Assembly: GCA_027051165.1 (NCBI GenBank)
Contig: JALTZZ010000060.1
Span: 1 to 58,572 of the forward strand
DNA length: 58,572 bases
Origin: an archaeon
Lineage (GTDB): Archaea; Hydrothermarchaeota; Hydrothermarchaeia; JALTZZ01
Reading direction: 5' to 3'
Shown in pieces: positions 1-58,572 of the stretch. How positions within the stretch are numbered: the stretch's first letter is position 1; every line of letters starts with the position of its first letter. The notes beneath the pieces are model-generated. The model was not told where the DNA came from, did not search any database, and saw nothing but the letters and a program-made list of their open reading frames with translations. The translations under genes and the position numbers were made by a program.

Positions 1-1
1 C

Positions 2-109
2 TATAATAAATTAAAAAATGATTCGAGATTTGATGAATTAAAGTGTCTTATACAAAAAATTCAAACAAATATCTTTGGTATAATGTTAGAAAATGTTAAA
101 TGTTACTAA
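2..109 (+). CDS. 3' end of an unidentified gene (partial)
   Basis: An open frame enters from the left edge and stops at TAA 107-109, giving 35 residues ending in ENVKCY. It is too short to assign. Its position upstream of hsdR would fit the tail of another restriction or island gene, but no family motif is visible. It may be chance coding, since it is short and AT-rich. Confidence 0.3.
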   Translation, partial: YNKLKNDSRFDELKCLIQKIQTNIFGIMLENVKCY

Positions 110-201
110 AAGAAAATTAATGTTGGCTGAAAACTTCATGGTTAAAGATATGTTCACTTTATAAATATACATCATTAATGTTATCTTTTGACATATAATC
201 T

Positions 202-504
202 ATGAGACAAATTCCTTTAGAGCTTGAAAAAGATTTAGAGGAGATTTTTGGCGAACCCTTGGATAAAAGCATTATCAAGGCTTTAATAAATGAGCTAAAG
301 AGAAAGCTTTCTGAGTATATTCTTATAGATAAAATGATGAGGGAGAAGTATGGAATGAGCTTTGAGGAGTTTAAAGAAAAAAATATCGTTGAAAAGAAGG
401 GCTATTCTTTTGAGGTTGAAAGTGATTACTGCGACTGGGAGCTTGCTGTTGACGGCATTAAAACGATAAAGGAAAAGATAAAGAAGCTTGAGGAGCTTCT
501 ATGA
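202..504 (+). CDS. Putative antitoxin, partner of TumE-like toxin
   Basis: A 100-residue, mostly helical, charged protein without a recognisable DNA-binding motif. It ends in a segment with the pattern WELAVDGIKTIKEKI and overlaps the next gene by 4 nt, the tight coupling typical of antitoxin-toxin pairs. A TATA-like stretch (tttataaat near 160) lies upstream of the ATG. The antitoxin role is inferred from gene order and the partner's family resemblance. It sits directly ahead of hsdR, so the pair may guard the restriction locus. Confidence 0.5.
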   Translation: MRQIPLELEKDLEEIFGEPLDKSIIKALINELKRKLSEYILIDKMMREKYGMSFEEFKEKNIVEKKGYSFEVESDYCDWELAVDGIKTIKEKIKKLEELL

Positions 505-833
505 TTGATGAGTTTATTAAGGAGGTTGAAGAATCTGCAAAAAACTTCTCGCTAAAGATAGAAGTTGTTGCGAAAACTAAGAATGCTGTTAAAATAAAAG
601 TTCAAATAACTGAAAACATATATCTCCAGTTCTATTATAATAGCTTATCTGGAACAAAGAACTATGTTCTGATTGGATGGAACAGAAGACTTTTTGGTAG
701 AGATTGTATTGGTGGAAGATGGCACCTGCACCCTTTTGAGAATCCCGATGAGCATGTCTTTTGTGATGAAGTTCCAGTAAAGAATTTCTTTGAGGAAGTT
801 TTTGAAATTTTAATTAAAAATAAACTAATATAA
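501..833 (+). CDS. TumE-like (DUF6516-type) putative toxin
   Basis: A 110-residue protein with the aromatic/His core WHLHPFENPDEH near residue 75, preceded by a beta-rich region with NSLSGTK. This resembles the TumE/DUF6516 toxin family, where a conserved Trp-His...His cluster follows a small beta domain. It overlaps the upstream helical gene by 4 nt and ends 13 bp before hsdR. The family call rests on motif memory. The toxic activity (probably RNA-directed in the family) is inferred. Confidence 0.55.
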   Translation: MIDEFIKEVEESAKNFSLKIEVVAKTKNAVKIKVQITENIYLQFYYNSLSGTKNYVLIGWNRRLFGRDCIGGRWHLHPFENPDEHVFCDEVPVKNFFEEVFEILIKNKLI

Positions 834-845
834 GGTAGATAAAGA

Positions 846-3758
846 ATGAAGAGAGAGATGATACAGTCAGAAGAATACATTGCTAAGGAGCTGAAAAATC
901 TTGGCTGGAAGTATGTAGAGCAAAGTAGGCTTATTGTTGATCCTTCTCAACCCATTGCAGTAGAACATCTGAAAACCTCTTTAAAAAGGATAAATCCTGA
1001 AATAAGCGATAAAGAAGTAGAAGAGGTTATAAAAACGCTTGAATATACGCCTGTATCCTATGAGGGTGCTAAAAAGATTCTGAGGTATATAAAGTATGGT
1101 TTGCCAATAGAAGACCCAAAAACAAAGCTTCCAAAGGAGATAAAGCTGATAGATTATGATAATCCTGATAAAAACTCCTTTTTATATTCGAGGCAGGTTA
1201 GATATGGAATTGTTCCAGACATTGTTCTTTACATAAACGGCTTGCCGATTATGCTAATAGAGTGCAAGGCTATAAACGTTGGATGGAAAGAGGCTTATAA
1301 GCAGGTAAAAAGATATGAAAAAGAATTTCCTGAACTTTTCAAGTATGTTCAGCTTAGTTTGGCTGTGGCTGATAAGATAGTATACTTTCCAAACGTTCCT
1401 TGGAGCGAAGAAGTTTCAGTTTATGAGTGGAAACCAAACCCAATAGAATTCTTGGAAAAAGAGAAAATTCTTAACATTTTAAAATACTTTACCTTTTATA
1501 GGGAAAAAGATGGAAAAATTACAAAGGTTTTACCAAGGTATATGCAGTATAGAGCAGTAAACAGCATTGTTAACAGAGCTGTAAGGTATGCAAGAGGAGA
1601 AAGCGAGAGAAATAAGGGATTAATATGGCATTGGCAAGGTTCTGGAAAAACCCTTACAATGATTTTCTCTGCATATAAAATTCAGGATTTGCTTGGGAAT
1701 CCGACAATATTCTTTATAGTTGATAGAAGAGAGCTCCAAACTCAGCTAAAAGAAGAGCTTAGGGCTTTGAAGATAGGTTTTAAGGTTGTAAGGTCTATAC
1801 CACATTTGAAAAGAATTTTAACCCATGCTGATGGAGAAAGGGGAATTTTCATAGCATTGATTCAGAAGTTTAGGGAGGAGGAGTTTAGAGAGCTTATAAG
1901 CATGATTAAAGAAATAGGGAAAAAGAAGCTGAGCATAATGGATAGAAAAGATGTAGTGGTGCTTATAGATGAAGGTCATAGAACGCAATATGGAGACTTG
2001 GCGGCTGTTATGCGAACTGTGCTTAAAAAAGCCTCTTTCTTTGCATTTACAGGAACACCTATAGCGAAGGTTGGCAGAGATACATACGCTACGTTTGGAT
2101 ATGAAGACGAGCCTTACCTCGATAGATACTTTATAATTGACTCGATAAAAGACGGATATACTGTTAAAATAGCATATCAGGCAAGGCTTGATTTGGAGCA
2201 CCTTGACAGAGATTCATTAGAGGTATTTCTGTCATCGAAACTTGAGGAGATTCCAGAAGAGTATAGAGAGAAAGTTGAGGAAGATTTAAAGAAAAAGCTT
2301 AATGCTATAAAGGTTGTGCTGAAGAATCCAAAGAGAATAGAGAGAGTAGCAAGAGATATAGCTATGCACTACAAAAAGCATGTTGAACCCTTTAAGGCTA
2401 TGGTTGTTGCTGTTGATAGGGAAGCCTGCGTTCTGTATAAGGAAGCCCTTGATAAATTTCTTCCAGAGGATTACAGCGAGATTGTGATGACGTTTAACCA
2501 GAACGATACGGAGAAAATAAGAAAATATTTCGAAATTCTCAGAGAAAAATATAAAACAAAGGAACAGAAAGATATAAGAGAAGAGATTATAAGGAGATTT
2601 AAAAAAGAAAACGAAAAACCAAAGATATTAATTGTTACCGACATGCTTTTAACAGGGTTTGATGCTCCGATACTTCAGACAATGTATTTGGATAAGCCTC
2701 TTAAGGAGCATAGACTTTTGCAGGCTATAGCGAGGACAAACAGACCTTACATTAAAGATGGGGAAAACGTAAAAGGTGCTGGGCTTGTAATAGATTATAT
2801 CGGAATATTCAAGGAGCTTAAAAAGGCGTTGTCAATATACGATGAGGCAGATATAAGAGGTGTTGCATACAACATTGAGGAAATTAAGGAGGAACTGAAG
2901 AAAAAAATAAATGAGATAATGAAGATCTTTGATGGAATACCAAGAAACTTAGATAGGGAGACAATAGATAAAGCTATAAACAGAATTGAGGAACTTGATA
3001 AGGGGAATTTATTTAAAAAGCTTTACAGAGAAATAAGAAACCTATATAGATTGCTAATTGAAGAAAGGATAGAATTTAAGCAGGATTTTGATTGGCTTAC
3101 TGAGGTTTATTATGCATATTATAGGAAGGTTGAGGGTATAGATTCAGTTGAGATAGAGCAGAAAAGAGATCAGTTCTTTAAGGAGGCTCTGAGATTTATA
3201 CATGAAACTATAGATGTAGAGAAAATTAGGAAGGATTTTCCAATAGTTGAGCTTGATGAGGAGTTCTTGAAAAAGGTTATGAAGAAGGAGAAAGCGAGAT
3301 CGTTCTACGACCTTCTTTTTGCTGTAAACCGATATATAAAGAGGGGTGAAGCACTAATAACAGAAGATATAGTTGAAAGGGTTGAAAAAATCATTAAAAA
3401 CTGGAGGGAAAGAGAAAAAAATGTAGAGGAATTATATGATGAGCTTTTATCTGTTGCAAAAACAATTAATGAGAGAAGAAAGGAAATGGAAAGACTTAAG
3501 CTTACTCCTCTTGAATACTCTTTAATTTTAGCTCTTAGGAACCACATGAGAGCAAGCACAGAGGAGCTTATAGAAATTGCTAAAGAAATTATAAAAAATA
3601 CAGAAAAGGATAGATTTGAAGGGTGGAAAGAAAAAAGTGATGTTATAAAGAATATTTCAAAAAACATATTGTTTTTCCTCATTAAATATAGAGAAAGATT
3701 GGACAACATACAAAAGACGAGAGATGACATTGTTGAAAGTTTAATGAAGTGGGGATAA
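846..3758 (+). CDS. hsdR: Type I restriction enzyme R subunit
   Basis: The motor/nuclease subunit of a type I restriction-modification system. The N-terminal PD-(D/E)XK nuclease shows PDIVLY followed by the ECKA strand (about residues 124-140). The SF2 translocase follows: Walker A QGSGKT (about 262), DEGH (375), TGTP (402), LLTGFDAP (about 602) and ARTNRP (about 630). The C-terminal third is helical and would bind the methylase core. At 970 residues it is full length with no frameshift. No hsdM or hsdS is in the window. They must lie to the left or the gene is an orphan. A YgjP-type peptidase starts 1 bp after the stop, so the two are cotranscribed. Confidence 0.93.
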   Translation: MKREMIQSEEYIAKELKNLGWKYVEQSRLIVDPSQPIAVEHLKTSLKRINPEISDKEVEEVIKTLEYTPVSYEGAKKILRYIKYGLPIEDPKTKLPKEIKLIDYDNPDKNSFLYSRQVRYGIVPDIVLYINGLPIMLIECKAINVGWKEAYKQVKRYEKEFPELFKYVQLSLAVADKIVYFPNVPWSEEVSVYEWKPNPIEFLEKEKILNILKYFTFYREKDGKITKVLPRYMQYRAVNSIVNRAVRYARGESERNKGLIWHWQGSGKTLTMIFSAYKIQDLLGNPTIFFIVDRRELQTQLKEELRALKIGFKVVRSIPHLKRILTHADGERGIFIALIQKFREEEFRELISMIKEIGKKKLSIMDRKDVVVLIDEGHRTQYGDLAAVMRTVLKKASFFAFTGTPIAKVGRDTYATFGYEDEPYLDRYFIIDSIKDGYTVKIAYQARLDLEHLDRDSLEVFLSSKLEEIPEEYREKVEEDLKKKLNAIKVVLKNPKRIERVARDIAMHYKKHVEPFKAMVVAVDREACVLYKEALDKFLPEDYSEIVMTFNQNDTEKIRKYFEILREKYKTKEQKDIREEIIRRFKKENEKPKILIVTDMLLTGFDAPILQTMYLDKPLKEHRLLQAIARTNRPYIKDGENVKGAGLVIDYIGIFKELKKALSIYDEADIRGVAYNIEEIKEELKKKINEIMKIFDGIPRNLDRETIDKAINRIEELDKGNLFKKLYREIRNLYRLLIEERIEFKQDFDWLTEVYYAYYRKVEGIDSVEIEQKRDQFFKEALRFIHETIDVEKIRKDFPIVELDEEFLKKVMKKEKARSFYDLLFAVNRYIKRGEALITEDIVERVEKIIKNWREREKNVEELYDELLSVAKTINERRKEMERLKLTPLEYSLILALRNHMRASTEELIEIAKEIIKNTEKDRFEGWKEKSDVIKNISKNILFFLIKYRERLDNIQKTRDDIVESLMKWG

Positions 3759-3759
3759 T

Positions 3760-4407
3760 ATGGAGCTGATATATAGGAAAATAAAGCATGCAAGAATAGA
3801 AATAAAGCCTGATGGAAAAATTGTAGTAGTGGCACCTCCAAATACTGATATAAACAAAATTTTGGAGAAAAATAAGAAATGGATAGAGAAAAAGCTAAAA
3901 GAATTGGAAAAGATAAACAAAGAAATAGAAGGTAAGGAAAACATGCTTCTTTTAAACGGAAAATTTTATAAGCTTGAGAATGGAAGTAGAAAAATAAAAA
4001 TTGAAGATAGCACAATTCACTTCGATGGAGATTATAAAAAGCTCAAGAAATGGTTAAAAAATAAATTTAGAAGGGAAATTGAGGAGAAAGTCAAGCTATT
4101 TTCCTTTATACTCGGAACAAAGTATAAGAAGATATATATCAGAATGCAAAAAACGAAATGGGCAAGCTGTTCTTCTTCTGGAAATCTAAGCTTCAACTTA
4201 GCATTGCTTGCTCTTCCTGAAGAGATAAGAGATTATGTAATAATACATGAAATTGCCCATTTAATAGAGCCAAAGCATACGAAGAGGTTTTGGAAAATTG
4301 TTGAGAAATACTGCACAGATTACAAAAATGCGAGAAAAGAACTGAGTAAATATTGGATATATTTGGAGAGAAACAATGTTTGGAGAAAACTAAGGGAAAT
4401 AAAATAA
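3760..4407 (+). CDS. YgjP-type zinc metallopeptidase (DUF45)
   Basis: A 215-residue protein of the YgjP/SprT-like zinc metallopeptidase group. The zinc site HEIAH is at about residue 164, followed by EPKHTKRFW, which supplies the third His ligand. The N-terminal half is a small beta domain. Members of this family commonly travel with type I restriction operons. Here it begins right after hsdR, which supports a role in that system, for example controlling subunit levels. That role is inference. Both catalytic and ligand residues are intact. Confidence 0.82.
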   Translation: MELIYRKIKHARIEIKPDGKIVVVAPPNTDINKILEKNKKWIEKKLKELEKINKEIEGKENMLLLNGKFYKLENGSRKIKIEDSTIHFDGDYKKLKKWLKNKFRREIEEKVKLFSFILGTKYKKIYIRMQKTKWASCSSSGNLSFNLALLALPEEIRDYVIIHEIAHLIEPKHTKRFWKIVEKYCTDYKNARKELSKYWIYLERNNVWRKLREIK

Positions 4408-4415
4408 ATAAAAGT

Positions 4416-4571
4416 TTACTTACTCAGCTCCTCAATCAGACTAACTAAAATTTCCTCCCTAATTCTATATCCCTTTCTAACGAGTTCCAGAAGGATAACT
4501 CTAAGATCATCCTTGGAAATATTTCCTAAGCTGTAGGCTTTTGTGAGAATCCATATAGTTTTCTTTGGCTT
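4416..4571 (-). pseudogene. C-terminal remnant of a PIN-domain protein (DUF3368)
   Basis: On the minus strand, a frame ending at TAA (4416-4418) encodes a tail with LLELVRKGYRIREEIL. This matches the usual C-terminal element of DUF3368 PIN proteins (a helix, then G-[YF]-R-I-S-E). The frame is closed upstream by a stop, and no PIN catalytic core is present. It is read as a decayed VapC-like toxin gene, consistent with an accessory island. The family match is from recall of the motif. Confidence 0.45.
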
Positions 4572-4635
4572 CAAACAAAAACTTGTAAACTTCTAATAAA
4601 CCAAGTTTTTTAAATCTTGAGGATAAAATAATATC

Positions 4636-5079
4636 ATGAACTACTGGCTATGCATAACAACAGAGGATAACTGGAAGGTTATTAAGGAGAAGAATGTTTG
4701 GGGAGTTCCGGAAAGGCATAAGAACACCATAGCTAAGGTAAAACCAAAGGATAAGCTTTTGATATATCTAAAGCAGGAGAGAAAGAAGGATAAGATCGTT
4801 GAGCCGAGGATAGTTGCAGCCTATGAGGTTGCTTCTGAGGTTTACAGGGATTCTAAAAAGATTTTTAAATCTCCGCCTAACATGAGGAATGAAACCTTTC
4901 CTCTGAGGATAAAGATAAAGCCCGTGAAAATCTTTAAAAAGCCTGTTGACTTTAAATCCTTAATCCCAGAGCTCAAGTTCATTAAGAACAAGCAGAAGTG
5001 GACAGGGCACTTAATGGGCAAGGCTATGAGACAAATTCCAAAGGAGGACTACGAACTTATAATGAGCAAGGCTCAATAA
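4636..5079 (+). CDS. EVE-domain protein
   Basis: A 147-residue single-domain EVE (PUA-like) protein: it opens with MNYWLCITT, has WGVPERHK (about residue 24), the strand KLLIYLK, and ends in the helix tail LIMSKA. EVE domains bind modified bases in DNA or RNA and are often found in defence islands near restriction systems. A T-rich TATA-like element (tttttaaat near 4608) lies about 25 nt before the ATG and no Shine-Dalgarno is visible, so the mRNA is probably leaderless. It overlaps the converging gene by 7 bp. The ligand is unknown. Confidence 0.75.
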
Positions 5080-5396
5080 TATCTTATCTCGCCTTTCTCT
5101 TCAGCCTCGTAATATTCTTTTAACCCCTTTTCAATGCTTTCGGCATGAATAATCTTAACTGACACTTTCCCAACCTTAGATTCAACCAGATATTCTATCA
5201 CAGCTGTGAGAGTTTTTGGATTGAAATAGCTTGAATACAGGTCAACACCCTTAATTTCTCCCAAATCTTCTTTGATGGAATTTTTAACAATCTCAAAAGG
5301 CTTTATTTTATCTTTTTCAAAAATCTCTGCAAGCTCTTCAAAAGATAGGTTTAGCTCTGTAAATGTGTCCATGAAACAAACATAGGTTCTGTTCAT
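5073..5396 (-). CDS. Hypothetical element-associated protein
   Basis: No family recognised. The ORF can extend to an ATG at 5486, but the start at 5396 (MNRTYV) is preferred. A TATA-like CTTAAAAAA lies at 5454-5465, and the TCACAGCTGTGA palindrome at 5431-5442 would then sit near the transcription start rather than in codons. The protein is about 107 residues, mixed alpha/beta, with an acidic C-terminus. A second palindrome copy at 5198 lies inside the coding frame. It may share a bidirectional promoter with the 90-residue gene at 5485. Confidence 0.5.
5198..5209. repeat. TCACAGCTGTGA palindrome, copy 1
   Basis: A perfect 12-bp palindrome, flanked on the right by GAG. It lies inside the minus-strand hypothetical gene, where it encodes part of LTAVIEYL. 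It is one of ten copies confined to the two flanks of the window. Confidence 0.8.
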
Positions 5397-5430
5397 CTCT
5401 ATAGGCAAGAGGGTTAACCTTTGAATATCT

Positions 5431-5442
5431 TCACAGCTGTGA
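5431..5442. repeat. TCACAGCTGTGA palindrome, copy 2
   Basis: A perfect copy in the divergent promoter region between the genes starting at 5396 (-) and 5485 (+). It lies next to a bidirectional T/A-rich TATA-like element at 5454-5465, an operator-like position. Confidence 0.8.
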
Positions 5443-5484
5443 GAAATCGTCAATTTTTTAAGCATAAAACATAGAGCAAAAATC

Positions 5485-5757
5485 ATGATCGTGAGAATAC
5501 TCCCAGAGAAAGATAGAGTTATGGGGTTAATAATATTTGGCGGTCTCTACGATTTGTTAGAGTTTGACTGGAAGGAAACAAAGTGCGATGAGTGTGGAGA
5601 GGTTGTTTTATACTATAAAGAGATACCCGAAGATGCAAAGAAGGTTTACATGAAGTGTGCCGAAAAGCTCTATCCTGAGGAGTTCTACGAGACTATAAAG
5701 AGAGGTTATATAAGAGGCATGAAAAAGTATCTTGAAAGAACAAGATACATACAGTAG
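5485..5757 (+). CDS. Small hypothetical protein with CxxC pair
   Basis: 90 residues, no family recognised. A CDECG knuckle (about residue 33) is followed by a single further Cys (CAEKL), so metal binding is possible but incomplete. The ATG at 5485 lies about 25 nt downstream of a TTTTTTAAG element and lacks a Shine-Dalgarno, fitting a leaderless transcript. An internal ATG at 5521 is an alternative. The gene is bracketed by palindrome copies at 5431 and 5785, the arrangement also seen around the VapBC modules on the right flank. Confidence 0.5.
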   Translation: MIVRILPEKDRVMGLIIFGGLYDLLEFDWKETKCDECGEVVLYYKEIPEDAKKVYMKCAEKLYPEEFYETIKRGYIRGMKKYLERTRYIQ

Positions 5758-5784
5758 CAAACTTCCATTTCTCTTTTCATGTTT

Positions 5785-5796
5785 TCACAGCTGTGA
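5785..5796. repeat. TCACAGCTGTGA palindrome, copy 3
   Basis: A perfect copy that forms the last codons and the stop of the recombinase gene (Ser-Gln-Leu-stop on the minus strand) and ends the interval holding the 90-residue gene. Confidence 0.85.
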
Positions 5797-6630
5797 GGAT
5801 TCATATACCTTCACAGAGCCAAGGAGACGTTTTTCTCTGAGGTAGGAAAACATCTCGTATAGTTCATCAGCAACCTTGGAATACCACTCATCTGCACTCG
5901 TTTCCCTCGCCAAATAGTGCATCGCTCCCACGTTTATCGGATTTCTTCCCTGAATGAAGTCAACAACGTCGGCTGGAACACCTTTTCTAAACAGAAAGTT
6001 GTAGTGCCACTTCCTCAAATACTTCAGCCTTATCTTCCTTCTCTTAAAGTAGTTTTTGACCCCAGCAACGGTTATATCAAGCCTTTTGAGCTTCTTAGTG
6101 AACTTTAATGGTATGTAAACGAAGTAAACGTTTTTAGTTCTCCTTAAATAGTTCAGAGGATACTTCGCAAAGTTCTTGTATCTTATCAAGTTATTTTCAT
6201 CATAGTTTTTAAGCATGTGAACCGCTTCCCTTATTCTTATACCGCTGTAACAGAGGAACTCGTAGAGAATCCTGTATTTCTCCATGTCTATTCTCATGTA
6301 GTCCCTTAGAACTTTCTCCGTGGGAGGTCTGTATGTATCTATACCACCTTTGGGAATCTTCACAAGCTTTCTGTATATCATCAGCGAGTTGAAGTCCAGA
6401 ATTCCCGTTTCCTCGCAGAAGTTGAAAAGATTTCTTAAAGCCGTTCTCAAGTGTCTTTTGCCCCTTTCCACATTGAGCAGGCTTAAAATAGCGTTTATGT
6501 CAACTTTTCCGTTAACGTATCTGTCGAGATAGCTTATCATCTTCTTTGCATGCTCCTTGCTAACCCTCTGGTAGAGCCATGCTATAAACCGCTCTCTTAT
6601 TGCATGGTAGTCTATCGGCTTAGCCTCCAT
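5785..6630 (-). CDS. Tyrosine recombinase / integrase (archaeal XerA-like)
   Basis: A site-specific DNA recombinase of about 281 residues. The N-terminal SAM-like core-binding region contains QRVSKEHAKKMISYLDRY. The catalytic domain shows SGIRIREAV (first Arg, about residue 135), the LRKWHYNFL box (second Arg/His region), GVPADVVDFIQGR and the C-terminal MHYLAR with the nucleophilic Tyr. All canonical boxes are present, so it looks active. The ORF allows TTG at 6645, but ATG at 6630 lies about 25 nt after a TTTTAAAA element and would be leaderless. The 120-bp inverted repeat next to tRNA-Gly lies directly upstream. The stop is embedded in a palindrome copy, giving the terminus SSQL. Confidence 0.88.
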   Translation of the reverse strand: MEAKPIDYHAIRERFIAWLYQRVSKEHAKKMISYLDRYVNGKVDINAILSLLNVERGKRHLRTALRNLFNFCEETGILDFNSLMIYRKLVKIPKGGIDTYRPPTEKVLRDYMRIDMEKYRILYEFLCYSGIRIREAVHMLKNYDENNLIRYKNFAKYPLNYLRRTKNVYFVYIPLKFTKKLKRLDITVAGVKNYFKRRKIRLKYLRKWHYNFLFRKGVPADVVDFIQGRNPINVGAMHYLARETSADEWYSKVADELYEMFSYLREKRLLGSVKVYESSQL

Positions 6631-6651
6631 CAGCAAATACTTCAAGTTTTA

Positions 6652-6770
6652 AAAGTCATTCCCATACTCGTGTATGGGATTACAAAAATTGTTGAAGGTA
6701 TTAGTAACTCCGGGACGAAGAGTATTAGTAACATGAGAAGCTCTGTTTAAGTTGTTTTCAAAAAATGAAG
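6652..6770 (-). repeat. Left copy of inverted 120-bp att-like repeat
   Basis: It begins at the 3' end of tRNA-Gly and runs to the recombinase gene. It contains two direct copies of GTTACTAATAC (arm-type-site-like) and the dyad CCCATACTCGTGTATGGG with a 4-nt centre. The stretch from about 6652 to 6732 matches 55198-55277 in reverse complement with only a few differences, and weaker similarity continues to both tRNA ends. It is read as an integrase attachment region. Confidence 0.8.
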
Positions 6771-6843
6771 TGCGACCGCCGGGATTTGAACCCGGGCTAC
6801 GGGTTTGGCAGACCCGTGTCCTACCAGGCTAGACTACGGTCGC
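6771..6843 (-). tRNA. tRNA-Gly (GCC)
   Basis: A cloverleaf on the minus strand: acceptor GCGACCG/CGGTCGC, anticodon stem CGGGT/ACCCG with loop CTGCCAA (anticodon GCC), and T-arm with GGTTCAAATCC. The discriminator is A and no 3' CCA is encoded. No intron is seen. A TATA-like tttatattttatat lies just upstream (6848-6862). The DNA after its 3' end is the att-like repeat. Confidence 0.93.
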
Positions 6844-6847
6844 TTGA

Positions 6848-6866
6848 CCGATATAAAATATAAAGG
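6848..6866 (-). promoter_or_regulatory. TATA/BRE of tRNA-Gly
   Basis: On the minus strand, a strongly AT-only box (CTTTATATTTTATAT) lies a few bases upstream of the tRNA 5' end, the usual archaeal tRNA promoter position allowing for a short leader. Confidence 0.5.
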
Positions 6867-6958
6867 TTATTGTCGTAAAAGGTTTTAGAAATTGGACAAA
6901 GTTTATTATTTATGAGATTTTATACATGTGTTAATTTCCTATAAAAGGCGGTGGTTAA

Positions 6959-8512
6959 ATGTGGAACGCAAAAGAGATAGAAGAGCTTGCAGAAGAGAAC
7001 TTTGAGAAAGCATGGATGGAAACAAAGAATCTGCTTCCAAAAAAGAATTTGGACAAAATATATCCATTAACAAAAGTTAAGCAAGGGAAGCCGCATATAC
7101 TGTTTGAAACTATTCAGAAACTTAGAGAGGCTTATATAAAGCTTGGTTTCGAAGAAGTTGTAAATCCAATATTTATCGAGGAAAAAGAGGTATATAAACA
7201 GTTTGGTAATGAAGCACAAGCTATTTTGGATAGATGTTATTACTTAGCAGGCTTGCCAAGACCTGATGTTGGAATGAGTGAAGAAAAGATAGAGAAATTA
7301 AAAAAAATAGTAGAGATTGATGATAAAAAAATAGAAAAACTTAGAGAAGTTTTACATGCATATAAAAAAGGAGCTTTTGGTGGTGATGATTTAATATACA
7401 AAATAGCCGAAGTCATAGAAACAGATGATGTTGTCGCAACAAGAGTTTTAAATGAAGTTTTTCCAGAGTTTAAGGAGCTGAAACCTATAGCTACAAGAAT
7501 CACCTTAAGAAGTCACATGACAAGCGGATGGTTTTTAACGCTTGCAAGCCTAATTGGTAAAAAACCACTTCCAATAAAGCTTTTCTCAATAGACAGATGC
7601 TTTAGAAGGGAGCAGAGGGAAGATGAAACACACCTTAGAAGTTACTTTTCAGCGAGCTGTGTTGTTGTTAGTGAAGATGTAACTGTTGAAGATGGAAAGC
7701 TCATAGCAGAAGCCCTTCTTGAAAACTTTGGATTCACAAAGTTTAAGTTTAAGCTCGATGAAAAGAGATCAAAATACTATGCTCCGGATACGCAAACCGA
7801 GGTATATGCTTACAGCAGCAAAACAGGCTGGGTAGAAATAGCAACGTTTGGGATATACAGCCCTGTTGCTCTTTCAAGATACAAAATAGAATATCCAGTT
7901 TTAAACCTCGGCTTAGGGGTTGAGCGCTTAGCCATGGTTTTGGAAAATGCAGAAGATGTAAGAGAGCTTATCTATCCACAGTTTTATAAGGAGATAACCT
8001 TAAGCGACAGAGAAATAGCGAGCATGCTTAAACTTGAGGAAACGCCAAGAAGTAAAGAGGGTTTTGAGATTGCAGAATCTATCATAAAGGCGTGTGAAGA
8101 GCATGCAGATGCTGAATCTCCCTGCGAATTTTTAGCTTATCGTGGAAAGATCTTTGACAGAACTGTAGAGGTGAAAGTTGTTGAAAGGGAAGAAAACCAG
8201 AAACTCCTTGGTCCAGCAGCTTTTAACAAGATTTATATAATAGATGGCAATATATACGGATTAGCACAGAGTGATAAGGGATTGTTTATAGGATTGAGAT
8301 ATATAGATGCAATAGCATACAAAGTAGCATCTCTTGTTGAAAAAAATGCCCTTGTTGGAAATGATTTTGAATATAAAGTTAAAATTGTTAGAAATCTTGG
8401 AGATATAAACCTAAGGCTTGATGAGGCTGTATTGAGATATATTACAACAAAGAAAAAGAAAATAGATGTTAGAGGTCCAGTATTTATAACTGTAACGGTA
8501 AAATATAAGTGA
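6959..8512 (+). CDS. sepS: O-phosphoseryl-tRNA(Cys) synthetase
   Basis: A class II synthetase that charges tRNA-Cys with O-phosphoserine, the first step of the archaeal indirect cysteine route. The partner SepCysS is not in the window. At 517 residues it is close to the family's usual length. Visible motifs: ITLRSHMTSGW (about 180), motif 2 FRREQREDETHLRS (about 218), and motif 3 GLGVERLAMVLE (about 321). The start is ATG with GGTGG upstream. The next gene, a PP-loop protein, starts 6 bp after the stop, so they form an operon. Its presence ties the genome to methanogens, Archaeoglobi or close relatives. Confidence 0.93.
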   Translation: MWNAKEIEELAEENFEKAWMETKNLLPKKNLDKIYPLTKVKQGKPHILFETIQKLREAYIKLGFEEVVNPIFIEEKEVYKQFGNEAQAILDRCYYLAGLPRPDVGMSEEKIEKLKKIVEIDDKKIEKLREVLHAYKKGAFGGDDLIYKIAEVIETDDVVATRVLNEVFPEFKELKPIATRITLRSHMTSGWFLTLASLIGKKPLPIKLFSIDRCFRREQREDETHLRSYFSASCVVVSEDVTVEDGKLIAEALLENFGFTKFKFKLDEKRSKYYAPDTQTEVYAYSSKTGWVEIATFGIYSPVALSRYKIEYPVLNLGLGVERLAMVLENAEDVRELIYPQFYKEITLSDREIASMLKLEETPRSKEGFEIAESIIKACEEHADAESPCEFLAYRGKIFDRTVEVKVVEREENQKLLGPAAFNKIYIIDGNIYGLAQSDKGLFIGLRYIDAIAYKVASLVEKNALVGNDFEYKVKIVRNLGDINLRLDEAVLRYITTKKKKIDVRGPVFITVTVKYK

Positions 8513-8518
8513 GGGGGA

Positions 8519-9115
8519 ATGAAGGTTAGCGTGTTATTTAGCTCTGGAAAAGACAGCTCGTTATCTGCACTAATATTAGACAGACTTGGCTACAAAGTAG
8601 AGCTTGTAACAGTAAACTTTGGATTGCTCGATACATACAAATTTGCAGAAGAAACTGCAGAAATACTTGGATTTGACTTTAGAGTTAAGAAGCTTGATAG
8701 CGAAATCCTTGAAAAAGCGTTGGAGATTCTTATTAAGAAGGGATATCCAAACGATGCAATAAACTATCTGCACAGAGTTTCCGTAGAAGAGGTGGCTAAA
8801 GAGGCAGAGAGCGAGGCAGTAGCAGATGGAACAAGAAGAGATGACAGAGTTCCTATGCTGAAGCTTAGCGAAATTAGAAGCATAGAAGATAGATACAACG
8901 TGGAATATATTGCTCCTCTTTGGGGTTTCGGGCACAGAACTATAAAGAGGTTTGTTGAAAGATTTTTTATCGTTGAGATTGATGAAAGCGACAAAGTTAA
9001 AAAAGCCGATTATGAAGCGGAGCTAAGGGAACTGCTAAGAAGAAGAGGATATAATGTTTACAATTATTTTCCAAAGGAGCACATGCAGTCAAGGGTTATC
9101 GGGATTAAACATTAG
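8519..9115 (+). CDS. PP-loop ATPase (COG2117-like)
   Basis: A 198-residue adenine-nucleotide alpha-hydrolase fold protein. The PP-loop is FSSGKDSS at residues 7-14, followed by the typical second motif around VADGTRRDDRVP (about 101). This archaeal group has been described as a predicted subunit related to tRNA thiouridylase. No zinc-ribbon or catalytic Cys pair is seen, so it may need a partner. The gene directly follows sepS, suggesting a link to tRNA maturation or sulfur chemistry. The substrate is unknown. Confidence 0.75.
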   Translation: MKVSVLFSSGKDSSLSALILDRLGYKVELVTVNFGLLDTYKFAEETAEILGFDFRVKKLDSEILEKALEILIKKGYPNDAINYLHRVSVEEVAKEAESEAVADGTRRDDRVPMLKLSEIRSIEDRYNVEYIAPLWGFGHRTIKRFVERFFIVEIDESDKVKKADYEAELRELLRRRGYNVYNYFPKEHMQSRVIGIKH

Positions 9116-9188
9116 AAAAATTTTATGGTAAAACCGCAGTTTTAAAAGTTGCAGAACATTTATAAAGGTTAACAAAAGATTCTATTTC

Positions 9189-10412
9189 ATGATTTTAAGG
9201 AACTGCAAAGCCTTGATAAATGGAAAGATCGAGGAGGTAGACATTTTAATCGAAGGAGAAAGAATAAAAAAAGTTGGTAAAATAATTAGGGGCGATGAAT
9301 CAATAAATATAAGAAAGAAGATCGTTATTCCAGCATTTATAGATGTTCATGTTCATCTGAGAGATTTTAAAGAAAGACACAAAGAAACAATAGAAACGGG
9401 AACGAAGGCAGCAATTTCAAGTGGAATAACAACTCTGATAGAGATGCCAAATACGGAGCCGAGCATAGATAATATGGAAAATTTAAAAAAAAGGATCAGC
9501 ATAATAAACAAAAAAAGCTATGTGGATGTGGGGATATTTTTTAAATTTACAGATAAGATTGAAAAAGATGTTGAGGATGTTTTTGGATATAAATTCTATA
9601 TGGATAAGCCGTTTAGCGATGAAACATTCATAAAATCGTTTGAACTTGGAAAAATAGTTTGTTATCATGCAGAAGATTATAAAATAATAGAAGAAAATAA
9701 AAAAAAGTTTAGAGAACATCATAAGATAAGGAACTGCAAAGCAGAAGTCATAGCTATACAAAAAGTTGCAAAAAATGCATTAATAAAAAGAAAAAAAGTT
9801 CATATATGTCACATATCCTGCAGCGATTCTCTCAAATATTTAAATGAATATACAACATGCGAGGTTACACCTCATCATCTGCTTTTAAACAAGGAGCATT
9901 ACGAGGAATACGGCGGTATAGCTAAGGTAAATCCACCACTAAAATCGAAAAAAGACAACATATATTTATTAGAAGCTTTAAAAAAAGGCAAAATTGATAT
10001 TATAGCAAGCGATCATGCACCCCATTCTATATCTGAGAAGGAAAGCGAGGATTCACCTTCTGGAATTCCAAACCTCGACGTGATGGCAAAAATTTTTCTT
10101 ACGCTTGTAAAAAGAAATGTTATATCTCTTTATGATCTATGGAGACTCTATTCAAGAAATCCAGCGGAAATATTCGGAATAAAAGAAAAAGGTTATTTAA
10201 GAGAAGGATACTATGCGGATATGGTTGTAGTAGATTTTGATGCCAAAGGAAAAATAGATCCAGATGAGTTCTTTTCCAAGGCAAAATATTCCCCTTTTGA
10301 AGGATTCAAGTATCATGGCGACGTAGAAATCGTTTTTTTAAGAGGGAAAATTGTTTACTACGATGGGGATATCGTTGAAAAGCGGGGAAGGTTTATTTTT
10401 AGAGATTTTTAA
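9189..10412 (+). CDS. pyrC: Dihydroorotase
   Basis: An amidohydrolase of pyrimidine synthesis closing carbamoyl-aspartate to dihydroorotate. 407 residues with the metal motif DVHVHLRD (about 54), EMPNTEPS (about 88), a likely carboxylated Lys in YKFYMDK (about 135), HICHIS (about 203), TPHHLLL (about 224) and the catalytic Asp in ASDHAPHS (about 274). All key residues are present. A TATA-like tttataaag lies 22-29 nt before the ATG without a Shine-Dalgarno, so the message is probably leaderless. It is monocistronic or read into the DUF763 gene 23 bp later. Confidence 0.93.
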   Translation: MILRNCKALINGKIEEVDILIEGERIKKVGKIIRGDESINIRKKIVIPAFIDVHVHLRDFKERHKETIETGTKAAISSGITTLIEMPNTEPSIDNMENLKKRISIINKKSYVDVGIFFKFTDKIEKDVEDVFGYKFYMDKPFSDETFIKSFELGKIVCYHAEDYKIIEENKKKFREHHKIRNCKAEVIAIQKVAKNALIKRKKVHICHISCSDSLKYLNEYTTCEVTPHHLLLNKEHYEEYGGIAKVNPPLKSKKDNIYLLEALKKGKIDIIASDHAPHSISEKESEDSPSGIPNLDVMAKIFLTLVKRNVISLYDLWRLYSRNPAEIFGIKEKGYLREGYYADMVVVDFDAKGKIDPDEFFSKAKYSPFEGFKYHGDVEIVFLRGKIVYYDGDIVEKRGRFIFRDF

Positions 10413-10435
10413 TCGTTAATCTAATATTTTCTTTT

Positions 10436-11530
10436 ATGGAAAAAACTGGTGTAGTGGAGCTTCCGCTGCACTATGGAAAAGCTCCTAAATGGCTGCTTAT
10501 AAGAATGGAAAAGCTCTCAAGAGAGATATTCAAGCTTATTGTTGAAGAATTTGAAGCAGATGGAGCTGTTAAGAGGCTCAGCGATCCTCTTTGGTTTCAA
10601 GCCCTTGCATGCGTTCTTGGCTTCGACTGGCACAGCAGCGGCACTACAACGGTCGTTACTGGGGTTCTGAAGAGCACGTTGAGCTTAGAGGAGCATGGAA
10701 TAGGTGTGGCTGGCGGCAAAGGTAAAAAAGCTCTTGAGGCTCAGAATGATATAGAAGTTATAGGGGAAAAACTTGGTTTAAGCGAGAGTAGAATTGAGGA
10801 AATTAAAAAAGCAAGTAAATTAACAGCTAAGGTTGACAACAGCCTTGTTCAAGATGGATACGATCTGTATCATCACGTAGTCTTCATATCTGAGAACTCT
10901 TGGAGCGTTGTTCAGCAGGGGATGAACATAAAAGATAGGTATGCAAGAAGATATCACTGGTTTAAAACAAAAAACTTTTTGAACGATCCACATGCTGGAA
11001 TAGCCTCTCAGAGAATTGAAAAAAAGGTTTTAAATCTTGCAAGCAAGAAGAGCGAGGAAACAAGAAAAGCATGCTTAGATCTTCTCAAGGAAAATCCAAA
11101 CACTCTAAAAAGTATCTTTTCTGGAAAAATTCTAAAAAAATACGAAAAAAGGCATGGACAACTTACATTAACCGGGGAAAAGGTTATAAGGCTTCCTTGG
11201 AAGTTTGACTGGAGCGTAGCAAGGAAAGTTTACGAAATCCAGCCGAAGAATTTTGAGGAGCTTTTAATGATCAGAGGGATAGGCAAAGCCACAATAAGGG
11301 CACTTGCACTTGTATCTGAAATTATATATGGAACGGAGATAGATTGGCAGGATCCAGCAAAATATTCTTTTGCATTTGGTGGAAAGGATGGAATACCATA
11401 TCCAGTAAACGTTAAGAGAATGGACACGATTATTAATATACTGCGTTCTTTTATAGAAGAATGCAGAGTTGATGATAAACTAAAGAGATATAGTCTAAAA
11501 AAGCTTGCCAAAATTAGCCGAGAGGTATAA
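10436..11530 (+). CDS. DUF763 family protein
   Basis: 364 residues of the DUF763 family found in archaea and thermophilic bacteria. It has GVVELPLHYGKAPKWL at the start, the DPLWFQALACVLGFDWHSSG block (about 50-70), KVDNSLVQDGYDLYHH (about 132) and a helix-hairpin-helix-like segment MIRGIGKATIRAL (about 277). The late HhH suggests nucleic-acid contact. The biochemical role is unknown. It ends 2 bp before coaBC with a GAGGT ribosome site overlapping its stop, so it is cotranscribed with CoA genes. Confidence 0.85.
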   Translation: MEKTGVVELPLHYGKAPKWLLIRMEKLSREIFKLIVEEFEADGAVKRLSDPLWFQALACVLGFDWHSSGTTTVVTGVLKSTLSLEEHGIGVAGGKGKKALEAQNDIEVIGEKLGLSESRIEEIKKASKLTAKVDNSLVQDGYDLYHHVVFISENSWSVVQQGMNIKDRYARRYHWFKTKNFLNDPHAGIASQRIEKKVLNLASKKSEETRKACLDLLKENPNTLKSIFSGKILKKYEKRHGQLTLTGEKVIRLPWKFDWSVARKVYEIQPKNFEELLMIRGIGKATIRALALVSEIIYGTEIDWQDPAKYSFAFGGKDGIPYPVNVKRMDTIINILRSFIEECRVDDKLKRYSLKKLAKISREV

Positions 11531-11532
11531 AA

Positions 11533-12696
11533 ATGGCGTTAGAAATAAAAAGCAGGAAGCTTGAAGGCAAAAGAGTAGCTCTGTGCGTAACTGGAAGCGT
11601 TGCAGCAATACTTGCACCGAAGCTTGCAAGAGAGCTTAGAAGGCATGGAGCTTATGTAAAGCCCTATATGACAAAAAACGCAACAAAAATTATCCATCCC
11701 TATGCACTTGAGTGGGCATGCGGAGAGGAGGTTGTTTTAAATTTAACGGGTAAAATGGAACATCTTGAAAAGTTTGATATAGTTTTAATAGCCCCAGCAA
11801 CCGCAAATACAATATCCAAGATAGCATGTGGAATCGCAGATAACGCTGTAACAACGCTTGCTCTCTGCAGCGAGAACGTCGTTTTGGCACCAGCAATGCA
11901 TGAGGAGATGTTTAGAAGTAAAGTTATTGCCGAAAATTTGGAAAAACTCAAAAAGATGGGTTTTACCATAGTTGAACCGTATATTAAGGAAGGTTCTGCA
12001 AAGATGGCTGATATAGACGAAATAGTTGATTTCTGCATTAGAAGTATCTATAAAAAAAGTTTATCCAAAAGGAAAATTTTAATAACCGCTGGAGCAACGC
12101 AAGAGAGAATTGATCCTGTAAGGGTGATTACAAACAGAAGCTCTGGAAAAATGGGTTTAGCCTTAGCAAAGGAAGCTTTTTTTAGAGGTGCGGAGGTTTT
12201 TACGGTTCTCGGATCTGCTAGTGTGGAATTTCCAAGATACCTAAAAAAAATATATGTAGAAAGCTCATCTGAAATGCTTAGAGCTGTTAAAGAGATTATA
12301 GATGAATGCGATGTATTTATATCCGTAGCCGCAGTATCAGATTTCAAGCCAAAAACAACATATAAAAAAAAGATAAGAACAAAGGAAAAAATTATTTTAG
12401 AGCTAATTTCAACAAAAAAAATCTTGGAAGAGGTAAAGGATAAAGATGTTGTGAAGGTTGGATTTAAAGCATTATATAATGTTTCTGAAAAAGAACTAAT
12501 AAAATCGGCTAAAGATCTTCTTGAAAAGAGAAATTTAGATGTTGTAGTTGCAAACGATCTTGCAAAAAACTACTTTGGCTCAGATAAAACCGAGGCATTT
12601 ATAGTAACGAAAGATGATGTTATAAGGTTTTCTGGAAGAAAAGAGGATGTTGCAGAGAAAATAATGGACGTGGTTGAGAATTTTCTGCTGAGATGA
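11533..12696 (+). CDS. coaBC: Phosphopantothenoylcysteine decarboxylase / phosphopantothenate-cysteine ligase
   Basis: A bifunctional CoA enzyme of 387 residues. The N-terminal flavoprotein half (CoaC) shows VTGSVAAILAPKLAREL and the PAMHEEMF segment (about 119). The C-terminal ligase half (CoaB) starts near ILITAGATQERIDPVR (about 182), with NRSSGKMG and the later VVANDL (about 340). The start ATG has GAGGT at the correct distance. The stop overlaps the pantoate kinase start (ATGA), so both CoA steps are translationally coupled. Confidence 0.93.
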   Translation: MALEIKSRKLEGKRVALCVTGSVAAILAPKLARELRRHGAYVKPYMTKNATKIIHPYALEWACGEEVVLNLTGKMEHLEKFDIVLIAPATANTISKIACGIADNAVTTLALCSENVVLAPAMHEEMFRSKVIAENLEKLKKMGFTIVEPYIKEGSAKMADIDEIVDFCIRSIYKKSLSKRKILITAGATQERIDPVRVITNRSSGKMGLALAKEAFFRGAEVFTVLGSASVEFPRYLKKIYVESSSEMLRAVKEIIDECDVFISVAAVSDFKPKTTYKKKIRTKEKIILELISTKKILEEVKDKDVVKVGFKALYNVSEKELIKSAKDLLEKRNLDVVVANDLAKNYFGSDKTEAFIVTKDDVIRFSGRKEDVAEKIMDVVENFLLR

Positions 12697-13574
12697 TAGA
12701 TATGTCAATTAGAGTAAAATTTCCGTCGAGCATAACTGGTTTTTTCTCGATAAAGAAGCATAAAGATCCTTTGAGAAAGGGCTCGCTTGGTGCTGGAGTC
12801 GTTATCGAGGAGGGTGTGGAAACAGGGCTGAGAATTTCCAGCAGCACAAGCTTTCATGTTTATACATACATAAATGGCAAAAAATGCGAGTGCAAAACTA
12901 CTAAGAGGGCTGTAAAAATATTTTTTGATAAGTTTGATATAGAAGAAAGGTATAGAATCGAAATTTTTCATGAAATAAAAGTTCCGATAGCACAGGGTTT
13001 TGGAACATCCGCTGGAATGGCTTTGGGTGCTGTAAAATGCCTGAATGAATTCTTCAATATCGGGCTATCTTTGAAGGAGATAGGGAATGTTGCGCACGTT
13101 GCAGAAGTATTGGAAAAAACGGGTTTGGGAAGCGTTGTAGGTGAGCTCAGCAAAGGTATATTTATAAGGCTTAAGGAGGGTGCTCCCAGTGTAGCTAAGG
13201 TTGATTCTATAGATTACGACGGATTTTTCGTATGTGCAAAAGTTGGAGAGCCCATACCAACAAAAAATATAATCTCGAAGGAAAAAATTATAAAGAGGAT
13301 AAACGAGCTTGGGGATTTTTGCTTGAATGAGTTTTTAAAAAATAAAACTCCAGAAAACTTCTTAAGGATATCAAAATATTTCGCAGAAAACTTAAGAATT
13401 GGGGATATAAATGTTCTGAAAATTATAAAAAAGCTTGAAGATAGAGGATATATATTTTCTCAGACGATGGTGGGTAACTATATATTTACACTAACACAAA
13501 AGCCAGAGGAAGTTTTGAGCGTGCTTGAAGAACTTGGTTTAAATGGAATTGCTTATAATGTAAAAAGAAGTTAA
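12693..13574 (+). CDS. Pantoate kinase (GHMP family)
   Basis: An archaeal pantoate kinase that phosphorylates pantoate ahead of 4-phosphopantoate-beta-alanine ligation, the archaeal variant of the CoA pathway. 293 residues with the N-terminal strand KFPSSITGFF, the GHMP ATP loop PIAQGFGTSAGMALGA (about 97-113) and a C-terminal GHMP-type domain. It overlaps coaBC by 4 nt. The phosphopantothenate synthetase is not in the window. Confidence 0.88.
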   Translation: MIDMSIRVKFPSSITGFFSIKKHKDPLRKGSLGAGVVIEEGVETGLRISSSTSFHVYTYINGKKCECKTTKRAVKIFFDKFDIEERYRIEIFHEIKVPIAQGFGTSAGMALGAVKCLNEFFNIGLSLKEIGNVAHVAEVLEKTGLGSVVGELSKGIFIRLKEGAPSVAKVDSIDYDGFFVCAKVGEPIPTKNIISKEKIIKRINELGDFCLNEFLKNKTPENFLRISKYFAENLRIGDINVLKIIKKLEDRGYIFSQTMVGNYIFTLTQKPEEVLSVLEELGLNGIAYNVKRS

Positions 13575-13578
13575 ATGA

Positions 13579-14085
13579 TTTTACTCTGTTGCAAGTATTA
13601 TATATGCACTGCATAAGAATAAGAGGGGGCACAAGTGGTATAAATTCCATGGGATAGTATTCAGCTTAGGTTACAGAAATATTGAAGAGGAGTTTATATT
13701 AAGCAGGAGGCTCAGGAAGATTATAAACTTAAAGAGAGTTCCGTGTTATACAACGATATACAGGGTTGTAGGAAAGTTAACGGAAGAAGAAGCGAAGAAA
13801 ATTTTTGAAGAGAGTAAAGAACTTTTTAAAGAGGAAGGTAACGTTTTAGCATGCGATTCTACTGGCATTAGGGATGATAACAGAAGCTCTTACTACGAAG
13901 CGGGATCCGGGAAAAAAGAAAAGCACTGGCATGTTCATATCGCTGATGCAAGCAACATTTCAGTGCTCTCTCAGAGAATTGTTATATGCACAAGCTCAGA
14001 TTTCTTAGCTGATGTGAAAAACGAAAAACACATAGTCACAGATTCTGGCTTCGATTGCTTGGCAACTGGAGCTTCGCAATTTTAA
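13579..14085 (+). pseudogene. Truncated IS5/IS4-like DDE transposase
   Basis: The frame has no start codon and encodes a transposase middle part. It holds KRVPCYTTIYRVVGKLTEEE (helical DNA-binding part), then ACDSTGIRDD with the first catalytic Asp, HVHIADASN, and IVTDSGFD with the second Asp. It stops at 14083-14085 before the region that would hold the catalytic Glu. The missing N-terminus and C-terminus show decay. No clear terminal inverted repeats are visible. It lies directly between the CoA genes and the putative origin. Confidence 0.7.
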
Positions 14086-14384
14086 AACCTATTAAAGTTC
14101 AAGTCTAAAAATATCTTAAACTCTTCCTCGTCAATGTGAAAAAAGATTGCTCTGCAAAACTTATAGGCGATAGAGTTAAATCCCGCTTATGTAAGTTCTG
14201 CTAATCACCGCTTGCTACAACATCTATCTTTTTTACTTATTTGTTACTTTTTTTATCCTTGTTATCTAAACTTACAAAAGAGTAATTTGATAAAAATAAA
14301 ATCTAAGAAAAATCAAAGAAAAAGAACTCACTTAAATCAAAGATCATGCTCCTGTAGCTAACCACATAACATTCAAGAGAGAGA

Positions 14385-14406
14385 CCCCCTTTATTTCCAC
14401 TGGAAC
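14385..14406 (-). promoter_or_regulatory. Origin recognition box 1
   Basis: The plus strand reads CCCCCTTTATTTCCACTGGA plus AC, the reverse complement of an archaeal ORB (TTCCANTGGAAA-type dyad followed by a G-string). It faces away from cdc6 and shares a TCTCTC extension with box 2. Confidence 0.72.
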
Positions 14407-14512
14407 TCAACTCCCTTCATAGGTTGGATCTTAACCCCTTTGCAAAAGACCTCATACAAGCGAAGAGACATGCTCATATAATTGCGAGCTAAGCTATACA
14501 TAATATTTTCCA

Positions 14513-14747
14513 ATAAAAGGACATTTAATTATTAATTATCAAAAAACGGTTAAGATATTTTTATAAATTGCCGACGAAAGGGCAAATCTTTCTTAAACAG
14601 TTGCTGAAATTAACTTTAAAATTTTAAGATTAAATTATTCTTTTCAATTTCTCAGTAAAGCTGTAGAATTTTTGCACATTTTTCGACAATATAATTTAAA
14701 AACAGAAGCTATATAATAATCTATGAAAAAATTTAATGTCCTTTTAT
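14513..14747. repeat. Imperfect 17-bp inverted repeat in AT-rich origin DNA
   Basis: ATAAAAGGACATTTAAT at 14513-14529 is repeated in inverted orientation at 14731-14747 with one mismatch. The two arms bracket the most AT-rich part of the putative origin. It could be an origin feature or the ends of a miniature transposon. Confidence 0.5.
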
Positions 14748-14821
14748 CAGAATGCATAAATATTAAGTTAAAAAGGAAGAATATATGTGATTGACTCTCG
14801 CATTTTGCAAGGGGGTTAATT

Positions 14822-15289
14822 TTAATAAATAACATAAAGCAATAAATAGACAGCTATACCAGATAAAAATGAGAGAACCCATGTAAACAATGTTATTTTT
14901 CCTATTTTTCTATGTTTTTTAATGTTTTCATCTTTCATTTTCTTTTCTCTTCTATCGAAGTTTTTTAGTCCATTATAAATCATAAAACATGCCAAAGCTA
15001 AGACAACAATAGAAATTAATGAATGGAATACTACTGTTGGAATGTATATAAATTTATAAACGGTAACGGGACCCTTAAACTCTGTCCTTCCCTCAATTAA
15101 AGATTTTATCATGTAGCTTACAAGGAAGGCAACGTCCAGTAGAAACGCGCTTATCATAAACTTTGGATGAAGGTTGAAATTTCTTTTTCTTGCAAAATAG
15201 TAGCCAGTAAAAAACATTACAGTCACGAGAACTTCGAGAGTAAGTGAAATGTCGGAATATAAGCTTGCTCTGGTTCCATATATTCCCAT
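14822..15289 (-). CDS. DUF420 membrane protein
   Basis: 155 residues, about four transmembrane helices, with conserved-looking His residues in NLHPKFMISAF, VVFHSLISIVV and KHRKIGKITLFTW. The pattern matches the DUF420 family, small membrane proteins often linked to haem-copper oxidase or cytochrome assembly. The location inside the origin region is unusual but the gene looks intact. The alternative is an unclassified four-helix membrane protein. Confidence 0.65.
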   Translation of the reverse strand: MGIYGTRASLYSDISLTLEVLVTVMFFTGYYFARKRNFNLHPKFMISAFLLDVAFLVSYMIKSLIEGRTEFKGPVTVYKFIYIPTVVFHSLISIVVLALACFMIYNGLKNFDRREKKMKDENIKKHRKIGKITLFTWVLSFLSGIAVYLLLYVIY

Positions 15290-15324
15290 GTATAAAAGTT
15301 ATGTTGGTTGGTATATAAAAATAT

Positions 15325-15346
15325 TTCTCCACAAGAAATAAAGGGG
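15325..15346 (+). promoter_or_regulatory. Origin recognition box 2
   Basis: TTCTCCACAAGAAATAAAGG plus GG, followed by TCTCTCC. It keeps the AAATAAAGGGG-TCTCTC part of box 1 and a weakened CCAC..G dyad half. It points toward cdc6, inverted relative to box 1. Confidence 0.6.
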
Positions 15347-15542
15347 TCTCTCCGATTAATCCAACATCAATTTTTTATGAATATATTCTTTATAGTAATT
15401 AAAAATGGTCTCGTAGATAATTTTTGGATAAGGAGTAGCATGGAAAAGGCTTAAATAGTAAACCATGTAGGTGGGATATAAAACTTACGCTTGAGCACAG
15501 TTGCTTAAATTTTTTCAAAAAATTTTGAGGGGAGATAAAAGG

Positions 15543-16775
15543 ATGAATGTCAACGCTTTAGAGAACATATTCGAGCCTTTCCTTAAAAAAGAACCGATAT
15601 TTATTAATAAGGAAGTGTTGAGGCACACATACACACCAAGCGAACTGCCACATAGGGAGAATGAGATAAAGCAGATTGCTGGAATACTTGCACCTGCACT
15701 TAAAGGGGAGACACCATCAAACATACTCATATACGGTAAAACCGGAACTGGAAAGACTATAGTATCAAAATTTGTTTGCAGAGAGCTTGAAAAAGCTGCA
15801 AAGAAGTTCAATGCTAATTTAAGATGCATATATATAAACTGTGAGATAGTTGACACAAAATATAGAATACTTGCAAATCTTTCAAGGGAATTTGGTAAGA
15901 GTGTTCCATTTACAGGTTGGCCAACAGATAAAGTATATAATGCATTTAAAAGAGCAATAGATTCAAAAAAACAAGTTGTAATAATACTCCTTGATGAAAT
16001 TGATAAGCTTGTGGCAAAAAACAGCACAGACGTTATCTACACATTAACAAGGATAAATTCCGAGCTAAAAAATGCAAAGGTAAGTTTGATTGGCATAAGT
16101 AACGATCTAAAGTTTACCCAGTATTTAGATTCAAGAATAAAAAGCTCTTTAGGAGAAGAAGAGATAGTTTTCGCTCCATACAATGCAAAACAACTTGAGG
16201 ACATTCTTAAGCAGAGGGCAGAGCTTGCATTTAAAGAAGGCGTTCTTGAAGAGGGTGTAATACCCCTCTGTGCAGCCTTGGCTGCAAGGGAGCATGGAGA
16301 TGCAAGAAAAGCTCTCGATCTTTTAAGAATAAGCGGTGAAATTGCAGAAAGAGAGGGAGCAAGCAAGGTTACAGAAGCTCATGTGAGAAAAGCGAAGGAT
16401 AAAATAGAGAGTGATAACATTGCAGAGGCTGTGAGAACTCTACCAACTCAGAGCAAAATAGTTTTATATGCAATTATAGTATTAGAGGAAAGTAAAGATA
16501 AAGTCGCAACAACAGGAGAGGTTTATGAAGTGTATAAGAACCTCTGCAGAATAGCTGGTGTGGACATACTAACGCAACGTAGAGTAAGTGACCTAATTAG
16601 CGAGCTCGACACGTTGGGTATAGTAAATTCTCGTGTTGTTAGCAAAGGCAGATATGGAAGAACAAAGGAAATAAAGCTCAGCGTTGATATACAACAACTA
16701 AGAGATCTGCTCAGAGAGGATTATAAACTTAGTGGAATAGAATACAAAATACCAAGACAGAGGAGATTGTTTTGA
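15543..16775 (+). CDS. cdc6: Orc1/Cdc6 replication initiator
   Basis: The origin-binding AAA+ initiator and helicase loader. It has Walker A YGKTGTGKT (about 65), Walker B IILLDEIDKLV (about 147), a sensor region around LIGISNDLKF (about 180) and a C-terminal winged helix. The ORF opens at 15501, but ATG 15543 is preferred because GGGGAG lies 7-12 nt upstream and the N-terminus then matches the family. Its stop overlaps the TTG start of DP1, giving an initiator-polymerase operon next to the putative oriC. Confidence 0.93.
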   Translation: MNVNALENIFEPFLKKEPIFINKEVLRHTYTPSELPHRENEIKQIAGILAPALKGETPSNILIYGKTGTGKTIVSKFVCRELEKAAKKFNANLRCIYINCEIVDTKYRILANLSREFGKSVPFTGWPTDKVYNAFKRAIDSKKQVVIILLDEIDKLVAKNSTDVIYTLTRINSELKNAKVSLIGISNDLKFTQYLDSRIKSSLGEEEIVFAPYNAKQLEDILKQRAELAFKEGVLEEGVIPLCAALAAREHGDARKALDLLRISGEIAEREGASKVTEAHVRKAKDKIESDNIAEAVRTLPTQSKIVLYAIIVLEESKDKVATTGEVYEVYKNLCRIAGVDILTQRRVSDLISELDTLGIVNSRVVSKGRYGRTKEIKLSVDIQQLRDLLREDYKLSGIEYKIPRQRRLF

Positions 16776-18409
16776 ATGATATCCTTAAAAAGCTCCTTGA
16801 ATGCGGAATAAATGTATCACCGGAAGTCTTAGAGGAAGTAGAGAGGTTAGATGATAGTATATTGAAAAAAATAATTGAAGAAAAGCCAGTTGTTTTAACC
16901 TTAGAATGTATAGAGAGGATATGCAAAGAAGGTGCTGAAAACAGAAAAGAAAATTTCAGAGGAAAAAACAGCGAAGCAAACTTAAAAGCAGCAGTTCTTG
17001 TGAAAAATATAAGACAGAAGAGAGAGACGAAGAAAAAATCAAAAAAACAGAGGAAACTCGTAAAATCTCTTGATAGTTTTTTTGTTAAAATAAAGGAAGA
17101 TAAAAAAGTGGAAAAAAGAGAAAAGGCTATAAATAAAGATAATTTCAGCACTTCTGGAGGACAAATCTTAGTTTTTAAGAAAAAGAAGGAGTATATAGCT
17201 AAGGAATACGATGAAAAAATTCTTATAAAAAAGGTATTTAAAAATTCAAAGTCTCAAGCAAGCGTTGAAAACTTTTTAAAGTATTTTTTAGAGAGATACG
17301 AAAAAATAGCCAGTATTTTAAGAGAAAGAAATGATATGAAAGATGCTGTAGATATAGTTAATGCTAAGAAGATAGGAAAAGATGTGAAGATAATAGGGAT
17401 GGTGAGCGATATAAAGAGGAGCAAGAACGGCAAGCTTATTCTTGAAGTTGAGGATCCAACCGGCAGCGTTAGGGTTCTTTTAAACGAAAACCATGAAATT
17501 GTTTTTGATGAAGTAATAGGGATTAAGGGGAGCATTAATGGGGATTTTATGATTGCCGACGAAGTAGTTTTTCCGGAGATACCATATAAAAAGATAAACA
17601 GAAGCGAAGAACCAGTAGCGCTTGCTCTAATCTCTGATGTACATCTTGGAAGCATAAAGTTCCTTGAAAGGGAATTTAACAACTTCGTAAAATGGCTCAA
17701 CTTAGAAATAGGAAGTAAGGAGCAGAGGGAACTTGCAAGCAAGGTTAAATATGTTGTTATAGGCGGTGATCTTGTGGATGGAATAGGAATATATCCAGAG
17801 CAGCTTGAGGAACTTATTATAAAGGATATTAAGGAGCAGTATAGAACTCTGTATAAATTCTTAGAAAAAATTCCAGAGCATATTAAAATAATAGTTATTC
17901 CCGGAAATCACGATGCCGTTAGGCAGGCGGAGCCACAGCCAGCAATAAGCAGAGAGTATGCAGAGCAGTTTTACGAGGATGAAAGGATATACATGCTTTC
18001 CAATCCCGCTTTTATAAACATTCACGGCATAGATCTGCTAACGTTTCATGGAAGGAGTTTAGATGATATAATAACAGCAATACCCAATCTGAGCTACAGA
18101 AAGCCTGAGGAGGCAATGAAATTTTTATTAAAAAAGAGACATCTCTGCCCAATTTATGGGGAAAAAGTTCCAATAGCACCTGAGGATAAGGACTACCTTG
18201 TCATAGACGAGGTTCCAGATATACTACATGCAGGGCATGTGCACAGCATAGGTGTTACTACGTATAGAAACGTTCTCGTAGTAAACTCTGGCACGTTCCA
18301 AGAACAGACATCCTTCCAGAAGAAGCACAACATAAATCCAACACCAGCAAAAGTTCCAGTAATAGATCTGCAGACTCTTAATACAAGAATAATGGATTTC
18401 AACTTTTAG
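16772..18409 (+). CDS. polB: DNA polymerase D small subunit (DP1)
   Basis: The 3'-5' exonuclease subunit of the archaeal replicative polymerase D. At 545 residues it has an N-terminal helical domain, a Lys-rich linker (about 70-110), an OB fold with RSKNGKLILEVEDPTGSVRV (about 215), and a calcineurin-like phosphoesterase domain with SDVHLGS (about 287), GGDLVDG (about 330), PGNHD (about 374), FHGRS (about 426) and HAGHVHS (about 487). All metal ligands look intact. The start is TTG overlapping the cdc6 stop, with AGGAGA upstream. The large subunit DP2 is elsewhere. Confidence 0.93.
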   Translation: MNDILKKLLECGINVSPEVLEEVERLDDSILKKIIEEKPVVLTLECIERICKEGAENRKENFRGKNSEANLKAAVLVKNIRQKRETKKKSKKQRKLVKSLDSFFVKIKEDKKVEKREKAINKDNFSTSGGQILVFKKKKEYIAKEYDEKILIKKVFKNSKSQASVENFLKYFLERYEKIASILRERNDMKDAVDIVNAKKIGKDVKIIGMVSDIKRSKNGKLILEVEDPTGSVRVLLNENHEIVFDEVIGIKGSINGDFMIADEVVFPEIPYKKINRSEEPVALALISDVHLGSIKFLEREFNNFVKWLNLEIGSKEQRELASKVKYVVIGGDLVDGIGIYPEQLEELIIKDIKEQYRTLYKFLEKIPEHIKIIVIPGNHDAVRQAEPQPAISREYAEQFYEDERIYMLSNPAFINIHGIDLLTFHGRSLDDIITAIPNLSYRKPEEAMKFLLKKRHLCPIYGEKVPIAPEDKDYLVIDEVPDILHAGHVHSIGVTTYRNVLVVNSGTFQEQTSFQKKHNINPTPAKVPVIDLQTLNTRIMDFNF

Positions 18410-18413
18410 CACT

Positions 18414-19310
18414 ATGATAGAGGTTTTTTTTGTTTCTCTTCTTTCATTTGTCCTTACATATACAACAACCCCGTATTTTATAAAATATTTTAAAAAGAAG
18501 GGTTTGGTTGGAATTGATATTCATAAAGAAAAGAAGCATGAAGTCCCTGAGAACTGCGGGATTTCTATATTTTTGAGCTATCTTCTCTCATTATTAATTC
18601 TTTTCTTACTGTTGAACGAAAAAAGAATTATCCTTGTTCTTTTACTCGTTTTTATCATAGGACTTCTTGGAATTTTGGACAGATATAGAAGATTCAGCCC
18701 AAAAGAAAAAATGATATACTTTACTCTTGTGGGAGCTCCCTTAGCATTCTTTGGAGAGGGAAGTGAAGCACTTGCTCTTCCTATACTTTTCATGGCGGCA
18801 ACAAACTTCACAAACATGCTTGCTGGTTTTAACGGCTTAGAAATAGGGTTGGGCTTTATATCGGCTATTTCTCTTGCACTTATAGGATTCTTTGAAAACG
18901 ATCTGTTTATTTTAGCGGTATCTCTACCCCTCGCTCTATCGGCACTTGCATTTTTAAGATACAACTTCTATCCAGCCAAGGCTTTTCCCGGTGATGTTGG
19001 AACCTTAATATTCGGTGCGGCAATATTCTCTGCAATAGCCTTAACAAAGAAATATTTCGCTCTCCTTCTATTTGCACCACACTTTTTAGATGCATTTTTA
19101 AAGTTTATAAGTGCTGGCATCTTGGTAAAAGAAAAATATGCTCCAACGGAGATAAAGGATGGAAAGCTGATATATGCTGGAGGTTACCTCTCCCTGCCAA
19201 GGTTTATTTTAAAAATAAAGCCCATGCACGAAAAAAATCTTGTTATAACGATATGGCTCATAGAGATCTTCTTTAGCATGCTTGTGGTTATATACTATGC
19301 CTATCATTGA
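18414..19310 (+). CDS. GlcNAc-1-phosphate transferase (GT4, DPAGT1/MraY-like)
   Basis: An integral membrane polyprenyl-phosphate sugar-1-phosphate transferase of 298 residues and many transmembrane helices. Family motifs: TNFTNMLAGFNGLEIGLG (about 138, the Asn-rich/DG loop), ILDRYRRF (about 83) and FPGDVGTLIFG (about 188). It probably starts N-glycan or surface-glycan lipid assembly (AglH-type). It follows DP1 by 4 bp, so it could be cotranscribed, and converges with the ATP-grasp gene with a 23-bp 3' overlap. Confidence 0.85.
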   Translation: MIEVFFVSLLSFVLTYTTTPYFIKYFKKKGLVGIDIHKEKKHEVPENCGISIFLSYLLSLLILFLLLNEKRIILVLLLVFIIGLLGILDRYRRFSPKEKMIYFTLVGAPLAFFGEGSEALALPILFMAATNFTNMLAGFNGLEIGLGFISAISLALIGFFENDLFILAVSLPLALSALAFLRYNFYPAKAFPGDVGTLIFGAAIFSAIALTKKYFALLLFAPHFLDAFLKFISAGILVKEKYAPTEIKDGKLIYAGGYLSLPRFILKIKPMHEKNLVITIWLIEIFFSMLVVIYYAYH

Positions 19311-20280
19311 TTTCTTCCAGAGCCAAGCAAAGTTTATCTATTTTGACAAAACAACGATTCTCATAGTTATTAGTCTTTAAAATTCTTACAGACTTTCTTG
19401 GAAATTTTATCTCGAACCTTTCCTTATAATAGTTCTTGAAAATTATCTCTGAGATGTTGTATCCATAAACCTTCTCAAAAGCTACAACAGAAGTAGTTAT
19501 TCTCGGATTTATTTCAATAACAAAAACGGTGTCGTTACTAACTATAAAATCTACACCAACGTATCCAAAGAGGTCAAATCTTTCAACGGATTTAAAAATT
19601 GGTTCTAAATCAACACCGCTGGATACTTCTCCGGGAACTACAATTTCTTTTAGCTTAAAATTTGATTTTTTTGATAGAATCTGCCTATTTATACTAATTA
19701 ATTTTATTTCATCTCCAACAATCAAGCTTGCACTCATATCAATGCCATCAACGAATTCCTGAACTATATATCCTTCCGGTATTCTTTCCATGTCCTTCTC
19801 GGACCTTACAATAAAAATTCCTTCACAAGAGCAAGAAACTCTCGGCTTTGCAACAAAAGGCAGATTTAGAGAAGTTTTACCATTAAAAATTTCTGTTCTT
19901 GGAGAAAAATTTTTAATTTTCTTGTATGTTAAATATTTATCTGAAGTTTCAAAAACTCCTCTTGAAGGAGAGCCCAAATTTTTTGATCCGGTTTTTTCAA
20001 TTATCTTTGTTAATTTGTAAAGTAGGCCGTCGTCTTCTGGAGCAACTATCAAAGAAAAGTCCGAACTTTCGGCAAATTTGATGAAAACATCTATAACATC
20101 TTTGTTCTTAAAAAAGTTAAGGGAAAAAGGGATATCTTTTCTTAATGTAAAGGTTTTTACGGTAGAAAATTTTTTAAATCCTTCATAGAGAGATTTAAAC
20201 ATGCCAATACCCTCTAAAAGAATGTCCCTTGGCAATGGATCGTTTGAACATGTTGCGTGCTCGTATAGAAAAACGTTCAT
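19288..20280 (-). CDS. ATP-grasp ligase, MfnD-like (COG1821)
   Basis: 330 residues with an N-terminal MNVFLYEHAT start typical of tyramine-glutamate ligase relatives. The ATP-grasp core has LPFVAKPRVSCSCEGI (about 140), YIVQEFVDGIDMSASL (about 171) and the metal-binding VFVIEINPRITTS (about 253). MfnD joins glutamate to tyramine in methanofuran synthesis, a cofactor used by methanogens and Archaeoglobi. The exact substrate is not proved by sequence. The gene overlaps the converging glycosyltransferase by 23 bp. Confidence 0.72.
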   Translation of the reverse strand: MNVFLYEHATCSNDPLPRDILLEGIGMFKSLYEGFKKFSTVKTFTLRKDIPFSLNFFKNKDVIDVFIKFAESSDFSLIVAPEDDGLLYKLTKIIEKTGSKNLGSPSRGVFETSDKYLTYKKIKNFSPRTEIFNGKTSLNLPFVAKPRVSCSCEGIFIVRSEKDMERIPEGYIVQEFVDGIDMSASLIVGDEIKLISINRQILSKKSNFKLKEIVVPGEVSSGVDLEPIFKSVERFDLFGYVGVDFIVSNDTVFVIEINPRITTSVVAFEKVYGYNISEIIFKNYYKERFEIKFPRKSVRILKTNNYENRCFVKIDKLCLALEEINDRHSI

Positions 20281-20317
20281 AAACCTTATTTATTATATTA
20301 ACAACTTTTAAAATGTT

Positions 20318-21148
20318 ATGCATAGATTTCTTTGCATGAAAAAGGGTGGATTAAAGAGAAAGCCTTGGCTGCTATTTTTGTTCTTCTTTACTCAAATTCT
20401 TCTTGCACTCTGCACCGAAAAAGAGGATAATGTAGTTCTGTGGGATGACTACCATAGTGGAGTGTTTCCTCCATGGGAATTCAGCAAATTCGGAAAAATT
20501 ATAGAAAATAAGGGAGGAAAAATAATTTATCTGACCGAAGGGATTGAGAATGTGAAAGGAAAAGCACTTATAATTTGTGGACCAAAAAGAATGTTTACGA
20601 GAGAAGATATAGAAAAGATTAAGGATTTTGTAGAAAATGGGGGAAGAGTTTTGATCTTGGTTCATATACCTCCTTCAATAAATCTTGGAACCCTTCTTTC
20701 CGAGCTCGGTTTCTCCTATGGAAGTGCGGTTGTTTATCAAATAAAGGATGGAAAATTTTCTCAAGATATAGTTGTAAAAGTGTTTAATGGAGAATTTAAG
20801 CAGAATTTGTTTAAAGAAGTTGAAAAAATAACAGTTTATGGAGGGTTTTACATAAACAATGCAATAGCATGTGCAGATGGTTATGCTGATATAAATAAGG
20901 ACGGAATTCTATCTGAGGAAGAAAAAAGATACTATGGGATTGTAGGATACAAAAAAATCGGAAGAGGGGAAGTCCTTGTTATAACGGATGATGCAATGTT
21001 CTTGGACAGATACATAAGCTCTGCGGACAACACAAAATTTGCAGAAAACATAGCGGAGTGGCTTTTGGGAAAAATAAGCTTGTCATGGGCCCGCCCGGAT
21101 TCGAACCGGGGACCTTCTCCGTGTCAGGGAGACGTCATAACCACCTAG
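20318..21148 (+). CDS. DUF4350-like secreted/membrane protein with EF-hand loop
   Basis: An N-terminal hydrophobic segment (PWLLFLFFFTQILLALC) is followed by an alpha/beta domain similar to DUF4350/GATase-like sensors (LIICGPKRMFTREDIEKIKDF). A canonical calcium loop, DINKDGILSEEE, occurs near residue 190. The preferred start may be the internal ATG at 20336 (MKKGGLKRK). The last roughly 20 codons run antisense through tRNA-Val, producing the well-known tRNA ghost peptide, so the natural terminus is uncertain. The role is unknown. Confidence 0.6.
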   Translation: MHRFLCMKKGGLKRKPWLLFLFFFTQILLALCTEKEDNVVLWDDYHSGVFPPWEFSKFGKIIENKGGKIIYLTEGIENVKGKALIICGPKRMFTREDIEKIKDFVENGGRVLILVHIPPSINLGTLLSELGFSYGSAVVYQIKDGKFSQDIVVKVFNGEFKQNLFKEVEKITVYGGFYINNAIACADGYADINKDGILSEEEKRYYGIVGYKKIGRGEVLVITDDAMFLDRYISSADNTKFAENIAEWLLGKISLSWARPDSNRGPSPCQGDVITT

Positions 21149-21159
21149 ACCACGGGCCC
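21086..21159 (-). tRNA. tRNA-Val (GAC)
   Basis: Minus-strand cloverleaf: acceptor GGGCCCG/CGGGCCC, anticodon stem TCTCC/GGAGA with loop CTGACAC (anticodon GAC), T-arm GGTTCGAATCC, discriminator A, no encoded CCA. No intron is seen. The plus-strand DUF4350-like ORF reads 63 bp into its 3' part in antisense. Confidence 0.93.
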
Positions 21160-21221
21160 TAGGGAACTAATGAAAAAGCAAAGCGTGCCAAGTGCAAATA
21201 ATTTAATAGGTGATTAATAAA

Positions 21222-22217
21222 ATGCTTAAAGAAGCTCTTCTTTACGAAAAACTAAAAAATGAAAAGGTAAGATGCAAGCTCTGCGAGAGAAGATGTGTAA
21301 TAGAAAATAATAGAACTGGATACTGCAAGACAAGAAAGAACATTAATGGAAGGCTTTATACTCTTGTTTATGGAGATTTAAGTGCAATTGAGTCGAGACC
21401 TATAGAAATAAAACCTTTTTATCATTATTATCCCGGAACATCATCCATGACGTTTTCAACGTGGAGCTGCAACTTCCCATGCCCTTGGTGTCAAAACTGG
21501 CATATATCAAAAGCAGAGCCGAAGGGAAGCTATATATCACCAGAGGAAGTAGTTTCAGCAGCTTTGAGAGCCGGAGATAGGGGCTTGTGTGCGAGCTTTC
21601 AAGAGCCAACACTTCTCTTTGAGTTCTGCATAGACACGTTCAAGCTTGGCAAGAAAGAGGGACTTTATTCATGCTACGTCTCAAACGGATACATGAGCAT
21701 AGAAGCCCTTGAAATGCTGAAAAACTCTGGAATGTCGGGAATAAATATTGATGTAAAGGGGGATGAAGAAGTTTATAGAAGGATATTAAATGCAGATGTC
21801 AACGTTGTTTGGAGAAATGCGGAAAAAGCAAAGAAGCTTGGCATGCATGTGGAAATAGTATGCTTAATTGTAACGGGAATAAACGATAGCGAAGACTTTA
21901 TAGAATGGGTTGTGGACATGCATCTAAGAAGACTTGGTGAGGAAATTCCTATACATTTTAACAGATACTATCCTGCCTACAAGTATAGAAGAGAACCAAC
22001 CCCGCTGAGCATACTTGAAAAAGCATATAGAACAGCTAAAAGAGAAGGTATAAGCTATGTCTATATAGGAAACGTTAATATAAGCAAATACGAGAGCACA
22101 TATTGCCCAAGTTGCGGAGAACTTTTAATAAAACGGCATGGGTATAGAATACTTTCATATAAAATTAAGGATAAAAAATGTCCAAAGTGTGGCAGAGAGA
22201 TTTATATATTTGACTGA
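21222..22217 (+). CDS. amrS: AmmeMemoRadiSam-type radical SAM enzyme
   Basis: A radical SAM protein (about 331 residues) of the PflA-activase-like AmrS group. The N-terminal Cys motif CKLCERRC (about 18) is followed by the radical SAM site CNFPCPWCQ (about 80) and a C-terminal zinc-ribbon-like CPSC...CPKC. The AmmeMemoRadiSam set also contains an AMMECR1 and a Memo protein, neither in this window. The ORF starts at GTG 21210, but ATG 21222 is preferred because AGGTGA lies 8 nt before it. The substrate is unknown. Confidence 0.85.
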   Translation: MLKEALLYEKLKNEKVRCKLCERRCVIENNRTGYCKTRKNINGRLYTLVYGDLSAIESRPIEIKPFYHYYPGTSSMTFSTWSCNFPCPWCQNWHISKAEPKGSYISPEEVVSAALRAGDRGLCASFQEPTLLFEFCIDTFKLGKKEGLYSCYVSNGYMSIEALEMLKNSGMSGINIDVKGDEEVYRRILNADVNVVWRNAEKAKKLGMHVEIVCLIVTGINDSEDFIEWVVDMHLRRLGEEIPIHFNRYYPAYKYRREPTPLSILEKAYRTAKREGISYVYIGNVNISKYESTYCPSCGELLIKRHGYRILSYKIKDKKCPKCGREIYIFD

Positions 22218-22514
22218 TCACTCTTTTAACGGGATTCCCTCTGGAGCAGCGTGGCACTTACTACAATCAGCTTTTGTATGGCAGTCTCTGCACAGAAATT
22301 TATGCCCGCCTCTGTATTCTTCTTTTAAAATTGTTGGATGCTTTTCCTTAATAACATCAAGAGCAAATGACTCGTGGCATGTGCTACATTCTTTTTCTGC
22401 ATGGGGCTTACTTTCATCCTTGCTTGGAGAAACACCTTGCTTCTGGGACTGTGTGCACATCGAAAACGCTCCAAGGACAAAAACACAGAACAGAACGGCT
22501 AACAATGCCCTCAT
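22218..22514 (-). CDS. Small triheme c-type cytochrome, exported
   Basis: 98 residues with an N-terminal hydrophobic export signal (LLAVLFCVFVLGAFSMC), possibly a lipoprotein Cys at FSMC, then three haem sites: CSTCH, CRDCH and CSKCH. The C-terminus PEGIPLKE is short. It is a likely extracytoplasmic electron carrier. It is a clear relative of the next cytochrome gene (shared KCHAAP after the third haem), so the two are a duplicated pair. It abuts the amrS stop with no spacing, convergent. Confidence 0.85.
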   Translation of the reverse strand: MRALLAVLFCVFVLGAFSMCTQSQKQGVSPSKDESKPHAEKECSTCHESFALDVIKEKHPTILKEEYRGGHKFLCRDCHTKADCSKCHAAPEGIPLKE

Positions 22515-22596
22515 GAAATAATATTTAATCGCTTATACTATATAAATTTATCGCTACTGCAAACAAATAAAATAAAAAAATTAAAGAGTTAAGAAG

Positions 22597-22965
22597 TTAC
22601 TGTATGAAATCTGGAGCTGCGTGGCACTTGCTGCACGTATCCTTGTTATGACACTCTTTGCACATGTCTTTGTGCATTGCAAACTTCTCAAAAGCGGTTT
22701 TGTGCTTCATTCTGAAGTCATCAACTGTTGGTGCATTATGGCACGAGCCACACTTATCTGGGGCATGTAAAGCTGGCTGAGCTTGAGGAGCCTGTTCAGC
22801 TGGTTTTTCCTCAGCGGGTGCAGCTTTCTGTTCTACAGGAGCTTGGGCAGGAGCTTTTTCCTCAGCAGCGGGTGCTTTTTCCTCTGGAAGCTTGCCTGCT
22901 TGCCCACAAGCTGCGAAGAGCAGTAGCACGCCTATAGCAAGGAATACGGCAATCCCCCTCATCAA
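22597..22965 (-). CDS. Triheme lipoprotein cytochrome c with Pro/Ala-rich tether
   Basis: 122 residues: lipobox LFAACG near residue 19, then a Pro/Ala/Glu-rich spacer (EEKAPAAEEKAPAQ type, about 25-65), then three haem motifs CGSCH, CKECH and CSKCH. The flexible tether would hold the haem module off the membrane, suited to electron hand-off at the cell surface. Met at 22965 and 22962 are both possible starts. It lies 82 bp upstream of its triheme paralogue on the same strand, probably one unit. Confidence 0.87.
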   Translation of the reverse strand: MMRGIAVFLAIGVLLLFAACGQAGKLPEEKAPAAEEKAPAQAPVEQKAAPAEEKPAEQAPQAQPALHAPDKCGSCHNAPTVDDFRMKHKTAFEKFAMHKDMCKECHNKDTCSKCHAAPDFIQ

Positions 22966-23199
22966 AGTATAAATGAAAGCAATTCATTGATAAATTTTTT
23001 CATTGTAGAGTATAAAACCTATGTATATAGAAAAGTAAAAAAACGATTAAATAATTTATAATGTATAACAATCAACAGAGAAGAATTTCTACTAAAAGAG
23101 GTTTTATCGAAGAATAAAGAGGATATTTATTAAAATGCTGAGATAAAAAAATATTATAATAGTGTGCAAACAAAAAACTTTTTAGCGAAAGGAATCGGC

Positions 23200-23481
23200 A
23201 TGTATTTAAAATTTGAAAATGTCGTTAAAAAACAAAACTATGCTATGAAAGAGCTTGACGATGTAAAAAGAAGTGCAGAAAGAATCTTAGAAGAACTTTC
23301 ATCGTTGTTGGCTGATATAGAACTTAAAGAGAAATACTACGTTATAGAAGAAAAAAACATCTATAGAAGTGATGATAAGCCAAAAAAGAAGAATTTTAAA
23401 GAAGAATTAAGGAAAAATGCACCAAGAATGGATGAGGAGGGTTATATAATAACGGAAGTTGGGGCGTGGATAGAGCAGTAA
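23200..23481 (+). CDS. GatC-related small protein (tentative)
   Basis: A 93-residue charged helical protein: KELDDVKRSAERILEELSSLL, then YYVIEEKNIYR and a C-terminal NAPRMDEEGYIITEVGAW. This layout resembles the archaeal GatC-related family (aspartyl/glutamyl-tRNA amidotransferase subunit C-like) but lacks a decisive motif. The ORF opens at GTG 23164. ATG 23200 has AAAGGA upstream and ATG 23248 would give the usual short form. gatA and gatB are not adjacent. Confidence 0.45.
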   Translation: MYLKFENVVKKQNYAMKELDDVKRSAERILEELSSLLADIELKEKYYVIEEKNIYRSDDKPKKKNFKEELRKNAPRMDEEGYIITEVGAWIEQ

Positions 23482-23506
23482 AAACAGAAAAAGGAGAATT
23501 TAAGAA

Positions 23507-24349
23507 ATGGACGAAATAAATAAAGCATTTAATCTTTATAAGGAAAATTTAAAGATAATTTTTCCAAGATTTTTTGAGGTAATGTTTCTTTTACTTTTTT
23601 TTATGTTTGTTTTTGCATCATCAGTTGGATTTAACATGTTTATGCAGCCGTATCCAGAAGATTTCGTTCTCGAAGAAGAAGCTCTTGTAAAAAATGAGAG
23701 AAGTTTAATACTGCTCGCAGTTATATTTCCAATTCTATACTTATATGTAAATTCAGCAGCAAATTCAGCAATAATAAACATGAGCATAGCCGCAAATAGA
23801 GGTGAAAAGGCGGATTTTTCACACGGAATTCATGGAGTTAAAAAATTTTCCTTTAAAATATTCTTATTCCAAATTTTTAGAATAGTAGTTCTAATAGTTT
23901 TCATGCTCGTGTTTCTCGTGCTAACGGTGTTGATGACGGGTATAGAGAGAGGCATAGAAAGCATAGAAGGAATGCTTTTTCGCATTATTTTCATGATAAT
24001 TATAGTTTTGCTAATTTATGGGATATTTTATGCGTTTACACTATTAACTCCGCAATATATCGTCCTCGGATTTGGATTTGTTGAGGCTATGGAGAACAGC
24101 ATAAGATACGTTAGAAGAAACATATTAAAAATTATTATTTACGGCCTCCTTGTTCTTTTTGGCATGATATTGATTTCAATTATTCCAGCAATTATTTCCT
24201 ACCCAATAGTTTTTGCCTCTAAGATGGCTGCGAACATTGTAAATATCTTCACAACGTTTCTGCTGATAGTTTTGATAACACCATACTTCGAGGTTCTCAA
24301 GACGGTAATGGTGCTTGAATATGAAAAAGATAGCAATAATAGGTGGTAG
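23507..24349 (+). CDS. Polytopic membrane protein (DUF7847-like)
   Basis: 280 residues with an amphipathic N-terminus (DEINKAFNLYKENLKIIFPRF) and about six hydrophobic helices. It resembles archaeal DUF7847/GPDP-membrane-domain-like proteins of unknown function, in which the start AFNLYKENL is a common element. It has no catalytic motif. It overlaps tyrA by about 29 nt, so the two are translationally coupled. A link to aromatic amino acid synthesis is only positional. Confidence 0.6.
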   Translation: MDEINKAFNLYKENLKIIFPRFFEVMFLLLFFMFVFASSVGFNMFMQPYPEDFVLEEEALVKNERSLILLAVIFPILYLYVNSAANSAIINMSIAANRGEKADFSHGIHGVKKFSFKIFLFQIFRIVVLIVFMLVFLVLTVLMTGIERGIESIEGMLFRIIFMIIIVLLIYGIFYAFTLLTPQYIVLGFGFVEAMENSIRYVRRNILKIIIYGLLVLFGMILISIIPAIISYPIVFASKMAANIVNIFTTFLLIVLITPYFEVLKTVMVLEYEKDSNNRW

Positions 24350-25643
24350 CGGAGAATTTGGAAGAGTTTTTGCAAAAATATTTAAGGAACAAGGTTTTTA
24401 TGTAACAATTACCGATGTTGATTTTGAAAAGGCTAAAAGAGCTGCAAAAGAGCTTGGAGTTGATGTTAAGAGCAATGCTGAAGCTACAAAGGAGAGCGAT
24501 ATTGTTATAATTTCTGTGAGCATAAATAAAACTGTAGATGCGATAAAAGAAGTTGCACCTCTCGTTAGGGAAGGCTCCCTTCTTATGGATTTTACCTCAG
24601 TAAAGCTTGAGCCTTGCAGAGCAATGGAAAAATACGCAAGCAAGGGCGTGGAAATTATAGGATTGCATCCAATGTTTGGACCGAGGATAACAAGCTTAGA
24701 AGGGCAAGTTTTTGTTGTTACTCCTGTAAGACCAAAAAATATAGAGGAAAGTAATTGGTGGAGGAGCTTTCTTAAACCATTTCTTGAAAAAAACAGGGCG
24801 AGGTATATTATAACAACACCAGAAGAGCACGACAGAATAATGAGCGTTGTTCAAGCATTAACGCATTTTGTCTATATTTCTGTAGCTTCAACACTTAAAG
24901 AATTAAACTTTAACGTAAAAGAATCGAGAAAATACGCTTCACCAATATATGAGCTCATGATAGACCTTATAGCGAGAATTGTTGGGCAGAATCCTTGGCT
25001 CTATGCATATATCCAGATGCTCAATCCATATACGAAAGAGGTTCATGAGGTCTTCTTAAAAAAAGTTAAGGAGCTTAGGGAAATAGTTTCAAAGGGTGAA
25101 GTAGAGAGGTTTGTGAAGATTATGGGTAGCGCTGCAAAGCACATGGGAGATATAAGCACAAGCATGGGAAGAAGCGATAAGGCTATTCTTGCACTAAATC
25201 AAGAGCTAAAAAAACTGAGTAACAGCATAGGAAAAGAAGTAGCATTAAAGCACATATACTCGAATAAAGTCCATATAGGGATTGTTGAAAGTGTAAATCC
25301 AGAATTCGTTGTTTTAAAATCAAAAAAAGGAAAAATTAACCTTAAAATATCAAACGTAGAGCTTCTTGATGAAGATGAGCTGTTTAAAATAAAAAGCAGA
25401 ATTTTACCTAAAGAAGTAAGGGATTACAGTATTTTAATCCCAGAAGGTGCGGATGAAAATTACATTGCAAATTTAATAAAAAATATTGACAAAAGAATTG
25501 TTGAATGTAGGGTTGTTGATATATATAGAGGAGAACAGATACCTGAAGGTTATAAAAGCGTTACTTTTAGAATAAAAGCTTTTGAATTTGATTTTAAAAA
25601 AATAGATAAATTTATTAGAGCACTTGGATATAGGATTAGATAG
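24321..25643 (+). CDS. tyrA: Prephenate dehydrogenase with C-terminal FDX-ACB-like domain
   Basis: NAD-linked prephenate dehydrogenase of tyrosine synthesis: Rossmann GGSGEFGRVF at the N-terminus, LMDFTSVK (about 90), GLHPMFGP with the catalytic His (about 115) and ALTHFVYIS (about 174). About 440 residues, longer than plain TyrA. The last 75 residues contain VVDIYRGEQIPEGYKSVTFR, which resembles the ferredoxin-fold anticodon-binding domain at the end of PheRS beta. It may serve as a regulatory ACT-like module. ATG 24321 is preferred over TTG 24315. Confidence 0.85.
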   Translation: MKKIAIIGGSGEFGRVFAKIFKEQGFYVTITDVDFEKAKRAAKELGVDVKSNAEATKESDIVIISVSINKTVDAIKEVAPLVREGSLLMDFTSVKLEPCRAMEKYASKGVEIIGLHPMFGPRITSLEGQVFVVTPVRPKNIEESNWWRSFLKPFLEKNRARYIITTPEEHDRIMSVVQALTHFVYISVASTLKELNFNVKESRKYASPIYELMIDLIARIVGQNPWLYAYIQMLNPYTKEVHEVFLKKVKELREIVSKGEVERFVKIMGSAAKHMGDISTSMGRSDKAILALNQELKKLSNSIGKEVALKHIYSNKVHIGIVESVNPEFVVLKSKKGKINLKISNVELLDEDELFKIKSRILPKEVRDYSILIPEGADENYIANLIKNIDKRIVECRVVDIYRGEQIPEGYKSVTFRIKAFEFDFKKIDKFIRALGYRIR

Positions 25644-25649
25644 AAAATA

Positions 25650-27812
25650 TTATCCACCAAACTCATGCAGTGTGGTCTGGTATTCTTTCTTTTCTTTATA
25701 TTCTATTCCCATAGCTTTATTCTTTATTTTTTCAGCAAGTTTTCTTCCTATTCCCTTAATTCTCTCAAGCTCTTTTATATCGGCGTTTTTTATATCTTCT
25801 AAGCTCTTAAATCCAGCATTGTATAGTAATCTTGCCCTTGCCCTTCCAATTCCCTCTATTTTTACAAGCTCAGCAAGCTCTTCTTTAACACCGTATTTTA
25901 CCCTAATTCTAAGATTTTCGAGAAATTTAAGTATCCTTTTATCTGCTTCTATTATTTTTCCAATCTCCCTCATCGAGTATATAAGCCACTCTGCAATTTC
26001 GATTTTGTTGTAGATATCACCGGGAGCAAGTCCATACTTTTCAAGAAGCTTTTCTTCGCTACATTCGTTTATCCAGTCCCTTAGAAACAGTGCGGTTTTT
26101 ATCTCAGCAAGAACAAATTCATCAAGTTCTTCATCAAAAAGTAAATAATCTTTATTCTCATAGAACTCTTCTATGCACATTTCGTAGTCTTTCTTTCTGA
26201 GATATATTAATCCAAGCTCGCTCGTCTTTGTTATTGCATGCAAAAAAGAAAATTCATTAAATTCTTTCTTTTCTGCATTTTTAAGTGCTTCTATCAAATA
26301 AACGGCACTCATTGGATCGAGATAAAGCTCACTAACTCTTTTACCGAGTTTTGTTGCTTTATAGTTCTCTATAAACATGTTTTCCTCCAAAAAGCTCAAT
26401 ATCTTGTCAATAATATATCTTATATGCTGAAGCTCACTCTGATAGGAGAAAAATGTATTCTTTACAACAGCCATTAATTCTTCATCGCTGTTTGCTATGT
26501 TTGTAGCTATAAGAGATAGAATCTGCCCTCTTAATGTGCTTTCTACAGCAAGTTTTGAATATATAGGCTCAACGTCGGCTCTTATATAGCTTTCCAATAA
26601 AAAATCAGCTTCTTCTTCACTTTTTGCAAGTATTAGGGCAATGCCAATATTATCATACTTTGGTCTCCCAGCTCTTCCAAGCATCTGCTTTATCTCCATG
26701 ACCGGCATGTAAACATAGCCAAGGTTTGTTTCGTATCTTTTGTAATCTCTTATTAAAACGAGTCTTGCCGGCAAGTTTACGCCAGCGGCTAAAGTTGGTG
26801 TGGCAACTATTATTTTTATAAGGTTTTCTCTAAAAGCCTCCTCTACAATTTCTCGCTGTGCGTTAGCCAAACCAGCGTTATGGAAAGCCACTCCTCTGGA
26901 TACGCACTTGGAAAGCTCTCTGCAAACTTCAGTAGGCTCTGGAAGAACATTTAATACTTCATCAGCAATTTTTTTGAGTTCTATACTTGTTTTTTTGTCT
27001 AATTTAATTTTTTTTGAAAATTTTAGGGCAAGAGATTGCGAATCTTTTCTTCTATTAACGAAGATTAAAGCTTGTGCACCATTTTTAATATAGCTTAAGA
27101 CGAAGTTCATATAGTCTTCTATACCAGAATCTTCTACGGATCCGTCTTTATAGTATATTTTTCCTCGAATAAATACACCTTCCTTAAGCTTAACCGGTCT
27201 AAAATTGCTTTTTATTAGAACCGCATTCAACCAAGATGCTATCTCTTCGGCATTCTTTACAGTCGCACTTAGACCGAGTATTAATGGATTTACGAGTTTT
27301 TTTAGTTTTGCTATAAGTATTTCCAGCGTTGCTCCTCTATGGGGATCGTTTAGAAGATGTATTTCATCAACTACCAGAAGGTTTACATCGCTAAGCCAAG
27401 ATGCTCTGTGTCTAAGGAGACTGTCTGCCTTTTCACTTGTGGTTATGATAATGTGGTAGTCCTTAAGCCAAGGATCGCTTGAATCGTAATCTCCTGTGCT
27501 TACAGCCACTTTAACTCCAATTTCTTCATATTTTTTGAATTCTTTAAACTTTTCGCTTGCGAGTGCTCTTAAGGGAACGACATATAATACCTTTCCACCT
27601 CTTATTATAATGGACTTTAAGGATAAAAGCTCAGCTAACAAAGTTTTTCCACCCGCTGTAGGGATGCTGATAAGAAAATTCCTTTTAAGATCGAGTAAAC
27701 CTTTTTTTAAAGCTTCTTCTTGAGGAGGATACAAATTTTCTATGTTTTCTCTTTTAAGAATTTCAATAACTTTTTCTGGAATTCCATAGTTAAATAGTTC
27801 TTCTACTCTCAT
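25650..27812 (-). CDS. hel308: ATP-dependent DNA helicase Hel308/Hjm
   Basis: A 3'-5' SF2 helicase acting on stalled forks. 720 residues. Motif I is PTAGGKT (about 51), motif II DEIH (about 146), motif III LSATV (about 182), and motifs V/VI include ATPTLAAGVNLPAR and QMLGRAGRP (about 375). After the winged-helix and ratchet domains comes a helix-hairpin-helix pair (IEGIGRARARLL and IKGIGRKLAEKI, about 650-700). It is full length and converges on tyrA with 6 bp between stops. Confidence 0.94.
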   Translation of the reverse strand: MRVEELFNYGIPEKVIEILKRENIENLYPPQEEALKKGLLDLKRNFLISIPTAGGKTLLAELLSLKSIIIRGGKVLYVVPLRALASEKFKEFKKYEEIGVKVAVSTGDYDSSDPWLKDYHIIITTSEKADSLLRHRASWLSDVNLLVVDEIHLLNDPHRGATLEILIAKLKKLVNPLILGLSATVKNAEEIASWLNAVLIKSNFRPVKLKEGVFIRGKIYYKDGSVEDSGIEDYMNFVLSYIKNGAQALIFVNRRKDSQSLALKFSKKIKLDKKTSIELKKIADEVLNVLPEPTEVCRELSKCVSRGVAFHNAGLANAQREIVEEAFRENLIKIIVATPTLAAGVNLPARLVLIRDYKRYETNLGYVYMPVMEIKQMLGRAGRPKYDNIGIALILAKSEEEADFLLESYIRADVEPIYSKLAVESTLRGQILSLIATNIANSDEELMAVVKNTFFSYQSELQHIRYIIDKILSFLEENMFIENYKATKLGKRVSELYLDPMSAVYLIEALKNAEKKEFNEFSFLHAITKTSELGLIYLRKKDYEMCIEEFYENKDYLLFDEELDEFVLAEIKTALFLRDWINECSEEKLLEKYGLAPGDIYNKIEIAEWLIYSMREIGKIIEADKRILKFLENLRIRVKYGVKEELAELVKIEGIGRARARLLYNAGFKSLEDIKNADIKELERIKGIGRKLAEKIKNKAMGIEYKEKKEYQTTLHEFGG

Positions 27813-27894
27813 CTTTTTTAATTATGAATATACCATTGAAAATTTTTTAGCTATGTTGGTAAATTATTTAAGCATTTATTTATAAGATAGTTCT

Positions 27895-29028
27895 ATGGAA
27901 AAATTATGCTGGCTTGAGATAGAAAACTACAGAGGAATAAAAAAAGCACGACTCGAAAACTTCGGAGACATTAATGTTTTTGTTGGGAGAAACAATACTG
28001 GCAAGAGCACGATACTCGAAGCTATTTATCTTAACATTACAGCACAGAATTTAGATTTAATTGGCAACCATCCAATTCTTTTAATTTTCCAAAGAAGAGG
28101 TGCAAGATTACCTTCGCCAATAATCTCTCGAAGAATTTTTGAGATTGAAGATATTTTTCACTATTTTAGCTACATTTTTTATCAAGGTGATATAGATAAG
28201 AAAGTTAATTTAAAATCAAACTTAGCCGATTATAGCTTAAGCGTATTTAAAGAATATGAAATTCCAGAAAAATTGCTGAACTTTATAAAAGATTATTTGA
28301 AAAAAACAACCTTTCGTGAAAAAATTGATGTTATAGAACCATTATTTGTTGTTATTGATAATGCTCAAAAACCCCAGATAATTGTGTTTAAAGAGATTTT
28401 TCCAAAGAGATACATTAAGTATGGCGTGGAATTTATAATACCAACGCTAAAAAAGCAAAAGAGAAAGAATGTTATTATAGTTGATACTCACTGGCTATTT
28501 TATTACAGTATATTTGAAGAACCTCAAATTACAATAGCTTTAAGACGTCTTGAAAGGATTGCAAGAATAGATAAAGAAGATCTGGTTAGTTTTCTATCAG
28601 AACAGCTTGAACTTGAGATATCTACTGTGCAGTTGGGACTTTTCGATATCTATGTTGTAACCAAAGATGACAAAGTTATACCTTTCAGCCTTTTGGGCGA
28701 TGGAACGAAGATGTCACTTGCATATTTTTATACCTTATCGGTTAAAGATTCTCACATACTATTCGAAGAGCCAGAGAACCATCTTCATCCAAAATTGATG
28801 AATCGCTGTATAGATTTAATGTTAAAATCTTCTGATCACAATCAGATATTTATAACAACACACAATCTGGAATTTTTACAAAAGATTCTCAAAAAAGCTA
28901 AAGAATTAAACAAAAATTTAAGGGTATTTTCAATAGCAAGCTTAAAAGACGGTGATCTTGAATATGAATCTTACGATCTTGATGAAGCATATATAGCTCT
29001 TAATAGAATTGGAGTTGATCTGAGATGA
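27895..29028 (+). CDS. OLD-like ABC/SMC-type ATPase
   Basis: A 377-residue ATPase of the OLD/RecF-like class. It begins LEIENYRGIKKARLENFG and has Walker A GRNNTGKST (about 31), a signature-like region LLGDGTKMSLA (about 262), Walker B ILFEEPENHLHP (about 285) and the switch His ITTHN (about 319). No nuclease domain is attached. The next gene supplies a TOPRIM-like protein and overlaps by 4 nt (ATGA), so the two form one complex-encoding unit. A T/A-rich TATA-like element precedes the ATG. This is the architecture of two-gene ATPase/TOPRIM defence systems. Confidence 0.87.
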   Translation: MEKLCWLEIENYRGIKKARLENFGDINVFVGRNNTGKSTILEAIYLNITAQNLDLIGNHPILLIFQRRGARLPSPIISRRIFEIEDIFHYFSYIFYQGDIDKKVNLKSNLADYSLSVFKEYEIPEKLLNFIKDYLKKTTFREKIDVIEPLFVVIDNAQKPQIIVFKEIFPKRYIKYGVEFIIPTLKKQKRKNVIIVDTHWLFYYSIFEEPQITIALRRLERIARIDKEDLVSFLSEQLELEISTVQLGLFDIYVVTKDDKVIPFSLLGDGTKMSLAYFYTLSVKDSHILFEEPENHLHPKLMNRCIDLMLKSSDHNQIFITTHNLEFLQKILKKAKELNKNLRVFSIASLKDGDLEYESYDLDEAYIALNRIGVDLR

Positions 29029-29705
29029 AACTCATAATTCTTGAAGGATACAACGATTTGCAGTTTTTCAAAAGTTTTCTTATAAGAATAATGGGGGCTG
29101 ATGATAAGACCTCAGAAGAAAAATTGTTGGTAGAAAATTTTAGAAGATTAATACAGAGTAATCCAGAAATGGCAAGAGTAAATATTCTTAAGCTAAATAA
29201 AGAAAAGATACTGTTGCTAAGCGTAGGTGGAAAAGAAAATTTCAGATTACTTGCAGAAGGATTAAGACCACTTGTTAATAAGATAAAAAGAGAAAAAGAT
29301 GAGATAATAGATGGGATTCTTTTTATAGCAGATGAAGATGCAAAAGTGGATATTAAACATGCTTTAGAAACTATAAAAAATTCAAACCTTGCCATAGATG
29401 CCGACTATATACTCTATGATAGCTACTTGGAGGATATGATAATAGAAACAGCCAGTTTAATCATGGAAAGTGTTAATGAGAAGGAAAGAAAGCTCTTAAA
29501 ATATGTTATTAATATTATTGATGAACATTTTAAAAATGATAAATATATTAAAAAGCGAAAGATTGCAATCATGCATGCAATCATAGGTCCAAGATGCTTT
29601 GGACATTTATATGATGAAATATTTCAAAAATGTAAAAAATTTCAAAATCTATTTCAAAAATTAAGAGTATTTGGCAAGCTGATAAATTGGATAAACAGAA
29701 AGTAG
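29025..29705 (+). CDS. TOPRIM-like protein (DUF3226-type), partner of the ATPase
   Basis: 226 residues. The N-terminal LILEGYNDLQFF has the TOPRIM-like acidic residue in EG, followed by LLSVGGKENFRLL (about 66) and FIADEDAKVD (about 105) with the DxD-like pair. This matches DUF3226, a TOPRIM relative, and would be the nuclease or RNA/DNA-binding effector for the upstream ATPase. The rest is helical and basic. It overlaps the ATPase stop. No third gene belongs to the unit. The ribosomal operon promoter follows 160 bp later. Confidence 0.75.
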   Translation: MKLIILEGYNDLQFFKSFLIRIMGADDKTSEEKLLVENFRRLIQSNPEMARVNILKLNKEKILLLSVGGKENFRLLAEGLRPLVNKIKREKDEIIDGILFIADEDAKVDIKHALETIKNSNLAIDADYILYDSYLEDMIIETASLIMESVNEKERKLLKYVINIIDEHFKNDKYIKKRKIAIMHAIIGPRCFGHLYDEIFQKCKKFQNLFQKLRVFGKLINWINRK

Positions 29706-29870
29706 AAAGTTATTAATTTCACCTTCATCAGTAGCTACTTCTCAGAAAACAGCAAAAATTTTGACGATGATACTTTCATTAAATATTCAAGCTTAAAAGC
29801 TGGATAAAAATCTTTGATAAATTTCCCTATTATTGCTAAATTGGGGTTGATTCTAAAATATTTTAAAACG

Positions 29871-29917
29871 TTATAAATAAAAAAGGGATAAGCCTTCCTT
29901 TTGCAGGGGTGTAAGTA
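29871..29917 (+). promoter_or_regulatory. Promoter and leader of the S10/spc operon
   Basis: The TATA element ttataaataa is at 29871-29880, followed about 25 nt later by a start region and the ribosome-binding string GGGGTG (29906-29911) before the uL3 ATG. It is the only strong TATA-like site seen at the head of the 12.7-kb run of ribosomal genes. Confidence 0.6.
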
Positions 29918-30913
29918 ATGGGCAGAGATAGTTTCCACCCAAGGAGAGGTTCATTAGCCTACAGCCCAAGGAAGAGAGCAAAGGATATTGTAGCGAGGAT
30001 AAGGTCTTGGGTTAACGAGGACAAGGTTAGAATGCAGGGTTTTGCCGGATATAAGGCAGGAATGACTCATGTCATGATGATAGACGACTACAAGCACAGT
30101 CCAACTTATGGCGAAGAAGTATTCAAAGCGGTTACTGTTATAGATGCTCCACCGCTGAAAGTCTTTGGAATAAGAGCTTATGTCAGAGAAAACGGTGCTT
30201 TAAGGTCGATAAAGGAGGTTTGGGCAGAGAACCTTAGTAAAGACCTCGGTAGAGTTTTCCAGCTTCCTAAGAAGCTTTCTCATGATGTTGAGGATATAGA
30301 AAAGATTTTGGATGAAGTCGCTCAAATAAGACTTCTCGTTCATACTCAACCAAGATTGAGTGGTTTAGGTAAGAAAACGCCGGAGGTTATGGAGTATCTT
30401 GTTTCTGGGAATATTAAAGATGCTTTTAACTATGCTAAAGACGTTTTAGGTAAAGAAATAAGAGCTAAAGATATATTTGAGGAAGGGGAATATGTTGATG
30501 TTATTGCTGTAACTAAAGGAAAAGGATTTCAGAGCAGTGTTAAAAGATGGGGTGTTAAGCTTCTCCATCACAAAACGAGGAAGGGTAGAAGAAGAGCTGG
30601 AACCCTTGGTCCAAGACATCCAGCAGCGGTGATGTGGACTGTTCCGCAGAGCGGTCAGGTAGGATTTCATCAGAGAACGGAGTATAATAAAAGAATTTTA
30701 ATCATCGGAGAAAATGGTGAAGAAATTACACCAAAAGGAGGATTTGTAGGTTATGGAATTATAAAAGGGGATTATATTGTTTTAGAGGGCTCAGTTCCTG
30801 GTGCAAGAAAGAGGCTTATAAGGCTAAGACCAGCAATAAGGTTGGATAAATACAGACCTTTTGGAAAGCCAAATATAACCTATATAAGCTTAGAATCTAA
30901 GCAAGGTGTATAA
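29918..30913 (+). CDS. rpl3: 50S ribosomal protein uL3
   Basis: 331 residues, the long archaeal/eukaryal form of uL3: [15 protein letters not shown] at the start and the [10 protein letters not shown] block (about 44). The catalytic-centre extension carries [11 protein letters not shown] and [24 protein letters not shown] (about 220-250). It binds near the 3' end of 23S rRNA. It is the first gene of the operon, starting at ATG with GGGGTG upstream, and ends 1 bp before uL4. Confidence 0.97.
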
Positions 30914-30914
30914 A

Positions 30915-31694
30915 ATGGTAAAAGTTCTTTCGATAAATGGAGAGATTTTAGAGGAAATTGAACTTCCAGCGATATTTAAAGCTGATATAAGACCAGATTT
31001 AATAAAAAGAGCGGTAGTTGCTATACAGAGCCATAGGCTTCAGCCAAAAGGAACGGATCCTCTTGCTGGTAAGCGAAGGAGCGCAGAGAGCTTTGGTCCC
31101 GGCTATGGTGTTTCGAGGGTTCCAAGGATAGCAACTGGTAGGGCAGCGTTTGCACCTGGCACAGTTGGAGGTAGGGAAGCACATCCACCCAAGGTTGAAA
31201 AGGTTTTGGAGAAAAAAATAAACAAAAAAGAAAGAATAAAAGCTACTTTGAGTGCTTTAGCTGCTACAGCAGTTAGAGAGCTTGTAGAGGCGAGGGGGCA
31301 CATTATAGGGGATGTTAAAGAGATACCCTTAATAGTTGAGGATAAACTTGAAGATTTAAGGAATGCAAAAGAAATAAAAGAAGTTTTTAAAGCTCTTGGC
31401 ATATGGCAGGATATATTAAGGGCAAAAGAAAGAAAGGTGAGGTCTGGTAAGGGGAAGATGAGAGGTAGAAGATACTACAGAAAGAAGAGTGTTTTAATAG
31501 TAGTTAGCGAAGCTAAAAAGCCGATAAAGCTTGCAGCCCGAAATTTTGCTGGTGTGGATGTTGTGGATGCTATGAATCTATGTGTAGAAGATTTAGCCCC
31601 GGGAACGCACTATGGAAGGCTCACTGTTTACACAAAAGGGGCTATTTCAAAATTGGAGGAGAGATTTAAAGATTACATCGGGTGGTTAACATGA
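30915..31694 (+). CDS. rpl4: 50S ribosomal protein uL4
   Basis: About 259 residues of archaeal uL4, which lines the exit tunnel. The tunnel loop is visible as [18 protein letters not shown] (about 45), and the C-terminal [12 protein letters not shown]-like block appears as [18 protein letters not shown]. The ORF track start 30906 is a shadow. ATG 30915 is right because AAGGTG precedes it. The stop overlaps the uL23 ATG (ATGA). Confidence 0.97.
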
Positions 31695-31939
31695 TCATAA
31701 TAAGACCGGTTGTAACAGAAAAAACCCAGAGGCTTCTTGAAAAAGAAAACAAACTTGTTTTTATTGTTGATAGAAAAGCAAATAAAACTGAAATAAAAAG
31801 GGAAATAGAAAAATTGTATAACGTTAAGGTGGAAAAAGTTAATACATTGATAACACCGAGAGGGGAAAAGAAGGCATACGTTAAGCTTGCTAAAGAATAT
31901 AAGGCAGAAGATGTTGCTGCCAAGCTTGGAATTGTATGA
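31691..31939 (+). CDS. rpl23: 50S ribosomal protein uL23
   Basis: 82 residues: [20 protein letters not shown] at the start, the [23 protein letters not shown] core and [12 protein letters not shown] near the end. It forms the docking site for SRP and translocon at the tunnel exit. ATG 31691 overlaps the uL4 stop, and the track start at 31682 is 9 nt too early. Confidence 0.96.
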
Positions 31940-31950
31940 AGGTGGTTTAA

Positions 31951-32676
31951 ATGGGTAAACGTATAATAGTGCAGAGGCGAGGGAAGGGCGGTAGCGTATT
32001 TAGAGCACCCTCTCATAGGTATAGAGTTGACCTTAGATATAGAAAATACGATGACGTAGAGAAAAATGGCGTGCTAAAGGGAGTTGTTCTTGATATAATT
32101 CATGCTCCTGAAAGAACAGCACCACTTATAGATGTTAAGTTCGAGAATGGAGAAAGAATATATATGCTTGCATGTGAAGGTATAAAAGTTGGAGATGAAA
32201 TAGAAGTTGGAGCAAAGGCAAGCATTAAACCCGGTAACGTTCTTCCGCTTGCAAATATTCCCGTTGGGACGTATATCTACAACATAGAAGGCTTGCCTGG
32301 AGATGGGGGCAAATTTGTTAGAAGTGCTGGAACGTATGCGCTGCTTATAAGCCATGAAGACGGAAAAAGTGTTGTTCAACTTCCAAGCGGGACTATAAAA
32401 ACCTTTGATTCGAGATGTAGAGCAACTATAGGTGTGGTAGCTGCTGGTGGTAGAAAGGACAAGCCCGTTTTAAAAGCTGGCAAGAAGAGTCACATGCTGA
32501 GATCAAAGGCAACATATTGGCCTGTTGTTAGGAAGGTTGCTATGAATCCCGTTGATCATCCTCACGGTGGTAACTCGAGAAGACCCGGAAAAGCCACCAC
32601 TGTGCCGAGAAATGCTCCTCCAGGAGCTAAAGTAGGGCATATAGCCGCGAGAAGAACTGGTAGGAAGAAGAGGTGA
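31951..32676 (+). CDS. rpl2: 50S ribosomal protein uL2
   Basis: 241 residues of archaeal-length uL2. It shows the peptidyl-transferase-region loop [19 protein letters not shown] (about 196) with the conserved His, and the OB/SH3 cores. AAGGTGG lies before the ATG. It overlaps the ribosome site of uS19 downstream. Confidence 0.97.
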
Positions 32677-32681
32677 TTTAT

Positions 32682-33074
32682 ATGGCAAAGGTTTTTACGT
32701 ATCGTGGTTATACGCTTGAGCAACTTCTTGAAATGCCCCTTGATGAGTTTGTTAAGCTTTTGCCAGCGAGGCAGAGGAGGAGCTTAAAGAGAGGTTTAAC
32801 TCCAGCCCAAAAAAAGCTTCTTGAAAAAATTAAAAAGGTTAAGAAGGGAGTTAAGAAGAAATTGAGAACGCACTGCAGAGATATGATAATACTGCCAGAA
32901 ATGGTTGGATTGACAATAGAGGTTCACAACGGTAAGGATTTCGTGCCAGTAAGAATAACCCCAGAGATGATAGGTCACTACTTAGGAGAGTTCGCTCTAA
33001 CAAGGAAGAAGGTTGAGCACGGTAGCCCAGGTGTTGGAGCAACGCGTTCAAGCATGTATGTCCCGCTTAAGTAA
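32682..33074 (+). CDS. rps19: 30S ribosomal protein uS19
   Basis: 130 residues, the archaeal form with an N-terminal extension ([19 protein letters not shown]) before the core [19 protein letters not shown] and the end SMYVPLK. It contacts 16S helix 42 in the head. ATG 32682 is preferred over the track's 32673 because GAGGTG lies immediately upstream. Confidence 0.96.
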
Positions 33075-33083
33075 GGTGATTGC

Positions 33084-33536
33084 ATGCCTTATACAATGAA
33101 GCTTGAAAACGAGGAAAAAATAGCAAAAATATATGGCAAGGAGCTGAGAATTAAACCAAAATATGCGATAGAACTTTGCAGAGAAATAAAAGGCATGCGT
33201 TTAGACAAAGCAAGGAAGTATATTCAGGAGATAATAGAATTTAAAAGGGCACTGCCTTTGAGGAGGTATAAAAAAGGGGTAGCTCACAGAAGTCAGATAA
33301 GCAAGTGGTATGCTGGCAGGTTCCCAGTTAAGGTTTGCAAAGCCTTTTTAAAGCTTCTTGATCAGGTTGAGGCAAATGCTGAATACAAGGGGCTCGATAC
33401 AGAGAGGCTATACATAAAGCATGCATGTGCATACAAAGGCAGAACGATGGTTCGCTACCTGCCGAGAGCATTTGGAAGAGCTACAAGGATAAATAAGAAA
33501 ACTACGAATGTTGAAATTATTGTGGAGGAGAGATAA
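33084..33536 (+). CDS. rpl22: 50S ribosomal protein uL22
   Basis: 150 residues with ELCREIKGMRLDKARKYIQE (about 29) and the beta-hairpin region ending YLPRAFGRATRINKKT, which reaches the exit tunnel. AAGGTG precedes the ATG. The stop overlaps the uS3 start by one base. Confidence 0.96.
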   Translation: MPYTMKLENEEKIAKIYGKELRIKPKYAIELCREIKGMRLDKARKYIQEIIEFKRALPLRRYKKGVAHRSQISKWYAGRFPVKVCKAFLKLLDQVEANAEYKGLDTERLYIKHACAYKGRTMVRYLPRAFGRATRINKKTTNVEIIVEER

Positions 33537-34240
33537 TGGACATTGAAAAGAGATTCATTGCAGAGAATTTAAAGAGATTTGAAGTTAAGGAGTTCCTTGA
33601 AAAAGAACTCTCAAGAGCTGGCATAGGTGATATACAGATACAGAGGACTCCAATAGGAACAAGGGTAATCGTCTATGCTCAAAAACCAGCTTTAATAATA
33701 GGGCGTAGGGGGAGCATAGTTAGAAGGCTCACAAACATACTAAGGGAGAAGTTCAACCTTGATAATCCAACGATAGAAGTGCAGGATATAGATGTTCCGG
33801 AACTTAATCCAAAAATAATGGCTAACTATATAGCAAGGGCTATAGAGAGAGGAGTGCATTTTAGAAGAGTAGCGTATTCGGCTTTAAGAAGAATAATGGA
33901 AGCTGGAGCCATAGGTGCAGAGATTAGAATATCTGGAAAATTAACTGGAGAAAGGGCAAAAGCAGTAAAGTTTACCCAAGGATTTTTAAAGAAGTGTGGA
34001 GACCCTGCCCAAAGGTATGTAAGAGTTGCATACGCAACAGCTATTCCAAAGCCGGGAGTAATTGGAATTCAAGTGAGAATACTTCCACCGGGGGCTATAC
34101 TTCCTGATGATATAAAGATTAAGGATGTAAAGGAGCTTGAAGAAATAAAGGAAGAAGAAATAGAGCTTGAAGAAGTTGAAGAAGTAAAAGAAGAAAAAAC
34201 CGAAGAGAAGGGTGATCAAGGTGGCAATTCTAAGAGCTGA
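33536..34240 (+). CDS. rps3: 30S ribosomal protein uS3
   Basis: 234 residues. The KH type II domain has IIGRRGSIVRRLTNILREKF (about 56), and the C-domain includes ISGKLTGERAKAVKF. The last 30 residues are a highly acidic, repetitive Glu-rich tail, a common archaeal addition of uncertain role. It forms the mRNA entry site. The uL29 start lies inside its 3' end. Confidence 0.96.
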   Translation: MDIEKRFIAENLKRFEVKEFLEKELSRAGIGDIQIQRTPIGTRVIVYAQKPALIIGRRGSIVRRLTNILREKFNLDNPTIEVQDIDVPELNPKIMANYIARAIERGVHFRRVAYSALRRIMEAGAIGAEIRISGKLTGERAKAVKFTQGFLKKCGDPAQRYVRVAYATAIPKPGVIGIQVRILPPGAILPDDIKIKDVKELEEIKEEEIELEEVEEVKEEKTEEKGDQGGNSKS

Positions 34241-34418
34241 TGATATCAGAAATATGGATATAGAGCAGATGAAAGAAAAGCTGAGGGAACTAAGGGAGGA
34301 GCTTTTAATTGCAAGAACAAAGCTGAAAATAGGCGGTTTGGAGAATCCCGGAAGGATAAGGGAATTGAGGAGAACTATTGCAAGAATATTAACGATAATG
34401 AGAGAGAAACAGTCATGA
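34221..34418 (+). CDS. rpl29: 50S ribosomal protein uL29
   Basis: A 65-residue two-helix protein: LRADDIRNMDIEQMKEKLREL then RELRRTIARILTIMRE. GTG at 34221 is the likely start, with GGTGATC 5' of it. The track start at 34212 uses that ribosome site itself. It overlaps the uS3 end by 20 nt and the Rpp29 gene by 4 nt. Confidence 0.93.
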   Translation: MAILRADDIRNMDIEQMKEKLRELREELLIARTKLKIGGLENPGRIRELRRTIARILTIMREKQS

Positions 34419-34690
34419 TTACCCCATACAACCTCGTAAGGCATGAGCTTATAGGTTTAAGGTGCAAAGTCGTTGCATCAAAAAATAAGAACCTCGTTGG
34501 AATATGTGGAACTGTGGTTGACGAGACAAAAAACATGCTCATAATAGAAACCAATGGGAGGGAGATAAAAATCCCTAAAAACGTCGTAACTCTTCACTTC
34601 TACCTAAAAGAAGCGGTTGTTGAGGTTGATGGAGAGGTGCTTGTCGCAAGACCTGAGGATAGGATAAAGAAGAAGCTTAAGAGGTGTTGA
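34415..34690 (+). CDS. rnp1: RNase P protein component 1 (Rpp29/Pop4)
   Basis: A 91-residue Sm-like barrel protein of archaeal RNase [21 protein letters not shown], then [15 protein letters not shown], and [19 protein letters not shown] at the end. It partners Rpp21 in tRNA 5' processing. Its place between uL29 and uS17 is the standard euryarchaeal order. It overlaps uL29 by 4 nt. Confidence 0.95.
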
Positions 34691-34691
34691 A

Positions 34692-35030
34692 ATGAGAGAC
34701 ATCGGTATAGATGTTAGCAATCCGCCTAAAGAAACATGCAACGATGAAAACTGTCCATACCATGGACATTTGAAGGTTAGGGGACAGATATTTGAAGGTG
34801 TCGTTATAAAGGATAGAATGAGCAAGAGTGTTGTTGTTCAAAGGGAATATGTATATTACCTTAAAAAGTATGAGAGATATGAAAAGAGAAGAAGTAGAAT
34901 AATGGCTCACAATCCCCCTTGCATTAATGCAAAAGTAGGTGATTATGTAAGAATTGCGGAAACAAGACCAATAAGTAAGGGTAAGAGCTTTGTTGTAATA
35001 GAAATTTTAAAGCGTGGTGATCAAAAATGA
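34692..35030 (+). CDS. rps17: 30S ribosomal protein uS17
   Basis: 112 residues. The OB-fold core has [18 protein letters not shown] (about 37) and [21 protein letters not shown] (about 78), and an archaeal N-terminal extension holds [10 protein letters not shown], a possible metal site. The stop overlaps the uL14 ATG (ATGA). Confidence 0.96.
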
Positions 35031-35425
35031 GGGCTGTAAAGGCAAGCGTTACCAAAGCTTTGCCTATAGGCGCAATTTTAACGGTAGCAGATAACTCCGG
35101 AGCTAAGGAAGCGGAAATTATAGCTGTTAGAGGATATAAGGGAACAAGAAGAAGGCTTGCAAGTGCCGGTGTAGGAGACCTTGTCGTTGTAAGCGTGAAG
35201 AAGGGCACGCCTAAGATGAGAAAGCAGGTGTTTAACGCTGTGATAATAAGACAGAAAAAAGAGTATAGAAGAGCTAACGGCATTAGAGTAAAATTTGAAG
35301 ATAATGCGTGTGTAATTACAAATGAAGACGGGGAGCCGAAAGGAAGCGAAATAAAGGGACCTGTTGCAAAGGAAGCTGCTGAAAGATGGAGCAAAATAGC
35401 AAGCATCGCAAGCATAATAGTATGA
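35027..35425 (+). CDS. rpl14: 50S ribosomal protein uL14
   Basis: 132 residues: [20 protein letters not shown] (about 24), [18 protein letters not shown], then [21 protein letters not shown]. It sits at the subunit interface and binds initiation factor 6. GGTGATC precedes the start, which overlaps uS17. Confidence 0.97.
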
Positions 35426-35436
35426 GGTGGTAGAGG

Positions 35437-35865
35437 ATGAATGTTCCAAAATCACGTCAGCCAAGAAAGCAGAGGAAGTTTTTATACAATGCACCACTTC
35501 ATAAAAGGCAGAAGCTCATGTCTGCAACTCTCTCGAGAGAGCTTAGGGAGAAGTATGGCATAAGGAGCTTACCTGTTAGAAAAGGGGACACCGTGGAAGT
35601 AATGAGAGGCGATTTTAAGGGGCATAAGGGCAAGGTTGAGAAGGTTGACCTAAAAAGATATCGTGTATACGTCCAAGGAGTTACGATAAGAAAGGCTGAT
35701 GGAAGTGAAAGATTTTACCCGTTGCATCCTTCAAACTTGAGAATAATAAAGCTCAATCTTGAAGACAAATGGAGAAAGAAGATAATAGAAAGAAAGCAGA
35801 AATCTAAGGAAGTTGAGAAGGAAGAAAAAGAAATAGAAAAAGAAGAAAAAGAGGAAGGTGAATAA
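35437..35865 (+). CDS. rpl24: 50S ribosomal protein uL24
   Basis: 142 residues. The KOW motif is [20 protein letters not shown] (about 49), with the archaeal N-terminus [20 protein letters not shown] and an extra Lys/Glu repeat tail at the C-terminus. GAGGTGG precedes it. It is an assembly-initiating protein of the large subunit. Confidence 0.96.
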
Positions 35866-35867
35866 AA

Positions 35868-36656
35868 ATGCATACAAAAAGATTAGCCGCACCAAGAGCT
35901 TTAAAAATTTCAAGAAAAGAAGCAAAATTTGTGGTTACTCCGAGACCCGGTCCGCATAAGAAGGACAGATGTATTCCCCTTCAAATACTCGTTAAAGATT
36001 ATTTAGGTTATGCAAGAACATCAAAAGAAGCTAAAAAAATAATAAAAAGTGGTAAAATATTGATTGATAAGAAAGTAAGAAAGGATCTCAAGTTCCCTGT
36101 TGGGCTGTTCGACATTGTTGAAATTCCAGAAACTGGAGATACAAAGATTGTGCTCTTAGATAGAAAAGGAAGACTGATTCTAAAGGATATTGATAAGGAA
36201 GCTGCAAAATACAAATTCTGCAGAATAATGAACAAGACCGTTGTTAAAGGTGGACACATTCAGCTAAATCTTCACGATGGAAGAAACTATTTGGTTAGGG
36301 TTAAAGATCCAACGAATCCTAAGGAAGATGTTTACAAAACAAAAGATACTGTTGTTTTAAATTTGGAAACTGGGGAAATTGTCAATCACTTCAGATATAA
36401 GGAGGGGAGCTATGTTTATATAATAGGCGGAAGCAACGTTTCTAAGGTTGCAAGGATCGAGAATATAAGAATTGTGAGAAGCCCACTACCCAACCTTGTA
36501 ACCCTAAGGGAAAACGGCAGAACTTTTGAAACAATAGAAGACTACGTGTTTGTTATCGGTGAGGATAAGATAATGCTACCAGCACTTGCTGAAAGCACAG
36601 TCTTAGCAAGCGAAATAGAGCAAAAAGAAGGTGGCGAGGAAGAAGGTGATGAGTGA
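35868..36656 (+). CDS. rps4e: 30S ribosomal protein eS4
   Basis: 262 residues of the archaeal/eukaryal eS4. It has an S4-like RNA-binding segment ([20 protein letters not shown]), a central domain with [14 protein letters not shown], a KOW region near [16 protein letters not shown] and a Gly/Glu-rich end. It starts at ATG 2 bp after uL24 and overlaps the uL5 ribosome site. Confidence 0.96.
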
Positions 36657-37177
36657 TGAGCGAAGAAAATCCTATGAGAAGGCTGAAAATTGCTAAGGTA
36701 ACTGTAAACATTGGTGTAGGTGAAGGTGGAGAGAGGCTTGCAAAAGCAGAAAAGCTTCTTGAAAGGATTACTGGGCAAAAGCCAGTAAGAACCTATGCAA
36801 GAGTTACAAATCAGACTTTCGGAATAAGAAAGGGGTTGCCCATAGGATGCAAGGTTACTTTGAGGAGAGAAAGAGCCATAGAATTTCTAAAAAAGGCTTT
36901 CGATGCTATAGATTATAAATTAAAAGCAAGCTACTTCGACAACGAAGGAAACTTTTCATTCGGAATTAAGGAGCATATAGACTTACCCGGAGAAAAGTAT
37001 GATCCAAACGTTGGTATATTTGGTATGGATGTCTGTGTTACAATTGAAAGACCGGGGTTTAGGATTAAGCATAGAAGGATAAGAAAGACAAAAGTTCCAA
37101 AAAAACACAGAGTAACTAAGGAGGAGGCTATTGAGTTTATAAAAAATATGTTCAATGTAAAAATCGAGGGTGATTAA
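36656..37177 (+). CDS. rpl5: 50S ribosomal protein uL5
   Basis: About 173 residues: [39 protein letters not shown] (about 44), and [19 protein letters not shown] (about 100). It binds 5S rRNA in the central protuberance. GGTGATG overlaps the end of eS4. ATG 36656 is taken over GTG 36653. Confidence 0.96.
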
Positions 37178-37178
37178 C

Positions 37179-37325
37179 ATGCCCAAGGGCAGTGTTGGTA
37201 AGTGGAAGCACAAGTGTAGGAGATGCGGCACCACGAGAGGTGTAATAAGGAGGTATAATTTATACATATGCAGAAAGTGCTTTAGGGAGATAGCTCCTGA
37301 GCTTGGGTTCAGAAAATATGAGTAG
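37179..37325 (+). CDS. rps14: 30S ribosomal protein uS14 (zinc form)
   Basis: This 48-residue gene is below the ORF track's length limit. ATG at 37179 opens [17 protein letters not shown], then [18 protein letters not shown] and stop TAG. The two Cys pairs (CRRC and CRKC) form the zinc ribbon of the archaeal type. GAGGGTGA upstream overlaps the end of uL5. It is in its standard place between uL5 and uS8. Confidence 0.95.
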
Positions 37326-37337
37326 AGGGTGATTCTT

Positions 37338-37730
37338 ATGTGCTTAAACGATCCATTAGCAGATGCACTATCAAACCTAAAAAACCATGAAAGAGCTGGA
37401 AAACTTGAATGTATAATAAAACCAGCATCAAAACTTATTGGAAACGTGCTGAAGATAATGCAAGATTACGGTTACATCGGTGAGTTTGAATTTATTGACG
37501 ATGGTAAGAGTGGAAAGTTTAGAGTCAAGCTCCTCGGCAAGCTCAACGACTGCGGTGCAATAAAGCCGAGGTTTGCTGTTAAAAAGAACGGTTATGAGAA
37601 GTTCGAAAAGAGATATTTGCCTGCCTCTGGCTATGGAATCCTCATTGTTTCAACAAATCAAGGTTTAATGACACATTACGAAGCGAAAGAAAAGGGAATT
37701 GGTGGTAGACTCATTGCCTATGTATATTAG
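37338..37730 (+). CDS. rps8: 30S ribosomal protein uS8
   Basis: 130 residues: [37 protein letters not shown] (about 39), then [22 protein letters not shown] (about 96). It binds helix 21 of 16S rRNA. ATG 37338 is used because GAGGGTGA precedes it; the track's 37329 GTG is part of that ribosome site. Confidence 0.96.
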
Positions 37731-37739
37731 GTGGTTTAA

Positions 37740-38288
37740 ATGCCAAGCGAAGTAAAGGTTGAAGAAGAGATCGAAATTCCAGAAGGCGTAGAGGTAAAAA
37801 TTGAAGGTAGTAAGGTGATCGTTAAAGGAAAAAAGGGAACGCTTGAGAAGAAGCTTTCATATCCCGGAGTTAATATAATTAAAAAGGATAATAAAGTTGT
37901 TGTTGAGTGTTGGTATCCGAGGAGAAAGCAGAAAGCAATTGTTGGGACATATGCAAGTCATATAAGGAACATGATTAAAGGGGTTACCGAAGGATTTGAA
38001 TATAAGCTTAAGGTTGTTTATTCTCACTTCCCAATCTCCGTTAAGGTTCAAGGAAAAGAGATTATTGTTGAGAATTTCCTTGGAGAGAAATATCCGAGAA
38101 AAACCGAAATATATGGTGACTGTGAGGTAATAGTTAAAGGACAGGAGATTATCGTTAGGGGGATAGATATTGAGCAGTGCGGTATAACTGCAGCCCGCTT
38201 AGAACAGCTCACAAGAATTAAAGATAAGGATATAAGAGTATTTCAGGATGGTATATACATAGTTGAGAAACCGAATAAGCCTGTATAA
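37740..38288 (+). CDS. rpl6: 50S ribosomal protein uL6
   Basis: 182 residues with two related beta/alpha domains: [20 protein letters not shown] near the start and the C-terminal [32 protein letters not shown] (seen in parts, about 120-150). It lies near the GTPase centre. AGGTGG precedes the ATG. Confidence 0.96.
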
Positions 38289-38304
38289 TGCGGGGTGCTT
38301 AAAA

Positions 38305-38631
38305 ATGAGCAAGGATTTTCCAAGATATACAAGAGGCTTGAAGAGGCTATCTGACTCTTGGAGGAAGCCGAGGGGAATACACAACAAAGTTAGACTGTGC
38401 ATAAAGGGTAAGCCAAAGATGCCGAGAATAGGGTATGGAACGAAAAAGGAGCTTAAGCATAAACATCCAAGTGGATACGAGGAAGTTCTTGTTTATAACG
38501 TAAAAGATTTAGATAAAGTGGATAAAGAAAAGCAAGCCATTAGAATTGCAAAAGTAGGGAAAAAGAAGAAGCTCGAAATTCAGAAAAAAGCGTATGAACT
38601 TGGAATAAAAGTCCTCAACCCATTAAGGTGA
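38305..38631 (+). CDS. rpl32e: 50S ribosomal protein eL32
   Basis: 108 residues: [41 protein letters not shown] (about 45), and a Lys-rich C-terminal helix. The track's start at 38263 overlaps uL6 and is rejected, because ATG 38305 follows GGGGTGC at the right distance and gives the family N-terminus. Confidence 0.95.
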
Positions 38632-38635
38632 TTCT

Positions 38636-39085
38636 ATGGATCTAAAAACGCAGAGAAGAATGGCAGCTGAAATATTGGGAGTGGGTATAGAGAGAGTTTG
38701 GATAGATCCAGAAAAGATAAGCGAGGTAGCCAATGCTGTAACTAAGGATGATGTAAGGAGGCTTATCAAGGAAGGTGTAATAAAGAAGAAGCCAGAAAAG
38801 GGGACAAGTAGACATAGAGCAAGGATAAGAGCCATAAAGAAGGCTAAAGGAAGAAGGAGAGGACATGGAAGAAGAAAAGGTAAGAAAACGGCGAGATATC
38901 CAAGAAAAGAAAAATGGATGAGTTTGATAAGAGCTTTAAGAAAAGAGCTTAAGACTTTAAAGGATACAAGAAAGATAAAAAGAAGTGCGTATAGAAAGTT
39001 ATATCTCCTTGCCAAAGGAGGTTTCTTTAGGAGTAAGGCTCATCTCCACGCATATATAAAGGAGCACGGCTTGCTTAGGAGATAA
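38636..39085 (+). CDS. rpl19e: 50S ribosomal protein eL19
   Basis: 149 residues: [20 protein letters not shown] at the start, the Arg/Gly-rich [20 protein letters not shown] segment (about 77-97) and a long C-terminal helix. It bridges to the small subunit. AAGGTG precedes the ATG. Confidence 0.96.
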
Positions 39086-39095
39086 AGGTGGTAGC

Positions 39096-39677
39096 ATGGC
39101 TAAGGGTCCAAGGCATAGGGTTCCATTTAGAAGGAGAAGAGAAGGTAAGACAAACTACAGAAAAAGATTAAAGTTACTTTTATCTGGAAAGCCAAGACTT
39201 GTTGTAAGAAAAAGCAACCAGCACGTAACAGCACAGATAATAGTGTATGATGAAGTGGGTGATAGAACCATAGTTAGTGCACATTCAAAAGAACTTGTAA
39301 AAATAGGCTGGCTTGGCTCGACAAAAAATGTTGCAGCTGCATATCTTGTAGGGTTACTTTGTGGGTTAAGAGCTAAGAAAAAAGGTATAGAGGAAGCCAT
39401 ACTTGATATAGGGTTAATTTCTCCGACAAAAGGTGGAAAGGTTTTTGCTGTCCTTAAAGGTGCAGTTGATGCTGGACTAAAAATTCCACACAGCGAAGAG
39501 ATACTTCCAAGCGAGGATAGAATTAAAGGCGAGCACGTTGCAAACTATGCAGAAATGTTGAGCGAGGAAGATAGAAAAAGAATATTTTCCCAATACTATG
39601 AAAGGGGTCTTGATCCAAGAGATTTGCCAAGGCATTTTGAGGAGATAAAGGAGAAAATTTTAGAGCTTGAAGGATAA
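39096..39677 (+). CDS. rpl18: 50S ribosomal protein uL18
   Basis: 193 residues, the long archaeal form binding 5S r[23 protein letters not shown] near the start, [12 protein letters not shown] (about 38), and [20 protein letters not shown] (about 84). AAAGGTGG precedes the ATG. Confidence 0.96.
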
Positions 39678-39693
39678 TCCTTAGGGTGATAGC

Positions 39694-40335
39694 ATGTTAG
39701 AGGACTGGGAGCCGAAAACAAGGCTTGGAAGGCTCGTAAAGAATGGTGAAATAACAGACATAAACGAAGTGTTTAAGTTAGGCTTACCCATAATGGAGCC
39801 GGAAATTGTTGATGTCCTTCTACCAGATCTTAAGGAAGAGGTTCTTGAAATAAAGCTCGTTCAGAGGATGCATAAATCTGGAAGAAAAGTTAGATTCAGA
39901 GCAAGCGTTGTGGTTGGCAATGAAAATGGTTACGTTGGCGTAGGAACCGGTGTTGCAAAAGAGGTTGGACCGGCTATAAGAAAAGCCATAAGAGATGCAA
40001 AGCTCAACATAATCCCGGTTAGAAGGGGATGTGGTTCATGGGAATGTGGCTGTGGCACAGCCCATAGCGTTCCTTTTAGGGTAATAGGTAGGTGTGCAAG
40101 TGTCAGAGTCGTTTTGATGCCAGCCCCTCGTGGTGTTGGCTTGGTGATAGGTGATGTTGGAAAGAAAGTTCTAAGGCTTGCGGGAATAAAAGATGTATGG
40201 TCAAGAACAGAGGGACAAACAAAGACGACACTGAACTTTGCAAGAGCCACGTTAGAAGCTTTAAAGCAGACATACTTGATGAAAGTAAACGAAAGGTTTG
40301 TTAAAAACGTTGGCATGGTGGAAGGGAAGATATAA
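39694..40335 (+). CDS. rps5: 30S ribosomal protein uS5
   Basis: 213 residues. The S5 RNA-binding motif is [19 protein letters not shown] (about 68-87), followed by the C-terminal fold with [15 protein letters not shown] and [19 protein letters not shown]. It contributes to mRNA entry and decoding fidelity. It ends 7 bp before the uL30 start proposed here. Confidence 0.96.
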
Positions 40336-40342
40336 AGGGAAC

Positions 40343-40828
40343 GTGCAGGGGGCGCGTGGCTTGAGAAGGATCGCTGTTGTAAGGGTTAGAGGGGGCATAG
40401 GTGTAAAAAAGGAGATTCTCGATACTTTGGCGATGCTTGGACTAAAAAAGGTTAATCACTGTGTTATAGTTGACGATAGACCAAGCTATATGGGAATGAT
40501 AAAAAAGGTCGAAAACTTTGTTACATACGGCTATATAGATGAAAAGACTCTTGCTACAATCTTGAGAAGGAGAGGGGAGCTTGAAGGCGGTGGGAAGCTT
40601 ACCGATGAGTATGTCAGAGAAAATACAAGATTTAATTCAATAGATGAATTTGCTAAAGCTTTTATAAATTTTGAAGCTGAACTAAGTGATATACCTAAAT
40701 TAAAGAAAGTTTTTAGATTACATCCACCGAGAAAAGGATATAAAAACATAAAAAGACACTTTAAAGAGGGTGGAGCCTTAGGATTTAGAGGAGAAAAGAT
40801 AAACGAGCTATTGTATAGAATGAGATAA
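40343..40828 (+). CDS. rpl30: 50S ribosomal protein uL30
   Basis: An archaeal uL30 of about 161 residues: RRIAVVRVRGGIGVKKEILD, then NHCVIVDDRPSYMGMIKKV, and FRLHPPRKGYKNIKRHFKEG at the end. The track start inside uS5 is too early. GTG 40343 has AAAGGGA before it, and TTG 40361 is an equally family-like alternative, so the exact N-terminus is open. Confidence 0.94.
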   Translation: MQGARGLRRIAVVRVRGGIGVKKEILDTLAMLGLKKVNHCVIVDDRPSYMGMIKKVENFVTYGYIDEKTLATILRRRGELEGGGKLTDEYVRENTRFNSIDEFAKAFINFEAELSDIPKLKKVFRLHPPRKGYKNIKRHFKEGGALGFRGEKINELLYRMR

Positions 40829-40854
40829 TAAAATTTTCAATCGGGGGGTTTAAA

Positions 40855-41295
40855 TTGGCAAGATCAAAGAGAAAAATTAGAAAGAGAAGGGGACATAGAA
40901 GTGCTGGAAAAGGTTCACACAAAAAAGCAAGAAGCGATAAAAGCTTGAGAGGTGGAAGAGGATTTGCGGGATCATTTGATCACAGATACATTCACATGCT
41001 AAAATATTATCCCGGGAGGCTTGGAAAAAGAGGATTTTCCCTACCCCCAGAAGTGAAGGTGGAATACGAGGTAATCAATGTGGGTGTTCTCGACGAAATA
41101 GCTGATAAGCTCCTTGATCTTGGGATTGCAAAAAAAGAGGGCGATAAGATATTCATAGATTTAGAAAAAATAGGTAAAGATAAGGTTCTTGGTAGCGGTA
41201 GGGTTACAAAGCCTCTGAAAATTAAAGCTAAAAAGTTTACGGAAGAAGCAATAAGAAAGATTGAAGAAGCGGGTGGCGAGGTTGTAGAGGCGTGA
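40855..41295 (+). CDS. rpl15: 50S ribosomal protein uL15
   Basis: 146 residues: KIRKRRGHRSAGKGSHKKAR (Arg/Gly-rich extension), RGFAGSFDHRYIHMLKYYPG (about 36) and the C-terminal VTKPLKIKAKKFTEEAIRK. The start is TTG with the strong site GGGGGG upstream. The stop overlaps the secY start by 4 nt. Confidence 0.95.
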   Translation: MARSKRKIRKRRGHRSAGKGSHKKARSDKSLRGGRGFAGSFDHRYIHMLKYYPGRLGKRGFSLPPEVKVEYEVINVGVLDEIADKLLDLGIAKKEGDKIFIDLEKIGKDKVLGSGRVTKPLKIKAKKFTEEAIRKIEEAGGEVVEA

Positions 41296-42638
41296 GCTTC
41301 GTCAGAAGCTTAGAGCCGATAGTTACAAAACTGCCTGAAGTCCAAAGACCGAGGGTTCCTCTTAGCTTTAAGGATAAATTAAAGTGGACATTTCTTGTTC
41401 TTATAGCATATCTTTTAATGTCAAATACAATGCTATATGGATTCGATCCGCAAGCAGAGAACTACTTTAAAAGCATACAGACAATTCTCGCAAGTAGCTT
41501 TGGAACCCTCATGAGCCTTGGAATAGGACCGATAGTTACCGCTGGTATAATACTTCAGCTTCTTGTTGGTGCAAAGCTTATAGATTTAAATCTCGCAGAT
41601 CCGAGGGATAGACTGCTATACAATGGTTTGCAGAAGTTCTTAGCAATAGTATTTACACTATTTGAAGCAAGCGTTATGGTTCTTGTGGGTGCACTGCCAG
41701 CGAAAGGTGGGGACCCAACGCTCGAAATTCTATTAATAATCCAGCTCTTCATAGCCGGTCTCTTCGTAATATATATGGACGAAGTTGTTTCGAGGTGGGG
41801 TATCGGGAGCGGTATAGGCTTGTTTATAGTTGCAGGTGTTGCTCAAGAAATTGCATGGAGGGGCTTTAATCCCTTTTTCGAAGGTGGTGCACCTGCAGGA
41901 ATAATACCAAAATTCTTATATGAGCTTGTTAAGGGCACCCCAGATTTCTTAACTCTTATTCCATTTTTTGCATTTTTAATAACGTTCCTTATAGTAGTTT
42001 ATTTTGAGAGTGTTAGAGTTGAGATACCACTGACTTACGGAAGATTCAGAGGTCTTAGAGGGAGATATCCAATAAAATTTATATACGCAAGTGTCATACC
42101 AGTAATATTCGCAAGCATTTTGATGGCAAACGTCCAGCTTTGGGCAACAATCTTGGAAAAGATGGGTAACCCGATATTGGGCACTCCAGGAACGGCAACA
42201 ACGCCGCCAAGCGGCATAGTAAAATACTTCACAATACCAACCCCTATATACTCCGCAAACTTCGATGTCGTGCATGCACTTGTTTATTCCGCAATATTAA
42301 TATCCCTTGCCGTTTTGTTCTCAAAATTCTGGGTAGAAACTACGGGAATGGATGCAAAGAGCGTTGCAAGACAGCTTCAGCGTAGTGGAATGAAGATACC
42401 CGGATTTAGGGGGGATATTAGGATAATAGAGAAAGTTTTGTCAAGATACATACCAGCGGTAACGATTCTTGGAGGATTTACTGTGGGTGCATTAGCAGCA
42501 TTTGCAGACGTTACTGGAGCCTTAGGCGGCGGAACCGGTGTTCTCCTTACAGTAGGAATACTATACAGAATGTATGAGGAAATGGCAAGAGAGCAGATAT
42601 TTGAGCTTTATCCAGCTTTAAGAAGGTTTGTCGAATAA
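41292..42638 (+). CDS. secY: Protein translocase subunit SecY
   Basis: The channel subunit of the Sec translocon, 448 residues with ten membrane helices. Seen: the N-terminal helix EPIVTKLPEVQRPRVPLSFKDK, TM2-type plug region MSLGIGPIVTAGII (about 73), the cytoplasmic loop with GIGSGIGLFIVAG (about 175), and TM10 FTVGALAAFADVTGALGGGTG (about 396). GTG start overlaps uL15. It closes the ribosomal operon; adk does not follow as it does in many relatives. Confidence 0.95.
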   Translation: MSFVRSLEPIVTKLPEVQRPRVPLSFKDKLKWTFLVLIAYLLMSNTMLYGFDPQAENYFKSIQTILASSFGTLMSLGIGPIVTAGIILQLLVGAKLIDLNLADPRDRLLYNGLQKFLAIVFTLFEASVMVLVGALPAKGGDPTLEILLIIQLFIAGLFVIYMDEVVSRWGIGSGIGLFIVAGVAQEIAWRGFNPFFEGGAPAGIIPKFLYELVKGTPDFLTLIPFFAFLITFLIVVYFESVRVEIPLTYGRFRGLRGRYPIKFIYASVIPVIFASILMANVQLWATILEKMGNPILGTPGTATTPPSGIVKYFTIPTPIYSANFDVVHALVYSAILISLAVLFSKFWVETTGMDAKSVARQLQRSGMKIPGFRGDIRIIEKVLSRYIPAVTILGGFTVGALAAFADVTGALGGGTGVLLTVGILYRMYEEMAREQIFELYPALRRFVE

Positions 42639-42898
42639 AAATTTGAAATTTGAAACATTAATTTTTTAAAATATAATATTTATCAATAAATTTTAGGATG
42701 AAGATATAGCTTCAAAATAATTAATAAAATATATAAGGAAATGCCATATAATTAAAAAAATATAAATATGCTTAAAGATGAGAAAAGTTACGGATGTGAA
42801 TATAAAACCATCATAGAAGATATGTCACATATAGAATATTAGATCATAGTTATACAATTAGTATTTGGTTGTGAAGTTGGTTTGGGAAGGGGGGTAAA

Positions 42899-43516
42899 AT
42901 GCCCTGCCCCTGCACATCAAGCATCCTAAAAGAGAATAACTGTGGTGTTGTGGAAGTAAACTGTAGAAGATGTGGTTTCCAATCTAAGTTGTATACAAAA
43001 GAATTCGTAAAAAATGCTATAGAAGATTTTACCGAAATAGAAAAGCTCTTGGATTACGACAAGATATATATAGATGAGGATTTAAAGATAGTCTTAGAAA
43101 AAAACTGTTTAAAATGTGATGTCGAAAAGGAAATTGGGACGTTGCTCGATTTTGGATTTAGAATTGTTGATATAGATATAGATGGCAGAGTAAGAATACT
43201 TGCTAAAAAGGACATAGGATATCGCCCCACAAATAAAAAAAGTGCTATAATGGTTCTAAAAAAGAACGGAACTCTTTTCATTGGAATAAGAAATCTTAAC
43301 AAAAAACCAATAAGATACAAAATAAATATAGATTCTGATTTACCTTTTAAAATAGAGGGAAAGATAATGAATAGATACGAAGATATCGGAACACTTTCAT
43401 TAACAAAACTCTACATGCTTAGCGGAAGCAACAGATACTTTTTGAGGGTGTCCATAGGAACAAAGAGTGAAACGTTTAGAGTGCAGAACAATCTTAGCAT
43501 TGTAAAAGTTATTTAA
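42899..43516 (+). CDS. Hypothetical protein with N-terminal Cys-rich motif
   Basis: 205 residues, no family recognised. The N-terminus has MPCPC and CGVVEVNCRRCG, and CLKC follows near residue 77, so one or two metal-binding knuckles are likely. The C-terminal half is beta-strand rich without catalytic motifs. GGGG lies before the ATG. It stands alone between secY and the Cdc48N-domain gene. A role with the following system is possible but unsupported. Confidence 0.6.
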   Translation: MPCPCTSSILKENNCGVVEVNCRRCGFQSKLYTKEFVKNAIEDFTEIEKLLDYDKIYIDEDLKIVLEKNCLKCDVEKEIGTLLDFGFRIVDIDIDGRVRILAKKDIGYRPTNKKSAIMVLKKNGTLFIGIRNLNKKPIRYKINIDSDLPFKIEGKIMNRYEDIGTLSLTKLYMLSGSNRYFLRVSIGTKSETFRVQNNLSIVKVI

Positions 43517-43707
43517 TAATATTAAATAGTTTTAAATTTTGGCGAATTTACTGAGAAATCGTAGTTACGTTATAACCCTACATATAAGGGAATGTTTTTA
43601 TGCTCCTAACAAACCCCAAAAAACTAAGATTTATATTGAACCGACTTAATAAAAAGTTATAATATTGGTCTAATATAACCTATCCACACTAAGGTTGGTG
43701 TTAAATT

Positions 43708-44352
43708 ATGAAAGTTGAGCTAAAAGTTGAGAAAGCAATGCAAGATGATGTTGGTAAAGGAATCGTTAGAATAGACACAAGAACAAGAGAAATTCTTGGA
43801 GTTGCAGCTGGAGATATTGTTGAAATAATTGGTAAGCGTGCTACAGCTGCGATTGTTTTGCATGCTTATGATGAAGATGAGGGCTTAGGCATTATAAGAA
43901 TGGACGGTATTTTAAGGCAGAATGCAAAGGTAGCTTGGGGCGAAAAGGTAAAGGTTAGAAAAGCTAAAGCCGAAGATGCAGAAAAAGTTATCTTATCACT
44001 TTTACATCATGTTAGGTTCTCTCCTGGATTTGGTGAGTTTATAAAACGCAAATTACTTGGCAGACCTGTTGTTAAAGGAGATAAAATCGGTGTTAGTGTT
44101 CTTGGCACCATGATACCTTTTAAGGTTGTTCAAACGATACCAGAAGGTATAGTAACGATAGAGGGTTTCACAGAGGTAATAGTTAGAAGAGGGAAATATA
44201 CCAAGGAAGCTTTATTTATGTTTCTTGAGGAGATAAGAAAAGATATTAAAGAAATTAAAAAATTCCTCTTTAAGCTTGAAAATAGAATTGCAAGTATAGA
44301 ATATGAAATGAGAGATTTGAGAGACAAAATGAAAAGCATAGAGAAGAAATAA
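43708..44352 (+). CDS. Free-standing Cdc48 N-terminal domain with coiled coil
   Basis: 214 residues. Residues 1-90 match the double-psi beta-barrel of Cdc48/VAT (GKGIVRIDTRTREILGVAAG and GLGIIRMDGILRQNAKVAWG), and residues 105-160 match CDC48_2 (KRKLLGRPVVKGDKIGVSVL). The AAA ATPase rings are absent. Instead the last 50 residues are a charged helix (IRKDIKEIKKFLFKLENRIASI), likely a coiled coil. It may be an adaptor or decoy that binds Cdc48 clients. It lies 90 bp upstream of a four-gene operon on the same strand. Confidence 0.8.
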   Translation: MKVELKVEKAMQDDVGKGIVRIDTRTREILGVAAGDIVEIIGKRATAAIVLHAYDEDEGLGIIRMDGILRQNAKVAWGEKVKVRKAKAEDAEKVILSLLHHVRFSPGFGEFIKRKLLGRPVVKGDKIGVSVLGTMIPFKVVQTIPEGIVTIEGFTEVIVRRGKYTKEALFMFLEEIRKDIKEIKKFLFKLENRIASIEYEMRDLRDKMKSIEKK

Positions 44353-44451
44353 AAAATATGATAAAGAATGTTATTTACATATTTGTATCATGACAACCTT
44401 TACCACGTTAAGGATAGAGTTACAAATTAAAACCTAATAAAGGTGAACAAA

Positions 44452-45081
44452 ATGGTAAAAGCTGCTGATATAGAGGCTCTTTTTAAAAAGTATATTGAAG
44501 AAAATAGTATTGAACGTGCAGATGCTCTTTACCTTTTGTATGCTGTTGGAAAGGAAAATGCAGCAAAAACACTAAGAATAAGATATGGAATTTCTGCACC
44601 GTTATCTTCGGTTATAGAAGATTTAAAGAGACTCAATATAGAACCAGGAGAATCTTTAAAACTTGAAGATACTGGAGAATATATAGGAGATGCTGTAAAA
44701 AGCGCATTTAACTACATGTGTCTAAGGAAAATATTAGAAAATGTTGAAAAAATTAAAGAGAATTTAAGCAGAGAAGCTAAAAATGTATTGTATACCATTA
44801 AAGAGATGGATAAACTTGATATTAGTGTCTTAGACCATATAGAGCTTGCCTACTACCTTTTATTTAAAGATTTGCACAACGAGTTTAAAGATATCCCTTT
44901 AAGAAATATAATAGAAAATGCATTGAATGAGCTTGTTAGGTACCATATTCTTTATCTTACCTCCTATCTCCCTGGATATGGTCTTACTCCATATTGGAGA
45001 GACGTTTTGAATATTTTGAAGGATGAGATCCCAGAAATAGAGATTAAAGTTCATTATAAACAGAAGGAGGTGCCAAGATAA
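44452..45081 (+). CDS. Unknown protein A of Cdc48N-linked operon
   Basis: About 209 residues, helical, no recognised family. The N-terminal 60 residues (ADIEALFKKYIEENSIERAD and later YGISAPLSSVIEDLKRL) could be a winged-helix-like fold. ATG 44452 is preferred over GTG 44443 because AAAGGTGA lies 6 nt upstream. The stop overlaps the next ATG by one base. It is the first gene of a tightly packed operon. Confidence 0.65.
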   Translation: MVKAADIEALFKKYIEENSIERADALYLLYAVGKENAAKTLRIRYGISAPLSSVIEDLKRLNIEPGESLKLEDTGEYIGDAVKSAFNYMCLRKILENVEKIKENLSREAKNVLYTIKEMDKLDISVLDHIELAYYLLFKDLHNEFKDIPLRNIIENALNELVRYHILYLTSYLPGYGLTPYWRDVLNILKDEIPEIEIKVHYKQKEVPR

Positions 45082-45692
45082 TGTTTAAAGAACATTTAGC
45101 AAATATGATTAGAGCTTTTATGGCAATTTCTCCATCAAGGAACTACATAACCCAGTTTTTATATCTGATAAAAGAAAGCGGTGGAATAGAGTATGCTACT
45201 CTTGAAAGCGGATACAAGGAATTGTTAAATGATGAGGTGAGAGAAAACATTGCAAAAGCCTTTGGAATAGCATTTGATGAAAAAGTTTACTTAGAAGATG
45301 GTTATGGTAGGAAATTAACGGAATTCATAGATAAAATTTTTGAGCTGTTTGAAGATGAAGAATTTAGAAAAAATTTAGAAGTTCTCCTCAAAGATGAATT
45401 TCCAGAAGGCATTCCGAATTTAAGGAAAGAATGGATAGAAGTAAAGCTTCAAGGCTTAAGGAATGATCAGAATTATGGTGAAACAGCAGTAGCTATTTTA
45501 AAGGAATTAACAAAGTTTACCCGCATGAAAGCGGATGAACTCGAAAAGAAGCTGAATAAAAGTAAATCTAAAATTTTAAGCTCATTAGAACTCCTTAAAA
45601 TATATGGACTTGTAAGCGTAGAGTATGACGGGAGCTATAGAATTCCCTCTGATATAGTAAACAAATATAAAGACATTTTGGAGGCTCTATAG
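45081..45692 (+). CDS. Unknown protein B of Cdc48N-linked operon
   Basis: 203 residues. The N-terminal segment contains SPSRNYITQFLYLIKE (about 17), nearly repeated in the next protein (SPSRNMISQFILLLPE), so both share one domain. The C-terminal 65 residues look like a winged helix (TRMKADELEKKLNKSKSKIL, then LLKIYGLVSVEYDGSYRI). No enzymatic motif is visible. Its stop overlaps the next start. Confidence 0.65.
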   Translation: MFKEHLANMIRAFMAISPSRNYITQFLYLIKESGGIEYATLESGYKELLNDEVRENIAKAFGIAFDEKVYLEDGYGRKLTEFIDKIFELFEDEEFRKNLEVLLKDEFPEGIPNLRKEWIEVKLQGLRNDQNYGETAVAILKELTKFTRMKADELEKKLNKSKSKILSSLELLKIYGLVSVEYDGSYRIPSDIVNKYKDILEAL

Positions 45693-46459
45693 TGGAAGAC
45701 GTAAAAAGAAATCTTCAAAACTTGATAAACGCTCTAACAAATTTGTCTCCCTCAAGAAATATGATATCTCAGTTTATCCTATTGCTTCCAGAGAAGTATC
45801 AGAATATTGATACTTCGTTTCCAGAAATTATAGAAAACAGAAAAATTCTTGAAAAATTGGGTATATTATTCGATAATAAGATTTCAAGAAAGACGGATTC
45901 CTTTTTGGAAAATTTATATAATTTTATTCATGAAACTTTTGATTGGCTTTCAAACGAAAGGGAAGAACTTGTTAAGATATGCGATAATGTTCACGACCCA
46001 TACTCAGAGTGGGTGGAGCTTGTTTTAAGGAAGATTATGAAAGAGCCTAATGGATATAAAGCCTTAAAACTACTCAAGGATTTTATAGAATATTTAAAAC
46101 GTCCTATAAGTGCTGCTTCATACGAATGGGTAAATGGACAAATAAAAGATTTCTTTGAGAAGAAAATGAAAGAATACGGATTATCACCAGCAGAAGTTTA
46201 TAGATATAAAAGACTCCTTATAGATAACAGAGATTCAACTTTTATTAGAGTGAAAGAACGTTATGAAAATTCAGAACATCGTATATATTTAAGACACTCA
46301 AAGTATCATATCGACATTCTCTTAAAAGAAGTAGATATATATGCTTGGGAAAGGGGATATAAAAGGGGATATGATTATCATTATAATTTTTATATAGACC
46401 AATCAAAAGCAGAGAAAATAAAAAGAATTTTGGAGAAGTTGCTGTATGAAGGAGATTGA
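45692..46459 (+). CDS. Unknown protein C of Cdc48N-linked operon
   Basis: 255 residues, start GTG at 45692 overlapping gene B's stop. It carries the shared SPSRN N-terminal domain (about 19-34), a helical middle, and a C-terminus rich in Tyr, Arg and His (YKRGYDYHYNFYIDQSKAEK). No known domain. The duplicated N-terminus with gene B suggests the two form a heteromeric pair. Confidence 0.65.
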   Translation: MEDVKRNLQNLINALTNLSPSRNMISQFILLLPEKYQNIDTSFPEIIENRKILEKLGILFDNKISRKTDSFLENLYNFIHETFDWLSNEREELVKICDNVHDPYSEWVELVLRKIMKEPNGYKALKLLKDFIEYLKRPISAASYEWVNGQIKDFFEKKMKEYGLSPAEVYRYKRLLIDNRDSTFIRVKERYENSEHRIYLRHSKYHIDILLKEVDIYAWERGYKRGYDYHYNFYIDQSKAEKIKRILEKLLYEGD

Positions 46460-48506
46460 AAAGTCTAAAGAAAGGATTTATGAAATAAGGAGAAGAAAGA
46501 TTAGAGAAGAAACTGAAGAAGAGAAGGGATATCCAAAAGAGAAAAAACAAAAGCTTTATCATAGAAAAATAAGCATTCCACTACTTGAAGCTCAGGTTAG
46601 AAAAACAGATAAACTATTGCCAAAAATTTCAATTAAAGGACAAATATTTTCTATAAAAACAAAAGAATTTTTAAATGTTTCTGTGCAAGACGTTATATAT
46701 CCAAACCTAACAAACTACGCTGAAGAAAAAATCTTCATAGATACTTTAGATCAAGAACCTTTGGAGCTCAAAACCAAAATAAAACCTTTATTGTCTTTAA
46801 AAAATGAATCTCTTGGCATAGAAACTGTAGAAACTGAAATAATTTACATTTCTAACAAATACCTTCCAAATTTATCTCTAAAAAATAAATTGCAAATAAA
46901 TCTGCAAATATTACCTACACAAAATCCTTTCTCAAATTTTAAGGTAATTCCAAATATAGCGATAAAAACAATAAAAATTCCTCAAATTGGAATACATAAT
47001 CCACCTGTAATAAATTCTAAAATTTATATTCCAGTTTTATCCTTTAAACCGTCTATAAAAGAAGAAGAGAAACAAAGAAAAGACGTCAAAACAAAAGAAG
47101 AATATCTTAAAAAATCAGTTGAGGAAATAGAAAGAATTGAAGAAAGCTTTGAGAAGGAGCCTTCTCTGGAAACTATTGGAGAAGACAAACCTCCTTCAGA
47201 GCTAATATTTTCTTATAGTGATGGGCTAAGTTTACCTGCAGATACCCGATTATTCTACATTGAAGGTAAGAAAGGAATGGGCTTTGAAGTCTTTAGAGGA
47301 TTACTTATGTTAGAACTCGAAGACAGAGGTAGAAAACCAAAGTTAGAGATTATATCATTCAAAAAACCAGATTATGGCGTGAAAGGTGATACAGCGGAAA
47401 TTAGGGAACCTGAGAAGTTGAAGAATATTTCAGATGATCGCTATGATTATTATAAGATTATATGGATAGAAAATTGTCCATTAAAATATTTAGAGAAGAA
47501 ACCTGAGTTGATTGAAGAGGTAATAAAAGCATTAAAAAAAGGTATAATGAAATACATAGTTTTTGCCGAACCTCAAGATATTCTCACCATTGTTGACCCA
47601 GAAGAAGTTCATAAGCAATTTGGAAGACTTTTTGCAAAATATGGTAATTTCTCTGTGCTAATTCTTAAGCACTATTTCTCACTCAAAGAGGAAAAAGATT
47701 GGGAAAAGAAAGAAAAGATATTAAGTGAGATAGTTGAGCTTTTCTGCAAAATATTGCAAATAAATAAAAGAGATATTAATCTTGGTAAGTTAATTGAGGA
47801 TGTTAAGGACTTAACACCTGATGAACCTATAGATGCTTTATGGAATATGTTATGGGAACGAAGAAATAGCGGTTTAGAAAAATTGCGAGATATTTTTGAA
47901 ACAGATCCTAAGGTATCTAAGTATTTACCACCTTCAGCAAAATTAGAAAATGAATCAGAAGAACACTTTGTATTTAAGCAACTCGTAATAAATTTCGCCT
48001 TAAGGAAAGGATACGAAGTAAATTACAATGATACTACCTATTACTTTAGTGAGGATTATACAAAGACGCATGTTTGGCAAAAGGATAAAATTGAAATTGA
48101 AGAAGAACCTTTAGAAATTGAGGTTGAGGAACTTAAGTATAAAGAAGAAGATGGTAGAAAAATTCCTATTAAAAGACCTGATGTCGTTATTATAACAAAA
48201 GAAGGTAAGAAAATTTGGGTAGAAGTAGAAACTTGTAAAGTTGCCAAGAAAGACCCTCTTAAATTTGTGAAAGATAAGCTTAGGAAATTAACTGAGGTTG
48301 AAGAAACAGAAAGACCAGATGAAATATGGGTCGTTTTTCCGTATAGAAAATATGTTATCTATGGGAAACAATTAAAGGACAGAATTCGTAAATACTTCAT
48401 ACAGTTTGCAAGTAAGAACTCCTTAATAGAAAAAGGAAAAATTATCAAGTTTAAACCACGAATCTTTTTAGCAGATATATATAATGGCACGCTTGAAGAA
48501 ATTTAA
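46446..48506 (+). CDS. Large putative nuclease protein D of Cdc48N-linked operon
   Basis: 686 residues overlapping gene C by 14 nt. Residues 1-70 are highly charged. About 35-210 hold irregular strand repeats of the form P-x-[IL]-[SA]-[IL]-K. Near 272 a P-loop-like IEGKKGMGFEVF lacks the Lys-Ser/Thr, so any ATPase fold is degenerate. The C-terminus has a PD-(D/E)XK-like core: RPDVVIITKEG and IWVEVETCK (about 576-592), after SEEHFVFKQLVINFALRKG with a candidate acidic residue. It is read as the effector nuclease of an undescribed operon. No family name is claimed. Confidence 0.65.
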   Translation: MKEIEKSKERIYEIRRRKIREETEEEKGYPKEKKQKLYHRKISIPLLEAQVRKTDKLLPKISIKGQIFSIKTKEFLNVSVQDVIYPNLTNYAEEKIFIDTLDQEPLELKTKIKPLLSLKNESLGIETVETEIIYISNKYLPNLSLKNKLQINLQILPTQNPFSNFKVIPNIAIKTIKIPQIGIHNPPVINSKIYIPVLSFKPSIKEEEKQRKDVKTKEEYLKKSVEEIERIEESFEKEPSLETIGEDKPPSELIFSYSDGLSLPADTRLFYIEGKKGMGFEVFRGLLMLELEDRGRKPKLEIISFKKPDYGVKGDTAEIREPEKLKNISDDRYDYYKIIWIENCPLKYLEKKPELIEEVIKALKKGIMKYIVFAEPQDILTIVDPEEVHKQFGRLFAKYGNFSVLILKHYFSLKEEKDWEKKEKILSEIVELFCKILQINKRDINLGKLIEDVKDLTPDEPIDALWNMLWERRNSGLEKLRDIFETDPKVSKYLPPSAKLENESEEHFVFKQLVINFALRKGYEVNYNDTTYYFSEDYTKTHVWQKDKIEIEEEPLEIEVEELKYKEEDGRKIPIKRPDVVIITKEGKKIWVEVETCKVAKKDPLKFVKDKLRKLTEVEETERPDEIWVVFPYRKYVIYGKQLKDRIRKYFIQFASKNSLIEKGKIIKFKPRIFLADIYNGTLEEI

Positions 48507-48792
48507 TAAATAAATTAGTATTTTCATGCTTTCATCCTTCCTTAATTAATCTTTACTATTAATGAAAAGTTAAAAAGTAGCTTTATATTTATTTGAAAAT
48601 CGTAATAATTCATGATCATGCCATAGTCAAATTTCTTAACAAACCCGCATATATTCTTTTAATCCACTCTTATTTTGGAAAATGTTAACATATAGACATG
48701 CTAAGGAGTGAGCAACAGTTGTCGAAATCCTTATAAATCTTAAACATATAGGGGTAGAAAGAAGTGCGGAGCTGTGAATCGAGGTGCACTTC

Positions 48793-50061
48793 ATGAAAAT
48801 AGCAATTCCCGCTTGCATATACGAAATAAGCGAGGAAGAAGAGAAATATTTGCTGGATTTGTTCAGAAGGTTCGGAATAGCGAGGAGAAGAGCTTACAAC
48901 ATGCTTCGCAAGGGTTACATTAAATCAGAGATCGAGAAAATACTTCAGGAAGAGCTTAACTTAAACTCAAGATATATTAAAGATGCCATACACAGCGTTA
49001 AAAATCTGCCAGATGGCTGGGTATGCGGCGGTAAGAAGCTGCAGAAGCTTAGACAAAAAGGAAAAATTTCCAAGGAAGAGTTCAGAGATAGAAGAGATTC
49101 GTTCATTCTTTCAAGGGGAGATAAAAGCAAGAAGGGCAACCTAAACACAAGAATAATATTTGGGGAAGATATCGAGCTCAGAATAAACGTTCCTCCTAAA
49201 TACGGAGAATCAAAAAGATATATTTACCCTAAGCTATACATACCAGAGAAGTATTTGAGGAAGTATAAGCACCTTCTTGACTGTTCAAAGCCCTATACTG
49301 TCATCATAAAGAAGAGATTCGACAAGAACGGTTATGATGTAAGGATAATTGTTGATGTGGAATCTGAGGAAAACGAAGGTGATAGGGTTTTGGCTTTGGA
49401 TGTTAACGCTGGGCATACAGACTTTGCTGTGGTTGATAGGAAAACAAAGAATATCGTTGCTGTTGGTAAGTTTAATCATCATGAAACCCAGTTTGCCAAA
49501 AAAGGGAGAAGAACTTATCTTCTGCACAGATTGGCTGATAGGATCGGTAGAATTGCTAAACACTTTAATGCTACCGTTGTTGTAGGTAAATTGAAAACCT
49601 CTGAATTTAACGGCACAAAAAAGGCTAATCGTGAAGTTCACAGCATGCCTCATTTCAGGTTTAGGCAGATTCTTAAGTATAAACTTCCTTTAAAGTATGG
49701 TGTTAAGGTTAAGGAGCATTCTGAAGCCTTTACTTCTAAGGTTGGCAGAATATTAGGTAGATTTATAGGCTTGGATGTTCATAAGGCTTCGGCAATAGCC
49801 TTCGCTATTAAAGTCATTGATTATAACCTTTTCAAGCTCATCCTCTCCGAAGTCCGCTCAGATGAAGCCGATGGAAGGCTGAGAGCGAGGCTTGCTAAGG
49901 GATGCGGGCTAACCGCCCCCTGCCAGTCTCTAAGACTGGCAGGCGATGAAGCCTTTGAGCAGAGGCTAACGGGAGATCCCTGGTATCCCGTGCTCTCCGC
50001 TCTCGCGGAGAGTGTAAAAGCCAGCCTAACAGGTCGAATTTGGCTTGTGAAGATCTGTTAG
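48793..50061 (+). CDS. TnpB-like protein (IS200/IS605 OrfB family), probably inactive
   Basis: About 422 residues. RuvC-I is visible as LALDVNAGHTDFAVVD (about 203) and the late TSKVGRILGRFIGLDVHKASAIA (about 315-332) resembles the RuvC-III region of zinc-finger-less TnpB relatives. The RuvC-II position reads VVVGKL where Glu is expected, so catalysis is doubtful. The last 75 codons run through a GC-rich hairpin zone and look unlike protein-coding sequence. ATG 48793 follows GAGGTG. A small inverted repeat (GAAGTGC/GCACTTC) just upstream may be part of the left end. No tnpA is present. Confidence 0.7.
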   Translation: MKIAIPACIYEISEEEEKYLLDLFRRFGIARRRAYNMLRKGYIKSEIEKILQEELNLNSRYIKDAIHSVKNLPDGWVCGGKKLQKLRQKGKISKEEFRDRRDSFILSRGDKSKKGNLNTRIIFGEDIELRINVPPKYGESKRYIYPKLYIPEKYLRKYKHLLDCSKPYTVIIKKRFDKNGYDVRIIVDVESEENEGDRVLALDVNAGHTDFAVVDRKTKNIVAVGKFNHHETQFAKKGRRTYLLHRLADRIGRIAKHFNATVVVGKLKTSEFNGTKKANREVHSMPHFRFRQILKYKLPLKYGVKVKEHSEAFTSKVGRILGRFIGLDVHKASAIAFAIKVIDYNLFKLILSEVRSDEADGRLRARLAKGCGLTAPCQSLRLAGDEAFEQRLTGDPWYPVLSALAESVKASLTGRIWLVKIC

Positions 50062-50085
50062 GCTGGCAGAACCAGGTTCAAAAGT
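49855..50085 (+). ncRNA. Hairpin-rich GC-rich RNA candidate at tnpB 3' end
   Basis: In an AT-rich genome this segment is GC-rich and holds successive stems: TGCCAGTC/GACTGGCA, ACGGGA/TCCCGT, CTCTCCGC/GCGGAGAG, and a 13-bp pair GCCAGCCTAACAG/CTGTTAGGCTGGC enclosing a 23-nt loop. It overlaps the end of the TnpB-like gene, where omegaRNA (reRNA) and the element's right end normally lie. It could be the guide RNA scaffold, a relic, or another structured RNA. Confidence 0.5.
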
Positions 50086-51085
50086 GGGAGCTAAGGATGA
50101 TATTTTAAAACTGCTTAAAGAGAGAAAAAGCGAAGGAGTCCTTCAAAGCGAACTCTATGAACTTAAATATTCAAAATCAACGATAGTGGATGCCCTTGAG
50201 AAGCTTCTCGATGGAAATGTTGTCATAAGAAAAAAGGTGGGAAAAAAGCAGTATAGAATTTGGCTGATAGAACATGCCCCATTTCCAATAAGAAGAACAA
50301 TAAGGATAGGCTTGCTTAAGGCTGTTGAATATCCACATGTTCTTCTTGCAGCTGAGGAAATAAAGAAGAGGTATAACGTTATAGTTAAAATTTTCAAGAA
50401 CGCACTTGAAGCTACAAGGGCACTTGCACTCTGTCAGCTTGATATAGCGTGTTCGCCGCTTATAACTCAAGTCATGCATGCATTAGTTTCAAAATCAATA
50501 AAGATATATGCTGGTTGTGGATTTAATGGAAGCGGGATAGTCTTTAAAAAGGAAAAGCCAAAGTGCTATGCTTGTTCTGAGCTGTCAACGATGGAGATGA
50601 ACCTAAAATACTATCTAAAGGAGAAAAACATTGATATAACTAAAGCAGATATCAGATATTTCAAGGATCCTGAAAGAATGATGGAGAGATTTTTTAACTG
50701 TGAAGTTGAGGCTATAGCTATCTGGGAACCCTATCTAACGAAACTTAAAAAATTTAAAATTGTAGAATTTAAGGATGTTCTCGGAAGATTTCCATGCTGC
50801 ACGCTTGCCGCAAACAACAGATTTGTAGAGGTAAACAAAGACATTTTTAAAGAGTTCCTTTACATGTATAAGAAATGCTCATCAGAAATATATGAAAGGA
50901 AGGAAGAAGCCATACAGCTAATGAGGAAATATTTTGGTTTTGATGAGGAAATTCTTAGAGAATCGTTTGGAAAGTTTGAATATTCATATAAAATAAGTTT
51001 GGATGATATCCTAAAAAATCTTGAGAGGTTTGGAATTTCACTAACAAAAACCGTTATCAATGAAATATTTGATTTATGTGGTTAA
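50084..51085 (+). CDS. wHTH regulator fused to NMT1/substrate-binding-like domain
   Basis: 333 residues. Residues 1-65 form a winged helix ([20 protein letters not shown], then [16 protein letters not shown]). The rest resembles a type 2 periplasmic-binding/NMT1-like fold ([48 protein letters not shown]) with a Cys-rich stretch around CYACSEL. It is probably a cytoplasmic ligand-sensing regulator; the ligand is unknown. The GTG start lies only 15 bp beyond the hairpin segment, so the TnpB element may have displaced its original promoter. It overlaps the ATPase gene by 10 bp. Confidence 0.65.
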
Positions 51086-51915
51086 TCTATCAACTACTTT
51101 CCATGCTTGCAAAGGAAATAAAAATTGAGGAATACTACATTACCGAAGAGCCCTTCTATATACCCGTAGGTAATGAAATAGAAATCTTTGAGGCTGCATA
51201 CAAAAACAGAGTTCCGGTAATACTTAAAGGACCTACTGGATGCGGGAAAACAAGATTTCTGCAGTATATGGCATGGAAGCTTAAGAGACCGCTTATAACA
51301 GTGGCATGTCATGAAGATCTAACCGCAAGCGATCTCGTAGGGAGATACTTAGTAAAAGGTGGAGAGACTGTTTGGGTTGATGGTCCTTTAACCAAAGCGG
51401 TGCGTGTTGGTGGAATATGCTATTTAGATGAGATAGTTGAAGCAAGAAAGGATACAACTGTTGTTATACACCCATTGACAGATGACAGGAGAATTTTGCC
51501 CATAGAGAAGAGGGGGGAGATATTAAAAGCACCTCCAGAATTCATGCTCGTTCTCTCATACAACCCAAGATATCAGAGTGCATTGAAGGAATTAAAGCAG
51601 AGCACAAGGCAGAGATTTATAGCAATAAACTTTGATTTCCCACCAAAAGATATAGAAAAAAGGGTTATTATGCATGAAGCTAAGGTGAGCGAAGAAATTG
51701 CAGAAGATTTAGTTAATCTTGCCGAAAAAATAAGAAATTTGAGAGAAAAAGGTTTAGAAGAAGGAGCAAGCACGAGATTGCTTATATATGCAGCAAATTT
51801 AATAAGAGAGGGTATAGATCCAAGAACTGCATGTGAGGTGGCGATAGCAAACACGATTACCGATGATGCAGAAATGCAGAGGGCTATAAAGGAGATTATA
51901 TGGGCAATGCTTTAA
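51076..51915 (+). CDS. CbbQ/NorQ-type MoxR AAA+ ATPase
   Basis: 279 residues: Walker [10 protein letters not shown] (about 50), pre-sensor insert [20 protein letters not shown] (about 78), Walker [11 protein letters not shown] (about 114), sensor [12 protein letters not shown] (about 158) and arginine finger STRQRF. These ATPases act with VWA proteins to insert metals or remodel enzymes. No VWA partner (NorD/CbbO) is nearby. An internal ATG at 51103 is another possible start. It is coupled to the regulator upstream and converges with the SPOUT gene (4-bp overlap). Confidence 0.85.
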
Positions 51916-52934
51916 CATTCATTTTCTTCGCTGAAGATCGTATAGAGGGCTATTAAGCTTGTGGGAATAGTATGCTCGGTAGCAAAAGTAATTCCCGGTG
52001 AAAGATCAATGATATAATGTGCAAATCTAAAGATGCCCTTTGGTATTCCTTCCCGCGATCCAGCGAAGATGAATATTTTCTTATATCTAATCAGATCTCT
52101 CCTCAATTTTTCTTTTACTTTCGATATCTGGTCACCGGTAGGATCAGTTATTATTATAAGGTTCTTCTTTGGATTTATTTTCCTAATGAGCTGATAGATG
52201 TTGTCAACAACAACGTCTACAACCTTTATCCTCCTTGAGTAAGTTCTCTTTTGAACATCAGCCCTCGCCTCAATACCCTCAAAAACACCTTCCAAAAAGC
52301 TTTTTAGCTCTTTGGCATTTATTTCGTCGTGTAGTGCTATATATAGTTTATCTATTTCAAAGGCTTGAGATGCTCTTCCTATTCTTAGTCCCATCTCATA
52401 GCATCCTTGCAAAGATCCCCAGTAGGCAAGCTGAACGAAGTTTATTTTTTTAAAGAGCTCTAAGCTTATCTTTTTTTCTGGAGTTATCTTTTTTCTTCTT
52501 CCTTTATCTGCCAAAATTATGTAGGCTTTATCTCTAAATATTTCTATACGGAAAACCTTATCTGGATTAACAAGGTTTACCTCACAGCCGCTTTCTTCTT
52601 GTATTGCTCTACCGCAGAGAACGTTTACATCTATGCTTGAGAATTCGTGCGTTCCTCTTCTAACGGTTTCTACTGCAAATGTTTCCTCTTTTTTTAATTT
52701 TTTTGCAAGCTCTCTGCATGCCTTTTCTATTTCACTAAGATCGGATTCGACAATCTTACTTACCAGATATGCATTTTCGACTTCCGGAATATTTAGAACA
52801 TCTTCTAAGCTGTCTGAATATACAAAAACTACTCCGAGATATCCCATTGGTTTTGCTTCACATTTTATATTTTTTTCTTCTAAAATAGATTTTACGACGT
52901 GTTCTAAACCTTTTTTTGTTTTTGCGATTATCAT
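51912..52934 (-). CDS. THUMP-SPOUT predicted RNA methylase (COG1818-like)
   Basis: 340 residues with an N-terminal THUMP-like part ([30 protein letters not shown], then [19 protein letters not shown], seen in pieces) and a C-terminal SPOUT-type knot region with [40 protein letters not shown] (about 290-330). THUMP modules bind tRNA acceptor ends, and SPOUT folds transfer methyl groups. The target base is unknown. It is read from its own promoter, divergent from the pyrophosphatase. Confidence 0.78.
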
Positions 52935-53022
52935 AGGAGCACCTTTTTATAAATTTTTTATTTCGTGAAATTAATAAATAACCAAGGTTCATTATGCTCA
53001 TTATATCATCGAGGTGAATAAC

Positions 53023-55047
53023 ATGGACATGACGGTGGCAGTTCCGCTGGTAGGTTTAATAGCCTTAGCTATGGCAGGAATATTTGCAAAGCTTGTGCTC
53101 TCTCAGGAAACTGGGACGAAGAGGATGCAGGAGATAGCTGCGGCTATTCAAGAAGGAGCTTCTGCATATTTAAATAGACAGTATAGAACAATAGCAGTAT
53201 TCGCAGTTATTTTGACGGTTATACTTGGCTTAGCTCTCGGCTGGAAGATTGCTGCGGGATTCATTGCGGGTGCGGCAAGCTCTGCCGCAGCGGGTTACCT
53301 TGGAATGAATACAAGTGTTAGAGCGAACGTGAGAACGGCGGCGGCTGCAATGAAGCACGGCTTGGAGAAGGCTTTTAGAATCGCTGTTTGGGGAGGTGCA
53401 GTAACGGGCTTAGCAGTTGTTGGCTTAGGATTGCTCGGAATAAGCATTTTCTATCTGCTGTATGACAAGGATCCAAGGCTCATCGTAGGTTTTGCATTTG
53501 GGGCAAGCCTAATAAGCCTATTCGCAAGAATTGGCGGCGGTATATATACAAAAGCAGCAGACGTTGGAGCAGATCTTGTTGGTAAGGTTGAGGCAGGAAT
53601 TCCAGAAGACGATCCAAGAAACCCAGCGGTAATAGCAGACAACGTTGGCGACAACGTCGGCGACTGTGCTGGTATGGGTGCGGACCTCTTCGAGACGTAT
53701 GCAGTAACTATAATAGGTGCCATGGTTCTTGGATTTCTAACAATGCACGATGCAAAATACGTAGAGTATCCACTTTTAATAGGTGCGGTAGCAATTCTGG
53801 CGAGCATTCTTGGAGTTTTTGCAGCGAAGATAGGAAGAGATGGAAAGATAATGAAGGCTCTATACAAGGGAGTTGCAACGAGCATCGTTTTAACAGCTGT
53901 TGGTCTATTTGCAGTGGTAAAAGCGCTGAAGCTTGAAATGGGAATCTATTATGCAAGCCTAATAGGTCTCGTTATAACAATAGCTATATTGGCAATTACG
54001 GAATACTACACATCAACGAACTTCAAGCCAGTTAGGTTTATAGCAACAAATTCGCAAACTGGGTATGCAACAAATATAATCTCCGGTTTAGCCGTAGGCT
54101 TAGAGAGCCCTGTTTTGGTGGCTTTAGTCCTTTCTGCAGGTATCTTGGGAAGCTACTTTATTGCAGAGGCTTACGGTGTTGAAGGCGTATATGGCGTTAG
54201 CATTGCAGTAGCGGCAATGATTGCACTAACTGGAATTATAGTAACGCTCGATACCTATGGTCCGATAACAGACAACGCCGGTGGTATAGCGGAGATGGCA
54301 GGCTTGCCAGATGACGTTCGTGAAATAACAGATGCGTTAGATGCTGTTGGAAACACAACAAAGGCTGTAACAAAAGGTTTTGCAATAGGTTCTGCTGCAC
54401 TTGCGGCATTAACGTTTTTCGCAGCATACGTAGAGGAGCTCAAAACAAAGGCTGTAGAAATTCTAAATAGAGAGATTATATTTAAGTTTGATCTCGGAGA
54501 CCCTTATGTTTTAGTTGGCTTATTTATAGGGGCTCTGATACCTTTCCTCTTCAGTGCAATGGCAATAAAAGCTGTGAGCTTAGCAGCTTTCGATGTTGTA
54601 AACGAAGTAAGGAGACAGTTCAGAGAGCTGAGGATACTTGAAGGAATTGACAAGCCAGAGTATGGAAAATGCGTCAGTATAGTTACAGGAGTTGCGCTTA
54701 AAAAGATGTCTGCTCCAGCTCTCTTAGCAGTGCTAAGTCCTGTGGTTGTAGGCTTGGTGCTTGGTCCAATAGCTCTTGGTGGATTGCTTGTGGGTTCAAT
54801 AGTAAGCGGTCTGATGCTCGCTCTAATGATGGCAAACGGCGGTGCAGCGTGGGACAATGCAAAGAAGTTTGTTGAAGCTGGTAATCTTGGAGGTAAGGGA
54901 AGCGATACACACAAAGCGACGGTTGTAGGCGATACAGTAGGAGACCCGCTTAAAGACACTGCAGGTCCAGCAATAAATCCGCTGATAAAAGTTATGAACA
55001 CTTTAGCGCTACTGATAGTTCCAATAATAATAGTGCTAAAATTCTAA
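53023..55047 (+). CDS. hppA: Membrane H+-translocating pyrophosphatase, K+-independent type
   Basis: 674 residues, about 16 membrane helices, coupling pyrophosphate hydrolysis to proton export. Active-site strings: [20 protein letters not shown] (about 182), [18 protein letters not shown] (about 205), and the C-terminal [19 protein letters not shown] (about 637). The type-diagnostic motif reads GNTTKA, with Lys where K+-dependent enzymes have Ala, so this is the K+-independent class. ATG 53023 with GAGGTGA upstream is used. A T-run follows the stop and then tRNA-Lys. Confidence 0.95.
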
Positions 55048-55058
55048 ATTTTTTTTAA
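55046..55058 (+). terminator. T-run after hppA
   Basis: Directly after the hppA stop the sequence reads aaattttttttaaa, the oligo-T form of archaeal termination. No hairpin is needed or seen. Confidence 0.4.
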
Positions 55059-55083
55059 ATTGAAAATTTTTATTATCTTAGTA

Positions 55084-55157
55084 GGGCCCGTAGCTCAGTC
55101 TGGTAGAGCGAGGGACTCTTAATCCCTTGGTCGGGGGTTCAAATCCCCCCGGGCCCG
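55084..55157 (+). tRNA. tRNA-Lys (CTT)
   Basis: Acceptor GGGCCCG/CGGGCCC, D-arm TAGCTCAGTCTGGTAGAGC, anticodon stem AGGGA/TCCCT with loop CTCTTAA (anticodon CTT), T-arm GGTTCAAATCC and discriminator G. No CCA and no intron. Its 3' end abuts the right copy of the inverted att-like repeat. Confidence 0.94.
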
Positions 55158-55277
55158 GATATTTTTCTAAAAGCTACCAAAACAGAGCTTTTCCAGTTAC
55201 TAATACTCTTGGTCTCGGAGTTACTAATACCCTCAACAATTTTTGTAATCCCATACACGAGTATGGGAATGACTTTA
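55158..55277 (+). repeat. Right copy of inverted 120-bp att-like repeat
   Basis: It begins at the 3' end of tRNA-Lys and matches, in inverted orientation, the segment next to tRNA-Gly. The shared items in order are AAACAGAGCTT, GTTACTAATAC twice as a direct repeat, CAACAATTTTTGTAATC and the dyad CCCATACACGAGTATGGG. Similarity is near-perfect over about 80 bp and weaker up to the tRNA. No recombinase gene follows on this side; a VapBC module does. Confidence 0.8.
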
Positions 55278-55290
55278 AAAAATCTAACCC

Positions 55291-55302
55291 TCACAGCTGT
55301 GA
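55291..55302. repeat. TCACAGCTGTGA palindrome, copy 4
   Basis: A perfect copy between a TATA-like ACTTTAAAAAAT (55271-55282) and the start codon of the antitoxin gene, close to the expected transcription start. This is an operator position. Confidence 0.82.
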
Positions 55303-55327
55303 GGATGTTAATCTTTGCTAAGAGGGC

Positions 55328-55528
55328 ATGAAGATAAGAGTTAGGTATGAGAAAGGTGTTTTAAAGCCTTTAGAGAAAATTGAACTTGAAGAAGGAAAGG
55401 AGTATACAATTGAAATCAAAGAAGATCTTTATACTTACATAAAGAGGTATTATGGAAAGGTAAAAGGGATTTATGAGTATAAAAATGAAGAATTAGAGGA
55501 AGTCATTTATGGAGAAAATATTCATTGA
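55328..55528 (+). CDS. DUF104 (AF2212-type) antitoxin
   Basis: 66 residues beginning with the AbrB-like strand pattern KIRVRYEKGVLKPLEKIELEEGKEY, the hallmark of the DUF104 antitoxins first noted in Archaeoglobus. The remaining helix (LEEVIYGENIH) would wrap the toxin. It overlaps the PIN gene by 20 nt. A palindrome copy lies 26-37 nt upstream. Confidence 0.82.
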   Translation: MKIRVRYEKGVLKPLEKIELEEGKEYTIEIKEDLYTYIKRYYGKVKGIYEYKNEELEEVIYGENIH

Positions 55529-55970
55529 CTCAACGGTCTTTATAAAGTATGCAAGAGGAGAAGACGATCTTCTTTTAAAGCTCATAGGCAATGAGCTTTA
55601 TACTTCTACAAACGTTTTTGAAGAATGTTTTTATAAGCTTTTACTTTTAAAATGTGGAGATATAACCGGAAAAATCTCCGTATATAAGTTAAAGGATTCT
55701 TTGAAGAAAAATTATGATGCTTTCAAAGATGTTTTCGAATTTATGGATTTTTTTGAAAGTTTGCTTTCTATGAAAGTAGTTCATCTGCTGGAAATTAATC
55801 TCGAAATATTAAGGATTATGAGCGATATCGTTGAGAAATATAAGCTTCTTCCTAACGACGCCCTTATAGCAGCTACTTGTAAATACTACGATATTAAGAA
55901 GATTGCAACTTTTGATGAAGACTTTAAGAGAGTAGACTTCCTTGAGGTAGTTGAACCCTCACAGCTGTGA
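55509..55970 (+). CDS. vapC: VapC-type PIN ribonuclease toxin
   Basis: 153 residues with PIN-domain acidic residues: IFIDSTVFIKYARGE at the start, FEECFYKLLLL (about 38), and the C-terminal LPNDALIAATCKYYDIKKIATFDEDF (seen in parts, about 117-140). A likely Mg-dependent endoribonuclease neutralised by the DUF104 protein. The last three codons and stop are formed by a palindrome copy, giving the terminus EPSQL. The pair is bracketed by palindromes at both ends. Confidence 0.85.
   Translation: MEKIFIDSTVFIKYARGEDDLLLKLIGNELYTSTNVFEECFYKLLLLKCGDITGKISVYKLKDSLKKNYDAFKDVFEFMDFFESLLSMKVVHLLEINLEILRIMSDIVEKYKLLPNDALIAATCKYYDIKKIATFDEDFKRVDFLEVVEPSQL
55959..55970. repeat. TCACAGCTGTGA palindrome, copy 5
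   Basis: A perfect copy that coincides with the last codons and stop of vapC (Ser-Gln-Leu-stop), the same placement and frame as at the end of the recombinase gene. Confidence 0.85.
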
Positions 55971-56076
55971 GGATAAAAGCAGATATCCAAAAATTGAGGT
56001 TTTTAAATAGAGGAGAACCAACGCTTACATGGAAATCTAACACATACATCATTCCGATTATAGAAAAATATTAGAA

Positions 56077-56285
56077 GGTTACCTGGTTACCCGGTTACTT
56101 AGGTTACCGGTTACCTGAGTTACCCGGGGTTTCGTGAACTTGACAGAAAAAATTTGTGAGTTTTCATTTTGTCAGGTAACCAGGTAACCTAATAAAGAAG
56201 CTTGATTTAAGGATTTCAGATATAAAATAAGGGTAAATTAGTCGGTTACCTCGCACACCTTTAGGTTACCTGGGTTCAGGTAACC
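56077..56285. repeat. GGTTACC iteron-like array
   Basis: Eleven heptamers, two of them with one substitution: six in one orientation at 56077, 56085, 56093, 56102, 56109 and 56118; two inverted (GGTAACC) at 56175 and 56183; two forward at 56244 and 56264; one inverted at 56279. Spacing in the first group is 7-9 bp. One more GGTTACC lies at 57308. The gene-free stretch 55971-56383 holds only this array, which looks like plasmid origin iterons or a multi-site operator. Confidence 0.78.
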
Positions 56286-56383
56286 TTCTCATTCAAGCAG
56301 AAAATTGGCTAAAACGTTACATTTGCTCTTTTTCCTTTCCCTAAGAGAAATATTTGATCATAAACATCAAAATAAAGTTAATA

Positions 56384-56836
56384 CTATTTACTTTTTGATT
56401 TCAAAACAACATTCTTTCTCGTTAAGTCAATAACACCAATACCATATTTAGCGAGCCAGTTAACTCTTGGCTTCTTCTTAAAAGGATAAGCAACATAGAT
56501 CTCGGAAAACAAGCCAAGCTTAGCCTTCTTTAATGCTTGTTTTACGAGCCTTCTGAAATATTTATCTTTAACCTCGATCAAAATTATCTTATCATCCTTG
56601 ACTCCGATCAAATCGAACTCATATCTATCATAGCGAATCCTTTCATAAACTTTGTATCCCTTTGAATAGAGCCACTCTCTAAGAAACTCATAGTAATCGT
56701 ATTCGCTCATTCCCTCTATAGAATTTCCTTCTTTTATCTTTATTTCTCTCTTATTTTTAGATAATATCTTTAATTCTTTTTTATTTTTCTTCACTTGCCC
56801 AAGTGGAAAGCACAGTATACTCGCAATCTGAAACAC
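56384..56836 (-). CDS. Small PD-(D/E)XK nuclease-like protein
   Basis: Up to 150 residues. The restriction-endonuclease fold is visible as YYEFLREWLYSKGYKVYERIRYDRYEFDLIGV followed by IILIEVKDK: the D and ExK residues are in place, then QALKKAKLGLFSEIYVAYP. A likely DNA nuclease or resolvase for element maintenance. The start is uncertain: ATG 56836, GTG 56794 or ATG 56710 (MSEYDYYEF) are possible, the last giving a compact domain. It follows the RHH gene and probably shares its transcript. Confidence 0.7.
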   Translation of the reverse strand: MFQIASILCFPLGQVKKNKKELKILSKNKREIKIKEGNSIEGMSEYDYYEFLREWLYSKGYKVYERIRYDRYEFDLIGVKDDKIILIEVKDKYFRRLVKQALKKAKLGLFSEIYVAYPFKKKPRVNWLAKYGIGVIDLTRKNVVLKSKSK

Positions 56837-57092
56837 TGCACATTAAGCAAGATTCCCTCAAAAACTCTTTTAATCCATCGCTGCTCAGAAGCTTTGCCAG
56901 TAAACTGCAGTTCCTCTTTATAACGTATTCCAAGTTTTCTTTAGAATCAATAAGATCGCTTAACACACTGTTAAAGCTTGTTTCTCTTTCATCTCTTAGT
57001 TTCCTCAACTTTTCGTAGGTATTCTGCTTCACCTTTACCGTCTTATATTTTGCCTTTCTACCACTTTTCCTCAATAGTTCTCCAACCCTCAT
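56781..57092 (-). CDS. Ribbon-helix-helix-like DNA-binding protein
   Basis: 103 residues. KYKTVKVKQNTYEKLRKLRDERETSFNSVLSDLI (about 15-48, in parts) fits an RHH fold: one strand and two helices with a TSFN turn. The C-terminal part has several Cys (CLMCSVSDC), a possible metal or disulfide site. ATG 57092 lies about 20-25 nt from the TATA-like TTTTTATAAAC, so it is probably leaderless; the longer ORF to 57128 would swallow the promoter and part of a palindrome. It is a good candidate regulator of the palindromes or the iterons. Confidence 0.68.
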   Translation of the reverse strand: MRVGELLRKSGRKAKYKTVKVKQNTYEKLRKLRDERETSFNSVLSDLIDSKENLEYVIKRNCSLLAKLLSSDGLKEFLRESCLMCSVSDCEYTVLSTWASEEK

Positions 57093-57124
57093 ACAAAATA
57101 CTAAAAGTTTATAAAAACAAATCC

Positions 57125-57136
57125 TCACAGCTGTGA
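57125..57136. repeat. TCACAGCTGTGA palindrome, copy 6
   Basis: A perfect copy just upstream of the TATA-like element of the RHH gene (minus strand), an activator-like rather than operator-like position. Confidence 0.82.
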
Positions 57137-57340
57137 GAAATTTTCAGTAGAAGTAAAAGCAGAACTTAGGTAGAAGCATTAAAACAAAAAGAATAAAAAA
57201 TTGATATTTGAGCCTATACTCAAAAATTTTTAAACTATATGGGAAATTACTTGGAGATTACTACTATAATTATGTTAATACTTTAAAAACCAGAGAAAAA
57301 TCTTAAGGGTTACCACAAAATCTAAGAGACTTCCACCAAA

Positions 57341-57450
57341 GTTTCTCACAGTTGTGAGAATCAGAAACTTATAAAAATCTTATAGAATTGCTATAAATAT
57401 GCACAACCAAGTTGACAATCAATTGACAATTTCTCACAGCTGTGAAGACA
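57341..57450. repeat. Two-palindrome intergenic module A
   Basis: About 110 bp starting gtttctcacagttgtgag and ending ctcacagctgtgaaga. It holds a one-mismatch palindrome (57346-57357), TATAGAATTGCTATAAA, an ACAACCAA block, a TTGACAAT direct repeat and a perfect palindrome (57434-57445). It closely matches module B at 58166-58284, but the palindrome spacing is 10 bp shorter. The rest of gene-free 57137-57340 is AT-rich with nothing recognised. Confidence 0.75.
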
Positions 57451-57451
57451 T

Positions 57452-57913
57452 CTAAATCTGATATCTTTTCCTTAAATTCTCTTTAACTTCATCTAAACTT
57501 TTACTTTTAAGCAATTCCTCAACAGCATCTGTATCTAAAGCTAAAAACTTCCCAGACCTAAGACCATATATTATAAAATCCTTATCGTTCGTCCATACCG
57601 GTATATTAAGCTTTAGAGCTAAGGCGATGAAAGGAGTATCATCCTCATCAAAATTTCTTGCAATTTCATAAGCTTCTCTTATTTTATCGAGATAAAATTC
57701 CTGAGGAATGATATGAATCAGACTAAAAGCCAAAAACATTCTAAACTCGAACTCCTTGGTTTTCAGCTTGTTTTTATGCTCCTTAAATTCAAGCAATCCC
57801 TCCTCTGGAAAAAATAAATCAACGCTATACTTCTTAATTACTTTAAAAGCTTTAGATTTTTCACCGGAAATTATGATTGAAAACAAAATGTTGCTGTCAA
57901 CAACTAAATGCAT
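57452..57913 (-). CDS. PIN-domain ribonuclease toxin (VapC-like)
   Basis: 153 residues: LVVDSNILFSIIISGEKSKA at the start with the first PIN Asp, FPEEGLLEFKEHKNKL (about 34), and the C-terminal DEDDTPFIALALKLNIPVWTNDKDF (about 89-113, in parts) with the acidic cluster. A second, distinct toxin of the right flank. Its start overlaps the antitoxin stop at 57913. A palindrome copy lies 6 bp beyond the stop, so the module is bracketed on both sides. Confidence 0.83.
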   Translation of the reverse strand: MHLVVDSNILFSIIISGEKSKAFKVIKKYSVDLFFPEEGLLEFKEHKNKLKTKEFEFRMFLAFSLIHIIPQEFYLDKIREAYEIARNFDEDDTPFIALALKLNIPVWTNDKDFIIYGLRSGKFLALDTDAVEELLKSKSLDEVKENLRKRYQI

Positions 57914-58140
57914 TAGATCAGACCCTTTTCCTTATATTCCTTCTTTATTTTCTTCCAAACTTCTTTCCTCGTTTTTTCAAATTCTTCAAAGGCTTTTTCA
58001 GCATTAACATCCATTCCTTGCTTAAGAATTTTAAGGATTATGTCTTTGAATTTTTCTTTGCTTAAACCTTCAGCTATCCAGATATAAACATCCTTCTCCT
58101 TTACCCATTCTGGAACCTCTATTGTAATCGTTTTAGGCAT
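57913..58140 (-). CDS. VapB-like antitoxin
   Basis: 75 residues: TITIEVPEWVKEKDVYIWIAEG (short strand and helix) followed by a long charged helix FEEFEKTRKEVWKKIKKEYKE. The size, layout and coupling to a PIN gene (stop/start overlap) mark it as the antitoxin. GGTGAGAGG lies just before the ATG, and a palindrome copy lies 30 nt upstream. Confidence 0.75.
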   Translation of the reverse strand: MPKTITIEVPEWVKEKDVYIWIAEGLSKEKFKDIILKILKQGMDVNAEKAFEEFEKTRKEVWKKIKKEYKEKGLI

Positions 58141-58165
58141 ATCCTCTCACCTATTCTTAACGTCG

Positions 58166-58284
58166 TTTCTCACAGCTGTGAGGAATAAAACCTATAGGAA
58201 TCCTATAGAATTGCTATAAACATGAACAACCAATTTGGCAATTAATTGCCAATCAATTGATAACTTCTCACAGCTGTGAAGAAC
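58166..58284. repeat. Two-palindrome intergenic module B
   Basis: It contains perfect palindromes at 58170-58181 and 58268-58279. Between them are CCTATAGAATTGCTATAAAC, ACAACCAA and a second, perfect 18-bp palindrome TTGGCAATTAATTGCCAA. The layout and sequence are shared with module A. Here it separates a gene end (the stop lies inside the right palindrome) from the promoter of the vapB-like gene. Confidence 0.78.
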
Positions 58285-58572
58285 TCTTATTAAGCTTTCT
58301 CAGCAGGGACTCAAGAGCATCGAACCTTTTATCAAAATACTCATATACTTCATCTATAAGATCGTCAACACTATCAAACCTCTCTAAGAACTCTGCGATC
58401 TTAGCTAAAGCATCAACCATTCTCTTAAAATTTGAAGCATCCTCTACACTTTTAAAATCAAGCTCGCCACCCTTTGATCTATCAATAACAGCCCTAAGAA
58501 CATCTATGTGCAGCTTGCCTAAAAGATCGCTCGCAGCCCTTATAATGCCCTCAGGATCTATGTATGCTACCT
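58268..58572 (-). CDS. 3' part of an unidentified helical protein (partial)
   Basis: A minus-strand frame enters from the right edge and stops at 58268-58270, giving about 100 residues. The sequence is helical and acidic (IRAASDLLGKLHIDVLRAVI, FLERFDSVDDLIDEVYEYFD), possibly coiled coil. No family recognised. The stop and the last codons are made by a palindrome copy, so the terminus is SSSQL, matching the recombinase and VapC ends. Confidence 0.6.
   Translation of the reverse strand, partial: VAYIDPEGIIRAASDLLGKLHIDVLRAVIDRSKGGELDFKSVEDASNFKRMVDALAKIAEFLERFDSVDDLIDEVYEYFDKRFDALESLLRKLNKSSSQL

Follow-up and report, generated by a model that had tools for sequence, protein, structure and literature searches.

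A short palindrome as the probable exchange site of gene cassettes on integrative elements of Hydrothermarchaeota

We describe a 12-letter palindrome, TCACAGCTGTGA, that borders small gene units in a 58,572-nucleotide stretch of archaeal DNA (contig JALTZZ010000060.1; hereafter the window). Taken together, our data make it probable that integrative, conjugation-like elements of Hydrothermarchaeota carry a system of gene cassettes for which this palindrome is the exchange site, and that the palindrome also acts as a promoter element. Nine exact copies lie in the window (Table 1), where 100 dinucleotide shuffles give an expectation of 0.00, together with one further copy with a single mismatch. 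Its whole genome (G000; 2.38 Mb in 171 contigs), that of an uncultivated archaeon from a hot environment, holds 186 exact copies, compared with 0 for the reversed control. A first-pass annotation of the window had described three enclosed units: a DUF104-VapC pair (55328-55970) between 55291 and 55959, a second pair between 57434 and 58170, and a 90-residue gene between 5431 and 5785. Every palindrome and every border pair that it named proved exact and correctly placed, and the second pair (57452-58140, minus strand) consists of a PIN_2 protein and a 75-aa partner. The bracketing of cassettes by palindromes is thus real, and far larger than first noted.

Table 1. Positions of features in the window and, where a contig or locus is named, elsewhere in the genomes compared.
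Feature	Position	Strand	Basis or remark
Palindrome inside called gene 5073-5372/5486 (-)	5198..5209		sequence and gene call
Palindrome, left border of 90-aa gene cassette	5431..5442		exact copy
90-aa gene	5485..5757	+	no Pfam match
Palindrome, right border of 90-aa cassette and integrase stop codon	5785..5796		exact copy
SSV-type archaeal integrase (Phage_integr_3)	5785..6645	-	Pfam PF16795, E 1e-46
tRNA-Gly	6770..6843		adjoins integrase gene
tRNA-Lys	55084..55157	+	probable integration site of element at window's right end
Palindrome TCACAGCTGTGA, left border of focal cassette	55291..55302		ends 25 nt before DUF104 ATG
AF2212-like (DUF104) antitoxin-type protein, 66 aa	55328..55528	+	Pfam PF01954, E 3e-14
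VapC-like PIN-domain toxin, 153 aa	55509..55970	+	Pfam PF01850, E 8e-20
Palindrome, right border of focal cassette and left border of next unit	55959..55970		sequence
Unit with NERD/UPF0102-like and VapB-like/RHH genes	55959..57136		palindromes at both edges
NERD/UPF0102-like nuclease-type protein	56384..56836	-	weak matches
VapB-like/RHH protein	56781..57128	-	weak matches
Palindrome with AT box (TTTATAAAC)	57125..57136		32 nt upstream of minus-strand start at 57092
One-mismatch palindrome TCACAGTTGTGA	57346..57357		border of 88-bp gene-less unit
Palindrome, border of second toxin-antitoxin cassette	57434..57445		exact copy
Second toxin-antitoxin cassette	57434..58181		palindromes 57434 and 58170 as edges
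PIN_2-domain toxin, 153 aa	57452..57913	-	Pfam PF10130, E 1e-28
75-aa partner of PIN_2 toxin, antitoxin by position	57913..58140	-	no Pfam match
Palindrome, other border of second toxin-antitoxin cassette	58170..58181		exact copy
Gene-less unit of ~98 bp between palindromes	58170..58279		recurs in C20 and C11
Palindrome	58268..58279		provides stop codon of minus-strand gene 58268-58570+
84-bp gene-less unit	L022 4372-4467; L023 3080-3175; L033 10190-10285; L128 13006-13101 and 17973-18068; L158 7810-7905
Repeat of ~1.1 kb	L005 10036; L008 9051; L025 463-1618; L101 7428; L114 1-1228; L093 4124
TFB-like protein, 220 aa	L033 4572-5234; C162 10699-11349		zinc ribbon and one TFIIB repeat

Counts out of 165 cover that many of the 186 genomic copies, 21 copies lying outside the stretches first fetched; genes were called with a simple script on contigs of at least 3 kb, and all assemblies used, that of the window's genome and those of its relatives, are fragmented. 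In the sequence examined the palindrome tops all perfect 12-nt palindromes (165 copies, runner-up 12), and its copies are concentrated on island or element contigs. Only 9 of the 165 lie inside genes, although the coding share of their neighbourhood is 74.5%. The site is nearly invariant, with 178 exact copies against 21 with one mismatch (0 and 0 for the reversed control). Moreover, the conserved symmetric site exceeds the 12-mer, reading about YYTCACAGCTGTGARR or, written around the core, about WTYYTCACAGCTGTGARRAW: the perfect palindrome measures 12-16 bp and the whole site ~16-20 bp (about 20 bp in all), with flanks that are unconserved outside promoters. On both sides of the 12-mer the first two positions are purines (mostly GG), positions +3 and +4 are weakly conserved, and this holds equally whether a side faces the start of a gene, the end of one or neither. 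All 178 copies have the same centre, while the arms become degenerate beyond 8 bp. That the site is so symmetric and so nearly invariant suggests recognition by a protein dimer that would demand exactly this sequence. The centre of the palindrome is also a PvuII-type motif, CAGCTG. We set aside a restriction-motif reading, as CAGCTG is not strongly avoided elsewhere: there are 214 copies outside the palindrome compared with a Markov expectation of 296, a figure inflated by the palindrome copies themselves.

That cassettes are exchanged at the palindrome, as the first-pass annotation had proposed, is strongly supported by exact breakpoints, by pairs of empty and filled sites, by an inversion and by the differing cargo and order seen in relatives. 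Among homologous island segments of at least 80% identity and at least 150 bp with internal breakpoints, 20 of 72 breakpoints, which are not fully independent events, fall on palindromes in both copies; shifting the sites at random gave a mean of 0.12 and a maximum of 3 in 500 trials. Homology runs just 0-7 bp past the palindrome, even in pairs at 96-99% identity. In the window, homology with C79 (L045; 94%) stops 1 bp beyond palindrome 5431, and homologues of the adjoining 90-aa gene in C76, C42 and C150 are likewise preceded by a palindrome. We also took palindrome pairs with one 60-bp flank at least 75% identical and compared the opposite flanks. These were unrelated in 51 of the 80 pairs (32% identity; random level 30%) and homologous in 22. 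At palindrome-free control points of the same islands the opposite flank was unrelated at 3/52 and 5/56 gene starts, 14/71 gene ends and 0/55 gene middles.

Individual loci illustrate the events. A single palindrome at C45 4328 corresponds in C55 to two (1778 and 4026) that enclose a two-unit insert of 2.25 kb; the flanks are 98.5% identical and the crossover lies within the palindrome. This insertion is clean, with no target duplication and with one palindrome common to adjoining units. A 1.17-kb cassette with an archaeal ATPase gene, whose interior is 96.7% identical over 1161 bp, occurs in C5 and C162 with both neighbours different. At the focal junction 55959, C20 (L011) carries an extra 657-bp antitoxin/PIN cassette between palindromes 1918 and 2575, and the following window unit (55959-57136) has its homologue at C20 2575-3771 (1073 bp at 91% identity), where the neighbour on the left differs. 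The second toxin-antitoxin cassette is inverted in the same contig (L011 4570-5329) relative to the flanking units that both share. The focal toxin-antitoxin type itself lies at three places, always between palindromes (the window, C20 1208-1929 and C59 1678-2343), at an overall DNA identity of about 59-63%. Its association with the palindrome is therefore old as well as recent.

We noted that the right ends of the window and of L011, and likewise those of L022 and L024, are formed by the same 127-bp k-mer on contigs of differing unit content; thus two cassette versions feed one downstream sequence, which may stem from two copies of the element or from variation within the population that was sequenced. 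Shared end k-mers of this kind, several contig ends inside islands and an assembly in 171 pieces could also point to contigs misjoined at a repeated 16-mer. We regard such an artefact as scarcely credible, since contig ends overlap by exactly 127 bp, which places the assembly k-mer far above a repeat of 12-16 bp, and since the same architecture is found in independently assembled relatives.

The preferred reading, exchange of cassettes at the palindrome, can be put as follows. Units of 33 bp to about 2.5 kb would lie head to tail with one palindrome per junction, giving N+1 sites for N units. Any two sites could then recombine, whereby the DNA in between would be deleted, inserted, swapped or inverted, and because the site is perfectly symmetric it would have no direction and both orientations would occur. 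Many units carry a promoter of their own close inside the palindrome (AT box 9-10 nt away, start typically at 30-31 or 40-42 nt), and hence an arriving gene would be expressed wherever it was inserted. The palindrome probably serves as an upstream element of this promoter as well.

Between consecutive sites, units measure from 33 bp to several kb, and many of them are toxin-antitoxin pairs. Their cargo includes PIN/VapBC-type, HicA, HEPN, TumE and UPF0175 families, DNA methyltransferases, PCNA and others, together with restriction/methylation genes, radical-SAM genes, element backbone genes and gene-less spacers. Units share their border sequence with the reading frames of some cargo: the focal PIN toxin ends in SQL-stop encoded by palindrome 55959-55970, the last three bases of which are the stop codon. 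Small units of at most 130 bp without genes make up 37 of 136, and those of fixed size (84/85, 43/44 and 86-99 bp) recur in many places. This recurrence would also be expected if units were non-autonomous transposable elements, MITE-like or IS-like, with ends that are palindromic by chance. We hold this to be very improbable. An insertion adds as many sites as units, leaves no extra duplication and shows no terminal repeats beyond the shared palindrome; unrelated full-length genes have identical ends; and, unlike what an insertion sequence would bring, no transposase appeared among the best 25 of the 67 Pfam families matched by 105 island proteins.

The 84-bp gene-less units are conserved in sequence, with the motif GATGCCTTAGGGAAATTGAATTCC, often lie beside a unit of 33-44 bp and number roughly one per element copy; an origin, a transfer or partition site, or a small RNA are possible roles. 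An Rfam scan of six island contigs gave zero matches, so that the gene-less units there are not known RNAs. One contig of a relative (L148 4348-4617, G012 C22) carries six palindromes in mirror-symmetric spacing (49, 37, 86, 37, 49), the outer units apparently being inverted copies of one another. Separately, a repeat of ~1.1 kb, about 80-90% identical, occurs on many contigs with edges that are not palindromes, and is probably an insertion element.

The carrying elements encode HerA/TraG-like, VirB11-like and ParA-type ATPases, a TFB-like protein and, beside tRNA genes, an SSV-type integrase. Against known plasmids, the HerA/TraG-like protein matched bacterial plasmids only weakly and L128:18070 found no relative. 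In IMG/VR the 16-mer gave 25 single, chance-like hits, the palindrome-plus-AT-box pattern gave none, and relatives of element protein A1 were absent.

Many sites are linked to promoters. Distances from palindrome to start codon peak sharply at 30-31 nt and at 40-42 nt; the former class lacks a Shine-Dalgarno sequence, while the latter has a GGTGGTG-like one just before the ATG. At promoter-linked sites an AT box lies 9-10 nt from the palindrome, and it is found on 83 of 109 promoter arms compared with 4 of 56 arms facing gene ends. In leaderless genes behind a palindrome the AT box starts at -20/-21 from the ATG, and in host genes without a palindrome at about -32 to -27. Should transcription begin at or close to these ATGs, the palindrome promoters would form a class about one helical turn shorter. 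Side by side with this, the elements encode a TFB-like protein, found twice in G000 and in the relatives G009 and G011. Elsewhere in the class there are just weak zinc-ribbon matches, and apart from these the protein is confined to palindrome-carrying genomes. This distribution makes a dedicated factor for the promoter class, perhaps the TFB-like protein itself, a reasonable guess.

These data bear on the main rival to our reading, general short-homology recombination at a site that is kept for the sake of regulation. Here the palindrome would primarily be the operator or promoter of an element-wide regulon, and ordinary or short-homology recombination would shuffle the units because the palindrome is the sole stretch that unrelated neighbours share. 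The fixed start-codon distances, the AT box at its constant spacing, the shifted AT boxes of leaderless genes and the TFB-like protein that is specific to the elements (G000, G009 and G011) all favour it, as does the precedent of an archaeal plasmid integrase that reportedly recombines with low sequence specificity, on identical stretches down to 104 bp long (PMC8371274). However, about half of the sites lie 20-60 nt before a start codon, and 84 of 165 have no gene start at that distance on either side; together with the scarcity of AT boxes on gene-end arms, this means that a promoter role does not explain the sites taken as a whole. Sites at gene 3' ends and in gene-less units retain the YY...RR symmetry without the AT box, and crossovers end 0-7 bp from the 12-mer with no spread into that box. 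Moreover, the excess of exact over one-mismatch copies leaves no graded variation of the sort seen in a transcription-factor regulon. We therefore rejected a plain promoter regulon as the whole explanation and consider the wider regulon reading unlikely, though the promoter geometry shows a transcriptional role for some sites, and the palindrome may be conserved on that account, with recombination being opportunistic. The suggestion of the first-pass annotation that units carry the same control sites at start and end holds in part: about half of the sites are promoter-linked with fixed geometry, but 3'-end copies and gene-less units lack the promoter signature.

Returning to exchange at the palindrome, we infer that its agent is a dedicated recombinase that binds DNA with two-fold symmetry. 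The first-pass annotation had named the tyrosine recombinase encoded in the window (5785-6645, PF16795) as the candidate. Its family is abundant in G000 (this gene and eight other matches), and the palindrome sits exactly at the 3' end of the integrase gene both in the window and in C146. However, PF16795 is absent from G009, G011 and G012, which bear 6, 1 and 15 palindromes, and G001 has one such gene with a single palindrome; the family is therefore not everywhere that the palindrome is. The homology of a family member in C17 to the window integrase ends before the palindrome. For SSV-type integrases the att site lies in a tRNA gene, and the window gene adjoins one. That this integrase recombines the palindromes is thus improbable, and we rejected it as a general agent. 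It likely integrates the carrying element, presumably by attachment at the tRNA gene beside it. At the other end of the window, the stretch behind tRNA-Lys (55135-55281) resembles the integrase/tRNA-Gly boundary (6647-6793) at 85% identity, and a similar stretch extends over 55127-55321; judged from sequence, this likeness is consistent with an SSV-type integrase gene being split on integration.

Among the families PF16795, PF00239 and PF00589, no recombinase gene tracks the palindrome. Serine resolvases (PF00239) are absent from G009 and G012 and do not correlate with it; PF00589 recombinases are present also in palindrome-free relatives, and they too were rejected. In G000 a single PF00589 match exceeds the cut-off (C125, 27.1 bits). 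An IntI-type recombinase was not found there, the PF00589 match scoring 29 bits against integrase_gron where 265 are needed, and the best candidate reached 37 bits against XerA_Arch (cut-off 220). C125 itself (L091; 10,611 bp) carries a tyrosine recombinase of 303 aa and no palindrome, and its ends overlap by 127 bp; it is thus probably a plasmid or virus with a circular genome of 10.5 kb.

Across 23 genomes of the class, palindrome copies number 186 in G000, 15 in G012, 6 in G009 and one each in G011, G001 and G021, the rest having none. Element genes and palindrome occur together in three relatives only (G009, G011 and G012), with neighbours that differ from those in G000; this number limits the cross-species support. 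In G009 (Candidatus Pyrohabitans sp. JdFR-17, phylum Hydrothermarchaeota), which carries the same element gene, and in G012, almost every copy lies on one or two contigs that also bear homologues of G000 element genes. G009 belongs to the same class as the window's genome, which is thereby placed in Hydrothermarchaeota as well. The MA-peptidase gene and two radical-SAM genes of C45, C55 and C148 are reordered in G012 (L149) with a palindrome at each border, and in G009 (L147) one palindrome is common to units whose G000 homologues stand at separate places. The first-pass annotation had suggested a search for other cargo between the same palindromes in relatives, and had held that conserved order with unchanged cargo, plus strong regulator binding, would favour plain transcription control; both cargo and order differ in G009 and G012.

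Mosaic structure is known from archaeal islands and plasmids. To our knowledge, the agents of gene-by-gene shuffling in archaea are mostly unknown, rare bacterial-type integrons apart. More tentatively than the exchange site itself, we propose as a possible reading an archaea-specific system in which a directionless palindrome of 12-16 bp would serve both for recombination and as the upstream element in a dedicated class of promoters, aided by a putative recombinase and possibly a TFB-like factor, so that genes could be inserted either way and still be expressed. Unit borders, breakpoints and promoters are all predicted by one short motif, which can be used to list cassettes, to search genomes and to seek the enzyme. 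If the proposal is true, a minimal symmetric exchange site working both ways would be a useful recombination tool for archaea of hot environments. The unusual promoter spacing, in turn, makes the idea of a transcription factor specific to the elements open to test.

In the literature searched, the palindrome sequence was not printed in any relevant context. Lastly, we compared the arrangement with known systems. Cluster K mycobacteriophages carry the start-associated sequence (SAS), an element-wide repeat at a fixed distance from many starts and nearly absent from the host (PMC3203893). The palindrome resembles it as a short element-wide repeat at fixed start-codon distance, but the SAS is asymmetric, RBS-like and 3-7 bp from starts, whereas the palindrome is symmetric, occurs at the 3' ends of genes as well and falls on breakpoints. 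SSV-type and pT26-2-type elements likewise combine a tRNA-targeting integrase with ATPases and membrane proteins of a putative transfer apparatus (PMC6972569). The pT26-2 family is reported solely in Thermococcales and Methanococcales, and the literature consulted describes no palindrome cassette system for such elements. Integrons, archaeal ones included, share with our islands arrays of small cassettes that have a common site and capture unrelated genes, and the mobility of units with crossover at a shared site (empty and filled sites, swapped flanks) is met here. However, attC is an imperfect, folded single-strand site, and integron arrays are mostly in one orientation and depend on IntI (PMC9668308), whereas we find a perfect 12-16-bp palindrome within a site of ~16-20 bp, both orientations, promoters inside units and no IntI. 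The pdif modules of Acinetobacter plasmids are small, often toxin-antitoxin pairs, bounded by a short site and gained, lost, inverted and reordered by crossover inside it (PMC13141974). Yet pdif is an oriented 28-bp XerC/XerD site with two 11-bp arms and a variable 6-bp spacer (PMC13141974). The present site is instead a directionless perfect palindrome whose centre does not vary; a XerCD-type pair was not found, the host is archaeal and the site is coupled to the unit's own promoter. A gene-cassette system of this type thus looks not to have been described before. The closest known arrangement is that of pdif modules, followed by integrons; as both fail in their defining features here, we place the palindrome system as a new variety of exchangeable modules delimited by sites; the chance that its enzyme and its promoter coupling set it apart as a kind of its own is moderate.
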